DNA of 64,000 bases from an uncultured Clostridia bacterium. GTDB taxonomy: Bacteria; Bacillota; Clostridia; Oscillospirales; CAG-272. The position numbers were made by a program, and so were the translations under genes. The notes beneath the pieces were generated by a model. The model was given only the letters and a program-made list of their open reading frames with translations, was not told the origin of the DNA and did no database searches. The DNA lies in assembly GCA_948466345.1 (NCBI GenBank), contig CAOKAC010000001.1, positions 62,001-126,000 on the forward strand, read 5' to 3'. Positions within the stretch are counted from its first letter, which is position 1, and each line of letters begins with the position of its first letter. Of this stretch, positions 1 through 64,000 are shown piece after piece.

Positions 1-18
1 AAGCGAAGGTGACAAGCG

Positions 19-279
19 ATGGGCAGGCTTGATTATTTATACCGCATGGAGTTGCCACACCGTGCGATATCCGTTTATATCTATCTCATGGATAGAGCGA
101 ATAAGGACGGACAATGCTGGCCGGCAATACCGACCATAGCGTTGGATCTGAAACTGTCGCAGTCCACGGTTCGACGAGCCTTGCAGGATTTGCGAAAAGT
201 TGGACTTCTTAAAACCGAACAGCGATACCGCACTAAAGGCGGCAAAAGCAGTTTACTTTACAAAATCCAAAATTACTGA
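19..279 (+). CDS. Helix-turn-helix protein, replication-initiator-like
   Basis: An 86-residue protein consisting almost entirely of a winged helix-turn-helix (residues about 30-75, with the recognition stretch LSQSTVRRALQDLRK). This resembles the N-terminal DNA-binding domain of RepA-like or primosomal HTH proteins carried by plasmids and integrative elements. The ATG at 19 follows a weak AAGGTG site. The protein is much shorter than full RepA proteins, so it is either a stand-alone HTH regulator or a trimmed initiator. It opens the element that ends with the recombinases at 9.6 kb. Specific role unknown. Confidence 0.6.
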   Translation: MGRLDYLYRMELPHRAISVYIYLMDRANKDGQCWPAIPTIALDLKLSQSTVRRALQDLRKVGLLKTEQRYRTKGGKSSLLYKIQNY

Positions 280-294
280 CGAAATAAAAAAAGC

Positions 295-360
295 CCTACC
301 CTGTCGCCAAGGGGGGGCTATACCCATTTGGTGACAGGTGCCTCCTGTCATAGCGGTAGG
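295..360 (+). repeat. Nested inverted repeats with two alternative pairings
   Basis: CCTACC (295-300) can pair with GGTAGG (355-360). Inside it, CTGTCGCCAA (301-310) pairs with TTGGTGACAG (328-337). The same GACAGG segment (332-337) could instead pair with CCTGTC (343-348). It lies directly downstream of the HTH gene. It may be a terminator variant, a replication or transfer site, or a regulatory RNA; the sequence alone does not decide. Confidence 0.5.
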
Positions 361-541
361 AGAAAGTGAACTATACCCACTGTAAGATTAACTACAGCAG
401 AAAGAAAACAAATTATATAAAATATATCATTTTGTCAAAATATGTAATCGCAATACTCCTATACTAATCGAATTACTTTCTTAATAAATAATTGTAATTT
501 GATTATACTAATAATATCGAAAGGTATGGGGGCTATTATAG

Positions 542-871
542 ATGGTGGAAAAGAGTATTGGAAAACGCATTCAAGAATTCAGAAAAAGAAAAGGACTGAC
601 GCAAGATGACCTCGCTGAAATGATTGATATCAGCCCAAATTATCTGTCTGCATTAGAGAGAGGCGTTTATAATATCAGTATCGACTTATTAATTAAAATA
701 ATGAATTGTCTGGATTGCACCGCCAATGATCTTTTTTGTGATGTAATGCATTCGGGTTATGAAATAAAGGCTTCGCGGCTTTCTGACATGATCGAAAATT
801 TGCCGCCTAAAGAACAAAGCCGCATATTCAGCGTAGTGGAAGCAATGGTAAAAACTTATCTAAAACAATAG
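542..871 (+). CDS. XRE-family transcriptional regulator
   Basis: A 109-residue protein with a Cro/C1-type helix-turn-helix at residues about 8-65 (IGKRIQEFRKRKGLTQDDLA, then ISPNYLSALERG). The short C-terminal helical tail is typical of small regulators on integrative elements. It is transcribed alone and ends in a strong terminator. It faces the second XRE gene (1190-1507), so the two converge. It probably controls element maintenance or transfer genes; target unknown. Confidence 0.85.
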   Translation: MVEKSIGKRIQEFRKRKGLTQDDLAEMIDISPNYLSALERGVYNISIDLLIKIMNCLDCTANDLFCDVMHSGYEIKASRLSDMIENLPPKEQSRIFSVVEAMVKTYLKQ

Positions 872-890
872 AATTTAAATAATGCAAAAC

Positions 891-926
891 AAAGAATCCG
901 CTTTTTACGGATTCTTTATTTTTTTT
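891..926 (+). terminator. Rho-independent terminator after the XRE gene
   Basis: A perfect 10-bp stem, AAAGAATCCG (891-900) with CGGATTCTTT (908-917), is followed by a run of T. Confidence 0.85.
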
Positions 927-936
927 CTGTAAGTGG

Positions 937-965
937 TAGACAACCATTATAAATCGTGCTATAAT
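937..965 (+). promoter_or_regulatory. Sigma-A-type promoter, plus strand
   Basis: TAGACA (937-942), a 17-base spacer and TATAAT (960-965). It reads into a ~220-base region with no clear gene that ends at the hairpin at 1152-1195, so it may drive a short RNA or a very small peptide. Confidence 0.5.
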
Positions 966-998
966 AGCAGTAATGCGATTATTCAAATCGTATTACAA

Positions 999-1055
999 GT
1001 AATTCGTGGAATGGTTGATGAACTCGGGCGTGTTGTGCTTTTTGTATTTTGGTAA
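999..1055 (+). pseudogene. AbrB/SpoVT-type N-terminal fragment
   Basis: Frame 999-1055 translates to VIRGMVDELGRVVL followed soon by a stop. The string DELGRVV is the hallmark of the AbrB/SpoVT swapped-hairpin N-terminus, which normally continues with (I/L)PKELR. Nothing of the rest of the domain remains, so this looks like a decayed copy related to the intact gene at 1880. Confidence 0.4.
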
Positions 1056-1151
1056 GTTTCTCAATTGTTGATAACAGGATTATAATTGAAAATGAAAAGC
1101 CTTACTAACTCACTTGTAAAAGCACTGAAAACATTAGAAAAAATGAAACAT

Positions 1152-1195
1152 AAATAACTTAAAAAGGTTCTTCAAAGAATCTTTTTAAGTTATTT
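1152..1195. terminator. Bidirectional hairpin between transcripts
   Basis: A perfect 15-bp inverted repeat (1152-1166 with 1181-1195) whose arms are A-rich and T-rich, so it can terminate in both directions. It overlaps the last codons of the minus-strand XRE gene. Confidence 0.7.
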
Positions 1196-1507
1196 ATGAA
1201 GTTGCTTTATGTCAGCGATGATGCCACGAATAATATTAAGTTGACTTGGCGATAGGGTTTTAAGTTCTGCTATCACTTCGTTGAGAAGCATTGGATTTTC
1301 AATGTCTTGTCGAAAAAACTCCTCCGGCGTAACTTTAAGGTATTCACAAATATATAAAAACCCTTGCATAGAAGGCATAGCTTTTCCATTTTCAATTCTA
1401 TTTATATAGCTGGAATTTTGCCCTATGTCTAAAGACATTTCTCTACCGCTGACACCTTTCGCTTCACGCAGTTGTGTTAATCTCTTTGCAAATAGGTCTT
1501 CATACAT
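1190..1507 (-). CDS. XRE-family transcriptional regulator
   Basis: A 105-residue regulator with an HTH at residues about 8-62 (LTQLREAKGVSGREMSLDIG, then QNSSYINRIENGKAMP). The C-terminal helical segment, about residues 80-105, probably mediates dimerisation. It is read divergently from the AbrB-like gene at 1880. The ~370-base intergenic region upstream of it contains two similar candidate operators (1544-1563 and 1597-1616), as expected of an autoregulated repressor. The regulated genes are not identifiable from sequence. Confidence 0.85.
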   Translation of the reverse strand: MYEDLFAKRLTQLREAKGVSGREMSLDIGQNSSYINRIENGKAMPSMQGFLYICEYLKVTPEEFFRQDIENPMLLNEVIAELKTLSPSQLNIIRGIIADIKQLHK

Positions 1508-1543
1508 ACCAACACCTTCTTATTATATAACATTCATATTAGA

Positions 1544-1616
1544 TATTATATGTCATACGAATGCCGATAATAGGATATCAGGTGTTTTATTTAACGTATT
1601 GTGCGTCATACAATAT
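1544..1616. promoter_or_regulatory. Two candidate operators in the divergent region
   Basis: Sites 1544-1563 and 1597-1616 share TATT-T--GTCATAC-A. The second has the palindromic form TATTGT...ACAATA. They lie just upstream of the minus-strand XRE gene. No strong promoter was pinned down beside them. Confidence 0.4.
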
Positions 1617-1879
1617 CTCGTTTTATCAAATTAAGGATTTTTTATATCCAACAAAGCGTTGTTATAAAATTTTTGATAATAAAAAGTCAAAAATTTGCCT
1701 GCATCGGCAAGCGGACTTTATTAGTTTTTTTAAAAATAATTATCAATCGTGTTTATTGGCATTCGGCGCAACAATGGCGACAGTAAGGACATTATCAGAT
1801 ATTAGAATTGAAAAAGACTAAATCGAAGTAGACAAAGCGAAACCAAAAGATAATATAAATAAAAAACGGAGAAAACATA

Positions 1880-2140
1880 ATGTTAAAATGTTTAAAGCGA
1901 CTTGATGATGTTGGTAGATTAGTTCTGCCGAAAGAACTACGGAAGGCATTAGAGCTTACTCCTAAAGATTGGATAACAATTAAGCTGTCTGGTGAGGAGA
2001 TGGTTATAAAAAAATTAGTGGATTCATGCGCATTTTGTGAAAGCAAGCAAAAACTAATAAAAATAAAAGAAAAGTTTGTTTGTGAGCACTGTCGTAAAGA
2101 TTTGTGTAGAATTTATGATGAATTAAAACAAAAAATATAA
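1880..2140 (+). CDS. AbrB/SpoVT-type regulator with C-terminal zinc-ribbon-like Cys pairs
   Basis: An 86-residue protein. Residues about 5-45 form an AbrB-type swapped-hairpin DNA-binding domain (LDDVGRLVLPKELRKALEL). The C-terminal half carries CAFC and CEHC, a four-cysteine arrangement likely to bind zinc. A GGAG site precedes the ATG. Clostridial transition-state regulators of this form are common on integrative elements. It lies 24 bases upstream of the 151-residue gene at 2165 and is probably co-transcribed with it. Confidence 0.8.
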   Translation: MLKCLKRLDDVGRLVLPKELRKALELTPKDWITIKLSGEEMVIKKLVDSCAFCESKQKLIKIKEKFVCEHCRKDLCRIYDELKQKI

Positions 2141-2164
2141 ACTAATAAATTTATGAGGTGAAAA

Positions 2165-2620
2165 ATGCAATATTTACTTAGGGATGTATTTAGTTTTGAG
2201 TGCGGAAGATGTCTTATTTCCGTGCCGGGAAATTATTATTTTTTCTCGGAAAGCTCAGAATACTTCATATTTACACCTGTTGACGACAAGGATATTAAGA
2301 TAACCTATGAAATCAATAATTATGAAAACGATTGGGATATTACCGACGAAGATATCTATGAGGATATAAAGCAATCGATACATAACCATCAGCGAGATAC
2401 CTACGAAACGGAGGCACCTATTGAAGCTTTTGAAAATAATAACCTAAAAGGCTATTGTTCGACCTATAGTGATGATGAGGAGGATGTATATGAAGCAGGT
2501 ATGTTACTTGGTAATAGTATAGCCTTAACAGTTACAATCTACGACCAAACCCATTCAATTGAAGAAATAAAGAACTCGACGGAATTTAAGGCACTCTTTA
2601 ACGGCATAAAGAAAATTTAA
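2165..2620 (+). CDS. Uncharacterised acidic protein
   Basis: A 151-residue protein with a good GAGGTG ribosome site. It has no signal peptide or membrane segment and is rich in Asp, Glu and Tyr. The pattern is alternating predicted beta strands, for example residues 12-30 and 105-120. I recognise no family. A role as cargo of the integrative element or as an immunity-like protein is possible but unsupported. Confidence 0.65.
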   Translation: MQYLLRDVFSFECGRCLISVPGNYYFFSESSEYFIFTPVDDKDIKITYEINNYENDWDITDEDIYEDIKQSIHNHQRDTYETEAPIEAFENNNLKGYCSTYSDDEEDVYEAGMLLGNSIALTVTIYDQTHSIEEIKNSTEFKALFNGIKKI

Positions 2621-2931
2621 GCTATTAGAATATTTATTAAGATTGTACAGCACGTGATCTCATAGTACATGCTTTTATAAAATAATCCAATCATTCTAAA
2701 AAGTAACATTTTTCTAATGTATTTTCCGATATAATGTAATTAATTATAAGAAATATCTACTAATTAATTTAAGGGTAATACAAATATATACCGATGAAAA
2801 AGCCAAAAAAGATATGAAAATGTCCGCGCATAGGTTTTAATAGGAAAAAGATATATTCGTTTTTCTGAAAGGTTTTAGAAAATGAAGGATATAAAAAGAA
2901 TACTATTACCATCACTGTATATGTGCGTTAG

Positions 2932-2976
2932 AGCGCCCGATTTGCTTTTTGCAAATCGGGCGCTATTTGTTTTTTA
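2932..2976 (+). terminator. Strong terminator hairpin
   Basis: A 13-bp perfect stem, AGCGCCCGATTTG with CAAATCGGGCGCT, is followed by a T-rich tract. No obvious gene lies directly upstream; the nearest is the 151-residue gene ending at 2620. Confidence 0.75.
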
Positions 2977-3323
2977 TCTCGACAAAAAATAAAGGTAAAG
3001 AATATAAACTTTATTTTTTTGACGGCGAATTTAAAAAGAAAGGTGACATGTTTTGCCATTTAGTGAAGAACGACCTCGGATGTGTGTTCACATAAAAAAT
3101 ATAGTTTGTTTGACGTAGCAGGATTGCCTCGTGTAATGCTCTGACCGTGTGGCAATGCTGCCGTGTGTTGGAGTGATGTTTTTTGAACGCGAACCAATAC
3201 ATAATCGTTAGGGTTGTCTTTCCTGCTATCCGTAGGAAAAGACAACATCATTGTGCGAAGAACAATGGTGCGGAGAAAAGGCCGCAAAAGGACAAGCCTC
3301 TGTGCTACATTCTTCATCGTACA

Positions 3324-3369
3324 GCCAAATTTGCCCGTGATTTTTCAAGGAGCAAGTTTGGCTTTTTTT
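3324..3369 (+). terminator. Terminator hairpin
   Basis: GCCAAATTTGC (3324-3334) pairs with GCAAGTTTGGC (3352-3362) with one wobble, followed by seven T. It ends the hairpin-rich region ahead of the sigma-like gene. Confidence 0.7.
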
Positions 3370-3485
3370 ATGATGCGCAAACTATAAAAATTTTTACTAC
3401 AAAACCGGTAGGCATCGGTTGTCGTGACCCGCCTTCAATCAATCGTTTTGATTATTTTCAAATTCATTGATTGGAGGATAGCAGC

Positions 3486-3941
3486 ATGAATGCTGATAAT
3501 AAGAAAATATGGGTAGATGGGAAATCTGTTGAAGTAACAGATGAAGTTTATGATGCCTATATGAAAGGTGATCGAAAAATACGCTACTTTGAAATAGATT
3601 TAAAAACAGAGAGGATGCACATCAAAGGATGTGATAGAATCGCTGTTGTTCCAAGCCGTGAGGATTCATTGGACAGGCTAATGGACGATCAAGCCTACCA
3701 GTTTTCTGATGACAGCGAAGGAGTGGAAGAATTTGTACTCCGCAAAGTTTCTTATGAAACACTCTACGAAGCATTGGACAAGCTGTCAAAGGATGAGCAG
3801 ACTTTTGTCTTTGCAATGTTCTTTGAGAATAAAACGGAAAGGGAATTGGCTGCACTTATGGGTATTACACAGCCGGCGATCCACAAGAGAAAAATAAAAA
3901 TACTTGATAAGCTAAAAAATTTTTTAAAAAATAGTATTTAG
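3486..3941 (+). CDS. Sigma-70 region-4-like regulator of an integrative element
   Basis: A 151-residue protein. The C-terminal 60 residues form a sigma region 4 helix-turn-helix (DKLSKDEQTFVFAMFFENKT, then ELAALMGITQPAIHKRK). The N-terminal half has no region 2 motif that I can recognise. Such short sigma-like proteins are common in conjugative elements of Clostridia, where they may control transfer or excision genes. I chose the ATG at 3486 because TTGGAGG lies 9 bases upstream. A strong terminator follows immediately. Confidence 0.75.
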   Translation: MNADNKKIWVDGKSVEVTDEVYDAYMKGDRKIRYFEIDLKTERMHIKGCDRIAVVPSREDSLDRLMDDQAYQFSDDSEGVEEFVLRKVSYETLYEALDKLSKDEQTFVFAMFFENKTERELAALMGITQPAIHKRKIKILDKLKNFLKNSI

Positions 3942-3950
3942 CGGTTATCA

Positions 3951-3994
3951 GCCCCTTCACTCAACGGCAAATAGAGTGAAGGGGCATTCTTATT
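3951..3994 (+). terminator. Terminator after the sigma-like gene
   Basis: A perfect 12-bp stem, GCCCCTTCACTC (3951-3962) with GAGTGAAGGGGC (3974-3985), then a T-rich tail. Confidence 0.85.
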
Positions 3995-4129
3995 GCCTCT
4001 GGTGATCATTGAAAACTGAATAGCACAGCGCATTTTTTACCTTCCTTCTGCTGTCGGGAAACCGGCAAGCCACAAGAGATCATCTCAGACGGTGCGGGGC
4101 ATCCGTACCGAAGGTCATGACAGGCAGGA

Positions 4130-4445
4130 GGGACAATGATACTTGCGTCCAGTCACAGGTCGAGCGTTGAAGCAGAGTGTAATGCTAACCGAGCAAATAT
4201 GCGAAAGCATATTTGACCGCAAAGCTATGCTTTGCGTGCCGTCGCAACCAATGAGGGCGCCTCGGAGAGTTCCTCGGAGGGGTGAGATTCCCATGAGGTC
4301 TGAAAGGCTTTGCCTTTCATCTGCACAGACCGGAAAATGCGTTCCCGTGTATCCGAGGGGCGGCGAGGATCGAATATCGGTAAAGAACAAAACGATTGAT
4401 ACGAATACAAGGCGGCTGTTTCCAGAATGCAAACAACCGCCTTTT
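4130..4445 (+). other. Hairpin-rich leader upstream of the MazF-like gene
   Basis: This region has no convincing gene but a dense run of short hairpins: CAAATATGC-GAAA-GCATATTTG, GCAAAGC-TAT-GCTTTGC and GAAAGGC-TTT-GCCTTTC. It ends in GGCGGCTGTTT (4411-4421) paired with AAACAACCGCC (4431-4441) followed by TTTT. That last hairpin looks like a terminator placed 20 bases before the toxin start. It may be a structured regulatory leader or a separate noncoding RNA. Confidence 0.45.
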
Positions 4446-4464
4446 ACTTATGGAGGAAAATATC

Positions 4465-4818
4465 ATGGAAAAAATCAAAAGAGGGCAAATCTACTACGCC
4501 GAATTATCTCCAATAATCGGCAGTGAGCAAGGCGGCAACCGTCCCGTTGTTATCCTACAAAACGATAAAGGAAATCTCTACAGTAATACCACGATTGTAG
4601 CGGCAATCACAAGTGAGCTGGATAAAACCCATCTGCCCACGCATATCATTTTCACAGCGAACTGTATGGAAAAAACCTCTATGGTTTTGCTTGAGCAGAT
4701 TAGGACGCTGGACAAATCTCGTCTTAACAATTGTATTGGGATAATGGATGATAGAACAATGCAGCGAATTGACCACGCAGTTGCAATCAGCTTGGGACTT
4801 GAACATTTGGGGGATTAA
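4465..4818 (+). CDS. MazF/PemK-type endoribonuclease toxin
   Basis: A 117-residue protein with the MazF/PemK fold. Visible landmarks are KRGQIYYAEL at the N-terminus, GSEQGGNRPVVILQND, then a stretch ending VLLEQIRTLDKSRL, the conserved C-terminal region of the family. Members cleave RNA and are normally held in check by a MazE antitoxin encoded just upstream. No antitoxin gene is visible; instead a hairpin-rich noncoding leader precedes it. I chose the ATG at 4465 because TGGAGG lies 9 bases upstream. Two bases separate it from the resolvase-like gene, implying an operon. Confidence 0.85.
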   Translation: MEKIKRGQIYYAELSPIIGSEQGGNRPVVILQNDKGNLYSNTTIVAAITSELDKTHLPTHIIFTANCMEKTSMVLLEQIRTLDKSRLNNCIGIMDDRTMQRIDHAVAISLGLEHLGD

Positions 4819-4820
4819 AA

Positions 4821-5159
4821 ATGAATGAAAAAAAGGGGTGGATGTATATCCGAAAAACACATCAACCGGTTATAAGTCTTGACGAACAAAAAGTGCAGCT
4901 CAGAAAATGGAGTGAATATCAGGGATACAAGATTGTTGGAGAAACGGCTATACTTGGCGGCAACGAAAAATCAAAGAATACTATAGTGAATATCCTCCAC
5001 CAAGAGCCTCCAGCAAACGGTGCAACATATCTTATTACACCGTCTTTTTCTCACCTTTCCCGCAGCTTTTTCCAAACAGTTGAAATACTGAAAGAGCTGA
5101 ATGAATACGGAATAGGCATTATTACGGCAAACAATCCAGTTGCTCCTAATCTAAAATAG
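4821..5159 (+). CDS. Resolvase-like protein lacking the catalytic serine
   Basis: A 112-residue protein matching the layout of the serine-recombinase catalytic domain. It has an N-terminal YIR motif, then LDEQKVQLRKW (compare the conserved Q...QL(R/E)..), and later LSRSFFQTVEILKEL, the equivalent of the helix-D approach. Where active resolvases read YxRVST, this protein has YIRKTHQ, so the nucleophile is missing. There is no recombinase or zinc domain. It may be a regulator or decoy of the recombinases at 5.5-9.6 kb. It is in tandem with the MazF-like gene. Confidence 0.6.
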   Translation: MNEKKGWMYIRKTHQPVISLDEQKVQLRKWSEYQGYKIVGETAILGGNEKSKNTIVNILHQEPPANGATYLITPSFSHLSRSFFQTVEILKELNEYGIGIITANNPVAPNLK

Positions 5160-5248
5160 AAAATATACAGTAGCCAGAAATAGAATTAGAAGATAACGAA
5201 ACAAATTGCGCTAATGCATCACAGTTTATAATATGAGGTGAAGAAACA

Positions 5249-5401
5249 ATGAATCAGACCGATCTAAATAACGCATCTTTTGCTTACAGCGTGAGCATGC
5301 TTCGAATGCTGCTCAGAATGAAGCTTATTACCAAAGAAGAATACGATCAAATCGCGCATATCAGCGCAGAGTTTTATGGCGTAGAAGTTTATTGTGTCTG
5401 A
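5249..5401 (+). CDS. SHOCT-like small protein
   Basis: A 50-residue protein preceded by GAGGTG. The central segment SMLRMLLRMKLITKEEYDQI matches the SHOCT pattern (short C-terminal helix, L..L...G.IT..EF...). Small SHOCT-like proteins are often encoded immediately upstream of large serine recombinases in clostridial elements, as here. Function is unknown; a role in nucleic-acid or partner-protein binding has been proposed for the domain. Confidence 0.6.
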   Translation: MNQTDLNNASFAYSVSMLRMLLRMKLITKEEYDQIAHISAEFYGVEVYCV

Positions 5402-5539
5402 AGTGATAATTTTTCAGTTTAGCGCTGGATATATTTGTACTTCTGTGGTATTGTTAGTGCTACCCAAAGGGTAACACAGTTGCCGCAGAACAAGCGGTAA
5501 TATAAAAGCAGGCAGCAAGCCTGCGGAAAGGAGAAAGAA

Positions 5540-7099
5540 ATGCAAATAACGGAAATTGCTGCTGAACGAAAGCAAAATACAAACGATATTCGCTTGGCAG
5601 CCTATTGCCGGGTATCAAGTGATTCCACCGACCAGCTCCACTCCTTTGCCACACAGATTCGGTACTACAAGGATTATGAAAAGAAGCATCCGCAGTACAA
5701 GCTGATAGACATCTATGCAGATGAAGGGCTGACAGGCACGGATATAAAAAAGCGCGATGAGCAAAACCGATTGATCCGTGATTGCAAGAAAGGCAAAATT
5801 GACCGCATCATCGTCAAATCTGTATCCCGCTTTGCCAGAAACACGCGGGAGCTTCTCGTCACACTGCGAATGCTGAAGGAAATCGGCGTGAGCGTGTACT
5901 TCGAGGAACAAGGCATTGATACTGACAAAATCAATATGGAAATGATTGTAGCATTCCCCGGTATGGCGGCTCAACAAGAGTCGGAAACCATATCGGGGAA
6001 TATGCGTTGGAGTTACCAGAAAAGGATAGGATCGGGCGAGTTTAATTGCACCTATCCGGCATATGGATTCAGCCTTGTAAAAGGAAAGCTGGAAATCAAC
6101 GAATCGGAAGCGTATGTGGTGCGGAGAATATTTAATTTGTATCTTCAAGGAATTGGGATGCAACGGATTGCCAATCTGCTCAATGAAGAAAACATTCCCC
6201 GCAGAAAAGAAACGCAGAAATGGCACTGCTCAACTGTTAAATATGTTTTGAATAACGAGAGATACATGGGTGACGCTATTCTCCAAAAGAGTTATACAAC
6301 TGAAACCCTGCCGTTTCGCAAGCGCAGGAACAACGGCGAATTTCCAAAGGTCTATGTGGAAAACAGTAATCCGCCTATCGTTAGTAGAGAGGTATATCAA
6401 ACGGCACAGAAGCTGCAAGAAGAACGGGCTGTTCACAGGTGCAGTCGACATTCTACCTATCCGCTGTCAAAGATGCTTCGTTGTCCCGACTGCGGCAGAG
6501 CTTTCCGACGACAATTTGTAGCCGGCAAAGCTTATTGGCTATGCGCAGGCAAAGCGGCAGGATCAACTGACTGTAAAAATAGGCGCGTGAAAGAGGATAA
6601 AGTTTATGAATCCTTTAATCAGATGGTATGGAAACTAAAGGCTTATCGAGACCAGCTTCTCACCCCCCTGATTCGTCAGATGGAATCTATGCAGAGCCAA
6701 TCCAGTCATTTACAGGAACCAATCCGAGCCATTGATAAGGAAATCGCTGATCTTAGCGCACAGAACCTTGTAGTTGCAAGATTTCATACTAAAGGTATAC
6801 TGAATGCCGCAGACTTCTCCGCACAAGCAGATGCGTTAAGCAGTAAAATCCGTGAGCTTCGCGCAAAACGCCATAAATTGCTTGCTATGGATGAAACGAA
6901 CGAACTGATCAATACCTTGTGCGACCTGAACAAAAAAATACGAGAGTATGAACCTACTGGCGGCTTTGATGAGGAACTATTTGAGCAGATCGTTGTTTCC
7001 GTCGTCGTGAACGATAACGCCTCGCTCACCTTTAAGTTGCTCGGCGGTGTAGAATTAACTGAAGAAATCCCATTGAAAGGAAGGTGTAAATCCACATGA
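5540..7099 (+). CDS. Large serine recombinase
   Basis: A 519-residue site-specific recombinase. Residues about 17-160 are the resolvase catalytic domain (AAYCRVSSDSTDQLHSF with the catalytic serine, and KSVSRFARN). Next come the Recombinase domain (YPAYGFSLVKG to NNERYMGD), a zinc ribbon (CPDCGRAF and CAGKAAGSTDC), and a coiled-coil tail after residue about 360. Such enzymes excise and insert integrative elements at short attachment sites. AAAGGAG precedes the ATG. Its stop overlaps the next start (ATGA), so the three recombinase genes form one operon. Confidence 0.95.
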   Translation: MQITEIAAERKQNTNDIRLAAYCRVSSDSTDQLHSFATQIRYYKDYEKKHPQYKLIDIYADEGLTGTDIKKRDEQNRLIRDCKKGKIDRIIVKSVSRFARNTRELLVTLRMLKEIGVSVYFEEQGIDTDKINMEMIVAFPGMAAQQESETISGNMRWSYQKRIGSGEFNCTYPAYGFSLVKGKLEINESEAYVVRRIFNLYLQGIGMQRIANLLNEENIPRRKETQKWHCSTVKYVLNNERYMGDAILQKSYTTETLPFRKRRNNGEFPKVYVENSNPPIVSREVYQTAQKLQEERAVHRCSRHSTYPLSKMLRCPDCGRAFRRQFVAGKAYWLCAGKAAGSTDCKNRRVKEDKVYESFNQMVWKLKAYRDQLLTPLIRQMESMQSQSSHLQEPIRAIDKEIADLSAQNLVVARFHTKGILNAADFSAQADALSSKIRELRAKRHKLLAMDETNELINTLCDLNKKIREYEPTGGFDEELFEQIVVSVVVNDNASLTFKLLGGVELTEEIPLKGRCKST

Positions 7100-7950
7100 A
7101 GAACCGTAATATCCCATTCGGATATCAGTATCAAAACGGAGTTGTAACGCTGCATCCGATAGAAGAACAGGTACTCCGGCAGATTGCCAGAGATTACCTG
7201 GCCGGTCAGTCGCTACTGAAAATTGCAGAGGGTTTGAATGCTAATCAGGTTGAATATCAGCCCGGTATTATTGGCTGGAACAAAGCGAGGATCATGCGTC
7301 TGCTTGAAGATAAGCGCTATCTTGGTGACGGCGGATATCCCGCCATTATCGATGCGGATACTTTTGCTTCGATTCAAATTAAGAAGTACAACCGAAACAA
7401 ATTGAAAAATATAGACAGGCAATCAGACATTTTCCAAATTACCGTCCCTGTCCTGTGTCCCGACTGTGGCACAGAGATGCACCGCAGACACGACAGTCGA
7501 TGCAAATGCACCGAGCGGTGGTTTTGTCGCAATAAGGATTGCAAAACCCTGATTAAACTATCAGACCACGATCTGCTCTCACAGATCACAGCAATTCTCA
7601 ATCAGCTCGTCGTTCATCCCGAACGGATAAAAGGCGATAAATTGCAGGAATTGGCTCCAACCACTGAACAGAGAAGGCTTGACAATGAAATCGGCAGGAT
7701 GATAGATACCAAAGTGCACGAGAAAGAAACACTACAAAAGAAGATGTTAGAGATGGTTTCCCTCAAATACAAATTGATTCCGTCAACTGTCGGAACTGCA
7801 TACAGATTAAAAGCGGACTTCGAGCAATCGGGTCCGCTTTCTGTATTCTCAGCTGAACTTTTTGGAAATACAGTAAACGCCATTTATCTAAACAGGGATA
7901 GCACTATTGAACTTAAACTGCTGAACGGTCAGCGAATCGGAAAGGAGTAA
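7096..7950 (+). CDS. Recombinase-domain protein without catalytic domain
   Basis: A 284-residue protein that begins directly with the Recombinase DNA-binding domain (IPFGYQYQNGVVTLHP to EDKRYLGDGGYPAIIDADTF). A zinc ribbon follows (CPDCGTEM, then CKCTERWFCRNKDCK) and then a helical tail. The serine catalytic domain is absent from the start, and the ATG overlaps the previous stop, so this is an established gene, not a fresh truncation. It probably acts as a DNA-binding partner or directionality factor for the flanking catalytic recombinases; that is inference. Confidence 0.85.
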   Translation: MKNRNIPFGYQYQNGVVTLHPIEEQVLRQIARDYLAGQSLLKIAEGLNANQVEYQPGIIGWNKARIMRLLEDKRYLGDGGYPAIIDADTFASIQIKKYNRNKLKNIDRQSDIFQITVPVLCPDCGTEMHRRHDSRCKCTERWFCRNKDCKTLIKLSDHDLLSQITAILNQLVVHPERIKGDKLQELAPTTEQRRLDNEIGRMIDTKVHEKETLQKKMLEMVSLKYKLIPSTVGTAYRLKADFEQSGPLSVFSAELFGNTVNAIYLNRDSTIELKLLNGQRIGKE

Positions 7951-7954
7951 AAGT

Positions 7955-9592
7955 ATGTCAGAAACAACAGTACAACCACCGAGGGTAGTTCGGGTAATTC
8001 CTGCAACTATTGATGTGGCAAAGGAAATAAAGGAAGCCTACCGTCAGATTCGGGTAGCCGCCTACTGCCGAGTATCTACTAATCAGGAAGAACAACTCAA
8101 TAGCTACGAAGTGCAGAAAAACTACTACGCCGAGAAAATCAATAGCGAGCCGAAATGGACACTGGTGGATATCTTTGCCGATAAGGGAATCACTGGCACC
8201 AGCGTCAAGAAGCGGGATGAATTCAACCGCATGATTCGAATGTGCAAGCGTGGTAAAATCGATATGATTATCACCAAATCCATCAGCCGTTTTGCAAGAA
8301 ACACAGTAGACTGCCTTACTTATGTGCGAAAACTAAAGGATATGAATGTGGATGTCTTTTTTGAAGAACAGGGCATTCACAGCACACAGCCTGGCGCTGA
8401 ATTCTATATTACTATTTACGGATGCATCGCACAAAGCGAATCAGAGAACATAAGCGCTAATGTCAAATGGGGCAAAGCACAGAGCGCTAAGGAAGGTAAC
8501 GTATCATTTCACTACAAAAACTTCCTTGGCTACCGCAAGGGCGCAGACGGCAAACCGGAAATTGTTCCCGAAGAAGCGGAGATCATTCGCACTATTTACA
8601 AACGCTTCCTTGCGGGAGACAGCTTTGGAAGTATTATAGCGTATTTGGAGGAACGCCGCATCCTGTCGCCAAGCGGAAAAGAGAAATGGCAGTATTCCAC
8701 CATCCAATCAATTCTCTCAAATGAACGCTATAAAGGTGACGTTATTATAAACAAGACTTATATAGTAGACTGCATCAGCAAGAAAGTGAAGGTCAACAAT
8801 GGCGAACGGACTAAATACTATGTCAAGAATAATCATCCCGCCATTATCGATGCTGGCACATTCGGCAGAGTTCAGGAAGAATTGGCAAGACGATCCGGCA
8901 AAAGAAAAGTCAAGATGGTCGGCACGAAAACCGAACAAGGAAAATACTCCGGTAAATATGCGTTAACTGAACTGCTGGTCTGCGGAGAGTGCGGAACACC
9001 CTATCGCCGATGCACATGGACGGTCAAAGGACAAAAGAAAATTGTGTGGCGTTGTATCAACCGGTTGGACTTCGGCAAGAAATACTGTCATACATCCCCG
9101 ACCATAGAAGAAAGCGTCCTGCATAGCGCCATCATGACCGCAATCATGGAACAAGCACAACAGAACGTCGAAGTATTAAAAATGCTTAAACTGCACATTG
9201 GCATGGGAATCAAAGCAGATGATACAGAAGACAAGAGCCTTGATATGCAAATCCGTATAGCAGAGATTGACGCTGAATTCAAGCAAATGCTTCAAGCAAT
9301 TTCTTCCGAAAATTTAGAAACCTACGATGAAACAAAAATGACAGAGCTAATGTACGAAAAGCAAAGCCTGCAACAGCAGCTTTCGCAGATCGCAGACAGA
9401 CAACAAAAGCGAGAGAATGCAAAATCCCGATTAGCCGAAATCGTCACCATCCTTGACGGATTGAAAAATCACCCGATGGATTACGATGATACCCTCGTCC
9501 GCCAAATACTCGAATGCGTGGTAGTCGAGAACAAAGAACGAATTAAAGTAGTATTCGTCGGCGGTCTTAAAGCGGAACAGGAACTTCAATAA
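7955..9592 (+). CDS. Large serine recombinase
   Basis: A 545-residue recombinase with an AAAGGAG site. The catalytic domain covers residues about 35-175 (VAAYCRVSTNQEEQLNSYEV with catalytic Ser, and KSISRFARN), and the Recombinase domain follows (KNFLGYRKGADG to SNERYKGD). The zinc ribbon is CGECGTPYRRC with a later CINRLDFGKKYC, and the tail is coiled coil. It is the last gene of the element. The noncoding sequence just downstream (9.6-9.9 kb) recurs in diverged form at 14.1 and 15.4 kb, so the element boundary probably lies there. Confidence 0.95.
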   Translation: MSETTVQPPRVVRVIPATIDVAKEIKEAYRQIRVAAYCRVSTNQEEQLNSYEVQKNYYAEKINSEPKWTLVDIFADKGITGTSVKKRDEFNRMIRMCKRGKIDMIITKSISRFARNTVDCLTYVRKLKDMNVDVFFEEQGIHSTQPGAEFYITIYGCIAQSESENISANVKWGKAQSAKEGNVSFHYKNFLGYRKGADGKPEIVPEEAEIIRTIYKRFLAGDSFGSIIAYLEERRILSPSGKEKWQYSTIQSILSNERYKGDVIINKTYIVDCISKKVKVNNGERTKYYVKNNHPAIIDAGTFGRVQEELARRSGKRKVKMVGTKTEQGKYSGKYALTELLVCGECGTPYRRCTWTVKGQKKIVWRCINRLDFGKKYCHTSPTIEESVLHSAIMTAIMEQAQQNVEVLKMLKLHIGMGIKADDTEDKSLDMQIRIAEIDAEFKQMLQAISSENLETYDETKMTELMYEKQSLQQQLSQIADRQQKRENAKSRLAEIVTILDGLKNHPMDYDDTLVRQILECVVVENKERIKVVFVGGLKAEQELQ

Positions 9593-10028
9593 TACCAAGA
9601 TTCAAACCCCTCTGTAAAAACGCCTAAAAACGCCATCGCAATCTGAACCCCTGTGGTTTGGACTGGGTGGTGTTTCACTTTATAACTCCAGTATTTAAGC
9701 GGCTTTTCAAGGTCGTTTTTCTTTTTAATCATTTGGACTGATAAAGAAGAAAAATGTGAATTTTGAAATAAGATCATCTAAAACGAATGAATCCGAACTC
9801 GTCAGTCCATTTAATTATTCCGATTTTCCCTTCGTTTTAAGGCGTATTCTATCTCTTTCTATTCAGGAGTTTTGTATTGTAAAAAATAATATACTTGTCC
9901 ACTGCATCACGAAAATCCTTTTCTGGTTTATTATTGTGTAGAAGAAAAGTCACTCCAAATCATTGCAGTTCTTTGAGAGTGGTTATAAAAACAACCTTAA
10001 TTATGTCTTTTAAGTTGATATATATACT
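9593..10028. repeat. Element-end region, repeat copy A
   Basis: No gene is visible between the last recombinase and queF. The segment from about 9629 to 9885 is alignable with 14113-14320 (copy B) and, over its first ~130 bases, with 15440-15570 (copy C). Shared landmarks with C are GCAATCTGAAC, TGTGGTTTGGA and TTTATAA(C/T)TCCA. Shared landmarks with B are TTTATAAC-CCAGTA, CTTTTCAA, AAACGAAT-AATC-GAAC and TTTTGTATT or CTTGTATT. Confidence 0.6.
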
Positions 10029-10526
10029 TTATCTGTTATTTACTGTTTCAGGATAAATATCATGATGCGCAAGACGCTCCCATGCAACCTGCTCCCATTT
10101 TGTACCTGGTCTGCCGTAATTGCAGTACGGATCAATAGAAATTCCTCCCCGCGGCAGGAACTTTCCCCATACCTCTATATATGCAGGTTCCATAAGTTGA
10201 ATCAGATCATTCATAATTATGTTTACGCAATCTTCATGGAAATCTCCGTGATTGCGGAAGCTGAATAAATATAGTTTTAATGACTTGCTTTCAACCATAA
10301 GCTCTCTTGGAACATAGGATATATACAGCGTTGCAAAATCCGGCTGCCCGGTAATCGGACAAAGGCTGGTAAACTCAGGACAATTAAATTTGACAAAATA
10401 GTCGCGTCCGGGATGCTTGTTTGGAAATGTCTCAAGAATCTCAGGCGTATAATCTGATGCATACTGTGTGTGCTGATTGCCAAGCAGTGTTATACTTCCT
10501 TTTTCATGCTCGTTTCTTTCATTCAT
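10029..10526 (-). CDS. queF: NADPH-dependent 7-cyano-7-deazaguanine reductase
   Basis: A 165-residue protein of the single-domain QueF type, which reduces preQ0 to preQ1 in queuosine synthesis. Visible landmarks are [20 protein letters not shown], containing the active-site cysteine, and [20 protein letters not shown], the QueF signature with the NADPH-binding region. It overlaps the end of queC by 8 bases and is the last gene of the queD-queE-folE-queC-queF operon. Confidence 0.95.
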
Positions 10527-11214
10527 ATCTTTTTCCCTCCATTGCCGGATCTTCTATTCCATTTGCTGCAAACGCCGCGGCGCGGTCACGGCATGTACCG
10601 CAAACACCGCAGGGTATATCCCCCCCCTCATAACAACTCCACGTCAATGCATATGGCACACCAAGCGCAAGTCCTTTTTGTATAATCTGCGCTTTGTTCA
10701 TTTTAACAAATGGGGCTTCAATGTGCAGTTGCTGTCCGCTTCCTAAATACACGGCGCGGTTCATGGAATCATTGAAAGCGTCACTGCAATCCGGATAAGC
10801 ATTGCCTGCTGCATCGTCGCTGTGAGCGCCATAATAGATTGCCTCACAACCATGTGAAAGAGCAATGCTTGCCGCCGATGCAAGAAACAACCCATTTCGG
10901 AAAGGAACATATGTAGATACCGGGTTCCCATCTGTATGCGCCAACTGCTCCGCGTAGCTTTCCTTTGGAATTTCATCTGTTGATTTGGAAAGCAGCGCGC
11001 AGTTTGAATCTGCAAAGATCAGCGCAAGATCAAGCTGCTTAAAAGTAACTCCGTAATATTCTGCTATTCTCCTTGCCGCTTCAAGTTCCTTGTTATGGGT
11101 TTGCCCGTAAAAAACAGAAAGCGCAAGAACCTCTCCCACACCATACTTTTCAATAGCTAATCCAAGGCAGGTTGTACTGTCAACTCCACCGCTGAAAAGA
11201 ACTAATGCTTTCAT
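10519..11214 (-). CDS. queC: 7-cyano-7-deazaguanine synthase
   Basis: A 231-residue ATP-dependent enzyme that converts carboxydeazaguanine to preQ0. The N-terminus has the PP-loop [12 protein letters not shown]. Near the C-terminus [15 protein letters not shown] gives the zinc-binding cysteines. The ATG overlaps the folE stop (ATGA) and follows a GGAGG site. The length is normal for QueC. Confidence 0.96.
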
Positions 11215-11780
11215 TTGTTTTCCTCCAATAAATTTTGTAATTGTATATCCGTTTTAAATGCACCACGAAATGTTTTGGTCACCGTTTGTGCCGAAACATT
11301 TTTTATTCCACGCGCTGTCATACAGCTGTGGGATCCGATGATACGAACGCCTATATCCTGCGTCCCCGCAGCTTCCGATAGGATTTCTACAATATCCTGT
11401 CCCAACCGTTCCTGTAGTTGAAGCCGTTTGGCTGCCATATCACAAATTCGGGCAATCTTGCTAAGCCCAAGAACACGCCCACAAGGAATATAGGCGATAT
11501 TTACTTTTATATCGTACATCAACGCCATATGGTGTTCACAATAGCTGAACACGCTGATATCCTTCATCACAACAGCACTGCGGCTCTCACTATCTGCCAC
11601 CGCAAAGGTCTTTCCAAACATTTCTGCAATTTCATGATTCGAATACTGCGTTCCCGCAAGCACTTCTTCATACATTTTGGCAACTCGTCTGGGCGTTTCG
11701 CGAAGCCCCTCTCGGTCAGGATTTTCGCCAATTGCTTTCAAAATTCCGCGCACATGATATTCAATCGCTTTTGTATCCAT
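11211..11780 (-). CDS. folE: GTP cyclohydrolase I
   Basis: A 189-residue enzyme that converts GTP to dihydroneopterin triphosphate, the common first step of folate and queuosine synthesis. Landmarks include ENPDREGLRETPRRVAKMYE near the N-terminus, FSYCEHHMAL with the zinc ligands, and SHSCMTARGI at the C-terminal zinc site. Its place inside the que operon makes queuosine supply its likely main job. It overlaps queC by 4 bases. Confidence 0.96.
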   Translation of the reverse strand: MDTKAIEYHVRGILKAIGENPDREGLRETPRRVAKMYEEVLAGTQYSNHEIAEMFGKTFAVADSESRSAVVMKDISVFSYCEHHMALMYDIKVNIAYIPCGRVLGLSKIARICDMAAKRLQLQERLGQDIVEILSEAAGTQDIGVRIIGSHSCMTARGIKNVSAQTVTKTFRGAFKTDIQLQNLLEENK

Positions 11781-11811
11781 ATTTATGACCGTACCTTTCT
11801 AACTTGAAAAC

Positions 11812-12477
11812 CTAAACGCCGCGCCGTGTCGGATTCCAGATATATTTATGAAGTTGCAGCTGCAATCTAACCTGATTCAGCATATGTTCTTTCATGAAGG
11901 ATACAATCGTATCCGGATGAATTTCTCCGAATACCGGACTGAAATAAACGCAGCAGCGTGAAGTAAGATCAAATTTGCGAATAATCTCCGTCGCACGTTT
12001 TAAATCCTTAAGATCGCTAACAACAAATTTAACAGTATCCTTTGCAGTGAGATAAGAGAAATTTTCCGTACACATGTATTTCTCCATTTCGCTTCCCGGA
12101 AGTTTATAATCCATGGTTACGCTTGTATGTTCTGAAAACGGAGCAAATGTTTTCAATGGCACACTGCCGTTAGTCTCTATTTCCACATATAAACCATGCA
12201 TATTCAGCGCAGCAATCAAATTTCCTATATTCTTCTGTAAAAGGGGTTCACCACCTGTCAGAGTAACATTTTGAACGCCTGTAGATATAACATAATCGGT
12301 AAGCTGCCCGACTGTCATTTCTTCAGCAATGGCGTCATCGGAATTGGCCCAGCGTGTATCACAGTAGCTGCAATGCAAGTTACACGTACAAAAACGCAAA
12401 AAAACAGCAAGTTCGCCTGCACGTCTTCCTTCGCCGTTAATACTGACAAATTTCTCTGCTACAGATAAGCTGCACAT
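11812..12477 (-). CDS. queE: 7-carboxy-7-deazaguanine synthase (radical SAM)
   Basis: A 221-residue radical SAM enzyme that contracts the ring of carboxytetrahydropterin. The cluster motif is CNLHCSYCDT (CxxxCxxC), preceded by FVSINGEGRRAGELAVFLRF, the QueE signature. I chose the ATG at 12477, which has GAGGTG five bases upstream; a GTG two codons earlier overlaps the queD stop. Length and motifs fit the family. Confidence 0.94.
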   Translation of the reverse strand: MCSLSVAEKFVSINGEGRRAGELAVFLRFCTCNLHCSYCDTRWANSDDAIAEEMTVGQLTDYVISTGVQNVTLTGGEPLLQKNIGNLIAALNMHGLYVEIETNGSVPLKTFAPFSEHTSVTMDYKLPGSEMEKYMCTENFSYLTAKDTVKFVVSDLKDLKRATEIIRKFDLTSRCCVYFSPVFGEIHPDTIVSFMKEHMLNQVRLQLQLHKYIWNPTRRGV

Positions 12478-12479
12478 AC

Positions 12480-12899
12480 TCACACCTCGTAAACTGCGCA
12501 GTTATCCGGCGTTTCATAAACGGTTACTCTGTAAATCGGCAGTCCCTTCTCATATAGTTTTTCAAAGAAGCAACGGGCAAAATTTTCGGCCGTGGGGCGG
12601 AAATCAACTGAAATCGAGTGAAAATTTTCAGATAAAAGCGCCGCTTCCGTGTCCGGTTTCAAAGAATTTTTTTCGTAAATCAGCGTATGATCAAAGCGGT
12701 TGGCAAGTTCTCTAACAGCTTGCTTCAAATCACCGAAATCAACTAGCATACCGTTGCAACTTCCATTTTTTTGCAATTGATCACCCGAAATCTCTACTTC
12801 AATCACCCAATGATGCCCATGCAGGTTAGCGCACTTTCCATCATACCCCTGCAAAAAATGTGCACTGTCAAATGATGCGGATGTTTTTAAATAATACAT
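12480..12899 (-). CDS. queD: 6-carboxytetrahydropterin synthase
   Basis: A 139-residue enzyme making carboxytetrahydropterin from dihydroneopterin triphosphate. Zinc-ligand histidines appear in FDSAHFL and in NLHGHHWVIEVE, and the later FDHTLIYE and TAENFARCFFEKL are typical of QueD. It is the first gene of the operon and lies directly behind the candidate preQ1-sensing leader and terminator. GAGAGGGAG precedes the ATG. Confidence 0.95.
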   Translation of the reverse strand: MYYLKTSASFDSAHFLQGYDGKCANLHGHHWVIEVEISGDQLQKNGSCNGMLVDFGDLKQAVRELANRFDHTLIYEKNSLKPDTEAALLSENFHSISVDFRPTAENFARCFFEKLYEKGLPIYRVTVYETPDNCAVYEV

Positions 12900-12927
12900 A
12901 GTCTCCCTCTCTTTTTTCTGTCTTTAT

Positions 12928-13055
12928 AAAAAAAGCAGCCGATAAAAACCGGCTGCATCTGCAAAACAAAATTCCCGTAAATAGTTTTACTGGATGCCCT
13001 GGTTTTGTTTTTCGACAGGATGGCGCAAACGAACTGTCGTTATTTAGTTTTGGTT
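12928..13055 (-). promoter_or_regulatory. Candidate preQ1 riboswitch with terminator
   Basis: Reading the minus strand, a 6-bp stem CGACAG/CTGTCG (13039-13034 with 13018-13013) closes a loop beginning UUC. It is followed by an A-rich tail, AAAAACAAAACC. This layout matches preQ1-I aptamers, whose tail (for example AACAAAAC) folds back into the loop. Farther down, TTTTGTTTT can pair with the tail. A terminator GCAGCC...GGCTGC plus a T run (12928-12956) precedes queD. The class assignment is from memory of the consensus. Confidence 0.6.
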
Positions 13056-13084
13056 ATTGTATCATGACCCGATATATATGTCAA
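13056..13084 (-). promoter_or_regulatory. Promoter of the que operon
   Basis: On the minus strand, TTGACA (13084-13079), a 17-base spacer and TACAAT (13061-13056). Confidence 0.85.
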
Positions 13085-13192
13085 GTGAAATCCTTATTAT
13101 TCTCTGAAGCTTTTGTTGGGGATTTAGCGGTGTGTTCCACTGCTCACATTTTAAAAATTTCATGCATATTCTTATACGAGAGGAATTAGCCT

Positions 13193-14089
13193 ATGAATCA
13201 AAACAATCGTTATAATAACGCAAATCACTGTAATTTCCCGGTTGGATTTCCGCCTCAGCATCAGGACGAACAACCGGGACTTGAATATATTATGACACCG
13301 ATACCTATGAGTGAGTGCTGCAAATCCCGTCCAAAACTGACAAATAAAATTGCACTGATAACTGGAGGTGACAGCGGAATAGGGAGAGCCATTGCATATG
13401 ATTTTGTGAAGGAAGGCGCAAAAGTTGCAATAGTTTATTTTGATGAAGATCGTGACGCCAACGAAACTGCAAACCGAATCAGACAGCTCGGCGGAGAATG
13501 TATTCTCTTACAGGGTGATTTAAAGAATCCTGAATTTGCCAAACACTGTGTAGAAAAAACAGTGCAATGTTTCGGTACATTAGATATCCTTATCAATAAT
13601 CATGCATTTCAGTTTGTACAGAGAAGCATAATGGATATTTCACATGAACAGCTGGAATTTATATTCAGAAATAATGTGTTCTCTTTTTTCTATTTAATTC
13701 AGCATGCATTGCCTTATATGAAGAAAGGAAGTTCAATTATCAATACAACGTCTGTTACCGCATATGAAGGAAATAAAGATCTGATTGATTACAGCGCGAC
13801 TAAAGGTGCGATTGTAGCCTTGACAAGATCTTTGTCGATCTCTCTTGCCGAAAAAGGAGTCAGAGTTAATGCTGTTGCTCCGGGACCTATCTGGACACCG
13901 CTTATCCCTGCATCTTATTCGGCAGAGGAAGTAAAAACTTTCGGAACAAAGACTTCACAGGTTCCGATGATGCGTGCCGGACAGCCGTGTGAGGTGTCTC
14001 CCTGCTATGTTTTTCTTGCTTCTGAAGACGCAAGCTATATGACAGGTCAGGTGCTTCATCCAAACGGAGGGACAATTGTCGGATCATGA
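13193..14089 (+). CDS. SDR-family oxidoreductase
   Basis: A 298-residue short-chain dehydrogenase of the YghA/YhdF-like subgroup, with a ~45-residue N-terminal extension (NFPVGFPPQHQ). The dinucleotide-binding motif is ITGGDSGIGRAIA and the catalytic motif is YSATKGA with an upstream Ser (TTSVTAYEG). Members use NAD(P)H, and the YhdF type is associated with general stress. Substrate is unknown. GAGAGG precedes the ATG. It stands alone between queD (divergent) and the repeat at 14.1 kb. Confidence 0.9.
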   Translation: MNQNNRYNNANHCNFPVGFPPQHQDEQPGLEYIMTPIPMSECCKSRPKLTNKIALITGGDSGIGRAIAYDFVKEGAKVAIVYFDEDRDANETANRIRQLGGECILLQGDLKNPEFAKHCVEKTVQCFGTLDILINNHAFQFVQRSIMDISHEQLEFIFRNNVFSFFYLIQHALPYMKKGSSIINTTSVTAYEGNKDLIDYSATKGAIVALTRSLSISLAEKGVRVNAVAPGPIWTPLIPASYSAEEVKTFGTKTSQVPMMRAGQPCEVSPCYVFLASEDASYMTGQVLHPNGGTIVGS

Positions 14090-14112
14090 CGAGATAATTA
14101 AGTATTTTTCTT

Positions 14113-14320
14113 ATGGATATTTTGTTTTATAACCCCAGTAATTATGCAACTTTTCAAAGACTTTGTTTATTTTCTTCATTATTCGCAAATTTATATTGCA
14201 AGAAAATTCCCCAAACGAATAAATCTGAACCAATTGGTTTATTTGATCATCCTCAATCTACTTGCTTATTTTAAAGTATATTCTTTCTGTCATTGTTCAA
14301 TAGTCTTGTATTACGTGAGT
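14113..14320. repeat. Repeat copy B
   Basis: A diverged copy of the sequence that follows the last recombinase (copy A). Co-linear matches include TTTATAACCCCAGTA, CTTTTCAA, AAACGAATAAATCTGAAC and CTTGTATT. Nothing coding is seen in it. Confidence 0.5.
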
Positions 14321-14400
14321 TCAAATCCACCACCAAAACCGCAAAAATATCTTTTTTATAGTGCTTAGACAGAAAGGTAGCGTAAAATAGATGCCGCCAG

Positions 14401-14428
14401 AAAAAACCCGATTTATCGGGTTTTTTCC
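14401..14428 (+). terminator. Terminator hairpin
   Basis: A perfect 10-bp stem AAAAAACCCG (14401-14410) with CGGGTTTTTT (14417-14426). Confidence 0.8.
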
Positions 14429-14533
14429 GTTTTTACAGCCGGAAAGGCAGAGGGTAGAACGACAGATGAAAACCGCCATTTTACCTCTTTTGAGAGAAAT
14501 GAACTCCTGTACAACTGAATACTCGACACATCG

Positions 14534-14570
14534 AGGCAGATAGAAATAAAAAATCTATCTGCCTTTTTTG
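14534..14570 (+). terminator. Terminator-like hairpin ahead of the broken element gene
   Basis: GGCAGATAGA pairs with TCTATCTGCC, followed by six T. It lies just 5' of the GGAGGT ribosome site of the broken gene at 14592, so it may be a leader attenuator kept from the original element. Confidence 0.75.
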
Positions 14571-14591
14571 TTTCCCGAAGGAGGTAAACCT

Positions 14592-15426
14592 ATGAAGAAA
14601 AAAACCGACTTGCCATCCATAAAAGGATTGGCGCAAACCTTTTTAGTGATGGATATTAAACCACACCGCATAGTCCGATTATAGTCACACATCCGTTTAT
14701 CGATACGGGATTTGTATATTTCAAAGGAGACCGTAAGCCGGAAAATATACTTGAAAACAATGACGCCCTGCTCCGCTGGCAGACAGAGAAGACGAAACAG
14801 ATCAATGAATCCGATTCGGCAGATCGGATTTTTTCATGCTGACAAAACCGTATCGATTGGTTTTTCTGAAATACGCAGAACCGTACCTCTCGCAAAAAGA
14901 TTTTTCACGAATACTTGCGGATGCGTGGACACAGACAGAAGCTCCGCACAATGATCCGAATTTCAGCACAAACAAGCTAATAGGTTTATTTAAGAAAGCC
15001 GATCCCGTCTATCTCATGGAAATAGATGAATACAAACAATTCAAGGAATTGGAGAATACGGTAACTGTCTATCGCGGAGTCACTCCATATAACGCAGATA
15101 ATCTGAAAGGCTTGTCGTGGACGCTGAATCCCGAAACCGCCGAATGGTTTGCAAACCGCTTCGGCGATGATGGCACAGTATATGAAGCACAGATAGAAAA
15201 ATCCCACATCTATGCATATTTCAGTAGCCGAAACGAATCCGAGATCATCGTTGATCCAAAATATTTAACAGACATCACAGAATACGAAGAATCAACAAAC
15301 GCATTTATCTTCTCCTTTTCTCCAATTACCGATACATATAAATACTGTTCATACAGCCACGGAATTTCTGATACTGCCATGGAAGATTTAGACGAACGAA
15401 TGCGTCATAACCTTTTCTTTTTATAG
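14592..15426 (+). pseudogene. Frameshifted ADP-ribosyltransferase-like gene of an integrative element
   Basis: Three reading frames in series appear to be one ~280-residue protein. Residues MKKKTDLPSIKGLAQTFLVM (14592, stop at 14684) continue in another frame with VTHPFIDTGFVYFKGD to NESDSADRIFS (stop at 14842), then in a third from MLTKPYRLVFLKYAEPYLS (14836-15426, 196 residues). The last part has VYRGV, LSWTL and SEIIV in order, which fits the R-S-E triad of ADP-ribosyltransferase folds. I recall similar unbroken proteins from clostridial conjugative elements. The 196-residue part is open and could still be made alone. Confidence 0.6.
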
Positions 15427-15439
15427 GCCTAAGAAGATG

Positions 15440-15570
15440 AAGATGCCATTGCAATCTGAACCTATGTGGTTTGGATATTAATGGTATTTTCTTTTATAAT
15501 TCCACGTATTTGCAATCCTTTCCGATCCGCTTTTTCTTTTTTATCTGGACTAAAATCAGAAAAATACAAA
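15440..15570. repeat. Repeat copy C
   Basis: A copy of the start of the sequence that follows the last recombinase: GCCATTGCAATCTGAAC, TGTGGTTTGGA, TTTATAATTCCA and ATC-GGACT in the same order and spacing as at 9.63-9.74 kb. It directly follows the broken element gene, as copy A follows the recombinase. Confidence 0.6.
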
Positions 15571-15614
15571 GTTCAAAACAAATTGGCAATCTATTAAAGA
15601 AGCTCCTAAAGGGA

Positions 15615-15716
15615 TTGTTTTTTACAAAAAATGTGGTATACTTTAATTAGAATAATGAATAAATTGATTCTTGCCTTGATACAGATTGATTTATTGGTTT
15701 GTATCAAGGCTTTTTA
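15615..15716 (+). promoter_or_regulatory. Promoter and attenuator-like leader of the esterase fusion gene
   Basis: TTGTTT (15615-15620), a 16-base spacer and TATACT (15637-15642) start a short leader. The leader contains GCCTTGATAC (15673-15682) paired with GTATCAAGGC (15701-15710) and a T run. That is a complete terminator 54 bases before the start codon, with no second promoter visible in between. The sensed signal is unknown. Confidence 0.55.
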
Positions 15717-15769
15717 TAATACTATGAATAGTGATGCCGCTACTATCTATCATATAATTGGAGGGGGAA

Positions 15770-17968
15770 ATGCTTCAGGAAAGGTTTGTTCGAATGCAGT
15801 TGAGCTTATTTCAATCCTTTGCTGCTGGCTGTTCTTTAAAAACGGCGCGAGAGGGGCAAGATAAACTTGGACTGCTGATGACCTCCTTGCAGAAAAAGAA
15901 AATCACCTGCAAAAACATTCATTTTGATACGTTCGAAGGAGCGCTCATAACGCCAAAGGATTTACTACGGGACGGTATTCTCCTATATCTCCATGGTGGA
16001 GGATATACCTGCGGAGATTTGACATATGCAAAAGGATTTGGCACTACCCTTGCTGCAAAACTTGGCATTCGGGTACTATGTCCTGCATATCGGCTTGCGC
16101 CTGAAGCTCCTTTTCCAGCCGCGGTAGAAGACGCTTTCGCTGCCTACGAATATCTTCTAGCCAGTGGATATCGCCCATCTGAAATTCTATTGTGTGGGGA
16201 GAGCGCCGGAGGAGGTCTGGCATTTTCTCTTTGCCTAAAGCTTAAGGAGAAGCGCATGGCAATGCCTGCAGGGATTGTCGCCGTCTCGCCTTGGACAGAT
16301 TTGACTTTATCTGGGGGCACATATGCGGATAACGCCAATATAGATCCTTCCATGACACAAACGCGCCTGCGCTTTTATGCGGATTGTTATATCTATGGCA
16401 CACCAAAAGGCATTTCTAATCTAGAACTGGATCAGAGAAAAAAGAAAAATCCTCTTGCATCTCCCTTATTTGGAGACCTTTCCGCCATGCCGCCAGCGCT
16501 GATATTAGCCGGCGGGGATGAAATTATGCTGGACGATGCTCGCCTGATGCATCAGGCGCTGCATGCAGCCGGATGCGCTTCCCGGATTATTGTACGGGAG
16601 GGAATGTGGCACGGCTATCTGCTGTATCCCATACGGAGCAGTCAACGGGATTTTAAAGAGGTGGAGCGTTTTCTCCTGGAAACCTTGCCGCCGCCACGGA
16701 AGCTGCGATGGATCAGGTTAGACAATGCTGCTAAGATTTATCCTGCGATTAAAACAAGAAGATGGAACAACTACTTTAGATTATCCGCTACCTTGCAGGA
16801 GTCTGTTGACCGAGACGTGCTGCAGGCGGCGCTTGACGTTACTGTGCGCCGGTTTCCAACCATTGCTGTTCGCATCCGGCGGGGCTTGTTTTGGTACTAT
16901 TTAGAGGAAATTCCGTTTGCTCCGGAAATTCACACAGAATATGCTTATCCTCTGGTGCATACCCCCTTTGACGATATTCAAAAATGTGCATTCCGGGTGA
17001 TTGTATACGAAGGGCGTATATCCGTAGAATTTTTCCATGCAATCACCGACGGCAACGGCGGCCTTGTTTTTCTGAAATCGTTGGTAGCTGAATATTTAAA
17101 GCAGAAATATGGTGTCGTCATTCCCTATGGAAACGGCGTTCTAGACAGACTGGAAACGCCGCGGGAAGGAGAAATGACGGATAGTTTTCTAAAATACAGC
17201 GGAAAGATTGGCGCCAGCCGGCGTGAGGCAAACGCCTTTCATTTTGCGGGAACTTTGGAAAAGGACGGATTCTGCACCAATACTACTTTTATGATGGACG
17301 CGGCTTCTCTTGCAGACAAAGCAAAAAAGCGCGGCGTTACCGTTACTGCTTTTCTGACAGCGGTTATGATTCAGGCGACTATGGCTGTCCAGGAAAAGAT
17401 GGTAAAAAAGCCGTTAAGAAGAAAAACGGTAAAAATATTGCTGCCGGTTAATTTACGCAATTTATTTCCCAGTGAGACTTTGCGTAATTTTGTGCTGTAT
17501 GTAACACCAGGTGTGGACGCTCGATTGGGGACATATACTTTTGACGAGTTGTGTCAAATCGTGTATCATCAAATGCAGCTGATGATCACGCAAAAACAAA
17601 TGCAAATGCGAATTTCTGCAAACGTCAATATAGAAAAATATTTCTTGATCAAGGCTACGCCGCTATTTATAAAAAATTTGTTTTTAAAGCTAGGGTTCAT
17701 TCTTGTTGGAGAGAGAAAATCCTGCTTCACGTTTTCTAATTTAGGAATTGCCTGCCTGCCGGATCCTATGGGAGACTATGTTTCCAGAATGGATTTTGTA
17801 CTTGGCGTACAATCTACCACGCCATATAATGTGGCTGCAATCACGTATGACGGCACGCTGCAGGTAAATATTATTCGAAACATACAGGAGCCTATTTTGG
17901 AAAGGCATTTTTGGGAGGCCCTGCGTGCATTGGATATCCGTGCAAAGGTAGAAAGCAATCAACGATAA
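15770..17968 (+). CDS. Alpha/beta-hydrolase esterase fused to an acyltransferase-like domain
   Basis: A 732-residue two-domain protein. Residues about 1-300 are a hormone-sensitive-lipase-type esterase: the oxyanion motif is LHGGGYTCGD, the nucleophile is GESAGGG, and the catalytic Asp and His lie near GGDEIMLDD and EGMWHGYLLYP. From about residue 320 there is a CoA-dependent acyltransferase-like fold of the alcohol acetyltransferase kind, with FHAITDGNGG as the HxxxD motif. I took the ATG at 15770, just after GGAGGGGG, rather than the upstream TTG. Esterase and acyltransferase in one chain suggests acyl transfer or acetyl-ester remodelling, substrate unknown. Confidence 0.85.
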   Translation: MLQERFVRMQLSLFQSFAAGCSLKTAREGQDKLGLLMTSLQKKKITCKNIHFDTFEGALITPKDLLRDGILLYLHGGGYTCGDLTYAKGFGTTLAAKLGIRVLCPAYRLAPEAPFPAAVEDAFAAYEYLLASGYRPSEILLCGESAGGGLAFSLCLKLKEKRMAMPAGIVAVSPWTDLTLSGGTYADNANIDPSMTQTRLRFYADCYIYGTPKGISNLELDQRKKKNPLASPLFGDLSAMPPALILAGGDEIMLDDARLMHQALHAAGCASRIIVREGMWHGYLLYPIRSSQRDFKEVERFLLETLPPPRKLRWIRLDNAAKIYPAIKTRRWNNYFRLSATLQESVDRDVLQAALDVTVRRFPTIAVRIRRGLFWYYLEEIPFAPEIHTEYAYPLVHTPFDDIQKCAFRVIVYEGRISVEFFHAITDGNGGLVFLKSLVAEYLKQKYGVVIPYGNGVLDRLETPREGEMTDSFLKYSGKIGASRREANAFHFAGTLEKDGFCTNTTFMMDAASLADKAKKRGVTVTAFLTAVMIQATMAVQEKMVKKPLRRKTVKILLPVNLRNLFPSETLRNFVLYVTPGVDARLGTYTFDELCQIVYHQMQLMITQKQMQMRISANVNIEKYFLIKATPLFIKNLFLKLGFILVGERKSCFTFSNLGIACLPDPMGDYVSRMDFVLGVQSTTPYNVAAITYDGTLQVNIIRNIQEPILERHFWEALRALDIRAKVESNQR

Positions 17969-17990
17969 AGGACAGGAGGTTATAACAAAT

Positions 17991-18686
17991 ATGTATTGTA
18001 TACGCTGCGGCGTGGAGCTTGCCGAGCACGAAACATGCTGCCCGCTTTGCAAAACAAAAGTAGTGCACCCGGATTTTATCCGTCCAAGCGCCCCTACGCC
18101 GTATCCCAAAGATAAAGTAATTTATAGAGACTTGAATCGAAGCGGGGTGCTTTTTATCCTGTCTGTCCTTTTTTTCCTTGCTGCAGCGCTGATGCTGGTA
18201 TGCGATTTGTCCCAAAGCCACATCATCATCTGGTCAGGATATGCCGTTGGTGGACTCGGCGTGGGGTACTTGTTTTTTGTATTTCCATTATGGTTTCGCC
18301 GACGCGTTCCAGCCGTGTTTGCTGCGGTGGACTTTGTTGCTGTGCTGCTGTTTTTATGGTATATAAATGCGGCAGTCGGTGGCTCCTGGTTTCTTTCCTT
18401 TGCAATGCCTACAGTTCTCATGCCGGCGGCAATAACATGCGTATTTCTTATTTTGTATCAATATTTTCGCAGTGGATTGCTGTGGATTCTTGGAGGCGCC
18501 TTTATACTCTTTGGTGTATCTCTTGTGGGGACAGAACTGCTTATGCAGTATACCTTCTCTCTTGGCCGGGGGCTGGTGTGGTCTATTTATCCCTTAGTTG
18601 TGTTTTCTATCCTTGGAATTTTGCTGCTTGTTATCGCTTCCAGTTCCCGCCTGCGTGGGTATTTGGAGCGAAAATTCTTTTTATAG
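17991..18686 (+). CDS. Zinc-ribbon multi-spanning membrane protein (DUF6320-like)
   Basis: A 231-residue protein. The N-terminal zinc ribbon is CIRCGVELAEHETCCPLC, followed by six or so hydrophobic helices from residue about 50 to the end, with a basic last turn (RGYLERKFFL). By memory this is the DUF6320 type, often found beside esterase/acyltransferase genes like the one 22 bases upstream. AGGAGG precedes the ATG. The pair is probably one operon and may act on membrane or envelope lipids; no biochemical role is known to me. Confidence 0.75.
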   Translation: MYCIRCGVELAEHETCCPLCKTKVVHPDFIRPSAPTPYPKDKVIYRDLNRSGVLFILSVLFFLAAALMLVCDLSQSHIIIWSGYAVGGLGVGYLFFVFPLWFRRRVPAVFAAVDFVAVLLFLWYINAAVGGSWFLSFAMPTVLMPAAITCVFLILYQYFRSGLLWILGGAFILFGVSLVGTELLMQYTFSLGRGLVWSIYPLVVFSILGILLLVIASSSRLRGYLERKFFL

Positions 18687-18754
18687 CAGCTTTTGGCGCT
18701 TGCTTTTCCAAACTGTGGTCTATACAAAAAAGCGGCGGACATTTGGAATTTTTC

Positions 18755-18875
18755 TTGACACCTATGTAAAATGTGATATAATAGCTGCAAAGTATCTATT
18801 GATGCTGGATTACACGAAGCGCAATCCAGCATCATGGTATAATACCAGTAAAATCAATCTTAGGAGAACCTTGTT
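18755..18875 (+). promoter_or_regulatory. Promoter and leader hairpin of the GH109-like gene
   Basis: TTGACA (18755-18760), 16 bases, TATAAT (18777-18782). The leader then holds a perfect 11-bp inverted repeat, GATGCTGGATT with AATCCAGCATC (about 18801-18833), which may be an operator or an RNA hairpin. AGGAG precedes the ATG at 18876. Confidence 0.7.
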
Positions 18876-20096
18876 ATGAAACACGCGTTAAAAGTTGGTA
18901 TAATCGGCCTGGGCGAACGGGGATACAGCACACTCTCCGGCGTTCTATGCGATATGGATTCTATATGTATTACATATGTTTGCGATACTTTGGAGGACCG
19001 GGCGCTGCGGGGACAGCAGATTGTTTCGGAGAAGAAAGGAAATACGCCTAAATATACCACAGACTATCGGGTTTTAATAGAGGATCCGGATGTCGAAGTA
19101 GTGGTAATCGCCTCCGCATGGGAAAATCACATTCCGGCGGCGATAGCGGCTATGCAGGCCGGGAAATATGTAGGCTGCGAGGTTGGCGGCGCATATTCCA
19201 TAGATGATTGCTGGCAACTGGTGCATACCTATGAAGAGACGGGCCGTCACTGTATGATGTTGGAAAACTGCTGCTATGGACGAGATGAACTGATGGTGCT
19301 GCGTATGGTTCGTGAAGGATTGTTTGGAAAAGTTGCAGCCTGTGAAGGCGGCTACCACCACGATCTGCGTTATGAGATAACGCATGGAGTAGAAAACCGG
19401 CACTATCGTCTGCGAAACTATCAAAATCGCTGCTGTGAGAACTATCCTACCCATGAACTCGGACCGATTGCAAAGGTTTTGAATATCAACCGGGGCAACC
19501 GGATGCTTTCGCTTACATCTATGTCTTCCGGTGCATGGGGACTGAATACATATGCACAGGGACAGGAAAATGTAAACGCCGATTTGCATACCGCACGTTT
19601 TGCACAGGGAGATATTATAAAAACGAATATTTTGTGTGCGGGAGGGGAGCTGATCACTCTTACGCTGGATACATCGCTGCCACGTCATTATTCCAGGGGC
19701 TTTACAGTACGCGGCACAAAGGGCAGCTACACAGAACTGACAAAAGCGGTATTTCTGGACAGCCTGGGTGAGAGCGGAAACGGTCTGTATAACAATCTGG
19801 ATCAATATCGGCAGGATTGGGAGCACCCTATCTGGCAGAAATATTTGGAAGAAGGCGTTAAAGGCGGCCATGATGGTATGGACTGGTTGGTGTACTCCGC
19901 TTTCTTTGAAGGCATTTTAAATAATCGCCAGCCGGTAATCGATACATACGATATGGCGTCCTGGATGGCGATTACGCCTCTGTCGGAGCGTTCTATCATG
20001 CAGGGCGGCCAGCCGATGGATATTCCCGATTTTACCCGTGGCCAGTGGCTGTGCCGTACCGACAGCAACCAAGGTCCATATTCGTTGGATATTTAA
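18876..20096 (+). CDS. Gfo/Idh/MocA oxidoreductase, GH109-like glycosidase
   Basis: A 406-residue protein with an N-terminal NAD-binding Rossmann fold (VGIIGLGERGYSTL) and EVGGAYSIDDCW in place of the usual EKP. The segment NYPTHELGPIAKVLNINRGN followed by LSLTSMSS closely resembles the GH109 signature. GH109 enzymes remove terminal N-acetylgalactosamine through a redox mechanism with tightly bound NAD. Sugar specificity cannot be read from sequence. No signal peptide is evident, so it is cytoplasmic. The large glycosidase-like gene and AEC transporter that follow suggest a sugar-salvage operon. Confidence 0.85.
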   Translation: MKHALKVGIIGLGERGYSTLSGVLCDMDSICITYVCDTLEDRALRGQQIVSEKKGNTPKYTTDYRVLIEDPDVEVVVIASAWENHIPAAIAAMQAGKYVGCEVGGAYSIDDCWQLVHTYEETGRHCMMLENCCYGRDELMVLRMVREGLFGKVAACEGGYHHDLRYEITHGVENRHYRLRNYQNRCCENYPTHELGPIAKVLNINRGNRMLSLTSMSSGAWGLNTYAQGQENVNADLHTARFAQGDIIKTNILCAGGELITLTLDTSLPRHYSRGFTVRGTKGSYTELTKAVFLDSLGESGNGLYNNLDQYRQDWEHPIWQKYLEEGVKGGHDGMDWLVYSAFFEGILNNRQPVIDTYDMASWMAITPLSERSIMQGGQPMDIPDFTRGQWLCRTDSNQGPYSLDI

Positions 20097-20130
20097 GGAT
20101 CTATTTTTCTGCAAAGCAAATAGAAAAAGA

Positions 20131-20153
20131 GCCGGCATTTTCATGCCGGCTTT
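20131..20153 (+). terminator. Terminator after the GH109-like gene
   Basis: GCCGGCAT (20131-20138) pairs with ATGCCGGC (20143-20150) and is followed by TTT. The short T tract makes it a modest terminator. Confidence 0.6.
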
Positions 20154-20257
20154 GGTTATGCGCAGGGATTTTTAATGAATTTTGCCGCTTCTCTTGATTC
20201 TTTGCACAATTTTTGGTACATTATATTAAAATAAATTTTATAAAGGCTGGTGACAGC

Positions 20258-22366
20258 ATGAAAACGGTAAGCTATACTTTAAATAATACGACATTTACGT
20301 TTGAATCGTCCACTGGCGCCCTGATTCAAATGGATTATCCCGGGGTGCCTTCAATGGTACGCGAGGGCAGGGGCCTATTTGATCTGTCGTGGCCGGTGCA
20401 TACGGATTATGATACCCTGCGGCTGAATCCTACTGGAAAATACTGCAGCGTACCACCTGACATCATCTGTGAGGGCGATACTATTACTCTTACGTATAGC
20501 AGCATTCCCTGGACCGTGCCAGCTCCTGTCGATATGGCAGAACTGCAGGGAGGTGTCTCCGCTGTTGTTACGCTGCGGGCATGCGCCGATGGCAAGTCTG
20601 TTTCTATGCGTCTGACCGTAAAGAACCATTCCGATGCCCCGGTGGTACAGGTTCTGTTTCCAGACATGAACGGCATTGTACCTACCACCGATGAAAAGCA
20701 CGATGTGCTTACCATGCTGGGAGGCAAAGAACGGCCATTTGTGAAACTGAAAAGCACGCCGAAAACCAGAGAAAACTTTTTTGCCTGGACGGAATCCTGC
20801 TCTGGCCGGTTCTACCGGGCAGGCGGCTTTCAGCCCGGTCCGATGATTGGCCGCTGGTATGATATGGGCAGCCGCCGCGGCGGATTTTCCATGTATCGAA
20901 AGCATTGGGGATGGGGACCGGACAGTAAAGACGAAATGGGCTATGGGGAACAGCTATGGGTAAAGCTGGATAATCTCAGCGGCAAACTGCGTCTGGCATT
21001 TTTGCGGGATACAAAAATCGGCAAGGGGGAGATTTACGACTCCGGGGAGTATATTCTCACTGCCCATGCCGGCCCCTGGATCCAGGGAATTGGCCCATAT
21101 AAAGAGTTTGTAGCGTCCCAGGTACACCGTGTAGTGGATGTGCCGCAACGTGCGCGAGAGATGTTTGGCTTCCGTACGGTTTTTATGGCCAATGGATACA
21201 CCAAAGATCCGGATGACTATAGTTGGAAGTATGACGATATGCCCCTCCTTGCCCAAGATATGAAGGATCACGGCCTGTATGATTTAAATGTATGGGGCGC
21301 CTTTATGTTCACCCTGCCTACCGGCCCGCACTGCTTTTACGAGGAGTGGGGCGGCTTGGAATGCTGGAAGAAAAACGTGGAAAAACTGCGGGAGATGGGT
21401 GTCGTGGTAACGCCGCTGGTATCCTGGATTTCCCTTTGGGATCAGACTGCCAAAAATTACGGTATTACGGAGCGTAGCGGATCCTGGGCGGAGACGCCGA
21501 AGTCCGTCCCTATGTTTAAAGCGCCCTACTGTGAGCGGTGGAGCTGCTATCAAATTCATGATCATTCCAGAGAAAACTGGAGAGAGGATATTCGAAACGG
21601 CCTGCGGTTCTTCCGGGACGAGGCGGGCTGTCCCGACATCTGCTGGGATCAATATGTACTGGGAGACAATCAGGACGATATTGTGCACGATATCATCAAT
21701 GAGTACCGGTTGGAAACAGAAAAAATGTATCCCGGAACGGTGTTCTCCTCTGAATCTACTTTGTATTTTGAGTCGGAGTTGGACAATACTGACTTTACCT
21801 GGAACTGGCTGTATTGGCCAGGCAGGGGAGATATGCGTCCTTATATGCATGTGGTACGCACTCTGCGTCCCAATATCAATGTGGACTCAGACCCATCCTA
21901 TGTAAAGTTTATATTTATGGACAACTACGTGATCAACGTGTATCCCTCAAAGCCTGAGAACTACAACGGCAGCGCGCTGATCCGGGAGTACCCCGCATTT
22001 TCCAAGGCGGTGAAGACCTGCGCTGCACTGCGTCAGGCATATCTTACATATTTTATAGACGGCGTTATGGTGTCCGACTGCCCTGTAGATATGGACCAGG
22101 ATGTTCCCTGCCGAATTACAGGCTATCAAAAAGAGGATTCCATGCTGCTGATCGTGTACAAATACAAGGACACGGATGCATGTATTCCCCTGGAGCTTTC
22201 ACCGTATCTTCCAGGACAAAATTTCTCTTATCGAATCAGCAATGAAGAAAATCAGGTGATCGGAAAAGGCAGCGTAAGTGCCACCGGCACTATCTCCCTT
22301 GCCGGAGAAAGAAAAGCGCTGTATATGATCGAGTTGTTCAGAGAAAAGGACAGCACAGCTGTATGA
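20258..22366 (+). CDS. Large glycoside-hydrolase-like protein
   Basis: A 702-residue protein without a signal peptide. The N-terminal ~250 residues look like a beta-sandwich (MKTVSYTLNNTTFTFES). The middle part has the alternation expected of a TIM barrel with acidic candidates in CPDICWDQYVLGDNQDD and FSSESTLYFESEL. The C-terminal ~90 residues return to beta strands. It resembles the DUF6259-type hypothetical glycosidases of gut Clostridia, recalled and not searched. I preferred the ATG at 20258. Its stop overlaps the AEC transporter start. Confidence 0.7.
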   Translation: MKTVSYTLNNTTFTFESSTGALIQMDYPGVPSMVREGRGLFDLSWPVHTDYDTLRLNPTGKYCSVPPDIICEGDTITLTYSSIPWTVPAPVDMAELQGGVSAVVTLRACADGKSVSMRLTVKNHSDAPVVQVLFPDMNGIVPTTDEKHDVLTMLGGKERPFVKLKSTPKTRENFFAWTESCSGRFYRAGGFQPGPMIGRWYDMGSRRGGFSMYRKHWGWGPDSKDEMGYGEQLWVKLDNLSGKLRLAFLRDTKIGKGEIYDSGEYILTAHAGPWIQGIGPYKEFVASQVHRVVDVPQRAREMFGFRTVFMANGYTKDPDDYSWKYDDMPLLAQDMKDHGLYDLNVWGAFMFTLPTGPHCFYEEWGGLECWKKNVEKLREMGVVVTPLVSWISLWDQTAKNYGITERSGSWAETPKSVPMFKAPYCERWSCYQIHDHSRENWREDIRNGLRFFRDEAGCPDICWDQYVLGDNQDDIVHDIINEYRLETEKMYPGTVFSSESTLYFESELDNTDFTWNWLYWPGRGDMRPYMHVVRTLRPNINVDSDPSYVKFIFMDNYVINVYPSKPENYNGSALIREYPAFSKAVKTCAALRQAYLTYFIDGVMVSDCPVDMDQDVPCRITGYQKEDSMLLIVYKYKDTDACIPLELSPYLPGQNFSYRISNEENQVIGKGSVSATGTISLAGERKALYMIELFREKDSTAV

Positions 22367-23301
22367 GTGGTATTATTCTGGAAAAACTTTTGATCATGAT
22401 GGTCATGGGCCTGATTGGATTTATCTGTGGAAAGACAAAGTTAATTGATGGGGATACAAACAAAAAGCTTTCCAATTTATCGCTTTTGATTATCAACCCG
22501 CTGCTGATTTTCGTATCCTATCAGACGCCTTATTCATCGGACATCGCGGCAGGACTTGGTATCGTATTTCTGCTGTCCTTACTATCCTTTGGGATCCAGC
22601 TGGGAGCAGCACTGCTTTTAGTAAAAAAGAAAAACAACCCCCATATTGGGGTGGAACGGATGTCCCTGGCCTTTTCCAACAACGGATATATCGGTATCCC
22701 TCTGGTTCAGGGGGTATTTGGAGCCCAGGGCGTCATATATATGACTGTGTTCGTCACTGTGTTCAACATCGTTCTTTGGACGGTTGGCGTACTGTTTATG
22801 ACGGGAAAAACCAGCTTTCGACAGGCATTGAAAAATCTGTGCTCGCCCGCAATATTTATGGTTCTTATGGGGCTTGTGTTTTTCTTTTCGAAAATATCCC
22901 TACCGGAACTGGTTCTTGAGCCGCTGGAAACCGTAGGAAATATGAACACGCCTTTTGCTATGCTGATTGCTGGAGCAACCCTTGCCGGTTCCAATCTGCT
23001 TGGATGCATCAGAAAGCCCCGACTGTATCTTTTATCGGCGGAAAAACTTTTGCTGATTCCGATAGTTTCTGTTTTTGTGTTGATTCCTTTTGCATGTCTT
23101 GGCGTAGATCCGATGCTGATTACCATTGTGGTGATTGCTGTGGCTTGTCCCACCGCGGCGGCGTGTACCATGTTCGCCCATCGGTATCAAAAAGATAGCG
23201 CATATGCATCGGAAATATTTGCGGCTACGACAATTTTGTCTGCCGCTACGATTCCGGCGGTAATCTGGCTGCAAAGCTTTTTGCTGGAACTGCTGATATA
23301 A
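22363..23301 (+). CDS. AEC-family transporter
   Basis: A 312-residue integral membrane protein with about ten helices and the auxin-efflux-carrier layout: FICGKTKLID early, LAFSNNGYIGIPLVQGVFG in the fourth helix region, and NMNTPFAMLIAGATLAG at the start of the second half. Bacterial members export or exchange carboxylates and related small molecules. The ATG overlaps the upstream stop by 4 bases, so it is translationally coupled to the glycosidase-like gene. Substrate unknown. Confidence 0.9.
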   Translation: MSGIILEKLLIMMVMGLIGFICGKTKLIDGDTNKKLSNLSLLIINPLLIFVSYQTPYSSDIAAGLGIVFLLSLLSFGIQLGAALLLVKKKNNPHIGVERMSLAFSNNGYIGIPLVQGVFGAQGVIYMTVFVTVFNIVLWTVGVLFMTGKTSFRQALKNLCSPAIFMVLMGLVFFFSKISLPELVLEPLETVGNMNTPFAMLIAGATLAGSNLLGCIRKPRLYLLSAEKLLLIPIVSVFVLIPFACLGVDPMLITIVVIAVACPTAAACTMFAHRYQKDSAYASEIFAATTILSAATIPAVIWLQSFLLELLI

Positions 23302-23317
23302 TATTATGGAGAAACGT

Positions 23318-23854
23318 ATGCATCCCATTAAGCATTTTAAAACGATTACAAAGCATCGGCACAAGGTAATCGGTCATTGCCGCCGGGCCGGCATTTTCTG
23401 GCAGGGACTGCGGCATGATTTGTCTAAATACTCCCCAACGGAATTTTTCCGAGGGGCCAAGTATTATCAAGGTAATCAAAGTCCGAATGTACAGGAGCGG
23501 GTCAAAACCGGGTATTCAACAGCGTGGTTGCATCACAAGGGACGCAACCGGCATCATTTTGAATTTTGGACAGACTATCATCCGGTAGAACGAAAGGTGC
23601 TCCCTGTAAAGATGCCACTGCGCTATGTAATAGAAATGTTTTGCGACCGGGTCGCCGCCAGCAAAATATACAAAGGAGCAGAATATACGGATGGGGATCC
23701 GCTGGCGTATTTTGCGCATGCAAAGTCTATGCGGGTGATCCACCCCGAGACATCCGCCTTTTTGGAGCAGTTGCTCACCATGCTGGCACAGCAGGGAGAA
23801 GAGAAAACATTTGCCTATATTCGCACGTATTTGAAAAGTCATGATACATATTAA
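23318..23854 (+). CDS. DUF5662-family protein
   Basis: A 178-residue soluble protein rich in His. HRHKVIGHCRRAGIFWQGLR, HDLSKYSPTEF and LHHKGRNRHHFEFW give a set of His and Asp residues arranged like an HD-type metal site. Clostridial genomes carry many such DUF5662 genes near sugar genes; function is unknown. I chose the ATG at 23318, preceded by GGAG, over the earlier ATG at 23306. It is the last gene of the 20.3-23.9 kb cluster. Confidence 0.8.
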   Translation: MHPIKHFKTITKHRHKVIGHCRRAGIFWQGLRHDLSKYSPTEFFRGAKYYQGNQSPNVQERVKTGYSTAWLHHKGRNRHHFEFWTDYHPVERKVLPVKMPLRYVIEMFCDRVAASKIYKGAEYTDGDPLAYFAHAKSMRVIHPETSAFLEQLLTMLAQQGEEKTFAYIRTYLKSHDTY

Positions 23855-23886
23855 AACTGCTCCCTCATCAGAGGGGGCAGTTTTAA
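23851..23886. terminator. Bidirectional terminator
   Basis: AAAACTGC and GCAGTTTT with CCCTC and GAGGG inside form a hairpin that overlaps the DUF5662 stop codon. It lies between convergent genes. Confidence 0.75.
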
Positions 23887-23939
23887 TATGATATTCTAAG
23901 CGGCTTCGTAGGAATAGCAGTTTGCTGTATCTTTCCCCG

Positions 23940-24383
23940 TCAGCGGCGGAGTCCTTCAATTTTACTGCTTACCTGCCGTTCATAGTCGATAATTTCATTG
24001 CATAAATCAGCGACCTGGCTGTCACATCGTACCGCATGCTTTGCATAGACTTCCGATAAGGAATCTGCGCCCATATCGCACCCCTTTGCTACCATATCTG
24101 CAATATGGGAATCGGTATTATCAATCATTGTGTTGATACGAATACCGGTTTTTGCCATAGCCTTTGCCATAAGCCCTGGTTCCTTTGGCTCTATACTGCG
24201 CTCATGCATCAGCTGGCTGGTCCGCTGGGATAGTGCGCCATAAGTTTCCATTTGCGCGGTCAATTCTGTAATCATGGATCTGCCTTTTACTTTAGGCAGC
24301 ACGGAATTGATATTTTCCATAGCCATCTTTGTATTGCTATACATTTCGCCAAGCAGTGCCTGATTGGGATTTTGTTTATCCAT
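23940..24383 (-). CDS. Uncharacterised all-helical protein
   Basis: A 147-residue protein that reads as four amphipathic helices (MYSNTKMAMENINSVLPKV, ITELTAQMETYGALSQRTSQ, ending CNEIIDYERQVSSKIEGLRR). There is no signal peptide or membrane span. The pattern is like ferritin-fold or DUF2383-type helical bundles, but the conserved Glu/His metal ligands are not obvious. AAGGTG precedes the ATG. Function unknown. Confidence 0.7.
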   Translation of the reverse strand: MDKQNPNQALLGEMYSNTKMAMENINSVLPKVKGRSMITELTAQMETYGALSQRTSQLMHERSIEPKEPGLMAKAMAKTGIRINTMIDNTDSHIADMVAKGCDMGADSLSEVYAKHAVRCDSQVADLCNEIIDYERQVSSKIEGLRR

Positions 24384-24473
24384 AATAACAACTACACCTT
24401 TCTGTTTGTCAATTTTTTAATGGTTCCTTTGGTAATATTGTTTCCAATGGTCCCAATTTCATGCGAAGAGGAA

Positions 24474-24502
24474 TTGACAAAGGACCTGATTTATGCTATG
24501 AT
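24474..24502 (+). promoter_or_regulatory. tRNA-Ser promoter
   Basis: TTGACA (24474-24479), 17 bases, TATGAT (24497-24502). Confidence 0.8.
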
Positions 24503-24531
24503 AAAGTTTAGACAAGCTGCATACATATTAC

Positions 24532-24620
24532 GGAAGGTTATCGAAGTGGTCATAACGAGGCGGTCTTGAAAACCGTTTGTCCTTACGGACACGTGGGTTC
24601 GAATCCCACACCTTCCGCCA
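24532..24620 (+). tRNA. tRNA-Ser (anticodon TGA), CCA encoded
   Basis: The acceptor stem GGAAGGT pairs with ACCTTCC, followed by discriminator G and CCA. The anticodon loop reads CTTGAAA between GCGGT and ACCGT, giving TGA. A variable arm (TGTCC...GGACA) and GGTTCGAATCC in the T arm confirm a class II serine tRNA. Confidence 0.97.
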
Positions 24621-24646
24621 ACGCGGCTTATTCCCGCGTTAAAAAG

Positions 24647-24673
24647 CCGCAAGGATATCCTTGCGGTTTTTTT
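24647..24673 (+). terminator. tRNA-Ser terminator
   Basis: CCGCAAGGAT pairs with ATCCTTGCGG and seven T follow. Confidence 0.85.
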
Positions 24674-24702
24674 GATCATTCGTAATATTGGAGGATATCT
24701 AA

Positions 24703-25206
24703 GTGAGTTGTAATAACAAAATTTCATCTAGCGATGTACTGCGTTCTGAAGAAATAATAACGCTTATGGGCATCTATAGAGAAGAGTGGAAATATCGTGA
24801 TGGTGCCTTTATGTCTACTTTCTTAAAATTTTCGTTACTGTCTTTACTTATCACCTTTTTCCCAAATCTAATAGGCAGAATCGGTTTTGACCAAAGCGCA
24901 CCATTGCTAGAAAGTATTCCATCTTTTATTTTTTCGATTTTTGGCATCATCTGCGCTCTGTTTGGTTTGTTCTATTCCTCTGCCGAAGCGCAAAGAATCG
25001 TACAAATTGATAATGCGTATAAACGCTTGATGGCACAGCTTCCGGAAGACGCCAGGGTAAAAATGCTGAACAATACTATAGGCAACAGTAAAAATATAAT
25101 CAAAAGAATCCAATTAGTACGTTTAAATAAAGTTCTGTACTACGCATATCTAATCCCGATTGGTTTAGCCATTCTTAATTTTGTTCTTATAATCCTTGAC
25201 AAATAG
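24703..25206 (+). CDS. Three-helix membrane protein, SLATT-like, candidate effector
   Basis: A 167-residue protein starting at GTG, with GGAGG 10 bases upstream. An N-terminal amphipathic helix (SEEIITLMGIYREEWKYRDG) leads into hydrophobic segments at residues about 37-58, 71-93 and 146-165, with a cytoplasmic loop (AYKRLMAQLPEDARVKM). That layout is like SLATT and other small membrane effectors paired with nucleotide-signalling enzymes. Only ~30 bases lie between the tRNA terminator and its ribosome site, so no promoter of its own is visible. The nucleotidyltransferase gene follows. Confidence 0.6.
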   Translation: MSCNNKISSSDVLRSEEIITLMGIYREEWKYRDGAFMSTFLKFSLLSLLITFFPNLIGRIGFDQSAPLLESIPSFIFSIFGIICALFGLFYSSAEAQRIVQIDNAYKRLMAQLPEDARVKMLNNTIGNSKNIIKRIQLVRLNKVLYYAYLIPIGLAILNFVLIILDK

Positions 25207-25223
25207 ATTTTTTGTGCTATACT
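25196..25223 (+). promoter_or_regulatory. Promoter of the nucleotidyltransferase gene
   Basis: TTGACA (25196-25201), 16 bases, TATACT (25218-25223). It overlaps the end of the membrane-protein gene. Confidence 0.75.
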
Positions 25224-25247
25224 TTAACGATTTAATCTTGAAGTTAA

Positions 25248-25940
25248 ATGGATGGCATGGGCGAAAAGAAAAACTTTATGTATCATTACATTGAAGACAA
25301 AGAATTTTTGAAGCGCATGAAAAGTTTTTGTTCGGGAATCATAAACCAGCTTGTGCAAAGAATTAACAACGATTCTATTATGACAGTTGAGGCATACTTG
25401 GTTGGCAGCGGCGCAAAAAATCTTATAACGCAAAATGCCAATGAGCCAATTGAGCTCGATTATAATCTTTGTGTTAATAAGATATATGTTTTTCGTTTTA
25501 ATAACCCCATGGAAATAAAAGAGTATATCAAAAAACATTTTAATGTAGTTCTGAAAAACAATGGTTGGAGCGATTGTCAAGACTCTACTTCTGCATTATC
25601 TACAAACAAAATTTATTTCACCAAAGGAAATAAAACAAAATTCGATATTGATCTTGCTATCGTTCGTGAAAACAATCGAGGGTGGGAACGTTTAATTCAC
25701 AATAAAACCGGAATAGTCGTTTTGGACCAGTGGTATTGGAACGAGACGCCCAACGCAAGAGATTTAGTCAATAAAGCTTGTGATATTAAAGATAGCAATT
25801 TATGGAAGAAAGTCAGAGAGTTCTATCTGGATAAGAAAAATATGTACTTGCGCAGAGGTGACCGTGACCATCCATCCTTTATCGTGTATATAGAAACCAT
25901 CAACGAAATATACAGCAAACACTTATTATACAAACGGTAA
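25248..25940 (+). CDS. Stand-alone pol-beta-type nucleotidyltransferase
   Basis: A 230-residue protein with the nucleotidyltransferase motif set: YLVGSGAKN (the GS turn), IELDYNL (first two acids, E-x-D) and TKFDIDLAIV (third acid). There is no HEPN, OAS1-C or HD domain. Related single-domain proteins are common in Firmicutes, with no function known to me. The fold is shared with CD-NTases, tRNA-modifying and antibiotic-modifying enzymes. It has its own promoter; the ribosome site is weak, so the exact ATG (25248, 25257 or 25278) is uncertain. Confidence 0.75.
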   Translation: MDGMGEKKNFMYHYIEDKEFLKRMKSFCSGIINQLVQRINNDSIMTVEAYLVGSGAKNLITQNANEPIELDYNLCVNKIYVFRFNNPMEIKEYIKKHFNVVLKNNGWSDCQDSTSALSTNKIYFTKGNKTKFDIDLAIVRENNRGWERLIHNKTGIVVLDQWYWNETPNARDLVNKACDIKDSNLWKKVREFYLDKKNMYLRRGDRDHPSFIVYIETINEIYSKHLLYKR

Positions 25941-25947
25941 AAAAGGC

Positions 25948-25976
25948 TTGATTTTACCAAATTAAGAGAGTATAAT
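25948..25976 (+). promoter_or_regulatory. Promoter of the MFS gene
   Basis: TTGATT (25948-25953), 17 bases, TATAAT (25971-25976). Confidence 0.75.
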
Positions 25977-26009
25977 CTGAATGATTTTATACTGCAAAGG
26001 ATTAACCCC

Positions 26010-27242
26010 ATGATACAAAGTCCCTCTCTCACAAAGCTTGCCTGCTATATGTCAAATGCTTCCATGGCGGCGGTAGCGTGTATTTCCCCTCTGCTGTTCG
26101 TCACCTTCCACAGCCTATATGGTATTTCCTATGGAAAGCTTGGTTTTTTGGTTCTAATCAATTTTTGCACCCAATTGTGTGTAGATTTGATATTTTCCTT
26201 TTATTCTCACAAATTTAATATACCTAAAACAGTACGAGCGATGCCCTTACTCACCATTATAGGGCTGGCGGTTTACGGAATTTTTCCCGTGCTCTTTCCC
26301 CAACAGGTATATATCTTTTTGGTAATGGGTACCATGATATTCTCCGCTGCGGCTGGTCTTGCAGAAGTACTCACCAGTCCAGTGATTGCCGCACTTCCTT
26401 CCAATAACCCAGAACGGGATATGAGTCGCGCCCATTCCATATATGCCTGGGGCGTGGCTGTAGTCGTTTTACTGAGTACTCTGTACCTGCAGGTGTTTGG
26501 CAGAGAAGTTTGGTATATTCTTGTGCTGCTTTGGATCAGTATCCCGCTGGCGGCATTTGTCCTATTTATGTGCGCGCAAATTCCACCCTTGGAAACACAA
26601 GAAAGCAGTGCAGCCACTGGAAAACTTTTTAAAAATCCTATTTTGATTTTATGTGTGCTATGTATTTTTTTAGGCGGTGCCAGTGAAGGAACCATGACCC
26701 AATGGTGCTCCAGCTATTTGGAGGCAGCCTTGAAAATACCGAAGCTATGGGGCGATATCTTTGGAGTCGCCGCATTTGCAGTCCTTCTTGGACTGGGCAG
26801 AACGCTTTATGCAAAGTTCGGCAAGAATATTTCCACATATCTTTTGCTTGGATTTGCAGGCGCATTTGTTTGCTATGTCACGGCGGCACTCTCTCCCTCC
26901 CCTGTGATCGGTCTGATCGGCTGCATGCTTACGGGGTTTTGTGTGTCTATGCTTTGGCCCGGCACCTTAATTTACACCACAGAAGCGATTCCCCGCGCCG
27001 GTGTAGCCATTTACGCGCTCCTTGCAGCCGGCGGAGATTTAGGCAGTTCTGTAGCGCCCCAGTTGATGGGAAGCATCACAGATGCAGTGGCCGGCGGAAA
27101 GCTTGCCGCTTCCTTTCCGGGAGATTTATCGCCTGAACAGGTGGGGTTTAAAGCGGGAATGCTGATTGCCGCGCTGTTTCCCTTGCTAGGAACAGCTGTA
27201 GTAATCGTTTTAAAAAAAGCAATAAGAAAGCAGCAAAAATAA
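26010..27242 (+). CDS. MFS transporter
   Basis: A 410-residue protein with twelve predicted membrane helices and a short central loop (PPLETQESSAATGKLFKNP). Features such as FLGGASEGTMTQWCSSYLE at the start of the second half recall fucose/glucose-permease-like MFS members, which points to a sugar or small organic substrate. This is a weak inference. It is transcribed alone, with AAAGGA before the ATG and a terminator hairpin at 27280-27307. Confidence 0.88.
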   Translation: MIQSPSLTKLACYMSNASMAAVACISPLLFVTFHSLYGISYGKLGFLVLINFCTQLCVDLIFSFYSHKFNIPKTVRAMPLLTIIGLAVYGIFPVLFPQQVYIFLVMGTMIFSAAAGLAEVLTSPVIAALPSNNPERDMSRAHSIYAWGVAVVVLLSTLYLQVFGREVWYILVLLWISIPLAAFVLFMCAQIPPLETQESSAATGKLFKNPILILCVLCIFLGGASEGTMTQWCSSYLEAALKIPKLWGDIFGVAAFAVLLGLGRTLYAKFGKNISTYLLLGFAGAFVCYVTAALSPSPVIGLIGCMLTGFCVSMLWPGTLIYTTEAIPRAGVAIYALLAAGGDLGSSVAPQLMGSITDAVAGGKLAASFPGDLSPEQVGFKAGMLIAALFPLLGTAVVIVLKKAIRKQQK

Positions 27243-27279
27243 GCCCCCCCCGCTTCAATACCTGCTGTTATACACAATA

Positions 27280-27307
27280 AAAAGCTGCAGAATTTCTGCG
27301 GCTTTCC
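27280..27307 (+). terminator. Terminator after the MFS gene
   Basis: AAAGCTGCAGAA pairs with TTCTGCGGCTTT. Confidence 0.65.
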
Positions 27308-27378
27308 TTATGGAACAAAATAAGAATCGCAAGGATGACTGAAATCTCATTCATGTAGATTTATCATATAAAAATCCA

Positions 27379-27408
27379 TTGACTATTCCTGCCTGTATGT
27401 GATACAAT
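27379..27408 (+). promoter_or_regulatory. Promoter of the potassium-uptake operon
   Basis: TTGACT (27379-27384), 18 bases, TACAAT (27403-27408). Confidence 0.65.
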
Positions 27409-27471
27409 AGCCCATGCGAAGAAGTACTTTTTACAAATTCACATTTGTGTCAATAGTGAAGAGGATTGCAC

Positions 27472-28875
27472 ATGCTTGAAATAGCCCCCCAAAAAAGAAC
27501 TGCGCATCTTTCTGCCGCACAAACAATCATGGCAGGATTCATCTGCATGATTTTCATCGGCGCTCTTTTGCTAAATTTGCCCATTGCCAGCAAATCCGGT
27601 GAAAGCGTAGGATTTATCAATGCACTTTTTACCGCCACCTCTGCAAATTGCGTTACAGGGCTGGTAGTCGTCAATACGATGGCCCATTGGACACTCTTTG
27701 GAAAAGCGGTCATATTGATCCTGATCCAAATCGGAGCATTGGGCTTTATGACGCTTATAACCGCGGCCATGATTCTGGTACGCCGGAACATTTCTCTACG
27801 AAGCCGGCAGACGATACAAACATCTTTCAATCAGGATAACATTGGCGGCATGGTCCGTCTTGTAAAGCGAGTGGTTCTCATTACCATTACTTTTGAGGCT
27901 TTAGGCGCTATTTTTCTGGCTCTATTCTTTTGGGCCGGCGGAACAATGAGCCTGCCAAGAGCACTTGGGCAGGGCGTCTTCCATGCGGTGTCCGCGTTTT
28001 GCAATGCAGGATTTGATAATATCGGTACGAATAGTCTCGTTTCTCTCCAAAAAAATGTTCCTATTAATTTTATAATCATGACGCTGATTGTGGCCGGTGG
28101 TATCGGCTTCCATGTTTGGACAGAAATTGTACGCATGATAAAAAATAAAGAAAAGCGCTCCCTGCGCTTCCGGTTGCATCGGCTCAGTCTGCATAGCAAA
28201 ATTGTCTTTACCATGACTGGCATTTTGATTCTCGTTGGCGCGCTCTTTTTTCTGATTATAGAATGGTCCAACCCACATACGTTGGGAGAGATGCCCGTGT
28301 GGGAAAAGCTGCAGGCGTCACTGTTTCAATCGGTGACGCTGCGTACCGCCGGATTTAACACGATCCCCCAAGATGGACTGACGGAAATTTCGCAATTTGT
28401 TTCCTGCATTCTTATGCTCATCGGCGGTTCCCCTTCCGGTACGGCTGGCGGAATCAAAACAGTTACCATCGGAATTGTTATTATTTCTATGGTATCTGTA
28501 ATTCGGGGCCGCAATAAGTTGGAGGCTTTTGGCCGTTCCCTTCCATTGGACCTTCTGCAAAAGGCGTTGAGCGTGGCCTCTATCATGTTCATTGTTGTAT
28601 TTGTCTCCACTACTTTGCTGTATTTTACAGAGCTGGATAATCCATATCCACACACATTTTTGGATCTGCTCTTTGAAACCTGCTCCGCTGCAGGTACGGT
28701 AGGTGTAACAACGGGTATTACGCCGCATTTATCTGATGCGGGAAAAATCGTACTCATTTTTTGTATGTATATAGGGCGACTGAGTCCCATCACGGTAGTG
28801 GTGGCGCTGAATAAAAAACTGCGCGCGGGAGACGACAGCATTGGACTGCCGGAAGAGCGCGTTACGATAGGTTAA
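27472..28875 (+). CDS. TrkH/KtrB-type potassium channel subunit
   Basis: A 467-residue membrane protein of the Trk/Ktr/HKT superfamily. It has four repeated membrane-pore-membrane units whose selectivity-filter glycines are visible in ATSANCVTGLVV, SAFCNAGFDNIG, VTLRTAGFNTI and CSAAGTVGVTTGI. It moves K+ across the membrane together with the cytoplasmic TrkA-like subunit encoded 15 bases downstream. I chose the second in-frame start, the ATG at 27472, after GAGGA. Confidence 0.95.
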   Translation: MLEIAPQKRTAHLSAAQTIMAGFICMIFIGALLLNLPIASKSGESVGFINALFTATSANCVTGLVVVNTMAHWTLFGKAVILILIQIGALGFMTLITAAMILVRRNISLRSRQTIQTSFNQDNIGGMVRLVKRVVLITITFEALGAIFLALFFWAGGTMSLPRALGQGVFHAVSAFCNAGFDNIGTNSLVSLQKNVPINFIIMTLIVAGGIGFHVWTEIVRMIKNKEKRSLRFRLHRLSLHSKIVFTMTGILILVGALFFLIIEWSNPHTLGEMPVWEKLQASLFQSVTLRTAGFNTIPQDGLTEISQFVSCILMLIGGSPSGTAGGIKTVTIGIVIISMVSVIRGRNKLEAFGRSLPLDLLQKALSVASIMFIVVFVSTTLLYFTELDNPYPHTFLDLLFETCSAAGTVGVTTGITPHLSDAGKIVLIFCMYIGRLSPITVVVALNKKLRAGDDSIGLPEERVTIG

Positions 28876-28890
28876 GGAGAATAATCCATT

Positions 28891-29535
28891 ATGGGCAAAC
28901 AAGGAAATCGAAATTTTGCAGTGCTTGGGCTGGGGCACTTTGGTATGAGCATTATCCATACGCTTTCTGAATTCGATGTAAATATCATGGCGTGTGACCG
29001 GGACGAGGCGAAACTTCAGTTGGCAACCGAATACGCCACACATGTTGTACGGGCCGACATGGCGGACGAAAACGCACTGGCTCGCATGGGACTTGGAAAC
29101 TTCGATGTAATCGTTCTTGCAATCGGAACGGACTTTGAAGCATCTCAAATTGCTACTATGATTGCAAAAGAACACGGGGCAAAATATGTCATTGTGAAAG
29201 CCCGTAATCTGCGGCAAAAAAAGATTTTGGAAAGCATCGGCGCAGATGAGGTAATTCTGCCGGAACATGAAATCGGGGCTAAGCTGGCCAGACGCCTTGC
29301 CAGCCCCAACATCATGGATATATTAGACGATTCAGAATTTTACACCATTACGGAAATGCACCCACTGGACGAGTGGCTGGATCAAACCATTCGAGAGTCG
29401 GATGTTCGCAGAAAACACAACATTACAATACTGGCAATTCGGCGGGGAGATACGTTTATTATTCCGGTTTCTCCTTCCGATGTGCTCACCCAAGAAGATG
29501 TGCTGATCGTGCTGAACGAAAAAAAACGAACTTAA
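28891..29535 (+). CDS. TrkA/KtrA-type potassium uptake regulatory subunit
   Basis: A 214-residue cytoplasmic protein. An N-terminal RCK_N Rossmann domain (FAVLGLGHFGMSI, then acidic D in MACDRDEAK) binds nucleotide, and a C-terminal RCK_C domain begins about residue 140. It gates the channel subunit encoded upstream. AAGGAG precedes the ATG. In Gram-positive bacteria the C domain often binds c-di-AMP; this is family knowledge, not seen here. Confidence 0.95.
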   Translation: MGKQGNRNFAVLGLGHFGMSIIHTLSEFDVNIMACDRDEAKLQLATEYATHVVRADMADENALARMGLGNFDVIVLAIGTDFEASQIATMIAKEHGAKYVIVKARNLRQKKILESIGADEVILPEHEIGAKLARRLASPNIMDILDDSEFYTITEMHPLDEWLDQTIRESDVRRKHNITILAIRRGDTFIIPVSPSDVLTQEDVLIVLNEKKRT

Positions 29536-29550
29536 CGCGCGGGGCATGAA

Positions 29551-30228
29551 ATGATGAGTCAGACGACATTCGCGCTGCGGGATTTCTTTCCCTTTTGGGA
29601 TCAGTTAGAACCGGCGCAAAGAGAAGAACTGTCCGAGCACTGCCAGCTGCACCATTTTTCCAAAGGAGAGAGAATCCATACAGAAAAGAAACAATGTATG
29701 GGGTTGCTGCTCATTCAAAGTGGTCAGCTGCGGGCTCTGATTTTATCCGAAGCAGGAAGGGAAATCACGCTGTACCGACTATATACATTAGACATTTGCC
29801 TCTTTTCTGCTTCCTGTATGATGCGCAATATTCAGTTTGACATTCAAATGGAGATAGAAGAAGATACCCACGCTTTTGTGGTCCCTCCTCTGCTGTATGA
29901 TAAGCTGTGCCGTCAATCTGCTTTGATGGCCAACTATACAAACGAACTGCTGGGATCTCGCTTTTCCAATGTGATGTGGACACTGGAGCAAATTTTATTT
30001 AAAAGTATGGATAGCCGGCTGGCTCGTTCCCTGCTGGAGCGAGCCCTGGGAGATAACACAACAAAATTACATGTTACCCACGAGTGGCTGGCTAGAGATT
30101 TAGGCAGCGCCCGCGAAGTCGTAACACGCTTGCTGAAATACTTTCGGGACGAGGGGTGGATCGCATTGTCCCGGGGATGTATTGAGCTGCTGGATGAAAA
30201 AAAGCTGCGTGAGGTTGCTGATGGGTAA
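29551..30228 (+). CDS. Crp/Fnr-family transcriptional regulator
   Basis: A 225-residue regulator. Residues about 12-125 form the cyclic-nucleotide-type sensory barrel, and residues about 150-215 form a winged HTH (VTHEWLARDLGSAREVVTRL). The sensory domain has FSASCMMRNI with one cysteine, like the CooA/Fnr-type proteins of anaerobes that lie beside redox or oxygen-defence genes. It is followed by ferritin, so control of iron or oxidative stress is plausible. The strong terminator after it means that ferritin has its own transcript. Confidence 0.9.
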   Translation: MMSQTTFALRDFFPFWDQLEPAQREELSEHCQLHHFSKGERIHTEKKQCMGLLLIQSGQLRALILSEAGREITLYRLYTLDICLFSASCMMRNIQFDIQMEIEEDTHAFVVPPLLYDKLCRQSALMANYTNELLGSRFSNVMWTLEQILFKSMDSRLARSLLERALGDNTTKLHVTHEWLARDLGSAREVVTRLLKYFRDEGWIALSRGCIELLDEKKLREVADG

Positions 30229-30257
30229 AAAACTGTGACTATGTCACAGTTTTTTTA
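30229..30257 (+). terminator. Terminator after the Crp/Fnr-type gene
   Basis: AAAACTGTGAC, TAT, GTCACAGTTTT with further T. Confidence 0.9.
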
Positions 30258-30314
30258 TAAACCAAGCAGTATAATAGGATAAAGTCAAATATTTTGATAT
30301 AAGGAGAAATGACA

Positions 30315-30827
30315 ATGGATAAAAAAGTAAAGGAACTGCTCAATGAGCAGATTATGAAGGAATTTTATTCAGCCTACCTGTATTTGGATATGGCAAACTA
30401 CTACGGGGATGAAGGATTGGAAGGATTTCAAAATTGGTTTGAAATCCAGGCGCAGGAGGAGCGGGACCACGCTATGCTGATGCGCACCTACCTGATGAAC
30501 AACGGAGAAAAGGTCACGCTGCTGCCTATTGCGGCGCCAGCAGAAAACTACAGTTCCTTTGACGAACCGCTGTATAAAACACTGGAACACGAAAAGACCG
30601 TTACCGAATCCATTCATACGATTTTTGCCGCTGCGAACGAAATCCACGATTTTCGTGCAATGGAATTTCTCAATTGGTTTGTAAAAGAGCAGGCGGAGGA
30701 AGAGAAAAATGCAGGAGATCTGATTAAAAAATATCAGTTGTTCGGCAGCGACGCCAAAGGTTTGTATCAGCTTGACCAGGAACTGAAAGCACGGATATAT
30801 TCTGCGCCGTCTCTGATATTAGACTAA
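30315..30827 (+). CDS. Ferritin
   Basis: A 170-residue non-heme ferritin. The ferroxidase ligands are visible as E in LNEQIMKEFYSAYLYLDMA, E and H in AQEERDHA, and E in EQAEEEKNAGDL. It oxidises and stores iron in a 24-mer shell. I chose the ATG at 30315, which has AAGGAG 9 bases upstream. An AT-rich region and a new promoter follow. Confidence 0.95.
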   Translation: MDKKVKELLNEQIMKEFYSAYLYLDMANYYGDEGLEGFQNWFEIQAQEERDHAMLMRTYLMNNGEKVTLLPIAAPAENYSSFDEPLYKTLEHEKTVTESIHTIFAAANEIHDFRAMEFLNWFVKEQAEEEKNAGDLIKKYQLFGSDAKGLYQLDQELKARIYSAPSLILD

Positions 30828-30877
30828 TTTTATATAAAAGAAATTTGCAAATTTAGACACAAATGTTCATAAAATGG

Positions 30878-30906
30878 TTGCAATATAATCACAAACGTGG
30901 TATAAT
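30878..30906 (+). promoter_or_regulatory. Promoter of the lipoprotein gene
   Basis: TTGCAA (30878-30883), 17 bases, TATAAT (30901-30906). A ~70-base leader follows. Confidence 0.75.
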
Positions 30907-30977
30907 ATGAGTCGGCCTTTCATACATATCACTAAGGAAAGGTTTGTAAAAATTTTAATCAGAAAGGACTTATACCC

Positions 30978-31346
30978 ATGAAAAAAGTTTTTGTATTGTC
31001 AATGGCACTTTTGCTTTGTGTCATGTCCGTATTCGTTGGCTGCTCTTCTAAGAACGAGCTGGAGAACTATGCGAAAGCACAGCAAAGCGAGCTGGACAAA
31101 ACTCCAATGGAAGGATTTGCAGTAGATTGTTCTGTAGACGGCAATTCTTTGGTTTACACCTACAAATATGATATGGAAGGTTTAGAGTTGACCGAAGATG
31201 TTGCCAAGAGCACATTGGACCTGCTCGATTCTTCTTCTGAGGCAATTCTTGCAGCTGTACAGGCAGAAGTATCCTCTTGCGAATCTATCTTTATTAAGAT
31301 TGCAGACGCAGATGGAAAAGTTCTGGCTGAGAAGGAATATAAATAA
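30978..31346 (+). CDS. DUF4854-type lipoprotein
   Basis: A 122-residue protein with a lipoprotein signal peptide (MKKVFVLSMALLLCVMSVFV, then the lipobox FVGC at Cys 22). The mature part has the DUF4854 layout: an N-terminal helix ending in LDKTPM, then short beta strands (VDGNSLVYTYKYDMEG). It is membrane-anchored on the outside of the cell. Function unknown. It ends at a bidirectional terminator facing pflA. Confidence 0.85.
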   Translation: MKKVFVLSMALLLCVMSVFVGCSSKNELENYAKAQQSELDKTPMEGFAVDCSVDGNSLVYTYKYDMEGLELTEDVAKSTLDLLDSSSEAILAAVQAEVSSCESIFIKIADADGKVLAEKEYK

Positions 31347-31358
31347 TTTATATTAAAG

Positions 31359-31392
31359 AAAGGCGCCGGTTTGTTTAAACCGGCGCCTTTTT
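31359..31392. terminator. Bidirectional terminator
   Basis: A perfect stem AAAGGCGCCGGTTT with AAACCGGCGCCTTT, flanked by A and T runs, between convergent genes. Confidence 0.9.
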
Positions 31393-32101
31393 ATTTGCAG
31401 TTGTTTACTATGTCCCAAAGCGGCTGCATAGCGGCTTGGTCTGCCTCAGGGATTGCCTGCAGCGGAAACGGAATATTCAGCGCATCATACTTTTCTAGGC
31501 ATAGTTTTCGAAATGGAAGCAGTTCAAGCCTTTCCAAATTGGAAAACTGGATAGCCATTTTTTGCAAAGCCGCCGCACTGGCAGGCGTATCGTTAATTGT
31601 GGGAACGATTACCTGACGAATCCAAAGTGGAATCCCCATTTGCCGGGTTAGGTGCAGAAAGTTCAGCACCCTTTTTAAATTGCCTCTGCAATATTGGCGG
31701 TACTCTTCTTCCGTTGTAAATTTCAAATCTGCAATTACAAGATCGGTATACTCCAGCACAGCTTGTGCTCCCTCTAAATCGGATGTGCCGGCAGTACAGA
31801 TAGCGGTGTGGAGCCCCGCCGCTTTTGCACCCCGCAGCAGTTCTGCTGCAAAAGCGCTTTGCAACAGCGGTTCGCCACCAGACAAAGTAATTCCGCCGTT
31901 CTCTCCAAAATAGGATTTATACCGGAGAGCCTTTTCTAAAATCTCCTTTGATGTATACAGCGTTCCGCCGGACATGTCCCAGGTTTCCGGATTGTGGCAA
32001 TAGGCACACCGCAACGGACAACCTTGAAAAAAAACTACGAATCGAATACCCGGGCCTTCTAAAGTTCCGAGCGTTTGGAATGCATTGATTCTTCCTTGCA
32101 T
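31391..32101 (-). CDS. pflA: Pyruvate formate-lyase activating enzyme
   Basis: A 236-residue radical SAM enzyme. The cluster motif is CPLRCAYCHNPETW, and GGITLSGGEPLLQ is the conserved GGEP element. It generates the glycyl radical in PflB, whose gene lies 10 bases upstream. I chose the ATG at 32101 after AAGGGGCGG; an upstream GTG overlaps the pflB stop. Confidence 0.95.
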   Translation of the reverse strand: MQGRINAFQTLGTLEGPGIRFVVFFQGCPLRCAYCHNPETWDMSGGTLYTSKEILEKALRYKSYFGENGGITLSGGEPLLQSAFAAELLRGAKAAGLHTAICTAGTSDLEGAQAVLEYTDLVIADLKFTTEEEYRQYCRGNLKRVLNFLHLTRQMGIPLWIRQVIVPTINDTPASAAALQKMAIQFSNLERLELLPFRKLCLEKYDALNIPFPLQAIPEADQAAMQPLWDIVNNCK

Positions 32102-32111
32102 GTCCCGCCCC

Positions 32112-34334
32112 TTAAATTGCACTGTGGAAGGTACGGCGAATGACTTCCTTCTGCTGTTCCCTGCTTAGCTTGTGGAAATTTACCGCATAACCGGAAACAC
32201 GAATAGTAAGGTTGGGGTACTTTTCCGGGTCATTATATGCCTCTTCCAGCATTTCGCGGTTCAATACATTTACATTCAGATGGTGCGCCCCTTGATCAAA
32301 ATATCCGTCCAACATTGCGCACAGGTTTGCATGGCGCTCTTCACAGGTTTTGCCAAGGGCGTCTGGAATAATAGAAAAAGTGTTGGAAATTCCGTCCTTA
32401 CAATACTGATAGGGTATTTTTGCTACAGAGTTCAGAGCAGCAAGGGCTCCGTTTTTCTCCCTTCCATGCATAGGATTTGCACCTGGTGCAAAGGCTTCTC
32501 CAGCTTTTCTGCCGTCCGGGGTGGACCCTGTTTTTTTACCATATACCACATTTGACGTGATGGTCAAAACAGACAGGGTATGTTCCGCTTCCTTATACAA
32601 TGGATGTCTGCAAAGAGCTCGGTAAAATTGCTCCATTTGGGAAGCGGCAATGGTATCCACCCGATCATCGTCGTTACCGTATGCCGGGTATTCCCCGTTA
32701 ACCACAAAATCCCGGATTAAACCGGTTTCCGGATCCCGAACGCATTTGACCTGAGCAAATTTAATAGCGGACAGGGAATCTGCCAAAACGCTAAGCCCGG
32801 CCGCGCCAAAAGCCATATACCGGTGTACCTGGGTATCATGGAGCGCCATCTGGGTCTTTTCATAGGCATACTTGTCATGCATGTAGTGGATCACGTTCAT
32901 GGTGTTGGCATACACACCCGCCAGCCAGTCCCGGTATATATCCAGGCGGGCGCATACGGCGTCGTAGTCCAAAACCTCATCCGGATACGGTTCCATCTCC
33001 GGTCCCATTTGAATATTTTTCATTTCGTCCCGCCCGCCATTGAGCGCCAACAGCAACAGCTTTGCTAAGTTGGCCCTAGCGCCGAAAAACTGCATATCCT
33101 TCCCTACCCGCATAGCGGAGACGCAGCAGGCAATTGCATAATCGTCGCCGTAATAGGGGCGCATTAAGTCGTCATTTTCGTATTGAATAGCACAGGTATC
33201 TGTAGAAATAGAAGCGCAGTATTTTTTAAACGGCTCTGGCAGCTGCTGGGACCACAAAATTGTAAGATTTGGTTCCGGAGCGGCGCCCAAGTTGCACAGC
33301 GTGTGCAAAATCCGGAAAGAGGTTTTTGTGACCAGCGTTCTGCCGTCCTCGCCCATACCGCCTACCGCTTCGGTGATCCACATAGGATCGCCTCCAAAAA
33401 GCTCATTATATGCGGGAGTACGCAAATGACGTGCCATTCGCAGCTTCATTACAAACTGGTCGATCAACTCCTGGGCGTCTGCTTCCGTAAGAATACCTTC
33501 TTGTATATCTCTCTGAATATAAATATCTAAAAATGTAGATACCCGGCCCAGGCTCATAGCGGCTCCGTTTTGCTCTTTAATGGCGCCTAAATATCCAAAA
33601 TATACCCACTGCACCGCCTCCCTGGCGTTTTGCGCAGGCCCGGAAATATCATATCCGTACATAGCGGCCATTTCCTTCAAATATCCCAAAAAGCGGATCT
33701 GCTGGAATAGCTCTTCACTGAGACGGATGCTCTCCACATTCATTTCGCCTTGTCCGACAACGGCTTTATCCTTCTTTTTTTCTTCGATTAATTTGTCTAT
33801 GCCGTACAGCGCCACTCTTCTGTAGTCCCCGATGATTCTGCCCCTGCCGTAAGCGTCAGGCAGGCCGGTGATAATACCGCATCGTCTGACATTTCGCATT
33901 TCTTCTGTATATACCCGGTATACGCCATCGTTATGGGTGGTTCTGTATTGAAACTCGTCCTCCACTTTGTCAGAAAGCGTATATCCGTATGCAGCGCAGG
34001 CTTCTCTTGCCATTTTGATGCCGCCGAAAGGGTTGACACCACGCCGCAGAGGCGCGTCCGTCTGCAATCCGACGATCAGTTCGTCTTCCTTGTCTAAATA
34101 GCCGGGTGCATAGTTGAGCAGAGAGGATACCGTCTGCGTTTCCACATCCAGCACACCGCCCCGTTCCCGCTCTAAGGCAAGCAGTGCGTCCAATTTTTTC
34201 CGCAGACGCATTGTTCTTTCTGTGGGTGCGGCAAGAAAGGCCGCATCTCCTGTGTAGGGAGTATAGTTTTTTTGAATAAAATCACGTACATCAATGTTTT
34301 TTGTCCAACTTCCTTCTTTGAAATCTGCAGCCAT
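32112..34334 (-). CDS. pflB: Formate C-acetyltransferase (pyruvate formate-lyase)
   Basis: A 740-residue glycyl radical enzyme converting pyruvate and CoA to acetyl-CoA and formate. The adjacent active-site cysteines are in AIACCVSAM, and the radical glycine is in RVSGYAVNF about 25 residues from the C-terminus (residue about 715). GGAGG precedes the ATG. Its leader contains a ZTP riboswitch with a terminator, so transcription should rise when ZTP accumulates, that is when 10-formyl-tetrahydrofolate runs short. Formate made here can recharge that pool. Confidence 0.97.
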
Positions 34335-34361
34335 TTGCTTCCTCCTTTGATTGGCAGCGAC

Positions 34362-34475
34362 AAAAAGGGCAGTCTCCTTGTGAGACTGCCCAGACGGTCG
34401 GCGCTGCGCTTTTTACTTCATGTGGTAAGCTCCACCAGCGGCCGTACCGCTGTCCGTCAGTAATAAAAAGCGTTG
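34362..34475 (-). promoter_or_regulatory. ZTP (pfl-motif) riboswitch with overlapping terminator
   Basis: On the minus strand the leader shows GTGG-AGCTTA-CCAC-ATGAAGT, then GCGCCGACCGTCTGGGCA, matching the two conserved parts of the ZTP/pfl motif. Its 3' element typically ends CCGCCUGGGCA. The last GGGCAGTCTC (34391-34382) is also the 5' arm of a terminator with GAGACTGCCC (34376-34367) and five T. Ligand binding would therefore compete directly with terminator folding. The gene downstream is pflB. Confidence 0.88.
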
Positions 34476-34562
34476 TATTGATTCTGTATATAGCTTAGCC
34501 CGAAAATCCTTTTTTGTCAATAGGATTTTTTCATAAGAAATACCGACAATTTTCGGCCTCTT

Positions 34563-36386
34563 TTATACTTTCCGTATGGTATATACAGTATATTCAAAAT
34601 CGGAATACTTACTTGGCACATCAATTTCAATTTGCAGGGTCTTTTTGCCTGCCGTAACCGATGCAGGAATATAAAAGTCATGATCTGCAAAGGCGGTAGC
34701 CTCATTGTATCCGGGAGTATACCAATCTCCTACTCGTGCGCCATCAGCATATACAATACCCCGCTGAGGAGAATGGGTTTGGTCGTACAACCGGCGCAGG
34801 CAAACCCCATCGTTATCCGGCTGAATGGCAACAGTAAACCGAATTTTTCCTGTGCTGTGAAGCAATCCGTCTTTTTGCAGCACAGGGGCTTTGCGCTGCG
34901 CTTCTATCTTAGCGGCAAGAGAGGCGGGAACAGCGTTGTCTGCCGTATAGCTGTGCTGTGCCCGAGATGCCTCACTGCCAACATAAAGAAAATCTGTCTG
35001 CGTGAAAAGGCTGTCGGGACGCCGGTAAGACAGACACACACTGGAATAGTCAGAATAAGTTTGGCCTACCGCGCCGTGCTGGATCTCCAGACGAATCCCG
35101 TCCATGAAGCGAATCGGCATATCGTGAAGGAATCGATAATATCCGGCAGGATATTTGAAAGAACCCTTCACAGTAGAATCGTTCATCAAATACACATCGT
35201 TGATACAGCCCGCACAGGGAGAGTCGTATTTCATATTCGGCCAGTAGCAGCCCAAATAAAAGTCCTCTGTGCCAGTGCCGTTGATTTGAGGCGTACGTGC
35301 CCCATTTATGTAAAAGTGCTCGTTGCCCTCGCAGTATTGTCCTCCGTGACAGGTTTGGATAATCCCTACGACTTGACCGCGTCCAAAAAATGATCCGATC
35401 AGCCAGTCTTCAAACAATTCCGTAAGGCCCTTGCGAAAATCTGCATGAAAATACCCTGTTTCGTTCTGGACATACAGATTTTCTTCAACCGTCATTTGAA
35501 GGGTCAATTCCACCGGCGTATCAGACAGATTCACAAGGGTAATGTTGGCCTCTGTCCAGAAGGGCATTGGCATATACATGGACATAACAATCTCGTCATT
35601 GTCCATATACACATGCACAGCATGGGACCGTATTTCAGCAAATCCGAAAGGCTGGGCAAACATATATAGCAGAGGTGCGGCCACCTGAGAAATCAGTTCT
35701 CCATCCCAGGCGATATCCAACTGAACCTGGCTCAAATCCGTATCCTTAGGTATGCGCACCGTAAACGCAGTAATCACCCCCGCTTGCTTCAAAGTGCAGG
35801 CGTTGGTGTATCCGCTGGAGAGCTCCAGCGTTTTTTCAAAGGTATACACCGACTGCTTGCAAGTGTTTTCGTCAAATGCCTGATAATAGGCATCACTCTG
35901 TTTGTTTGCGTCAGTCATGTCCACATCGCCCGTATATTTTTCATACATAATGTGGTAGTAAATATTATCTAACTTGCCCGTGGCGGTGATTTTCAGACCG
36001 TTTGTATAGGGAATAGGAATAAAGCAGTTGCCGACGCGGCAATCTGATTCGTCGTAATGTCCCCGCTCCTCAAAGGTATTGCCTGTACCAGTCAACTCTG
36101 GTACAGCGCCGGTAAACAGCCCTCTCAGGGAAGTGGTATACTGGGGTGTAGTATTGCCATCGAAGTAAAAATAAAGGGTCGTTTCTTCCGTGGCATTGGT
36201 GGCCCAAATACTTTTGATGCAACCTTTTCCCATTTCATCAAACAGAACCATCGAACCGTCTGCGTCCTGATACAGGAACTGACCAAAGTCTGCATTGTCC
36301 GCTTTGCGGTCAAAACTGGATACCTGGAGGGTGCGTCTGTGCGGTTCCAGGATAGGAAGGTTTTTCAGATCGAAATAGTCTCGCAT
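34563..36386 (-). CDS. DUF2961 protein, GH172-like
   Basis: A 607-residue protein with DUF2961 landmarks: QVSSFDRKADNADFGQF at the N-terminus, then GKGCIKSIWAT. Near the middle NGTGTEDFYLGCYWP carries the acidic residues implicated in catalysis in this family. Characterised members (GH172) act on fructofuranose or arabinofuranose linkages, including difructose anhydrides and mycobacterial arabinan. There is no signal peptide, so it acts on imported oligosaccharides. GGGAG precedes the ATG. Confidence 0.85.
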   Translation of the reverse strand: MRDYFDLKNLPILEPHRRTLQVSSFDRKADNADFGQFLYQDADGSMVLFDEMGKGCIKSIWATNATEETTLYFYFDGNTTPQYTTSLRGLFTGAVPELTGTGNTFEERGHYDESDCRVGNCFIPIPYTNGLKITATGKLDNIYYHIMYEKYTGDVDMTDANKQSDAYYQAFDENTCKQSVYTFEKTLELSSGYTNACTLKQAGVITAFTVRIPKDTDLSQVQLDIAWDGELISQVAAPLLYMFAQPFGFAEIRSHAVHVYMDNDEIVMSMYMPMPFWTEANITLVNLSDTPVELTLQMTVEENLYVQNETGYFHADFRKGLTELFEDWLIGSFFGRGQVVGIIQTCHGGQYCEGNEHFYINGARTPQINGTGTEDFYLGCYWPNMKYDSPCAGCINDVYLMNDSTVKGSFKYPAGYYRFLHDMPIRFMDGIRLEIQHGAVGQTYSDYSSVCLSYRRPDSLFTQTDFLYVGSEASRAQHSYTADNAVPASLAAKIEAQRKAPVLQKDGLLHSTGKIRFTVAIQPDNDGVCLRRLYDQTHSPQRGIVYADGARVGDWYTPGYNEATAFADHDFYIPASVTAGKKTLQIEIDVPSKYSDFEYTVYTIRKV

Positions 36387-36541
36387 GTTTATTCTCCCAA
36401 CATATTGGTTTCGTATCTCCCATTATATGGGAAGAAACAGACAAAGTCAATATTTGCGCACCTTTTTAGGGGAGAGAATTTCTTTACCATATGCTATCGT
36501 GTAAATACAAATGATTTTTTAGAAAGGATATGGTAAAATAA

Positions 36542-37201
36542 ATGGAGACAGTCTATGAAAGGGCAAAGATTTCTCCCTTTCGGTGTGAGCTGGTGGGGGA
36601 TGCTTGCTTTTCCGGAGAATACGAGCTGCCTATCCTGCGCATTACCCGCAGCTTACCCACCCGTGCAATTCCTTTTGACAAGGCACGCACAGCAAAGGAG
36701 CAAAACCAATGGGTGCATTTTTACATTCACGATTATCGATTTGAATGTTTATGGTCATACCCCGAAAAATACCTGCCGCTGCTGCAGCGTTTTGAAGGGG
36801 TAATCTCCCCGGACTTCAGTCTGTATCGGAGCATGCCGTTGGCAATGCAGATTTGGAATACCTACCGAAACAGGGCGCTGTCCTATTGGCTGCAAAAAAA
36901 TGGGGTAGACGTAATTCCAAATGTTCGCTGGGGCGACGAGAGAACATTTGCCTTTTGCTTTGACGGGATCCCAATGGAAAGCACGGTAGCCATCAGCACA
37001 AATGGATGCATTCAGAAGAAATCCGACCGATTCTATTTTAAACAAGGGCTGCAGGCTATGGTAGAACGTCTGCGCCCAAGAACCATTATAAACTATAGCT
37101 GTATGCCCCGCGACATTTTCGGTCCCTATTTGGATGCAGGTATGCACATTGTACAAATTCCCCATTACAGCATTACCGTGCGTGATAAGGGGGCACGGTA
37201 A
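36542..37201 (+). CDS. DUF4417-family protein
   Basis: A 219-residue protein typical of DUF4417: GVISPDFSLYRSMPLAMQIW, then NVRWGDERTFAFCFDGIP and RPRTIINYSCMPRDIF. Members are abundant in phages and accessory regions of Firmicutes and have no known activity to me. Its stop shares a base with the start of the Ntox50 gene (TAATG), so the two are translationally coupled. Confidence 0.85.
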   Translation: METVYERAKISPFRCELVGDACFSGEYELPILRITRSLPTRAIPFDKARTAKEQNQWVHFYIHDYRFECLWSYPEKYLPLLQRFEGVISPDFSLYRSMPLAMQIWNTYRNRALSYWLQKNGVDVIPNVRWGDERTFAFCFDGIPMESTVAISTNGCIQKKSDRFYFKQGLQAMVERLRPRTIINYSCMPRDIFGPYLDAGMHIVQIPHYSITVRDKGAR

Positions 37202-37566
37202 TGGGCGGCGGCGGGGGAGGAGGAGGCCCGCTCCGATTTGGCAGAACCAAGGGAAACACGCCGCGCATTCATAAAGACAAGCAAGACAAACATATCAAAG
37301 GCAGTAAGAATTATGATCAACAAGTTGCAAACCAAAAAACGCCCAGTATCCTTACGGAAGATCCCGAACAATTGCTTAGAGAAGGAGCTGGCAGGGGGAA
37401 AGTTGTTGGAACAAACAAAGAGGTGGTAGATTTTGGACGGGTCATAGGTAAGTTTTATAATATTAGAACAGGTAAATTCTATGATACAACACGGGGCACG
37501 ATACATTATGATCAGAAAGGCGGCGCACATATCGTACCCGCCAAACCCAATAACTTTACAGAATAA
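37201..37566 (+). CDS. Type 50 polymorphic-toxin-domain protein
   Basis: A 121-residue protein. The start is a glycine run (MGGGGGGGGP) with a basic linker. Residues about 82-116 (VVDFGRVIGKFYN, then TRGTIHYDQKGGAHIVPA) match the Ntox50 domain found at the C-termini of polymorphic and phage-borne toxins, predicted to be a nuclease of the barnase/EndoU/colicin-like set. There is no secretion domain, so it is either a stand-alone toxin or a module captured from a larger protein. The gene 23 bases downstream is a candidate immunity gene. Confidence 0.8.
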   Translation: MGGGGGGGGPLRFGRTKGNTPRIHKDKQDKHIKGSKNYDQQVANQKTPSILTEDPEQLLREGAGRGKVVGTNKEVVDFGRVIGKFYNIRTGKFYDTTRGTIHYDQKGGAHIVPAKPNNFTE

Positions 37567-37589
37567 CACATAGATAAGGAGTAAAAATA

Positions 37590-37910
37590 ATGCAGCAGGA
37601 ATATTTGGACATGCTTTTTAAAATTGATGATGCTTTTGACAAAAATCAAAACATTCAAATTCGATGGGCAAACGGCTTGCATATACTGTGCAAATCCATC
37701 ACCGGAGTATACGAAACAGATACGGAGCCGGGAGACGAGGATTATATCGGCGAATATGCTGCAGGGGTAGAGATTGTAGAAATTTTGCATCCCGGAACCG
37801 ATGACGACAAGCTTATTTTTTATAACTCTATCGAAATATGTCTGAACTGTATTCCGGAGCAGATTTTGTCGGAAGACGGCGCCGTTCTGTGGGAACGGAA
37901 GTCAATATAA
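37590..37910 (+). CDS. Candidate immunity protein for the type 50 toxin
   Basis: A 106-residue acidic protein, mostly beta strands (IQIRWANGLHILCKSITGVY, then AAGVEIVEIL and LIFYNSIEICL). AAGGAG precedes the ATG. Toxin-then-small-acidic-gene is the usual order of toxin-immunity pairs, and this supports the immunity role by context only. A bidirectional terminator closes the operon. Confidence 0.55.
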   Translation: MQQEYLDMLFKIDDAFDKNQNIQIRWANGLHILCKSITGVYETDTEPGDEDYIGEYAAGVEIVEILHPGTDDDKLIFYNSIEICLNCIPEQILSEDGAVLWERKSI

Positions 37911-37947
37911 TAAGCCGCCAGATATTATGCAGAACATCATTCAAATG

Positions 37948-37979
37948 AAAAAGACATCCCAATTCTGGGATGTCTTTTT
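37948..37979. terminator. Bidirectional terminator
   Basis: AAAAAGACATCCC with GGGATGTCTTTTT, a perfect 13-bp stem between convergent genes. Confidence 0.9.
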
Positions 37980-38167
37980 CATTCTTCTACGGTAATGACG
38001 GATACCGGACAGCTGTTCTCCGCCCGCTTTGCGTTGTCTACATTGTCCTTTGTCACTTCTCCATACGCTTCTGCCAGACCATCGTCCGCAATACGAAATA
38101 CTTCCGGGCATATGTCTGGGCAAAGTCCGCAGCCGATACAGCCGTCCCGATCAATTATTGCGTTCAT
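37979..38167 (-). CDS. 4Fe-4S ferredoxin
   Basis: A 62-residue ferredoxin with one complete cluster motif: CIGCGLCPDIC near residue 10 and the distal Cys in NSCPVSVI. It is therefore a single-cluster [4Fe-4S] electron carrier, not the 2x[4Fe-4S] clostridial type. GAGG precedes the ATG. It is monocistronic, and its electron partner is not visible here. Confidence 0.95.
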   Translation of the reverse strand: MNAIIDRDGCIGCGLCPDICPEVFRIADDGLAEAYGEVTKDNVDNAKRAENSCPVSVITVEE

Positions 38168-38263
38168 ACCATCGATACCTCATTTATAAAATTCGGCATG
38201 GCTTACCACACCTGTTGGGGTTAGTATGTCCAGCGGCTGCATAAATATTCAGAGAAAATTCAA

Positions 38264-38315
38264 TTCTGTTTATAAAAAAATTCAATTATAATATTGAAGT
38301 TTTTTATAAACAGAA
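38264..38315. repeat. Long near-perfect inverted repeat
   Basis: A 23-base left arm (38264-38286) and 23-base right arm (38293-38315) match at all but one position around a 6-base loop. The sequence is almost purely A and T. A second hairpin GCAGAGC/GCTCTGC (38329-38348) follows. It lies between ferredoxin and the cysteine-rich gene, both minus strand. Confidence 0.75.
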
Positions 38316-38360
38316 ATTTTTATATGTAGCAGAGCGTCTCCGCTCTGCATATTGTTCTAA

Positions 38361-38651
38361 TTATCTGCAGCAGAATATCCGGCGAATACCTCTGCAAAGA
38401 CAAGACCCGCCGCAGGAGCAGTTCCGCTGTTCCCGCTCACCGCACTCCCGTTCACGTCTTTCTTCGCAACGTTCTTCGCGCCGCTCTCTGCAGCGGTTCA
38501 TGCATCCACAGCTTCTGGCGCAGCCGCATCCACAGCCGTAGCCGCGACGTTCTGTCTCGCGCTCAGCTACGACGCCACAGGAGCATCCGTTATCATTTAA
38601 TTCTACAAAATTTCTGGCTTCATTGGCTTCATTGTTAAAACCGCAGCACAT
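38361..38651 (-). CDS. Cysteine-rich small protein
   Basis: A 96-residue protein with 18 cysteines in CGC, CSC, CLC and CC clusters, separated by a strongly charged Arg/Glu tract (about residues 55-75). It resembles metallothionein-like or spore-coat cysteine-rich proteins of Clostridia. There is no signal peptide. GAGGA precedes the ATG. Metal binding or coat cross-linking is plausible, but neither can be shown from sequence. Confidence 0.65.
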   Translation of the reverse strand: MCCGFNNEANEARNFVELNDNGCSCGVVAERETERRGYGCGCGCARSCGCMNRCRERREERCEERRERECGEREQRNCSCGGSCLCRGIRRIFCCR

Positions 38652-38854
38652 ACTATTTTCCTCACTTTATATTATTTTGTGGACATCCCCACACTTTCAG
38701 TATATGTTGGTGGAGCAATATGGTGCGGCGTTCACTCTTGATAAAAAAGCCGGGATCAATTTTACAGTTGACAGATATGAAAGCATAGTGTAATATAAAA
38801 AAAGATCCATGATATGGTATAAGGCCGCAGTAAAAATAAAAAGGAGAAGCAGAG

Positions 38855-39499
38855 ATGGATTTTGAGGCATATTTGTATGACAGAGTGCTGCCAGTAATAC
38901 AGAGTTGGAATGAAAAGGACATATATGCAATTTCATTTTTTGTATACTGTAATGAAGCGTATTGCTATAACGAAATTTCGAATGTTTCTGAGTTTTGTAT
39001 TTCCTATTGTACAGAAGAAGGGTGCGGACATGCCTCTCCATTTAGTGAAGAAAGATGGAATTTGCCTTTATGCAGGCAGGATGAAACGTATATTATCAAC
39101 CCGGAGGATGGAGATGCGGGAATGCAGGCACTATTTGCTTGGTACAAAGAACTGGGACTAGATAATATCGGATACGAAAATTGTGAAGAAATGTACGATG
39201 AAAATATGACCTATATTGGGAAGGGCCCGGTGGGCTATTACGAACTGCTATGTGCTGTGTCCAACGTAGCTAGGCGTCTGCAGCTGGAAGGGAAGATTAA
39301 AGAAAAATTTGGGCCCATTCCAATTATTGTACATGCGCTAGAGTTTTATGACCTAATCGGAGAAGTCACGGCCAGAGCCAATCCCGGCGGAGAGGCTGCA
39401 CCGTTCCTACAATTTTTACAGGAGTCGGAGGAAGCGGCCGCGCGGGCATGGGAGGAGTACGTACAGGAAAGAGATAAATCTTCTGATAACTGTGTTTAA
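38855..39499 (+). CDS. Uncharacterised protein, perhaps DUF4303-like
   Basis: A 214-residue soluble acidic protein. An N-terminal half with beta strands (IYAISFFVYCNEAYCYNEI) is followed by a helical half (YYELLCAVSNVARRLQLEGK). It resembles DUF4303-type proteins, recalled with low certainty; these are often immunity or phage-defence neighbours. AAGGAG precedes the ATG. A terminator at 39508-39535 closes it. Confidence 0.65.
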   Translation: MDFEAYLYDRVLPVIQSWNEKDIYAISFFVYCNEAYCYNEISNVSEFCISYCTEEGCGHASPFSEERWNLPLCRQDETYIINPEDGDAGMQALFAWYKELGLDNIGYENCEEMYDENMTYIGKGPVGYYELLCAVSNVARRLQLEGKIKEKFGPIPIIVHALEFYDLIGEVTARANPGGEAAPFLQFLQESEEAAARAWEEYVQERDKSSDNCV

Positions 39500-39507
39500 T
39501 GTATCGG

Positions 39508-39535
39508 AAAAAGCGCCGCTTAAGCGGCGCTTTTT
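39508..39535. terminator. Palindromic terminator
   Basis: AAAAAGCGCCGCTTAAGCGG continues as a full palindrome ending in five T. Confidence 0.9.
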
Positions 39536-39640
39536 CATACAAATGAAATAGTTTATTTTATTTTTCTATTGACAAAAACAAACAAATATTGTATGATATT
39601 ATCACAAAATAAAATATAATACATATAAATTAGGTGAATT

Positions 39641-40138
39641 ATGCAGTATGAAAGTATTATTTTGGAGCTTTTAAGTCGAATTCAAAAGTTGGAAGACGAA
39701 TTAGCTCTGCTGAAGCAGGCTTTAAATGGAGAGCCTGTATCTAGCAACGACGAATTATCTTATGAAAAATCAAATTCATATAAGAAAACGACAGATGAAA
39801 TGTTAGATCTTTGCTATCAATATGGCAAAAAAGTGCATAACGGCGAAAATGTAAAGACGCTTGCAGCAAATATTGCAAAGAAAACCAACATGAATTACAA
39901 TTCATCTATTATATATCTATATGCAGTGAGCGCTATGCTGGATGGAACAATTTATAAAAGGGCAATCAGCACCAAAGCAATACAAAAATATTTTGACAAT
40001 ATTTTTCATGAGTATGGTACGGAAGGATTGCGCAAGGCACTGCATGCCACAAGACTTCACATAAATTATCGAAAAGACTGCGGACATACTGTCGACTCGC
40101 TGGAAGAACTTTGCGATAAAACCGAACAGAAATTGTAA
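39641..40138 (+). CDS. Uncharacterised coiled-coil protein
   Basis: A 165-residue protein. Residues about 5-35 form a coiled coil (LLSRIQKLEDELALLKQAL). The C-terminal ~110 residues are helical, with INYRKDCGHTVDSLEELC at the end. I recognise no family. The AT-rich upstream region contains TTGACA (about 39570) and a TATGAT/TATTAT-like -10, fitting its own promoter. Confidence 0.6.
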   Translation: MQYESIILELLSRIQKLEDELALLKQALNGEPVSSNDELSYEKSNSYKKTTDEMLDLCYQYGKKVHNGENVKTLAANIAKKTNMNYNSSIIYLYAVSAMLDGTIYKRAISTKAIQKYFDNIFHEYGTEGLRKALHATRLHINYRKDCGHTVDSLEELCDKTEQKL

Positions 40139-40191
40139 GGCACTTCCCTGCGTGCTCTGCAGAATACCTGCATTTATATTAGGAGGGCTCT

Positions 40192-40881
40192 ATGAACAAC
40201 AAAATCAAAGTAGCGTTGATCGCCGGCGCTTGCAGCATTATCGCCTCCGTTATCACAGCGTTTGGAACGGCGTCTGTAATTCAGAACGAAAATGCCGTAA
40301 CTGTAAATATAAACGGCGAAAAGCTTTCCGTCACCTTAGACGAGTATGCGCAAATGTACGATGCTTTGAAGAACGATTATGACGCATTGGCAACGGAAAA
40401 TCAAATATTAAAAAAGGAAGGCTTGGGCACAGAAAAAAGCAAAGCCAATGTTACTACTGAAGTACAGGCAGGCAAGGCTTATATCGGGGAACAAATAAGC
40501 GCTTATTATCACAATAGCCTTTACTACAAAGAATACGCATCTCTTGACACAGAATCTTTTTCTATGGGAAAACAGCCCTACACCCGCGGGTTCACAATTG
40601 GTGCTTCAGAGGAATATGGTACTGCATATTATAATCTTGGTGGCAAATATACTACCTTTTCCGGATTGGTTGGCAATCTGGATAACGTAAATCAAGGAGC
40701 CGCATATGGCGTTTACGGTGATGATATGCTGTTGGCAACCATTGAAGTAGAGGGAGCCGCATTACCAAAAGCATTCAGCATAGATGTAACCGGGGTGCGG
40801 CAATTAAAGATTTTATGTGGAAATAAAAACATTTTTATTTCCGGATTTCAAGTAGGCTTTGCCGATGTTGTTTTTGAGTAA
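40192..40881 (+). CDS. Membrane-anchored NPCBM-like protein
   Basis: A 229-residue protein with one N-terminal membrane segment (VALIAGACSIIASVITAFGT), a helical linker (LDEYAQMYDALKNDYDALAT) and a C-terminal beta-sandwich (YYKEYASLDTESFSMGKQ, then TTFSGLVGNLD). The sandwich has the NPCBM/NEW2 layout. Such domains bind carbohydrate or cell wall on the outer face. GGAGG precedes the ATG. Confidence 0.75.
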   Translation: MNNKIKVALIAGACSIIASVITAFGTASVIQNENAVTVNINGEKLSVTLDEYAQMYDALKNDYDALATENQILKKEGLGTEKSKANVTTEVQAGKAYIGEQISAYYHNSLYYKEYASLDTESFSMGKQPYTRGFTIGASEEYGTAYYNLGGKYTTFSGLVGNLDNVNQGAAYGVYGDDMLLATIEVEGAALPKAFSIDVTGVRQLKILCGNKNIFISGFQVGFADVVFE

Positions 40882-40922
40882 TGTCCTTTCACGCTGCGTT
40901 TGTAAGCACCTGTAAAAATAAC

Positions 40923-40952
40923 AAAAAGCCTTGATATTTCAAGGCTTTTTTT
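40923..40952 (+). terminator. Terminator after the NPCBM-like gene
   Basis: AAAAAGCCTTG with CAAGGCTTTTTTT. Confidence 0.9.
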
Positions 40953-40981
40953 CCGGCACTTAAATAAACCGGTATACTTTT

Positions 40982-41066
40982 TGGTGGGGGAAGCTGGATT
41001 CGAACCAGCGAAGTCACTGACAACAGATTTACAGTCTGCCCCCTTTGGCCGCTCGGGAATTCCCCC
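40982..41066 (-). tRNA. tRNA-Tyr (anticodon GTA), CCA encoded
   Basis: The acceptor GGGGGAA pairs with TTCCCCC, discriminator A, CCA. The anticodon loop CTGTAAA gives GTA. A class II variable arm and GGTTCGAATCC are present. It is transcribed with tRNA-Thr. Confidence 0.97.
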
Positions 41067-41126
41067 ATAAATAAAATATTAAATTTTTGCGTATCGTGAA
41101 ACCGTAGCTCACTTAATAAGATCCGA

Positions 41127-41202
41127 TGGAGCTGGTGGACGGACTCGAACCCCCGACCTGCTGATTACAAATCAGCTGCTCTACCAGCTGAGCTACACCA
41201 GC
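41127..41202 (-). tRNA. tRNA-Thr (anticodon TGT), CCA encoded
   Basis: The acceptor GCTGGTG pairs with CACCAGC (one-base register), discriminator T, CCA. The anticodon loop TTTGTAA gives TGT, and GGTTCGAGTCC lies in the T arm. Confidence 0.97.
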
Positions 41203-41231
41203 ATCTCATGCAAATCGCTCATGCAAGGAGA

Positions 41232-41260
41232 ATTATATCATATATAGAACTGCTTGTCAA
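41232..41260 (-). promoter_or_regulatory. Promoter of the tRNA-Thr/tRNA-Tyr operon
   Basis: On the minus strand, TTGACA (41260-41255), 17 bases, TATAAT (41237-41232). Confidence 0.9.
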
Positions 41261-41375
41261 GAGTTTTTTACGAAAAACTATTCTATTTTATTTTAAAATT
41301 TTTCTTTACTTTTGACTGCTTCCTTGCTATACTGTCTGCAACGTATGTAAAAATTTTCAGTTTGGAGACCTCTAT

Positions 41376-42479
41376 ATGAAGTACATATTGGAAAAGCTGT
41401 CTCATCAAGCCGTCGGCTGCGGCAGCTACGCTTACAAAGACACGCAATCCCGTGACGGACAAATTTTTCTGCCCATTGAATCCCAAACTCCCTATGCGCT
41501 GTATTCCGGCAACAAAGGCCAAAGTTGGGAAAAACTTTCCATGGAAAAAAGCCGCAAGACAGACCGCTTTATTCAACTGGAGGACGGCTCCTTTTACGCC
41601 CTGTCCTTTGATAATGTCGTGCACGACGCCATCCGAAGCTATGGCCAAGAAAAAATCCCTTTCATAGCTGGCATATACCGGGCAAATACTATGGAGGATG
41701 TGATTGCAGGAAAAATCACCACATCCTTTACACAAATTGACATTCCCGGCCTCTGTATGGGATGGGGAGATTCTAAAAACAGTCATACCAGCTGTATCTC
41801 CAATGGACTGATCCAACTATCTAACGGAGATATCCTAGCTACTATGTATGGGCAAACCAGGGACGACGTCACCTTGTGTCCCTATTTCCAGGAAAACGGC
41901 GGTTATGATTTTTATCTGTATCGTGCCTGGTGTATCCTATCTAAGGACGGCGGAAATACATTTTCCTTTTTGTCTACCATTGCAGATGTCCAAACTTATC
42001 CCATCCCGGATGTAAACGCAGAAGGATACTGCGAACCGGACTGTATCGAACTCGAACCGGGACACATTGTGTGCGTAATTCGCACCGGGGGTCACGAAAT
42101 ATATTCCCCTCTATACTGTACCCATTCCTATGACAGCGGAAAAACCTGGGAGCCCCCTTACGAAATATGCCCTTGGGGCGTTCTGCCCAAGCTCTTCACC
42201 ATGACAGACGGCACCCTGGTATGCGTTTCGGGCCATATACACACCATATTGCTGTTTTCTCCAGATGCAGGCCGCACCTGGAGTCAGCCACATGTCATTG
42301 AGCCTTGTGATGGAAAATGGGATAAAAGCCCTTCCGGCTACAACAGCGCATTTGAAAGCCGTCCTGGGGAGATCACCATTATTTATGACGATCCCAAGGA
42401 AGGGATAGACGAGGGAGCCCCTACAGGACAGCTACGCCGTATATATATCCGCACATATCGTGTGCGGCATGAAAAGTAA
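41376..42479 (+). CDS. Sialidase-like beta-propeller protein
   Basis: A 367-residue protein with three Asp-box motifs, SKDGGNTF, SYDSGKTW and SPDAGRTW, spaced as in six-bladed sialidase propellers. Arginines near IRTGGHEIYSP and the acidic ECIEL-type stretch could serve the active site, but the full sialidase Arg triad is not clear. No signal peptide is present. It may be an intracellular exo-glycosidase or a BNR-repeat hydrolase of another specificity. GGAG precedes the ATG. Confidence 0.75.
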   Translation: MKYILEKLSHQAVGCGSYAYKDTQSRDGQIFLPIESQTPYALYSGNKGQSWEKLSMEKSRKTDRFIQLEDGSFYALSFDNVVHDAIRSYGQEKIPFIAGIYRANTMEDVIAGKITTSFTQIDIPGLCMGWGDSKNSHTSCISNGLIQLSNGDILATMYGQTRDDVTLCPYFQENGGYDFYLYRAWCILSKDGGNTFSFLSTIADVQTYPIPDVNAEGYCEPDCIELEPGHIVCVIRTGGHEIYSPLYCTHSYDSGKTWEPPYEICPWGVLPKLFTMTDGTLVCVSGHIHTILLFSPDAGRTWSQPHVIEPCDGKWDKSPSGYNSAFESRPGEITIIYDDPKEGIDEGAPTGQLRRIYIRTYRVRHEK

Positions 42480-42481
42480 TT

Positions 42482-42997
42482 CTATTTTTTCTTCCATACG
42501 GCCGCATACTGCATAATGGGCTTGCTGGCAGAAGCGGTAACGACAAGCACTGAGGAGAGCAGTAGACCAAACGCGCCCTGTGCCAAATTTCCTGTAAGAT
42601 TTACTAGAGCAGCCCCCGGGCTATACAGCAGACATTCAAAAATAAAGTACCCGCCGATCATCACCGCCTCCGAAAGAAACGCGCTGAAAACAAACCAAGC
42701 TCTGGGTCGAACAGAACGGCAAAGATAAGCAAATACAAGTGCCATACACCCTTTAATTGCAAAAGTAGCAGGTGCATACAAGGCAAAACCTAGCGCAATA
42801 TCGGCAAATGCAGAACCAATAGCAGCAGCTGCAAATCCCCATCCCGGTCCCAGAAAGAACGCCGCCATAATGACAAACACATCTCCAAGGTTTCCGTATC
42901 CACTTCCCGGCAGCGGAATACTCAGCATCATAGTCGCCACAAAAACCATTGCGGCAAGCAGCGCTGTACCTACAAGTCGCTGAATTTGCTTATGCAT
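42482..42997 (-). CDS. ECF transporter S component
   Basis: A 171-residue protein with five or six membrane helices. The N-terminal ALLAAMVFVATMMLSIPLPG and GNLGDVFVIMAAFFLGPGWG are characteristic of ECF substrate-binding S components for vitamins such as pyridoxine- or thiamine-related compounds. The energising module is not encoded nearby, which is usual for group II ECF systems. AGGAGG precedes the ATG. Its substrate is unknown. Confidence 0.85.
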   Translation of the reverse strand: MHKQIQRLVGTALLAAMVFVATMMLSIPLPGSGYGNLGDVFVIMAAFFLGPGWGFAAAAIGSAFADIALGFALYAPATFAIKGCMALVFAYLCRSVRPRAWFVFSAFLSEAVMIGGYFIFECLLYSPGAALVNLTGNLAQGAFGLLLSSVLVVTASASKPIMQYAAVWKKK

Positions 42998-43105
42998 ATA
43001 CCATGCACCTCCTTGTCTAGCTATTTTATTATAGCACTTTCTCTATTTTGTGTGAAGTATTTGTTTGAAATAATTCTGTCCTATAAAATACCAGGCGATA
43101 AACAT

Positions 43106-43148
43106 CGGACACAAAGCCCCCCCTCTGACGATGGGGGCTTTGTGTCCG
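43106..43148. terminator. Hairpin terminator after the ABC cluster
   Basis: CGGACACAAAGCCCC pairs with GGGGCTTTGTGTCCG, a perfect 15-bp stem downstream of the minus-strand ABC gene. Confidence 0.75.
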
Positions 43149-43162
43149 GTTGTTTTAATTTT

Positions 43163-45322
43163 TTATGCCAACTGCTCTGTCGTCTCCAGCTCGCCAGGCA
43201 TTTTTGACATTTGTCGCTGCGCCATAACCAGTTCATAATACAGGCCCTCTCTGGCAAGCAGTTCCTCATGCGTGCCGACTTCCGCTACACGGCCATGATC
43301 CAGCACTACTAAACGGGAAGCATTCCGCAAAGTAGATAACCGATGAGCAATCGCTATAGTCGTCCTGCCAGCGATCAACTTTTGCAGGGCGTCCTGTATA
43401 TCCTTTTCCGTTTCTGTATCCAATGAAGCTGTGGCTTCATCCAAAATTAAAATTTTAGGATTATGGAGCAGCGCACGGGCTATCGCCACTCGCTGCCGTT
43501 CCCCACCGGATAAAGTATGCCCTCTTTCTCCGACCAGCGTATTATATCCATCGGGCAGCTTCACAGCAAAAGAATGTACTCCGGCAAGCTTTGCCGCTGT
43601 GACCACTTCGTCATAGGAAGCGTCCGGTTTGGAATAACAAATATTTTGCAGCAGCGTTCCGGCAAATAGAAATGTCTCCTGCAGTACTGCGCCGATTTGG
43701 CTGCGCAGGGATTGCTGCGCAATATCCCGCAAATCCGTTCCATCAATTCGAATGGCTCCGTCGTCCGGATCATACATCCGCATCACCAAATTGATCAGTG
43801 TGGATTTCCCTGCGCCGGAACGTCCAACAATACCGATCATTTCTCCCGGCTTTATCTGCAAGTTTACTTTACGCAGCACGTCTTTTGCGTCTTCATATCC
43901 AAAGGATACATTATCCAGTTCAATATTGCCTACAATGTTTTGATCCACAGCATCTTCTCTGTCCGCTACATCCTCTTGCTCATCCAGCACATCGAACACA
44001 CGGACAAGAGAAGTCATAGTCCGCGCCAGGCGACGAGGCATAAAAGACAACCAGCGCAGCGGGCCATAAATCATCGCAACATAAGCCGAAAACTGCTGCA
44101 TAGCGCCAAGAGTCATGGTCCCATCTAAAATTTGGTTTCCTACATAATACAGCAGAAAAAATTCGCCTACGCCCATCAAAAAATTGGTAATAGGAGAAAT
44201 CACAGCAAAATATGTTTCATTTTGGATCCGCACATCCGTCTCTCGCAAATTGACCGCATCGTACCGATCCATCTCTTTTTTCTCCATACCAAAGGCCTTG
44301 ACTACTCGGATACCTGAAAAAATATCGTACAGGGTTTCATACAGTCGATTGCCACGCCACCACTGTTTGCGGTAACGTGGCCCCAAATACCTCCACATAA
44401 GGCGGTGAGACAACATTACCAGGGGGGCCGGCAGCAAAACCATCAGTGCCAGCCGCCAATCATATACGAATAAAACAACGCCAAGGCTAAACAAAGTAAG
44501 CATCTGTTCGATCAGCCCGCCTACGTCGCTGGTAAAAAAGTCCTGAAGCTGATTCGAATCCTGCGTAACCCGATTCATCAGTTCTCCCGCTGTCCTCTGG
44601 GACACCTTAGATAGAGAAAGAGCCTCGATTTTTTGAAACAGCGTCTGGCGCAGGACAACGATTAGTTCGGTTCCTGCACGCACCTGGACAAAGCTGCGGG
44701 CGATGCCCAGAAGCCGTACCGCAAAAGTGACCAGCAGAATCATAAGCACCGCTAAAACATACTGGCCAGCTTCCGGAAGCTGGTCTGCCTTGATATAATC
44801 GTCCACCAGCACCCGATTGAGATACGGCAGCACCAAATTCAGCGCTGCTACCGCAATAAAAATCAATACAGACAGATAAATATAGCCGCGGCTGGACTTT
44901 GCCATTTTCCACAAACGCCGCAAATATCCGCCTTTTTTTGTACAGCGGGGACAGATTTCCGAATCCGGCAGATACGGCCGATGACACTTGGGACAAACTG
45001 CTTTTTTATACTGTTTCCATTCCTCTGTGGGAACAGCGCCGTCTAAAAAACGATTCATCCGTTTGGACGCTGCGGAAAATACCGCAAGATAATCCATAGT
45101 GCCCCGGCATATCAGATGATCCCCATTTTCGCGGCAGACCTCCAACGCCACACTGCCCACACCCACATCACATCGAAATTCTCGAACCCCTTCCATAGGG
45201 ATCCATTTTTCCTTTCCGGAAGCGATGATGCGCAGGCCGTCTGCAAAAAATTCTACCTGTCCCGATATCATCTCATTATCCGGATCCAGATTGAACGGGA
45301 TCCGCGTGATACAGTTATCCAT
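43163..45322 (-). CDS. ABC exporter with N-terminal zinc ribbon (second half)
   Basis: A 719-residue fused transporter half. Residues about 1-105 form a PH- or DUF1854-like beta domain, residues 110-130 a zinc ribbon (CPKCHRPYLPDSEICPRC), then six membrane helices. The nucleotide-binding domain has Walker A GRSGAGKST, signature LSGGERQRVAIA and Walker B ILILDEATASLD. With its partner encoded at 45909-48197 it probably forms a heterodimeric exporter. Both halves carry the unusual cytoplasmic zinc-ribbon extension. Substrate unknown. Confidence 0.9.
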   Translation of the reverse strand: MDNCITRIPFNLDPDNEMISGQVEFFADGLRIIASGKEKWIPMEGVREFRCDVGVGSVALEVCRENGDHLICRGTMDYLAVFSAASKRMNRFLDGAVPTEEWKQYKKAVCPKCHRPYLPDSEICPRCTKKGGYLRRLWKMAKSSRGYIYLSVLIFIAVAALNLVLPYLNRVLVDDYIKADQLPEAGQYVLAVLMILLVTFAVRLLGIARSFVQVRAGTELIVVLRQTLFQKIEALSLSKVSQRTAGELMNRVTQDSNQLQDFFTSDVGGLIEQMLTLFSLGVVLFVYDWRLALMVLLPAPLVMLSHRLMWRYLGPRYRKQWWRGNRLYETLYDIFSGIRVVKAFGMEKKEMDRYDAVNLRETDVRIQNETYFAVISPITNFLMGVGEFFLLYYVGNQILDGTMTLGAMQQFSAYVAMIYGPLRWLSFMPRRLARTMTSLVRVFDVLDEQEDVADREDAVDQNIVGNIELDNVSFGYEDAKDVLRKVNLQIKPGEMIGIVGRSGAGKSTLINLVMRMYDPDDGAIRIDGTDLRDIAQQSLRSQIGAVLQETFLFAGTLLQNICYSKPDASYDEVVTAAKLAGVHSFAVKLPDGYNTLVGERGHTLSGGERQRVAIARALLHNPKILILDEATASLDTETEKDIQDALQKLIAGRTTIAIAHRLSTLRNASRLVVLDHGRVAEVGTHEELLAREGLYYELVMAQRQMSKMPGELETTEQLA

Positions 45323-45332
45323 TCCAGCCCCC

Positions 45333-45899
45333 TTACAAATACAGTTCGATCCTGCGCAGGCTGTGTCGATCCAATGCTTTTAAGCTTTCAATCACATATC
45401 GGTTTCCATAGTTATCAAAAACGAATACTTTGTCCTCCCCTACCCGCAGCAAGTTGCGGAAGGTGTCCTGAAGCGTAAACTGCAGCTCTCCTGCGTCGCT
45501 CTCTGCCTGCCAGAAGGAGTATCCGTGCGCTTCCTTCAACGATACAATCCTTGTAATCCTTGGAGTATAATACTTGTGCTCCAATTCGCTGCGTAAAATT
45601 TCCTGCGCCGCTTCATCAAAGTCAGCCATTTCCCGTATCAAACCGATCTCTTCCTGATCCTTGTTTTGTACAGATATATACTCTTCCAAAAGGTCGAAAG
45701 GGAACGCACGATGCAGCCAAATTCGATTGTGTTCCTCCACTGTTTTGGTTCCATCCTCCTGCCGGCATAGAATCCGCGCACCGGGAAACCCGTTTTTTAA
45801 AAAAATTTCCGTATTGCCCCGGTGCAGATATCGAATTTCTGCCACATCAGAAAGTTTGCGAACGGTTTCTTTCTCCTGCGATGCTTCATTCATTTTCAT
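45333..45899 (-). CDS. DUF1854-family protein
   Basis: A 188-residue soluble protein with the DUF1854 layout: LHRGNTEIFLKNGFPGARIL, an acidic linker (EEIGLIREMADFDEAAQEIL), YYTPRITRIVSLKEAHGYSF and a C-terminal DNYGNRYVIESLKALDRHSL. In some Proteobacteria DUF1854 is linked to cyanophycin metabolism; no cyanophycin gene is seen here. It sits between the two ABC halves, 9-10 bases from each, so it is probably a dedicated regulatory subunit. Confidence 0.85.
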   Translation of the reverse strand: MKMNEASQEKETVRKLSDVAEIRYLHRGNTEIFLKNGFPGARILCRQEDGTKTVEEHNRIWLHRAFPFDLLEEYISVQNKDQEEIGLIREMADFDEAAQEILRSELEHKYYTPRITRIVSLKEAHGYSFWQAESDAGELQFTLQDTFRNLLRVGEDKVFVFDNYGNRYVIESLKALDRHSLRRIELYL

Positions 45900-45908
45900 G
45901 ACGCCTCC

Positions 45909-48197
45909 TTATTCCTGAATCCCCGCATTTTTCAATGCTTCATACTGAAGCGTATATAGCTTATGATAAATACCTTCTTTTTCTAAAAGCGCAGTATGCG
46001 TACCGGCTTCCGTCACCTTACCGTTTTCAATTACCATCAATGTATCTGCATCTCGTAAGGTAGACAACCGATGTGCGATCATAATAGTTGTTCTGCCTCG
46101 AGAAAGCTTTTCCAGAGCAGTTTGAATCAACCGCTCCGTTTTGGTATCCATTGCGGAAGTGGCCTCATCCATAATCAGAATTTTCGGCGCCATTAAAATC
46201 GCGCGGGCAATAGAAACCCGCTGCCGCTCTCCCCCGGAGAGGTCTTTATGTCCCCAACCAATCTTGGTAGAATATCCGTCCGGCAGCTTCATAATAAAAT
46301 CGTGCGCGCCGGAGGCTTTGGAAGCGGCAATCACCTCTTCCATCGTAACGTCTGGTGCAGCATAGCGGATATTGTCTAAAATTGTTCCCTGAAAGAGATA
46401 TGTTTCTTGGGAGACAATGGCAATATTTTTTCGGAGGGTCTCAAAAGAAAGGCAGCGCACATCTACCCCATCAATGAGTACTCTGCCTTTGTCGGCATCA
46501 TACAGCCGGATGATAAGATTTGCAATGGTGGATTTCCCGGCGCCGGTATGACCTACGATCCCAATTTTCTTCCCAGGCGCAATATCAAAAGATACATTAT
46601 CGATAATTTTGCGGGTTTTATCATACCCAAATTCTACGTTTTCAAAGGTAACACGCCCCTGCAGCTGCGCAAGGGTTACAGCGTCTTGTGCTTCACGTAC
46701 CTCCGGCTCCGCGTCCATGATCTCCATCAACCGGAACATGGCATTCATATTTTCAGAAATCCGATAGTTGATGTCCACAAAAAAGCTCATAGGGTTATAC
46801 AATAAAGTAGTATAAGATAAAAATGTAAGTAGCAGACCATAAGTCATCCTGTCGCCTGCCACCCGCCATCCACCGATTCCAAGAACCAGAATGGAACTGA
46901 TAGAAAATAAAAAGGTAACCAGCGGAAAAACCGTTCCGTTATAAAGAGATACATTTTGGCTTGCCTGCGCAAAGGCCGTGTTTCTCTTTTCAAAGCGATG
47001 AATCTCTGTGCTTTCTTTAGAAAAAGCCTTCACCACGCGCACGCCGCCCAACGCGTCTGCCAGCATTCCGTTCATTCGACGAGAACTGGAATACCGTCGG
47101 GCATACAGTTTGCGCATATGTTTGTAAAGCTGCACAATCGCCACAATAAAAACAGGGCAAAACACCAATGCTACCAAGGCAAGCTGCCAATCGATTATAA
47201 ACAGAATCACCACCACGGCGATAGTCTGGATTATGTTGATAATCAGATACGGAAATCCTTCTACGAAAAACCAGTATATACTGTCCGCGTCCCAGAACAC
47301 CTGATTCATAAGCGATCCTGTTTGCCGCTTGGAAAAAAAGCTGATGGAAAGCCGTTCGATAGAGTGAAAAATTATATTTTTTAAATCGTAGGTAATCTTT
47401 GGAACAATCCGCGCGGTAAGGACTTCGTTAATCATATTAATCAGCAATGCCAATAGTCGAGTCGACACAATCAGAAAGATTACCAAACCCACCTGTCCGT
47501 AAAAATTTCCGCCCTCGGTAAGTACCTGGTCAAAGAAAAATCCGGAACTGATATACGGTGTCAAAACGCCAAGGAGAGTCGTCAGAGCCATAGCAGCAAG
47601 AATCACAATCACCTGCCACTTATACTTTACGATAAATGTTCCCATCCTGCGGACAACGCTCATCCGATTCATACAGGCAGGGCACAGTTTTCTGCTCTGA
47701 TCCGGATATAATCTGCCGCATTTTGGGCAGTATCGATCATCCTCCTGCTCTTTTGGAGAATCAAAGGAGCCTTTTTCTTTGTATTCGTTGAGACACGCAC
47801 AAAACTGGATCATTTCCTCCATTTTATAACAGGACAAATGGGTCAGCAGTACATATGCTTCTTTTCCAGTGTCGAAGGCGGTAAGAATACAGCCCGATAT
47901 CTGTTGTTCCACACGAAAATCCTTGAGTGTTTTCAGCGCATACTCGTCAAAGGATAACTGACCGAATTTTACCTCCAGCCGGCTGCGATTCAGACGTCCT
48001 ACATGCTCTTTAGGAATAATTCGCTGAATACCGCCAATCATTGTTAAGGTATCTTTTGTTACAAAAATCCAGTTGTCGCAGTTTACTCCCTCACGATTTC
48101 TATCGGCGTATACGGCAAGCAAAGCATTTTCCTTTGTTATGCCCCGCCTTGCCGCTGCTTCATATACACCGGATGGGATCTGTTCTATTTCCGTCAT
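45909..48197 (-). CDS. ABC exporter with N-terminal zinc ribbon (first half)
   Basis: A 762-residue protein. The N-terminal ~160 residues form a beta domain similar in position to that of its partner, then a zinc ribbon CPKCGRLYPDQSRKLCPAC, six membrane helices, and an ATPase with GHTGAGKST, LSGGERQRVSIA and ILIMDEATSAMD. The ATP site residues look complete. I chose the ATG at 48197, preceded by GGGGAGGGAG, over one 36 bases upstream. First gene of the three-gene operon. Confidence 0.9.
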   Translation of the reverse strand: MTEIEQIPSGVYEAAARRGITKENALLAVYADRNREGVNCDNWIFVTKDTLTMIGGIQRIIPKEHVGRLNRSRLEVKFGQLSFDEYALKTLKDFRVEQQISGCILTAFDTGKEAYVLLTHLSCYKMEEMIQFCACLNEYKEKGSFDSPKEQEDDRYCPKCGRLYPDQSRKLCPACMNRMSVVRRMGTFIVKYKWQVIVILAAMALTTLLGVLTPYISSGFFFDQVLTEGGNFYGQVGLVIFLIVSTRLLALLINMINEVLTARIVPKITYDLKNIIFHSIERLSISFFSKRQTGSLMNQVFWDADSIYWFFVEGFPYLIINIIQTIAVVVILFIIDWQLALVALVFCPVFIVAIVQLYKHMRKLYARRYSSSRRMNGMLADALGGVRVVKAFSKESTEIHRFEKRNTAFAQASQNVSLYNGTVFPLVTFLFSISSILVLGIGGWRVAGDRMTYGLLLTFLSYTTLLYNPMSFFVDINYRISENMNAMFRLMEIMDAEPEVREAQDAVTLAQLQGRVTFENVEFGYDKTRKIIDNVSFDIAPGKKIGIVGHTGAGKSTIANLIIRLYDADKGRVLIDGVDVRCLSFETLRKNIAIVSQETYLFQGTILDNIRYAAPDVTMEEVIAASKASGAHDFIMKLPDGYSTKIGWGHKDLSGGERQRVSIARAILMAPKILIMDEATSAMDTKTERLIQTALEKLSRGRTTIMIAHRLSTLRDADTLMVIENGKVTEAGTHTALLEKEGIYHKLYTLQYEALKNAGIQE

Positions 48198-48255
48198 AAC
48201 TCCCTCCCCTTTTTCTATTGTCGCTTCTTTCATGCTTGCATTCCCTTACAAAAAG

Positions 48256-48323
48256 AAAACCTTTGCAAAGGATACATCGCGGGGTATATTCCTCCCGTTC
48301 TTATATCCAGCTGCAAAGGTTTT
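48256..48323 (-). terminator. Large-loop terminator after the RpiB-like gene
   Basis: On the minus strand AAAACCTTTGCA (48323-48312) pairs with TGCAAAGGTTTT (48267-48256) across a 44-base loop that itself can fold. It separates the isomerase gene from the ABC operon. Confidence 0.55.
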
Positions 48324-48351
48324 ATATCTTGTTTTGGAGCGCAAATGGGCT

Positions 48352-48933
48352 TTATTTACGCTTGAGTTCCTCAGGCTTCGGACAATCCTCCAAGGGAATG
48401 TCTATCGCGTTGGGGAAGGTAAAACCGTTCTTCTTGAAAGTTTCATAGTCAAAGGTGTCCAGCTCATCATAAGCCAGTTTATGAAACTCGTAAAAATTGG
48501 GCCACCATTCGTAGCCATCACCCAAATTATGATACAAAAATGCCTCTGCTATTTCAATACCCATCGGAGGAGCAACATAGGCTCCGCCCATAGAAATTAC
48601 GTTACAATTGTTGCCTGTGATGCAGCGCAGTGCTGCAGGCACACTTTCTACAACTGCCGCGTGTACATGGGGACACTTACTGGCCGCGATATGAATACCC
48701 ATTCCAGTTCCGCAGAACAACATTGCACGTTCAAATTCTCCCTCGGCAATTTTTGCGCCGACACGCAAACCGATTCTGTGGAACATTTCCGGATTCTTTT
48801 CATCCGTAGTTTTAACACCGATATCTGTACATGTCCAGCCGCACTTCTCCAGATGGGCAACAACTGCGTTTTTCAGCGCAACGCCTGCAAAATCCGCAGC
48901 AACTAAAACCTGTTTATCCTTTATTGTTTTCAT
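48352..48933 (-). CDS. RpiB/LacA/LacB-family sugar-phosphate isomerase
   Basis: A 193-residue protein with VAADFAGVALKNAVVAHLEK at the N-terminus and GTGMGIHIAASKCPHVHAAV, the conserved catalytic loop. The family interconverts ribose/ribulose 5-phosphate or related sugar phosphates. It is longer than typical RpiB (~150), with a C-terminal extension after residue about 150. AAGGA precedes the ATG. The exact substrate is not decided by sequence. Confidence 0.85.
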   Translation of the reverse strand: MKTIKDKQVLVAADFAGVALKNAVVAHLEKCGWTCTDIGVKTTDEKNPEMFHRIGLRVGAKIAEGEFERAMLFCGTGMGIHIAASKCPHVHAAVVESVPAALRCITGNNCNVISMGGAYVAPPMGIEIAEAFLYHNLGDGYEWWPNFYEFHKLAYDELDTFDYETFKKNGFTFPNAIDIPLEDCPKPEELKRK

Positions 48934-49048
48934 CTATATATCCTTTCTCATTGTTTCATATACTGGCTTTTAGGAAGCCTGTTTCTGCATTGTAGCATCG
49001 TCCGATGCAATTGTCAATATATTTTGTGCATTTTCAAACTTTTTTTGG

Positions 49049-49906
49049 TTATTCTGCAGCATCCGGTACAAAAGATGCAATTGCGCACAAAAGCGCTGCA
49101 TGATATTTTAGTTGCTCCAGCTTTGTTTCATTTCCCATAATCCCGGACGCATCCTTAGAACGCACAGCAAGCATTGTATCTGCCGGGATAAATCGGATGC
49201 CGGGATAATATGCATAAAACGCTGTGTCCCCCAGCCGGATTCCATACGCATCTGCAGCACAATCCGGCAGCTTCTCTCCAAAAATATCAGACAGGGGCAT
49301 AAAGCCGTCCATATCCCGAATTTGCTCATACAAAGCAGGATCCAGCATACACAGCATGTGCTTGGCTGCAGTCATTTCCGTTTGGAAACGACCGTAGGAA
49401 GCCCGCATACCACTGTAATCAGGATAATAGTCCTCATTCTGTGCCTTTGCCTCTTCCTGTTTCTTTTCTATCTGTTCTTCAGACAAATAGGTATTATCTG
49501 TAAAACTAATGGCTTTTTCTCCGTCTCCGTTATAGTCTTCCATCACCTGGGTGAGGGCCTCTTCCAGTGCAGTATATCGACTACCGATAAAGGCTACCGG
49601 TCCGGTATACATAATGTGCACGTCCGGCCGCACATAGGTGAGAATCTGCCATACCAAAACTGCTCCGATCACCACTGCAAAGGTAATCAGCCCTGCGTGC
49701 CACTTATGCTGATACCAAAAATTTTCCAGCCACGTCATCTTTTTACCAGTATACTGACTTTCATGTTCGTTTTGCAGATTTTCTCCTTTGGCCTGCAGTA
49801 TACGCATAGCAGCAGACATGGGAACATCGTTGTTTTCACCAGCGGCGTCCACATCCGATGTTTGCGCTTCCATCGGCAGATCCTTTTTATCCTTGTCTTC
49901 CATTTT
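49049..49906 (-). CDS. Single-span membrane protein of unknown function
   Basis: A 285-residue protein: a charged N-terminal ~75 residues, one membrane helix (HAGLITFAVVIGAVLVWQIL, about residues 86-105), and an extracellular domain with a Ca-loop-like DYNGDGEKA. I recognise no family. I chose the ATG at 49906 although its ribosome site is weak. It lies between the isomerase and greA genes and may be transcribed with greA. Confidence 0.6.
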   Translation of the reverse strand, partial: KMEDKDKKDLPMEAQTSDVDAAGENNDVPMSAAMRILQAKGENLQNEHESQYTGKKMTWLENFWYQHKWHAGLITFAVVIGAVLVWQILTYVRPDVHIMYTGPVAFIGSRYTALEEALTQVMEDYNGDGEKAISFTDNTYLSEEQIEKKQEEAKAQNEDYYPDYSGMRASYGRFQTEMTAAKHMLCMLDPALYEQIRDMDGFMPLSDIFGEKLPDCAADAYGIRLGDTAFYAYYPGIRFIPADTMLAVRSKDASGIMGNETKLEQLKYHAALLCAIASFVPDAAE

Positions 49907-50067
49907 TAACCCCACACATTCGGGAGCAAATTCGCTCCGTCAAAATACAACAGCGCCCCAGCCGACAAATGCCGAAATGGGACGCCAAACGGTACAATAT
50001 AACGTGCGCCGCCATATACCGTATATCTCCGCTATCAGCAGGCAAAATTACCTGGACAGCCAAACCA

Positions 50068-50562
50068 TCAGTTCTTTTTCGCTCTGGAAACCTCTAAAAT
50101 TTTCAGGTGTACTTCTCCGCAGGGAGCAGTATAAGACACCTTATCCCCGGCACGTGCACCCATCATGGCACTGCCAATAGGGCTGCGATCCGTGATCATG
50201 TTCATAGCAGCGTTTACCTCATTGGAACCTACCATAATATATTCGATTTCTTCTTCAAACGTTTCATCATATACCTTCACTTTGGAACCAATGTTTACCA
50301 CATCATCCTTGAGTTCCGACTCGTCTATAATCTTTGCGTTTTTGATCAGGTCTTCCACTTCCGCGATTCTTGCATAGCATTTTGCCTGCGCGTCTCTGGC
50401 CTCATCATATTCGCTGTTCTCGGAAAGGTCTCCGTGACTTCTAGCCTCTGCCAGCTGTACTTTGATTTCCGGCACCCGCACATCTTTTAGATATGCCAGT
50501 TCGTCCAGCAGCTGCTGATATCCTTCTTTCGTATACAATGTGAAATTTGTCTCGTTGCTCAT
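50068..50562 (-). CDS. greA: Transcription elongation factor GreA
   Basis: A 164-residue protein with the GreA N-terminal coiled coil (LYTKEGYQQLLDELAYLKDV, and ARSHGDLSENSEYDEARDAQ with the acidic tip) and the C-terminal FKBP-like domain (DRSPIGSAMMGARAGDKV). It stimulates cleavage of backtracked transcripts by RNA polymerase. A GAAAGGA site precedes the ATG. Confidence 0.97.
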   Translation of the reverse strand: MSNETNFTLYTKEGYQQLLDELAYLKDVRVPEIKVQLAEARSHGDLSENSEYDEARDAQAKCYARIAEVEDLIKNAKIIDESELKDDVVNIGSKVKVYDETFEEEIEYIMVGSNEVNAAMNMITDRSPIGSAMMGARAGDKVSYTAPCGEVHLKILEVSRAKKN

Positions 50563-50596
50563 AACTATATCCTTTCAAATAAATCTTTAAAATTAT

Positions 50597-51970
50597 TTAC
50601 GCAGCCGGCAAAGCATTATATGCTGCCGCAAGCTGATTGTCTTCCTCATCTGTAACTTTATAAATGTTTTTTCCTTCCAGTGCCTCGTCCAATTCTGCAA
50701 CGATATCCGGCGTCACTCCTACCCCGTCAAAATTATCTGAAAAAGGCGGGCAATAGTACCGATACGTATACTTAAACCCTGTACCATCTTCAAAGGAACG
50801 AATGGTCTGCATACTCCCCTTACCATAGGTCTGCACGCCTACGACTTGAGCCTTATCATAATCCTGCAGCGCTGAAGCAAAAAGCTCTCCTGCACTGGCC
50901 GTTCCCTCATTGACCAAAACAACCAGCGGCAGCTCCAATGCCTGAGCGTCTGATTCGTATACAATTTCTTCCTTCCCGTTCTTATCGATTGTACGGATCA
51001 CAGGCCCTTCCGGCAAAAGCGTGTCCAGCACGCTGCACACAGAATCCAAATCCCCACCGGGATTATACCGCACATCCAGAATCAGGCGTTTGGCGCCGGC
51101 AGACTGCAGACTTTGCACAGCGTCGGCAAACTGATCCGGCGTGCCGCCGTCAAAAGAAGTAATTCGGATGACGCCAACGGTAGGATCCGGGGCATACAGA
51201 CGGCTGCTTACCGTATATTCCGTAATATATCCTCGCTTGATTGAAAAAGTAAGTTCCTCTATCTCTTCCTGCTTTTCTCCACGCTGTACCACAAAAGAAG
51301 CATAAGTATCCGCCTCTCCCTGCAGCATGGAAACTGCCATACTGTATCCAACCTCCGCCACACTGTAGCGCTGGTCATCCTCGATTATATAGGCGATCTG
51401 GTCTCCGGGCATGACGCCCGCTTCCAGAGCAGGCGAATCCGGATATACGGAGATAATTTCAATCAGCCCCGTTTCCGTATTCATGATCACGCTGATGCCG
51501 ATTCCCTGCATTTCTCCGCGGTTATCCGCTATGAGTGCAGAAAATTCTTCTTTCGTATAATATTCCGCGTATGGATCTCCTAGTCCGGCCATATAACCCT
51601 TTAGAATCCAATCAGTCAAAACGTCCTCATTGATTTCACCTACATATTCCCCGCGAACCAATGTATCTAAAAGTTCCATTTTTCCCACAGCCCGGTCAAC
51701 GGCTCCCGAACCACTATTCCACCCTCGCTCACCCTGTATATACCAAACTGAAAGAAATACATACGTCGTCATAAACGTGGCGACGATACACAATGCTGCG
51801 ATGACAATTACCGCCGAAGCAGATACCGTTCGCTTTTTCTTTTGTCGTAAAACGGGAGCAGGCGGCGCAATACATGCGTCTTTGTCAAGATGCTGCTCAC
51901 TTATTGGCGTATAAGGTGTTGTTCCCTCCTGGGTTTTATCGGGCTGCCGACCCTCATTTTCATCCATCAT
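50597..51970 (-). CDS. S41-family carboxyl-terminal processing protease
   Basis: A protease of about 457 residues. A cytoplasmic N-terminal tail of ~45 residues, one membrane helix (VIVIAALCIVATFMTTYVFL), a PDZ domain (GIGISVIMNTETGLIEI to LEAGVMPGDQI), and the S41 core with the Ser/Lys dyad in EGTASAGELFASAL and TYGKGSMQ. It acts outside the membrane on wall or signalling proteins. The start is one of four Met codons; 51970 has the best AAGGAAGG spacing. It lies beside the EnvC-like gene, a typical clostridial order. Confidence 0.92.
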   Translation of the reverse strand: MMDENEGRQPDKTQEGTTPYTPISEQHLDKDACIAPPAPVLRQKKKRTVSASAVIVIAALCIVATFMTTYVFLSVWYIQGERGWNSGSGAVDRAVGKMELLDTLVRGEYVGEINEDVLTDWILKGYMAGLGDPYAEYYTKEEFSALIADNRGEMQGIGISVIMNTETGLIEIISVYPDSPALEAGVMPGDQIAYIIEDDQRYSVAEVGYSMAVSMLQGEADTYASFVVQRGEKQEEIEELTFSIKRGYITEYTVSSRLYAPDPTVGVIRITSFDGGTPDQFADAVQSLQSAGAKRLILDVRYNPGGDLDSVCSVLDTLLPEGPVIRTIDKNGKEEIVYESDAQALELPLVVLVNEGTASAGELFASALQDYDKAQVVGVQTYGKGSMQTIRSFEDGTGFKYTYRYYCPPFSDNFDGVGVTPDIVAELDEALEGKNIYKVTDEEDNQLAAAYNALPAA

Positions 51971-52070
51971 AATTGCCATGCCTTCCTTGATCACAGATTT
52001 CTCTTTCCAGTTTAACCGAAATCTATTTTTTCAAACAAAGTTCTGCATTTCTGCCTGAAAGTACAAAGCA

Positions 52071-52103
52071 AGTCTGAAAACAGAATTTTTCTGCTTTCAG
52101 ACT
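52071..52103 (-). terminator. Terminator after the EnvC-like gene
   Basis: AGTCTGAAA pairs with TTTCAGACT, with CAGAA and TTCTG inside. Confidence 0.75.
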
Positions 52104-52124
52104 TTGCCAGACTATTTAAAAATA

Positions 52125-53321
52125 TCAAACGCCTTTTGTTACGTAATTTAGAGGATTGGTACGGTTCCCGTTGATACGGAATTCAAAGTGCAGGTGATTC
52201 CCTGTAGAAAAGCCTGTACAACCTACATAACCGATTACCTGTCCTTTTGCCACGGTTTGCCCTGCCACAGCAGCCAAAGAACTGCAGTGTGCATACAGGG
52301 TAGATCTTCCATTACCATGATCGATCAATACATAATATCCATAGCTGGAATGGCTTTCTGCCTTGAGCACAGTGCCGTCATTGGAAGCATAAATCGGCGT
52401 ACCGGCGGCAATAGCCGTATCCAACGCGTAATGAGGTTTGCCCGCAGGGTCTATGCCGCCATAGTAGCAAGTAATCGTTCCCTTGCCTACCGGCAAAGGC
52501 CACATAAATTCTCCGTTTGCCGTAACCTGTGAGGAATTTTGTTTCTGCAGATCCCGCAGATATGCAGTCAATTCCCGGTCCAGTTTGTCTTCTTCCTTTT
52601 TAGCGGCTTCATACTGGGACTGATAAGCGGCCTCATCGTCCTTCAACGATTGATAATAGCTGGCCGCTTGGGCGGCAAGCCGTTCATTTTCCGCTTTATC
52701 GGCTTCCATAGCTTCCAACGTGCTTTTCTGAAGCGCAATGGACTCCTCCAGATTGTTCCGTTCCTTTTCCAAATCCTCTTTTTCAGTTTTATACTGTTCC
52801 ATCATGGTCTTGTCGTACTCCAGCATGGAATTAATTCTATCCATGCGGCTCAAAAAGTCACTGACACTGTCCGCCCCCAGCAGCATGCTAAGATAGCTGA
52901 CGGAACCCTCTTCATAGGACATCCGCATTCTTTCCTGAAATTTTTCAAAGGTTTTCTCGATGGACGTTTCTTTTTCTGTAATAGATGCTTTCGTCTCTTC
53001 GATACGAGTTTCCAGTTCATCCAAAAGAGACTGTGATATAGAAATTTTTTGTGACAGCGTATAGACCAAGGAATCCAGGTCTTTCTTATGCTCCGCTGTC
53101 TCGCTGGCTTTATCTTTTACATTAGCGATCTTTTGCTGCAGTTCTTTCTTCGTTCTATCCAATTCAGCAATCTGATCTTCATATTTTTTCACACGGGCAT
53201 TTTCCGCGTTGGCATAGTTGCCAGGCGCCGGCGCCATAACCAACAGCGCCGCTGTAAGCACCATTGCAAGGATTGCCGCCAAAGCGCGGATTCCACGCCG
53301 TTTTACATGAATAAAATACAT
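52125..53321 (-). CDS. EnvC-type murein hydrolase activator / M23 peptidase
   Basis: A 398-residue secreted protein: N-terminal signal (IRALAAILAMVLTAALLVMA), a long coiled coil (residues about 45-255), and a C-terminal M23 domain with HYALDTAIAAG, GRSTLYAHCSSL and HLHFEFRING, which includes the zinc-ligand histidines. It likely activates or performs peptidoglycan cleavage under FtsEX control. The ftsX gene ends 84 bases upstream. Confidence 0.92.
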   Translation of the reverse strand: MYFIHVKRRGIRALAAILAMVLTAALLVMAPAPGNYANAENARVKKYEDQIAELDRTKKELQQKIANVKDKASETAEHKKDLDSLVYTLSQKISISQSLLDELETRIEETKASITEKETSIEKTFEKFQERMRMSYEEGSVSYLSMLLGADSVSDFLSRMDRINSMLEYDKTMMEQYKTEKEDLEKERNNLEESIALQKSTLEAMEADKAENERLAAQAASYYQSLKDDEAAYQSQYEAAKKEEDKLDRELTAYLRDLQKQNSSQVTANGEFMWPLPVGKGTITCYYGGIDPAGKPHYALDTAIAAGTPIYASNDGTVLKAESHSSYGYYVLIDHGNGRSTLYAHCSSLAAVAGQTVAKGQVIGYVGCTGFSTGNHLHFEFRINGNRTNPLNYVTKGV

Positions 53322-53404
53322 TTTCGTCTAACCTGCCTTTCATCTGAGTCCGTCTGCAAAAAGCGGACTTTAAGCTGAAAATCAGTTTATACCGATTTTG
53401 ACTT

Positions 53405-54304
53405 TTATGATTTCAAATACTTCCGAAGGGAAGCCATACTTCCAATAATACCTGTGATCACGCCGATTACAACAAATCCAATAAACAGAGGGATCGCAAT
53501 TTTTCCATAACCGAGCACAGTAATCATTTGCAAATCCACCAGTGCCATTTTGTGCACATAATTGTATATGTAGGTTTCGATGGCAAATCCGATAAGACTG
53601 GCAAATATACCAATGAGTACGCCCTCTAAAATAAAGGGCATTGTAATGAACCAATTGGTCGCACCCACATATCGCATGACGCTAATCTCACTTCGTCTGG
53701 AATAAACCGCAAGCTTAATTGTATTGATAATAACAAAGATACTGACCACAAACAAAATAATCAAAAACCAAAGAAACACAAGCATTATGCCGCTTTTTAG
53801 GCTGTCCAGCGTCTTGGCCACCTGATACACACTGTTGATTTTACGCACGCCCTCCATAGAGCGCAGTTGGGCCTCCAAATCGAACACCTTTGTTTCATCC
53901 GTGCCCTTATACATAATCTCAAAAGAATCGGAAAGGGGATTATTTTCTTCTGTGATACCGCTGTACAGTTCCTCATAGTCTCCGCTCTGCTCACGCATGA
54001 TTTCCAGCGCTTCTTCTTTGGAAACATGCTTTACAGAATCGATATAATCCAGCTCTTCGATCTGATTACCGATTTTTTCTACGGCCGCTTCATCCAAATC
54101 ATAATCACAGTATACAACAATCTGATTCAGTTGTGCTACGTTGTCTAAATTTACATTGATATTCACCAAAAGCAGCGCAAAGCAGCCAAGAACCACCAGG
54201 CAGCTCATCAAAACGGCTACGGACGCCACAGACATAACGCCATTGCGCCACAGGCCCGTCATGGCCTGCCCTGTAAAATACCGGAGGCTGTAATGTTTTC
54301 TCAT
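53405..54304 (-). CDS. ftsX: Cell-division permease FtsX
   Basis: A 299-residue membrane protein: a first helix (VASVAVLMSCLVVLGCFALL), an extracellular domain of ~110 residues (NQIVVYCDYDLDEAAVEKIG), then three helices in the FtsX pattern (RYVGATNWFITMPFILEG). It transmits FtsE ATP hydrolysis to the wall hydrolase outside. Overlaps ftsE by 4 bases. Confidence 0.95.
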   Translation of the reverse strand: MRKHYSLRYFTGQAMTGLWRNGVMSVASVAVLMSCLVVLGCFALLLVNINVNLDNVAQLNQIVVYCDYDLDEAAVEKIGNQIEELDYIDSVKHVSKEEALEIMREQSGDYEELYSGITEENNPLSDSFEIMYKGTDETKVFDLEAQLRSMEGVRKINSVYQVAKTLDSLKSGIMLVFLWFLIILFVVSIFVIINTIKLAVYSRRSEISVMRYVGATNWFITMPFILEGVLIGIFASLIGFAIETYIYNYVHKMALVDLQMITVLGYGKIAIPLFIGFVVIGVITGIIGSMASLRKYLKS

Positions 54305-54978
54305 TCGAACATCCCTCCTACCCGGTCTTCTACAATCTTGCCATCTTTCAGCATAACTACCCGCTGCTTATAATAATCCACCAGATTTTTCTCATGAGTA
54401 ACAACAATAATGGTTTTGCCCAGCTTGTTGATTTTCATAAGCAGATTCATAATTTCTATACTCATTTTCGGGTCAATGTTTCCGGTTGGCTCATCGGCGA
54501 CAATAATTTTTGGGTTATTGGCCAGCGCTCTGGCAAGGGCCACCCGCTGCTGTTCTCCGCCGGACAACTCTCTGGGAAAACATTTGAGCTTATCCGCCAA
54601 GTTCACTGTACTGAGAATCGCCGGCACACGTCGTTTAATCATAGAACGAGGCGTTCCCACCACCTGCATAGCAAAAGCTACATTTTCGTATACGGTCTTA
54701 TTTGGAAAAAGTCGGAAATCCTGAAACACGACTCCCAGTTCTCTGCGGTAAAAAGGTATCTCGCGATTTTTAATCTTCGCTAAGTTATAGTTGCCTACAA
54801 CCAATGTTCCGGAGGATACAGCTTCTTCTCGCAGAAGGAGTTTGGTCATCGTGGTTTTTCCTGCGCCTGAATGCCCTACGATGAACACAAACTCCCCGTC
54901 GTCAATATGTAAGTCCACCCCGTCCAGCGCAACCGTTCCATTGGGATAGTACTTTTTCACGTGCTTAAAATCTATCAT
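54301..54978 (-). CDS. ftsE: Cell-division ATPase FtsE
   Basis: A 225-residue ABC ATPase with Walker A GHSGAGKTTMTK, signature LSGGEQQRVALARAL and Walker B IIVADEPTGNID. The N-terminal MIDFKHVKKYYPNG is usual for FtsE. It forms the FtsEX complex that controls septal peptidoglycan hydrolysis. Its stop overlaps the ftsX start. Confidence 0.96.
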   Translation of the reverse strand: MIDFKHVKKYYPNGTVALDGVDLHIDDGEFVFIVGHSGAGKTTMTKLLLREEAVSSGTLVVGNYNLAKIKNREIPFYRRELGVVFQDFRLFPNKTVYENVAFAMQVVGTPRSMIKRRVPAILSTVNLADKLKCFPRELSGGEQQRVALARALANNPKIIVADEPTGNIDPKMSIEIMNLLMKINKLGKTIIVVTHEKNLVDYYKQRVVMLKDGKIVEDRVGGMFE

Positions 54979-55034
54979 AATTTTTGTTTATTACCTGCCT
55001 TTCCGAACAAGCCTTTTCGCGGCAGCGCCACATC

Positions 55035-56120
55035 TCAGAATTTTGCAGGCTTTGTTGTTAAATACCGCTTTACCATCAAAGCGACCTTAAAGGTGATGGC
55101 ATGGTCAAATTCCCGCAGATCCAACCCGGTAAGCTTGCGGATTTTTTCCAGTCGGTACACCAGCGTATTTCTATGGACAAACAGCTTTCTGGACGTTTCG
55201 GACACGTTCAAATTATTTTCAAAGAAGCACTGAATGGTAAGCAGTGTTTCGCGATCCAAATTTTCCAGAGATCCGTTTTTGAAAACCTCCTGCAAAAACA
55301 TCTCGCAAAGAGTAGTAGGCAGTTGATAAATCAAGCGTCCGATCCCCAAATTTTCATAGGAAATGATATTCTTTTCTGTATCAAATACCTTGCCCACTTC
55401 CAGAGCCACCTGGGCTTCTTTATAAGAACGTGCAAGATCCTTAATGTTTTCCACTACCGTACCAATTCCAATGACCACCCGGGCATAAAACTCGGAATTA
55501 AGGGTCTCAGAAATAGATTTGGCCAGCTTTTCGATTTTCTTCACATCGTAGCCGGGCTTCAGTTCCTTAACCAAAACAATATCCTGCTCTCCTACGCTAA
55601 TCACATAATCCTTTGTCCGATCCGGGAAAATATTCTGGACCGCGTCAAAGGGAATCACATCTGTTTTTGTAAGAAATTTAATAAGGAACACTACCCGCGG
55701 TTCGTCTGTGTTAAACCGTAGTTCCTTACTCTTGATATAAATATCGCTAGGCAGAATGTTGTCTAAAATAATATTTTTTACAAAGGAGTTACGGTCATAC
55801 TTCTCATCATACAAATTTTTAATATTGGACAGAGAAATTGCCAAAATGGAGGCAAGCTTATCTGCCATTTTGTCCTCGCCCTCCACGAATACGATGTATT
55901 CCCATTTGGTTCCAGAGCCAATAAACCGATACGTGTAGCCTCCCACTGTCACAGCAGAAGTAGTGTACGCCATTTCATCTCTTGCCTCCTGGCGGGTCTC
56001 GCCAATTTTGACAAGCTCACTGCATGCAATGATAACCCCAGTATCGTCAATAACGCCTATGGTACGGTCCACAGTATCAGTCATCTGATGGATGATTCCC
56101 TGAAACAAGCGGTTGGACAT
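55035..56120 (-). CDS. PucR/CdaR-type transcriptional regulator
   Basis: A 361-residue regulator: N-terminal putative sugar-diacid-recognition domain (RLFQGIIHQMTDTVDRTIGV), a GGDEF-like central part, and a C-terminal PucR HTH (FFENNLNVSETSRKLFVHRN). In related bacteria such regulators respond to glycerate or other diacids. The promoter region contains a perfect 10-bp inverted repeat with TATAAT inside it (56161-56191), which fits autoregulation. AGGAGG precedes the ATG. Confidence 0.88.
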   Translation of the reverse strand: MSNRLFQGIIHQMTDTVDRTIGVIDDTGVIIACSELVKIGETRQEARDEMAYTTSAVTVGGYTYRFIGSGTKWEYIVFVEGEDKMADKLASILAISLSNIKNLYDEKYDRNSFVKNIILDNILPSDIYIKSKELRFNTDEPRVVFLIKFLTKTDVIPFDAVQNIFPDRTKDYVISVGEQDIVLVKELKPGYDVKKIEKLAKSISETLNSEFYARVVIGIGTVVENIKDLARSYKEAQVALEVGKVFDTEKNIISYENLGIGRLIYQLPTTLCEMFLQEVFKNGSLENLDRETLLTIQCFFENNLNVSETSRKLFVHRNTLVYRLEKIRKLTGLDLREFDHAITFKVALMVKRYLTTKPAKF

Positions 56121-56160
56121 AATAGCCTCCTTATGTAATATTAAACACTTTTATATATAA

Positions 56161-56191
56161 TGTTGTAAAACAACTATTATATTTTACAACA
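56161..56191 (-). promoter_or_regulatory. Candidate operator over the -10 of the PucR-type gene
   Basis: TGTTGTAAAA (56161-56170) and TTTTACAACA (56182-56191) are perfect inverted repeats. On the minus strand TATAAT lies between the arms, so a bound dimer would block the promoter. Confidence 0.55.
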
Positions 56192-56286
56192 CAATTTGTA
56201 AATTTTCAATGGGTTTTATGCATTTTTCCAAAAACGCAGTGATTTTTTTGTGAATAATTTTATTTTTATATATTCTTAATGTTGTT

Positions 56287-57036
56287 TTATTCCATTTCAT
56301 ATGTAAAGCTCAGGCACGCAAGCGCAAAAGAAGAAGCCGTTTCCGTTCGAAGAATCCGTCTACCCAGTCCTACAGAACACATACCGCTATCTGCCGCAAA
56401 GGCAGCTTCTTCCACAGAAAAACCGCCCTCGCTGCCGATCATCAGAGAAATCGTTGATGGATGTTTGCATCCCGCCATAGCCTGTGCCAGACTGCGCCGC
56501 TCCTCTCCCTCGTAGCAAAAAAGAGGCAGTTCAGCAGCCGCAGCCTGCGCTACAGCCTCTTTAAAATACAAAAGGCCGGACACCTGGGGAATGATACCTC
56601 TGCCACACTGTTTCGCAGCTTCTGCCGCAATTCTCTGCCAGCGCTGCCGTTTTTTTTCTCCATCTGTTTTATCCAAACGGACAACGCAGCGCTCTGTAAG
56701 TACAGGTACGATCCGGGAAGCACCGCATTCTACCGCTTTCTGTACTACATGGTCAAACTTGTCCCCTTTAATCAATGCCTGATACAACACCGTCGTATAA
56801 GGAGGCTCCGACGCGGCCGCACAAACGGACAGTACCTGCGCCAGCACACTCTCTCCTATGGAACAAATGCTGCAGGTATATTCATTGCGCTCCATGTCGC
56901 ACACAGTTATGATTTCACCTGTGCGCATACGCAGGCTCTTTGTAATATGATGTGCATCGTCTCCAAGGATACGTACTGTTTTCACGCCAGTATCATCTAT
57001 TCCTATTTGACAGGCACGTACAAAAAAACGCGGCAT
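56287..57036 (-). CDS. rsmE: 16S rRNA (uracil-1498-N3)-methyltransferase
   Basis: A 249-residue SPOUT methyltransferase with the RsmE N-terminal PUA-like part (GDDAHHITKSLRMRTGEIIT) and the knot motif ISLMIGSEGGFSVEEAAFAA, followed by LGRRILRTETASSFALA. It methylates U1498 in helix 44. I chose the ATG at 57036, preceded by GGAGAG, over a Met ten codons upstream. Confidence 0.95.
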   Translation of the reverse strand: MPRFFVRACQIGIDDTGVKTVRILGDDAHHITKSLRMRTGEIITVCDMERNEYTCSICSIGESVLAQVLSVCAAASEPPYTTVLYQALIKGDKFDHVVQKAVECGASRIVPVLTERCVVRLDKTDGEKKRQRWQRIAAEAAKQCGRGIIPQVSGLLYFKEAVAQAAAAELPLFCYEGEERRSLAQAMAGCKHPSTISLMIGSEGGFSVEEAAFAADSGMCSVGLGRRILRTETASSFALACLSFTYEME

Positions 57037-57238
57037 AGTCTCTCCGTACCGCCCCAGCGGCTTCAATACAATAATTTACGCCGGTGGACGCCGGCGCATA
57101 CTGAAATGGTATTTACTCATAATGACAGCACGCGGCAATCAGCCGCCAGCCTGCGGTTATTATACCGCATAAAAATCAATTTGTCAAACGCATATTTTCA
57201 TATGAAATGTATGAAAAATCTTTTTTTGGCAAAAACTA

Positions 57239-57267
57239 TTGACAAGCGCCCAATCGATTGGTATAAT
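57239..57267 (+). promoter_or_regulatory. tRNA-Gln promoter
   Basis: TTGACA (57239-57244), 17 bases, TATAAT (57262-57267), a consensus promoter. Confidence 0.95.
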
Positions 57268-57284
57268 AGTGGACGCAATGAAAA

Positions 57285-57358
57285 AGCGGAATTGTGTAAC
57301 GGTAGCACGACAGACTCTGACTCTGTTTGTTGGGGTTCGAATCCCTATTCCGCTGCCA
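57285..57358 (+). tRNA. tRNA-Gln (anticodon CTG), CCA encoded
   Basis: The acceptor AGCGGAA pairs with TTCCGCT, discriminator G, CCA. The anticodon loop CTCTGAC gives CTG. GGTTCGAATCC lies in the T arm. The phage-derived segment begins shortly downstream. Confidence 0.96.
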
Positions 57359-57363
57359 AAGCA

Positions 57364-57410
57364 AAAAATCCCCAAAATGCCTTGATTTATAAGGCATTTT
57401 GGGGATTTTT
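57364..57410 (+). terminator. tRNA-Gln terminator
   Basis: AATCCCCAAAATGCCTT pairs with AAGGCATTTTGGGGATT (17 bp), followed by T. Confidence 0.9.
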
Positions 57411-57568
57411 ATTTATCAAACCAGGTCCCAAAATCCCCAATTTATGGATTATTCAAACGATATAATACGGTAAAATACGATATATAATAGGGGACTAAAT
57501 CGGGGACTAAAACCATTTCAAATCACATCCTAATAAATATTAGGGAGAGCGCAAGCTCTCCCTTTCTA
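57411..57568. other. Host/phage junction region
   Basis: No gene. It contains a tandem GGGGACTA (about 57491 and 57504), AT-rich flanks, and a hairpin AGGGAGAGC/GCTCTCCCT (57542-57563). The attachment site of the phage-derived segment probably lies here, just past the tRNA-Gln terminator; the other end is outside the window. Confidence 0.4.
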
Positions 57569-57800
57569 TCATCCAACCCTGACAAACCCAATCCTAGTAT
57601 CCACGTGTACCTTCGTACCCTTCTTAACATTCTCATACAGCCACTTACCAGCCGTTCCATGACCGGACAATACATATGTACCTTCTGCCACCCATATGTT
57701 TCCGTTTCCATATACTGCATCCGATGTGGCTGTACCATTCACAATACATACCTCAAATCTTTCATTGTTACATTGCCATTCATCGCTTACCCCTTTCTCA
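57569..57800 (-). pseudogene. Fragment of a phage glycosidase-type gene
   Basis: In the minus frame ending at the TGA at 57569, the translation runs through DEWQCNNERFEVCIVNGTAT, then VAEGTYVLSGHGTAGKWLYE, to GFVRVG. No proper start is available. The pattern (VLSGHGTA.KWL and a following K.GT.V) resembles the N-terminal domain of phosphodiester-glycosidase-like proteins. It appears fused by deletion to the end of the terminase fragment. Confidence 0.45.
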
Positions 57801-57815
57801 ACTTTATGCAGGCTA

Positions 57816-58115
57816 TTAATCTTGAAGCAAAGTTTGAAAAGAACAAAGCGGAAGTTGTTCTTTGGTTAATTCTGTGCAAGAATACCCTAACGCCCTTTTC
57901 AACAAAGCATTTTCAACTTGAATATCAATGACTTCTTTGCCCCTTTTTAGGGCTGCCGAAAGTGCCAAATACTTATCTCGCCATCCACGCAAGGTAGAAT
58001 ATGCACCCCCCATGTTAGAAGCAATCTGTTCATCAGTTAAACCGTTTCTTGCCCATGCTTCCAGTTGAAGTAAACCTTCTTCCGTCAGCCATTGTTCATA
58101 TTTTCCATTTGCCAT
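57816..58115 (-). CDS. Truncated phage terminase small subunit
   Basis: A 99-residue protein with an N-terminal HTH (WARNGLTDEQIASNMGGAYS) and KEVIDIQVENALLKRALGYS, as in terminase small subunits of Firmicutes phages. Family members normally continue for 40-60 more residues into an oligomerisation region. Here the frame changes to unrelated sequence after residue about 82. It can still bind DNA in principle, but packaging is unlikely. Confidence 0.7.
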   Translation of the reverse strand: MANGKYEQWLTEEGLLQLEAWARNGLTDEQIASNMGGAYSTLRGWRDKYLALSAALKRGKEVIDIQVENALLKRALGYSCTELTKEQLPLCSFQTLLQD

Positions 58116-58513
58116 ATTGAAAGTTCACTTCCTTTCTCCAAATCGGCTATGTATCTCCTATGTCTTTCAGTTCTCTTAATTACTTTAATTGAAATCTCTA
58201 TTGCCCGCACAAACCCGCCAAAGCTGCGGCTCTTTTAAAGAGCTAAAAGGTATATTGCTTTCCCGGCTATAAAATAGCACAACATCCCCACAAGATAAAA
58301 ACCGCACCAACTGGGCGGTTTTTATCTTTCTCTCTTCAAACTTAATGTATGTATAGAAAAGGCGGCACCGCCTAACAACATAGACAGTAATCGCCTAATG
58401 AACAAAATCCCACCAACCACCCTCCATCGTATCTATGGATCTTCATGATACTATATTATCACATAATTCGGGACATTCGGGACAAGTTTTTCCTTTTATA
58501 ATGTTTTTATAGA
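58116..58513. other. Intergenic region of the phage segment
   Basis: No gene seen. It has a 12-bp perfect terminator hairpin, GATAAAAACCGC with GCGGTTTTTATC (58294-58326), which can end transcription of the TIR operon. Short direct repeats GGGACATT-CGGGACAA lie near 58470. Confidence 0.5.
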
Positions 58514-58945
58514 TTAAAGCATTTTGCCGGAAATAGCTAGGCCAACAACAACTAAAAGATACAACGGCCACTCTGTTTTTGAAAACAAAACACGAAAGAA
58601 ACAATACTTTCGTCTGTTGTAGTTTTCTAATGGCATCGCAAATTCTTTGATCCTATCTTCGTCCAAATCTCTTATAATATCATTATATATTCCTCTGAAT
58701 TTACGTTCTTGTTGTAGGTAGTACGAATCCAAAATCCAAAAAAGAAGAGTTGGAGCAATGGCAATATAAATGAACATTGAATTTCCATCACCAGTTTCAA
58801 CATTCATTGATGCCGCAAACAAAGCCAATAGCGCTGATATAACAGTAATCATCCACCCTTTCATTTTAAAAGAGCATTGATTCATCCGCGCAATATTGGC
58901 TTGAATAAATTCCAGATGCTTTATCTTCTTATCTTCCTTTTCCAT
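58514..58945 (-). CDS. Small membrane protein paired with the TIR protein
   Basis: A 143-residue protein: an N-terminal helix KHLEFIQANIARMNQCSFKM, two close hydrophobic helices (about residues 31-47 and 58-73), a cytoplasmic helix (RKFRGIYNDIIRDLDEDRIK) and a final hydrophobic helix (LYLLVVVGLAISG). I recall this HLEFIQ..I.RMN family as widespread and often adjacent to TIR genes. It lies 6 bases after the TIR gene and is a candidate pore-forming effector. Confidence 0.7.
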   Translation of the reverse strand: MEKEDKKIKHLEFIQANIARMNQCSFKMKGWMITVISALLALFAASMNVETGDGNSMFIYIAIAPTLLFWILDSYYLQQERKFRGIYNDIIRDLDEDRIKEFAMPLENYNRRKYCFFRVLFSKTEWPLYLLVVVGLAISGKML

Positions 58946-58951
58946 ATCTTC

Positions 58952-59638
58952 TTATATCTCTTTCTGTATATTATATAAACCTATATTCGACTGGAGATCA
59001 TATGCTTTTTTAATATGTGTTTCTGGATTTTCAATAAAATCTTCCCATTTTACAGAAATCATATAAGAACTATCACCGTGATAAACTACAGAGCCGTCAG
59101 CACATGTATATTTATCTGGATTCTTAATATTAAACATATTCTTTTTCATTATTTCAAACACATGATTTGTTAATAAAACACGGCATTCAGAAGTACAACA
59201 AGTTTTGTTATATGTATAATAGTCATACGAACCCCTCGAATCTGGTATGACGATAGCCAACAATGCATTACTATGACTTTTTACTGAATCCCCATTTTTA
59301 TTTTTTCTCGATTCTTCTTTCAGGGAGTAAGAAATTTCCCATGGGATCCACTGATCTCTGTCAGGTTTTAATTCTTTCATCCCCGCAGAAATCATAATAA
59401 TAGTCAAAGTACTATCATAAATTTTATCCTTAAGTTTTTCCCAAATAGTTTCATCAGAAAGAGCAGAAAGATCTTCGCCATCATCTTCACCTTTATAAAT
59501 GTGTTCCGAGGTTTCTGATATATATTCTGCTAATTTGTCAACATATGTTCTGGCTGAATCACTTTGCCATATATTTTCACTGATGCTTTTCACATTACTA
59601 TCTGCATATTTGTAAGAAACAAATATTTTGCGTCCCAT
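58952..59638 (-). CDS. TIR-domain protein, ThsB-like
   Basis: A 228-residue protein with a TIR fold like Thoeris ThsB (DUF1863 type): GRKIFVSYKYADSNV at the N-terminus, IYDSTLTIIMISAGMKE, and DQWIPWEISYSLKEESR, which contains the conserved WE of the family with the catalytic Glu candidate. TIR proteins of this kind make cyclic or amino-acid-linked ADP-ribose signals on infection and activate a partner. I chose the ATG at 59638 (GGAG 8 bases upstream). The membrane protein follows in the same operon. Confidence 0.85.
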   Translation of the reverse strand: MGRKIFVSYKYADSNVKSISENIWQSDSARTYVDKLAEYISETSEHIYKGEDDGEDLSALSDETIWEKLKDKIYDSTLTIIMISAGMKELKPDRDQWIPWEISYSLKEESRKNKNGDSVKSHSNALLAIVIPDSRGSYDYYTYNKTCCTSECRVLLTNHVFEIMKKNMFNIKNPDKYTCADGSVVYHGDSSYMISVKWEDFIENPETHIKKAYDLQSNIGLYNIQKEI

Positions 59639-59707
59639 AACATTCTCCATAAAAAGCCTAATTTTATATTACAGTAATAATAACATAAAAAACAGCCTTT
59701 GTAAATG

Positions 59708-59911
59708 TTAGCAAATGAAAAGTCTTTGAAAGTCCATAATTTCTGCCTCAGTTAAATCAGAAAGGTCAAATTCTACATTTTTTATTGATACAGTGTTATA
59801 TACCTTTTCGCTTTCTCGTAAAGTCACCTGTTGCGTTTTAAAATGAATTTTCTCTATTGGGAACGTACAATTTCGACCCAAAAAAAGCTTTGCATTTGTT
59901 GGTGTTTTCAT
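59708..59911 (-). CDS. Small phage protein
   Basis: A 67-residue protein with AAGGAG before its ATG. Mostly beta strands, then an acidic helix (LSDLTEAEIMDFQRLF). No family recognised. Confidence 0.55.
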   Translation of the reverse strand: MKTPTNAKLFLGRNCTFPIEKIHFKTQQVTLRESEKVYNTVSIKNVEFDLSDLTEAEIMDFQRLFIC

Positions 59912-59940
59912 ATTTGACTACTCCTTAGTTAAATTTCAAG

Positions 59941-60333
59941 TTAATTTTTTCGCAAATATCTATAACATGCTTTTTTTACATTATCCCCTGTATTCCCTCC
60001 GTCCATTCGCATAGCTACTTTCGTCCACGAATTCCCATCGACAAATCGATAGGTCAGTATTCTTCTGATATGACTATCTTGTACACTAGATATATAGTCT
60101 GTCAGCTGCTGAAATTCCCATAGCGCCTCTACTATTTTTTCTTGGAGCAACGCTCTAATATCGGCGATTTCTGCCGCAAGAGATGTCTTGTCAGACATTC
60201 CTCCAGCAAGCGTCATCCCTGTAATTGTCTGTGTTGTACCTGTCGCAATCGTCTCAATATCATTGAGGCGCCTTTCTAAATCCTTGATTTCCTTTTTCAA
60301 GTTATTTAGTTGCTTTATACGTTCTATCGTCAT
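59941..60333 (-). CDS. DUF1492-type phage regulator
   Basis: A 130-residue protein: an N-terminal coiled coil (LNNLKKEIKDLERRLNDIET) and a C-terminal HTH-like part (RRILTYRFVDGNSWTKVAMR, then VKKACYRYL). DUF1492/ArpU-like proteins act as late-gene regulators in phages of Firmicutes and usually lie just before the terminase genes. Here the TIR pair separates it from the terminase fragment. AGGAGG precedes the ATG. Confidence 0.8.
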   Translation of the reverse strand: MTIERIKQLNNLKKEIKDLERRLNDIETIATGTTQTITGMTLAGGMSDKTSLAAEIADIRALLQEKIVEALWEFQQLTDYISSVQDSHIRRILTYRFVDGNSWTKVAMRMDGGNTGDNVKKACYRYLRKN

Positions 60334-60393
60334 ATATCCTCCTGATTATACCAAATCCCCATGGGAATCTCTCCCTACCTAAGCTTCCTTTAA

Positions 60394-60762
60394 TCATAAA
60401 AACTGTATTCCAATACCCAAACCAAAAAAGAAAAAAATACTTGCTACAGCTACCCATGAAAAGATAATTCGTCTCCCTATTGATGCTTTTGTTATCCTCC
60501 TTGAATAATCATACATGTGTTTTTGCGAATCTTGTATTTTGTTTGCGCCTTTTCTTCTCTTCCACACAAACAAGCCCACAATAGCCATGGCAAAGTTGAA
60601 AGCATAAAGCAGAGCCTGCGCATACTGTGTAATCCCAATATTGTACACGCACCAAAACCCATTGGTGCACATCCATATGGGAAAACACCAACGCTTTCCA
60701 AAGCTGTTTGCTACCGTCCCTATAATAGTCGCTATTGTAACTGCATACGCTATGTATATCAT
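60394..60762 (-). CDS. Small multi-spanning membrane protein (YgjV/PnuC-like)
   Basis: A 122-residue protein with four hydrophobic helices. The pattern IGTVANSFGKRWCFPIWMCT and FNFAMAIVGLFVWKR resembles small YgjV/PnuC-related proteins carried by phages. I chose the ATG at 60762, after GGAGGAG, which overlaps the VRR-NUC stop (ATGA). Confidence 0.65.
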   Translation of the reverse strand: MIYIAYAVTIATIIGTVANSFGKRWCFPIWMCTNGFWCVYNIGITQYAQALLYAFNFAMAIVGLFVWKRRKGANKIQDSQKHMYDYSRRITKASIGRRIIFSWVAVASIFFFFGLGIGIQFL

Positions 60763-61127
60763 GCTTGTCTCTCCTCCATCTCTAAATATTTCGTTATCAC
60801 GTCTCTTGCCGCTTCCCATCCATAGCATACCTTAACTGCATATCCTTCATCAGAAAGCTGTTTGATCCATCCCTCTTGTCGGTCAGTGGGCTTGTTCTTT
60901 CCCACCTTAAGCTCAATGAACAAGCCATGATATTCCCCTCTCGCCACTGGGAGAAGCATATCCGGCACACCTGCCTTTACTCCCTGTCGCTTTAAATGCG
61001 CCGCCTCTTTGGGCTGCCTGCTCCCCCCATTGGGTATATGAAACAACAAATCCAGTTCTGGAAATCTTCCACGTGAAAGCAGCGCCCAACGGAACAATGC
61101 TTCCTGCTCTATTGCTTCATACTGCAT
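60759..61127 (-). CDS. VRR-NUC domain nuclease
   Basis: A 122-residue protein of the phage VRR-NUC type: an N-terminal EQEALFRWALL, then LDLLFHIPNGGSRQPKEAAH, GVPDMLLPVARG and FIELKVGKNKPTDRQ, giving the PD-(E/D)xK-type residues. It acts as a structure-specific or Holliday-junction nuclease in phage replication. ATG at 61127 with GGAGTGA upstream. Confidence 0.9.
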   Translation of the reverse strand: MQYEAIEQEALFRWALLSRGRFPELDLLFHIPNGGSRQPKEAAHLKRQGVKAGVPDMLLPVARGEYHGLFIELKVGKNKPTDRQEGWIKQLSDEGYAVKVCYGWEAARDVITKYLEMEERQA

Positions 61128-61129
61128 CG

Positions 61130-61300
61130 TTATATCACTCCATACTGCCGCTGCAGCTTTTTCCAAACTTCATGAAACCAATCTCTATACTTTCCGCAAC
61201 GCTTGAAATGATAACAAGGCCGTTTGTTCGGACAGGCCCTGCACGCTGGGCAAGGACTTTCCTCGTTCTCTAGATGCGTAGTGCTTGCGTTATTGCTCAT
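61130..61300 (-). CDS. Small cysteine-containing phage protein
   Basis: A 56-residue protein with CPACRACPNKRPCYHFKRC, a putative zinc knuckle, then WFHEVWKKLQRQYG. It ends 2 bases before the VRR-NUC start, so the genes are coupled. Similar small zinc proteins are common in phage replication modules. Confidence 0.65.
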   Translation of the reverse strand: MSNNASTTHLENEESPCPACRACPNKRPCYHFKRCGKYRDWFHEVWKKLQRQYGVI

Positions 61301-61325
61301 TTACCTTATCCTTTCCCATCTATCC

Positions 61326-61442
61326 TCAAATCGAAAACGATTGACTATTATTGCCGCCAGTTAAATCAAATTTCAGCGACAGTTTACCGTATTTCTCACT
61401 GATTATCTCTGCTGTGTGTACAGCGTCTATGTATTTGCTCAT
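61326..61442 (-). CDS. Very small phage protein
   Basis: A possible 38-residue product (MSKYIDAVHTAEIISEKYGK, ending SQSFSI). It starts just upstream of the pentapeptide stop in the same direction, without a strong ribosome site. Confidence 0.4.
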   Translation of the reverse strand: MSKYIDAVHTAEIISEKYGKLSLKFDLTGGNNSQSFSI

Positions 61443-61446
61443 CCTT

Positions 61447-62130
61447 TCATCCCTCTCCCAATCTTGGAACCTCACCTACCCGGTGAAAGGTGTTCGCAAA
61501 AGCATACATTGACTTTTGCATCTCCCCCACTTCTGGATCATCACATTGCATCGCACAAAAGTGATATGCAAGCTGTGCTGCGATCCTCCTATCAATTTTT
61601 ATGTTTAACAAACCGCACCACAACGGCAAGCAGGAGTAGTCCACGTTGGCACCCTGTAAGTCGGCATTCCACAAGTCGGCGTTCCGCAAATCGGCATTCT
61701 GTAAGTTGGCATCCCGTAAGCTGGTATCCCGTAAGTTGGCGTTCCGTAAGTCGGCATTCCACAAGTTGGCGCACCGTAAGTTGGCATTCCACAAGTTGGC
61801 GCACCGTAAGTTGGCATACTGTAAGTTGGCCTCTCGTAAGTTGGCCTCTCGTAAGTTGGCGTTCCACAAGTTGGTATCCCGTAAGTTGGCATCCTGTAAG
61901 TTGGCATTCCACAAGTTGGTATCCCGTAAGTTGGCGTTCCGTAAATCGGCGTTCCGCAAGTCGGCGTTCCGCAAATCGGCATTCCACAAGTCGGCATTCC
62001 ACAAGTCGGCATCCCGTAAGTTGGCATCCCGTAAGTTGGCGCACCGTAAGTCGGCGCGTACTCCTGCCGAATCTCCATTCAGCCACTTTTTATGTAGTTC
62101 TAGTATCTCATTTATTTTTGTTTGTTCCAT
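61447..62130 (-). CDS. Pentapeptide-repeat protein
   Basis: A 227-residue protein. Residues about 28-150 are ~25 tandem A(D/N)L(R/W)(D/N/C) units, a right-handed beta-helix. The last ~60 residues are unrelated (LKIDRRIAAQLAYHF). AAGGAG precedes the ATG. Such repeats mimic DNA in gyrase-protecting proteins, but most have no known role. The 15-base units are so uniform that several other frames are also open across them. Confidence 0.85.
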   Translation of the reverse strand: MEQTKINEILELHKKWLNGDSAGVRADLRCANLRDANLRDADLWNADLWNADLRNADLRNADLRNANLRDTNLWNANLQDANLRDTNLWNANLREANLREANLQYANLRCANLWNANLRCANLWNADLRNANLRDTSLRDANLQNADLRNADLWNADLQGANVDYSCLPLWCGLLNIKIDRRIAAQLAYHFCAMQCDDPEVGEMQKSMYAFANTFHRVGEVPRLGEG

Positions 62131-62212
62131 TTTTTCTCTCCTTATTCATCCATAAAGCTTACCTGATACTTTTCCCGCGGATCCTTTTCTATCCATTTCT
62201 TCCTTCCCCCCC

Positions 62213-63127
62213 TCAATCTGTGATCCAGTCGTCTGCGTTCCAATCCGGAGGATCTCCTCCCGACCTGTACATTATGACGGACAGATACCAATGTCCGTTG
62301 TATTCGTTGTATTTGGGATATGCCCTTACAAACCGATACCCCCGGTATCGTCTTTCCCAAAACTCCCGATCATCTATACGCTGCGTTGCCATGCGTTCTA
62401 CAGTGCGGCGGGACACTTTCCCATCCTTGACCTTTATATCTGGCCTTTCAAGATTGCGCGAACGTCCAAAACGTTTAAATCCCTGTGGATCCTTTGACAT
62501 ATATCTTGCAGCCGCCTCCGGTCCAAATCGTTCCGGTTGATAGGTATTACAATTGACACGCACTCCCTCTCCCCACAGATTTTCCATTTCCCGGGTGGAA
62601 AGCCCTCCAGTGACGAACATATGAAAGTGCCAGTTTATACGCCCGCACAGCTTCCCGGTTTTATATGTCACCTTCTCAATTGCATACATGTACTTAAACG
62701 GTTTCTCTAATTTACTAAGCTCTTTCTGCAGTTTGTCTATAGAAGCAGCGATATAGCTATTATTTGGAATGTCCAACAATAACGCCCGAGCAGATGCAAG
62801 TTCCTTTTCCAGCCGTTTATATTTACCTGCCCGATGGTTTTTAACCCGTCTGAAATAGTTTTGAACATCCCTTCGGGCTTGTTCTTCGCTTTGCGGGGCA
62901 TCTTCTGGTTTGTAAGTAGGATGCAGCAGATAATCTGTTTCGTTAAAATTTGCATTCGCCCAGTGTACAAGTTTTTTGGCTGCCTGTGCCTGATTATATT
63001 TCTTTTGCGCCTCAGTGCTTGGTTTTGTCTTCGGTGCACGCTGTGGCATACGCCGCCCATCCGAAAGCACAGGAAAAAAGTCCGCTTCCAAAAGAGGCCC
63101 GGAACGTATTCTTTTTTCTCTTTGCAT
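62213..63127 (-). CDS. Rolling-circle replication protein, HUH-type
   Basis: A 304-residue protein. INWHFHMFVTGGL contains the HUH histidine pair, and AARYMSKD has the YxxK motif of the nicking tyrosine. Ahead of this lies a ~150-residue helical extension (SASARALL-type). Such Rep proteins open phage or plasmid origins. Starts 3 bases after the DUF6017-like gene. Confidence 0.8.
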   Translation of the reverse strand: MQREKRIRSGPLLEADFFPVLSDGRRMPQRAPKTKPSTEAQKKYNQAQAAKKLVHWANANFNETDYLLHPTYKPEDAPQSEEQARRDVQNYFRRVKNHRAGKYKRLEKELASARALLLDIPNNSYIAASIDKLQKELSKLEKPFKYMYAIEKVTYKTGKLCGRINWHFHMFVTGGLSTREMENLWGEGVRVNCNTYQPERFGPEAAARYMSKDPQGFKRFGRSRNLERPDIKVKDGKVSRRTVERMATQRIDDREFWERRYRGYRFVRAYPKYNEYNGHWYLSVIMYRSGGDPPDWNADDWITD

Positions 63128-63130
63128 AGC

Positions 63131-63550
63131 TTACTCCGCAAAAAATTCCGGTAGATCCGCGCGAACATCGTTTTCCAATCGAGCAACAGCCTCAAATACC
63201 GCATTGTACAGCATAGTCCGCAGATACGTTTTTACAGCATCTACCCTATACGTCAATTTACGATATTTTCGGATAATTTCCTCCACATGTTCATGTTTCA
63301 GAAGCTCATACACCTGCTGCACATGATACGCCGGTAAGGTCTCCCGTCCAATTCTCACAGCGGCATCCCCTGGAAGCTGTGCCATTCCTGCCATAACCAT
63401 TGCAATCTGTTGGGCCATTTCACGATCTTCTGGTTTAAATGCCAAATCCTCGATCTGTTTTCTTGCCGCTTCATACAGCTCGACAAGACTTGGACAGAGA
63501 CTATGACTTATATCAGCGTTAAAATCTGTATTATATTTTGCATGATTCAT
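63131..63550 (-). CDS. DUF6017-like phage protein
   Basis: A 139-residue helical protein. The C-terminal IGRETLPAYHVQQVYELLKH followed by DAVKTYLRTMLYNAVFE matches the C-terminal domain of RepA-like proteins in Firmicutes (DUF6017). The N-terminal HTH of full RepA is absent. It probably aids replication initiation with the Rep gene that follows. Confidence 0.65.
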   Translation of the reverse strand: MNHAKYNTDFNADISHSLCPSLVELYEAARKQIEDLAFKPEDREMAQQIAMVMAGMAQLPGDAAVRIGRETLPAYHVQQVYELLKHEHVEEIIRKYRKLTYRVDAVKTYLRTMLYNAVFEAVARLENDVRADLPEFFAE

Positions 63551-63658
63551 TTTGCAGCGCTCCTATTTATCTTTGTTTGGTTTTTATGGTTGATAAGATA
63601 CTATACAATACAAGGTCGCATGCAGGTGTTTTCTCACCTGCGAATTTGAATTCATATA

Positions 63659-63687
63659 TTGACTTCTCTGCGCCGCCGTGCTATACT
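63659..63687 (+). promoter_or_regulatory. Plus-strand promoter of a candidate small RNA
   Basis: TTGACT (63659-63664), 17 bases, TATACT (63682-63687). It reads against the minus-strand phage genes. Confidence 0.7.
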
Positions 63688-63693
63688 GAATAT

Positions 63694-63762
63694 GGTGTTG
63701 TTAGGCAGCGTGAGTGTTGTCCTGACTGGTCCATCCTTTGCGGAAAGGATGGACCTTTTTTT
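63694..63762 (+). ncRNA. Candidate ~70-nt small RNA
   Basis: Between the promoter above and a perfect terminator (GGTCCATCCTTT 63728-63739 with AAAGGATGGACC 63744-63755, then seven T) there is no room for a gene. The predicted transcript is about 70 bases, intergenic, on the opposite strand to its phage neighbours. Confidence 0.6.
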
Positions 63763-63853
63763 CTTGCAATATCCATTCTGTGTGGCTATAATTCCTCCAC
63801 AAGTCCTTTTTGAAACAAATTCCTTCATTATATTATATACGAGTATATCCCTC

Positions 63854-63973
63854 TCACTCCAAATGAAGCAGAACCATCAATCTGCTGATTCCAAGACAGA
63901 ACGCCCATCCAAGTCCCCACATTGCCGCTGATTGTACCAGTACCGTTCCTGCCCTTTTTATTTTCCTTTTCAT
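63854..63973 (-). CDS. Very small membrane protein
   Basis: A 39-residue product (MKRKIKRAGTVLVQSAAMWG, then LGWAFCLGISRLMVLLHLE) with GGAGG 9 bases before the ATG. A basic N-terminus and one hydrophobic helix suggest a single-span membrane protein of the phage early region. Confidence 0.55.
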   Translation of the reverse strand: MKRKIKRAGTVLVQSAAMWGLGWAFCLGISRLMVLLHLE

Positions 63974-64000
63974 TTCACGCCGCCTCCAATATCCCAAGCT

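Follow-up and report, generated by a model that had tools for sequence, protein, structure and literature searches.

A short terminated RNA gene opposite to rep in phage-like elements of Bacillota, a candidate part of a rolling-circle replication origin

What purpose could be served by a promoter and a terminator placed some 70 bases apart in an intergenic region and facing away from all the phage genes around them? The question is raised by a 64,000-nucleotide stretch from an uncultured Clostridia bacterium (the window), in which a sigma-70 promoter, TTGACT-17-TATACT with an extended -10, lies at 63659..63687 (+) and an intrinsic terminator at 63728..63762 (+). The promoter matches the consensus at 10 of 12 bases and has the TG extension. 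The terminator consists of a 12-bp stem with a 4-nt loop (63728-63755) followed by TTTTTTT (63756-63762), and 40 nt separate the -10 from its stem. With a start placed 7 nt past the -10, the predicted RNA of about 69 nt occupies 63694..63762 (+), has a predicted fold of -33.1 kcal/mol (z -5.97) and is antiparallel to the minus-strand phage ORFs. A preliminary description had taken a near-consensus promoter and a perfect 12-bp terminator with seven T, opposite to all neighbours, for a stand-alone small RNA gene. Both signals are indeed present there in that orientation, and the distance of about 70 bases that it gave agrees with the length of the transcript.

Taken alone, each signal is close to the level of shuffled sequence: between 62000 and 64000 there were 4 promoter-like sites (shuffled mean 3.6, sd 1.7) and 3 terminator-like sites (mean 1.6, sd 1.2). 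The combination is rare, as a single one of the 40 promoter-like sites on both strands of the window (at least 10 of 12 matches) was accompanied by a stem of at least 9 pairs and a T-run within 110 nt of the -10, and this was the unit at 63659. No Rfam family reached its gathering score at the window unit or in the loci L005, L023, L061, L065 and L069. The best sub-threshold match, BTnc201 of Bacteroides, scored 27.9 bits (E 0.0056) against a gathering score of 105 and was taken as chance. In other parts of the window a pemK RNA (4133-4296) and a ZMP/ZTP riboswitch (34381-34474) matched Rfam above gathering.

The surroundings of the unit have the look of a rolling-circle replication module. 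The replication initiator (Rep), encoded at 62213..63127 on the minus strand, matches phrog_3584 (E 1.4e-60) and carries H-F-H and Y-x-x-K motifs, of which H167-F168-H169, Y209 and K212 are invariant across 12 aligned Reps. With an HUH motif and a catalytic tyrosine downstream of it, the protein is by its sequence an HUH initiator, and PHROG 3584 is G2P/HUH-like. PF23343 gave 27.2 bits with the window Rep, slightly under the cut-off of 27.8; it was above the cut-off for the Reps of L005 and L061 and slightly under it for that of L058. No PDB match at E 0.001 was obtained when an AlphaFold model of Rep was searched with Foldseek, and a sequence search of the PDB returned no usable match. The first gene past the origin region is a 139-aa ORF (63131..63550, minus strand) with a match to DUF6017 under the cut-off (E 5.8e-4), which its relatives in L005 and L058 exceed; no relative was confirmed when this ORF was used as an IMG/VR query. 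Between the ORF and the unit stands a putative Rep nick motif (63588..63618, minus strand), reading CGACCTTG TATTGTATAGTATCTTATCAACC on the rep-sense strand, and beside it a predicted hairpin (hairpin 1, 63621..63642) whose equivalents in other loci were judged by eye.

The module belongs to an integrated element of about 18.7 kb, bounded by a 46-bp direct repeat of which one copy (57322-57367 of the window) overlaps the 3' end of a tRNA gene and the other (L003:13982-14027) lies behind the integrase. Integrase, several repressor-like ORFs, Rep, a VRR nuclease and two small-terminase-like ORFs are carried by the element, and none of its 19 proteins scanned against PHROGs was a capsid or tail protein; we regard it as a phage satellite or a deleted prophage. 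The integrase region (L003:12705-13914) consists of two ORFs of 113 and 281 aa, and the integrase may be broken. Also within the element is a ThsB-like TIR-domain protein (window 58952-59650, minus strand), a possible anti-phage gene. A pentapeptide-repeat protein is encoded at 61447-62130 (minus strand) of the window, and its coding DNA is open in further frames on both strands.

A search with the DNA of the unit through 97 genomes, its own and 96 relatives, matched its own genome alone. Loci were collected through Rep, whose relatives occur in 12 of 394 genomes of the window's order and 2 of 391 of its class. This gave 29 distinct upstream regions including the window; L047 and L049 were added via the motif, and the resulting 31 loci contain the close pairs L010/L011, L015/L016 and L039/L040. 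A CTTGTA core in similar surroundings is found on the rep-sense strand in 28 of the 31, with an adjoining hairpin seen by eye, and is absent from the stretch searched in L030, L031 and L038. A unit is present at the equal place and on the equal strand in 14 of the 31 distinct loci, the window included. Its -35 box is 38-42 nt from the motif in 12 of these 14 core units, the distance being 52 nt in the window and 58 nt in L008. A further 14 loci have the motif and no unit at that place, and the unit is thus not essential everywhere; L032, with a promoter 114 nt from the motif and a repeat score of 5, was counted among them. L035 escaped the motif rule and entered from separate inspection, while L011, a near copy of L010, is one of the 14 units and was left out of the 13- and 20-unit statistics given below. 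Among loci devoid of the sigma-70 unit, L062, L047, L024, L025 and L019 were seen by eye to have a hairpin and a TTATATATA-like stretch beside CTTGTA, perhaps another kind of start site.

The unit is also found farther afield. A promoter-shaped DNA pattern retrieved nine contigs from IMG/VR, of which L044 is the contig of L005 and L060 runs off the contig end. The IMG/VR contigs L053 and L058 carry the unit with a divergent Rep downstream on the opposite strand; the pattern matches L054-L057 and L059 were rejected, having repeat scores of 4-8 and no CTTGTA within 100 nt. Thirteen further records were inspected, five of which have promoter and terminator, all opposite to rep. Four are the Latilactobacillus phages TMW 1.1381 P1, 1.1365 P2, 1.46 P2 and 1.1365 P1, virions from induced lysates according to their records, with Reps 25-28% identical to that of the window and a different spacing between unit and motif. 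The fifth, Terrisporobacter phage TPDSL_ph2, was reached via the Rep of TMW 1.1381 P1. The other eight are without the unit and include Faecalibacterium phage FP_Toutatis, which has the motif, Butyrivibrio phage Arawn and a Paraclostridium plasmid; Faecalibacterium phage Lelie (L067) stands outside the 13. L066, with a repeat score of 6, was counted as a unit on its promoter and terminator. All 20 units examined are opposite to rep, and none of the seven sense-strand promoter-like sites in the 13 further records has a terminator. The reading as a stand-alone small RNA gene is thereby strengthened, since ahead of related Rep genes the same promoter, terminator and transcript length are met again, together with a hairpin on the RNA strand. 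A lack of conservation in related phages, which the preliminary description held would speak against such a gene, is not what was found, though about half of the Rep loci are without the unit.

A second feature sets these promoters apart. The -35 box and spacer can pair with a stretch past the -10, forming an inverted repeat between the promoter and the early transcript. In the window the left arm (CTC..CGCCGCC; 63666..63677, +) lies in the promoter spacer and is worn, and the right arm (GGCAGCG.GAG; 63704..63714, +) lies in the early transcribed region; on the rep-sense (template) strand they form 10 bp with one G.T. The window copy scores 5, a value matched or beaten in 207 of 300 shuffles. 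Over 13 loci the pairing of each left arm with the right arm of its own locus sums to 135, against a mean of 97 and a maximum of 125 when partners are permuted (0 of 20000 permutations, L011 and L032 left out); related loci are non-independent samples, which makes such p-values optimistic. Scores of at least 9 occur in 12 of 20 units and in 9 of 211 other promoter-like sites of the same DNA (means 9.75 and 5.81), and five ordinary promoters with an equal -35/spacer pattern score 4-8. The arm sequences vary among loci and the pairing is kept. The sixth -35 base covaries with its partner, the pair being T-A in 8 units, A-T in 4 and a C.A mismatch in one, with the remaining units not aligned there.

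Folded as DNA, the template strand has a mean z of -2.94 over the 20 units, and its minimum-energy structure pairs at least three -35 bases in 14 of 20 and at least three -10 bases in 14 of 20, both being raw counts without a shuffle control. The individual folds differ. In the window the -35 and the -10 are both unpaired, L026 (z 0.51) and L069 (z -0.38) fold no better than shuffles, and L064 and L065 bring the paired -35 and -10 next to each other by looping out the spacer, unlike the geometry of a normal promoter. The mismatch types in the arms (3 G.T, 4 A.C) are uninformative as to which strand folds. RNAalifold on a MAFFT alignment recovered the terminator, with both-sided changes in 7 of its 8 pairs, and missed both the inverted repeat and the RNA hairpin described next. 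A match between the untranscribed half of a promoter and the transcript is to be expected only if the strand folds as DNA or if a rep-sense transcript folds.

The same right-arm stretch has an alternative partner in the segment ahead of the terminator, with which it forms hairpin A of the RNA (63700..63726, +). Sharing this segment, the inverted-repeat fold and hairpin A are mutually exclusive. Hairpin A folds on the RNA strand in 13 loci and on average not on the complement (mean z -2.05 versus -0.29), and G-U makes up 32 of its 127 pairs in these loci. Its pairing sum was reached by permuted halves in 230 of 20000 cases and by shuffled stretches in 0 of 300. The window has a good hairpin A despite its worn repeat. 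Being better on the RNA strand, the hairpin suggests that the transcript itself is under constraint. The predicted RNA is 67-72 nt long in all 13 core units measured and 48-85 nt in six others, and a lenient rule finds a terminator in 19 of 20 units. Stems of 6 bp were used to measure L036 and L053; the exception, L058, did not pass the T-run rule, yet a G+C-rich stem and a T-rich tail are visible there.

What the sequence comparison shows to be conserved is the place and direction of the unit, its promoter and terminator, the length of the RNA, the covarying repeat and the hairpin on the RNA strand. The reading that we favour, tentatively and at somewhat less than an even chance, is that the RNA gene may belong to an origin module: a single-strand origin that depends on RNA polymerase and at the same time gives a short antisense RNA. 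Rolling-circle plasmids displace their rep-sense strand. On this strand the unit is placed immediately 5' of the putative nick, and the RNA has the complementary sequence that a primer would need. We infer the nicked strand, the use of the unit as single-stranded DNA and the priming. Rep would nick the rep-sense strand at CTTG/TA, and this strand would be displaced during replication; just 5' of the nick it would fold back, making parts of the -35, the spacer and often the -10 double-stranded. Host RNA polymerase would recognise the folded promoter and transcribe the displaced strand, and the short RNA would prime second-strand synthesis as at ssoA-type single-strand origins and Frpo. From double-stranded DNA this promoter would produce the terminated, two-hairpin RNA of about 70 nt, which may act antisense on the rep leader. 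The RNA would presumably stay hybridised to a single-stranded template, and on a double-stranded one the terminator would free it. Several observations count against an origin. A conserved terminator is more what one expects of a released RNA than of a primer, as is the constraint on hairpin A, which priming does not need; in the window itself the repeat is no better than shuffles and the -35 and -10 are unpaired.

The terminator and hairpin A lend weight to the main rival, a cis-antisense RNA comparable to plasmid countertranscripts or lambda OOP, in which the 70-nt RNA would pair with the leader of the rep operon and lower Rep through RNase III or a refolding of the leader; we consider it a serious though rather unlikely alternative. 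It would account for a discrete, terminated RNA of near-constant length in the core units with a constrained RNA-strand hairpin. In the units seen, the RNA is complementary to DNA ahead of rep, and its 5' tail, for the most part unpaired, would come upon the loop that the inverted repeat forms in the leader, possibly as the first contact. However, in the window 144 nt separate the complement from the nearest phage start codon downstream, and the complement falls in no annotated-size ORF of the element. In 13 loci the following 150 nt gave the freed arm no significant partner of the kind an attenuator has, 13 of 200 shuffles reaching the best pairing, and the covariation of the untranscribed -35 and spacer with the transcript is left unexplained. 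Control of the early phage genes, which the preliminary description had suggested, may occur, though neither this distance nor the search for an attenuator supports it; an origin function is indicated instead, because the unit adjoins the putative nick site and the inverted repeat spans the promoter. For a counter-silencing or immunity RNA, its other suggestions, no sign was seen.

Other explanations give less room to the RNA. The promoter activity may itself be what matters, outgoing transcription hindering the early operon or supercoiling the nick region, as has been suggested for lambda pO. A short opposing promoter beside a putative origin fits that comparison, but the covarying repeat, the RNA-strand hairpin and the length would go unexplained, and we find the proposal improbable. 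More doubtful again is that the inverted repeat serves a double-strand origin as a cruciform or as a binding site for Rep or a repressor, with promoter and terminator secondary to it: the near-fixed spacing to the motif in 12 of 14 core units would be expected of such a site, whereas arm sequences that vary while their pairing stays, a different spacing in the Latilactobacillus phages and the lack of a unit at half of the motif loci would not. Finally, promoter and terminator could have met by chance without any function, given that each alone is near its expected count, that the 96 relatives show no nucleotide similarity and that the window repeat is worn. Recurrence at the equal place in distant relatives, and the finding of a close terminator behind just 1 of the window's 40 promoter-like sites, make this very improbable.

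A bolder form of the origin reading, which we consider distinctly unlikely, combines the two roles in a dual-state RNA gene of tailed phages, whose promoter would be recognised on the displaced strand and whose RNA would both prime the second strand and report replication to rep as an antisense RNA. If this were true, RNA output would be proportional to the single-stranded intermediates, and the segment shared by the two folds would then refold as an RNA hairpin. The literature searched, which takes in few subscription papers, describes no single-strand origin and no such RNA in tailed phages with a PHROG 3584-type Rep. Likewise, it contains no account of how the second strand is started in phages or phage-like elements with this HUH-type Rep. 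A compact and recognisable origin module would allow such origins to be annotated. Phages and phage-like elements that bear this Rep occur in gut Bacillota, and the induced Latilactobacillus phages make the question testable in food bacteria.

Known systems resemble the unit in part. The countertranscripts of the rolling-circle plasmids pT181 and pMV158 are short antisense RNAs in front of rep; the RNA described here is likewise short, antisense and ahead of rep, but unlike them it does not overlap a start codon and, in 13 loci, has no attenuator partner. Lambda OOP RNA, transcribed from pO, is also a short antisense RNA near phage replication genes. It is a cautionary case: taken at first for a primer, it proved to be an antisense RNA, while its promoter does influence replication (PMC3985674, PMC12197685); pO affects replication and the levels of oop RNA do not (PMC3985674). 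OOP targets the cII message, whereas the complement here falls in a gap without a phage coding gene, at an origin that looks rolling-circle. Nor does the RNA overlap the 3' end of an upstream gene as OOP does, the 234-aa minus-strand ORF ending at 63975, about 212 nt past the RNA end. Like ssoA, ssoU, ssoT and ssoW of rolling-circle plasmids and sso1 of ICEBs1, the unit is orientation-specific, lies near a Rep origin (here a putative one), may fold as a single strand with promoter elements for host RNA polymerase, though the window, L026 and L069 do not clearly exceed shuffles, and would give a short RNA. It differs from them in belonging to phage modules, in a near-consensus promoter fit for double-stranded DNA too and in the intrinsic terminator behind it. 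The conserved sequences of ssoA include RSB and CS-6. In known cases an sso is a folded promoter that works in one orientation and is recognised by host RNA polymerase (PMC4595007, PMC5703833). As the likeness concerns layout and predicted fold, the unit is kept outside the named sso classes. Frpo, the best studied case, mimics double-stranded promoter DNA (PMC11541004). As in the Frpo/ssi promoters of F-like plasmids, the -35 and the -10 may be partly paired with downstream sequence, each of them in 14 of 20 template-strand folds and neither in that of the window, and a single strand could in this way mimic a promoter; Frpo serves the leading-region genes after conjugation, whereas the unit would yield a terminated RNA of about 70 nt.
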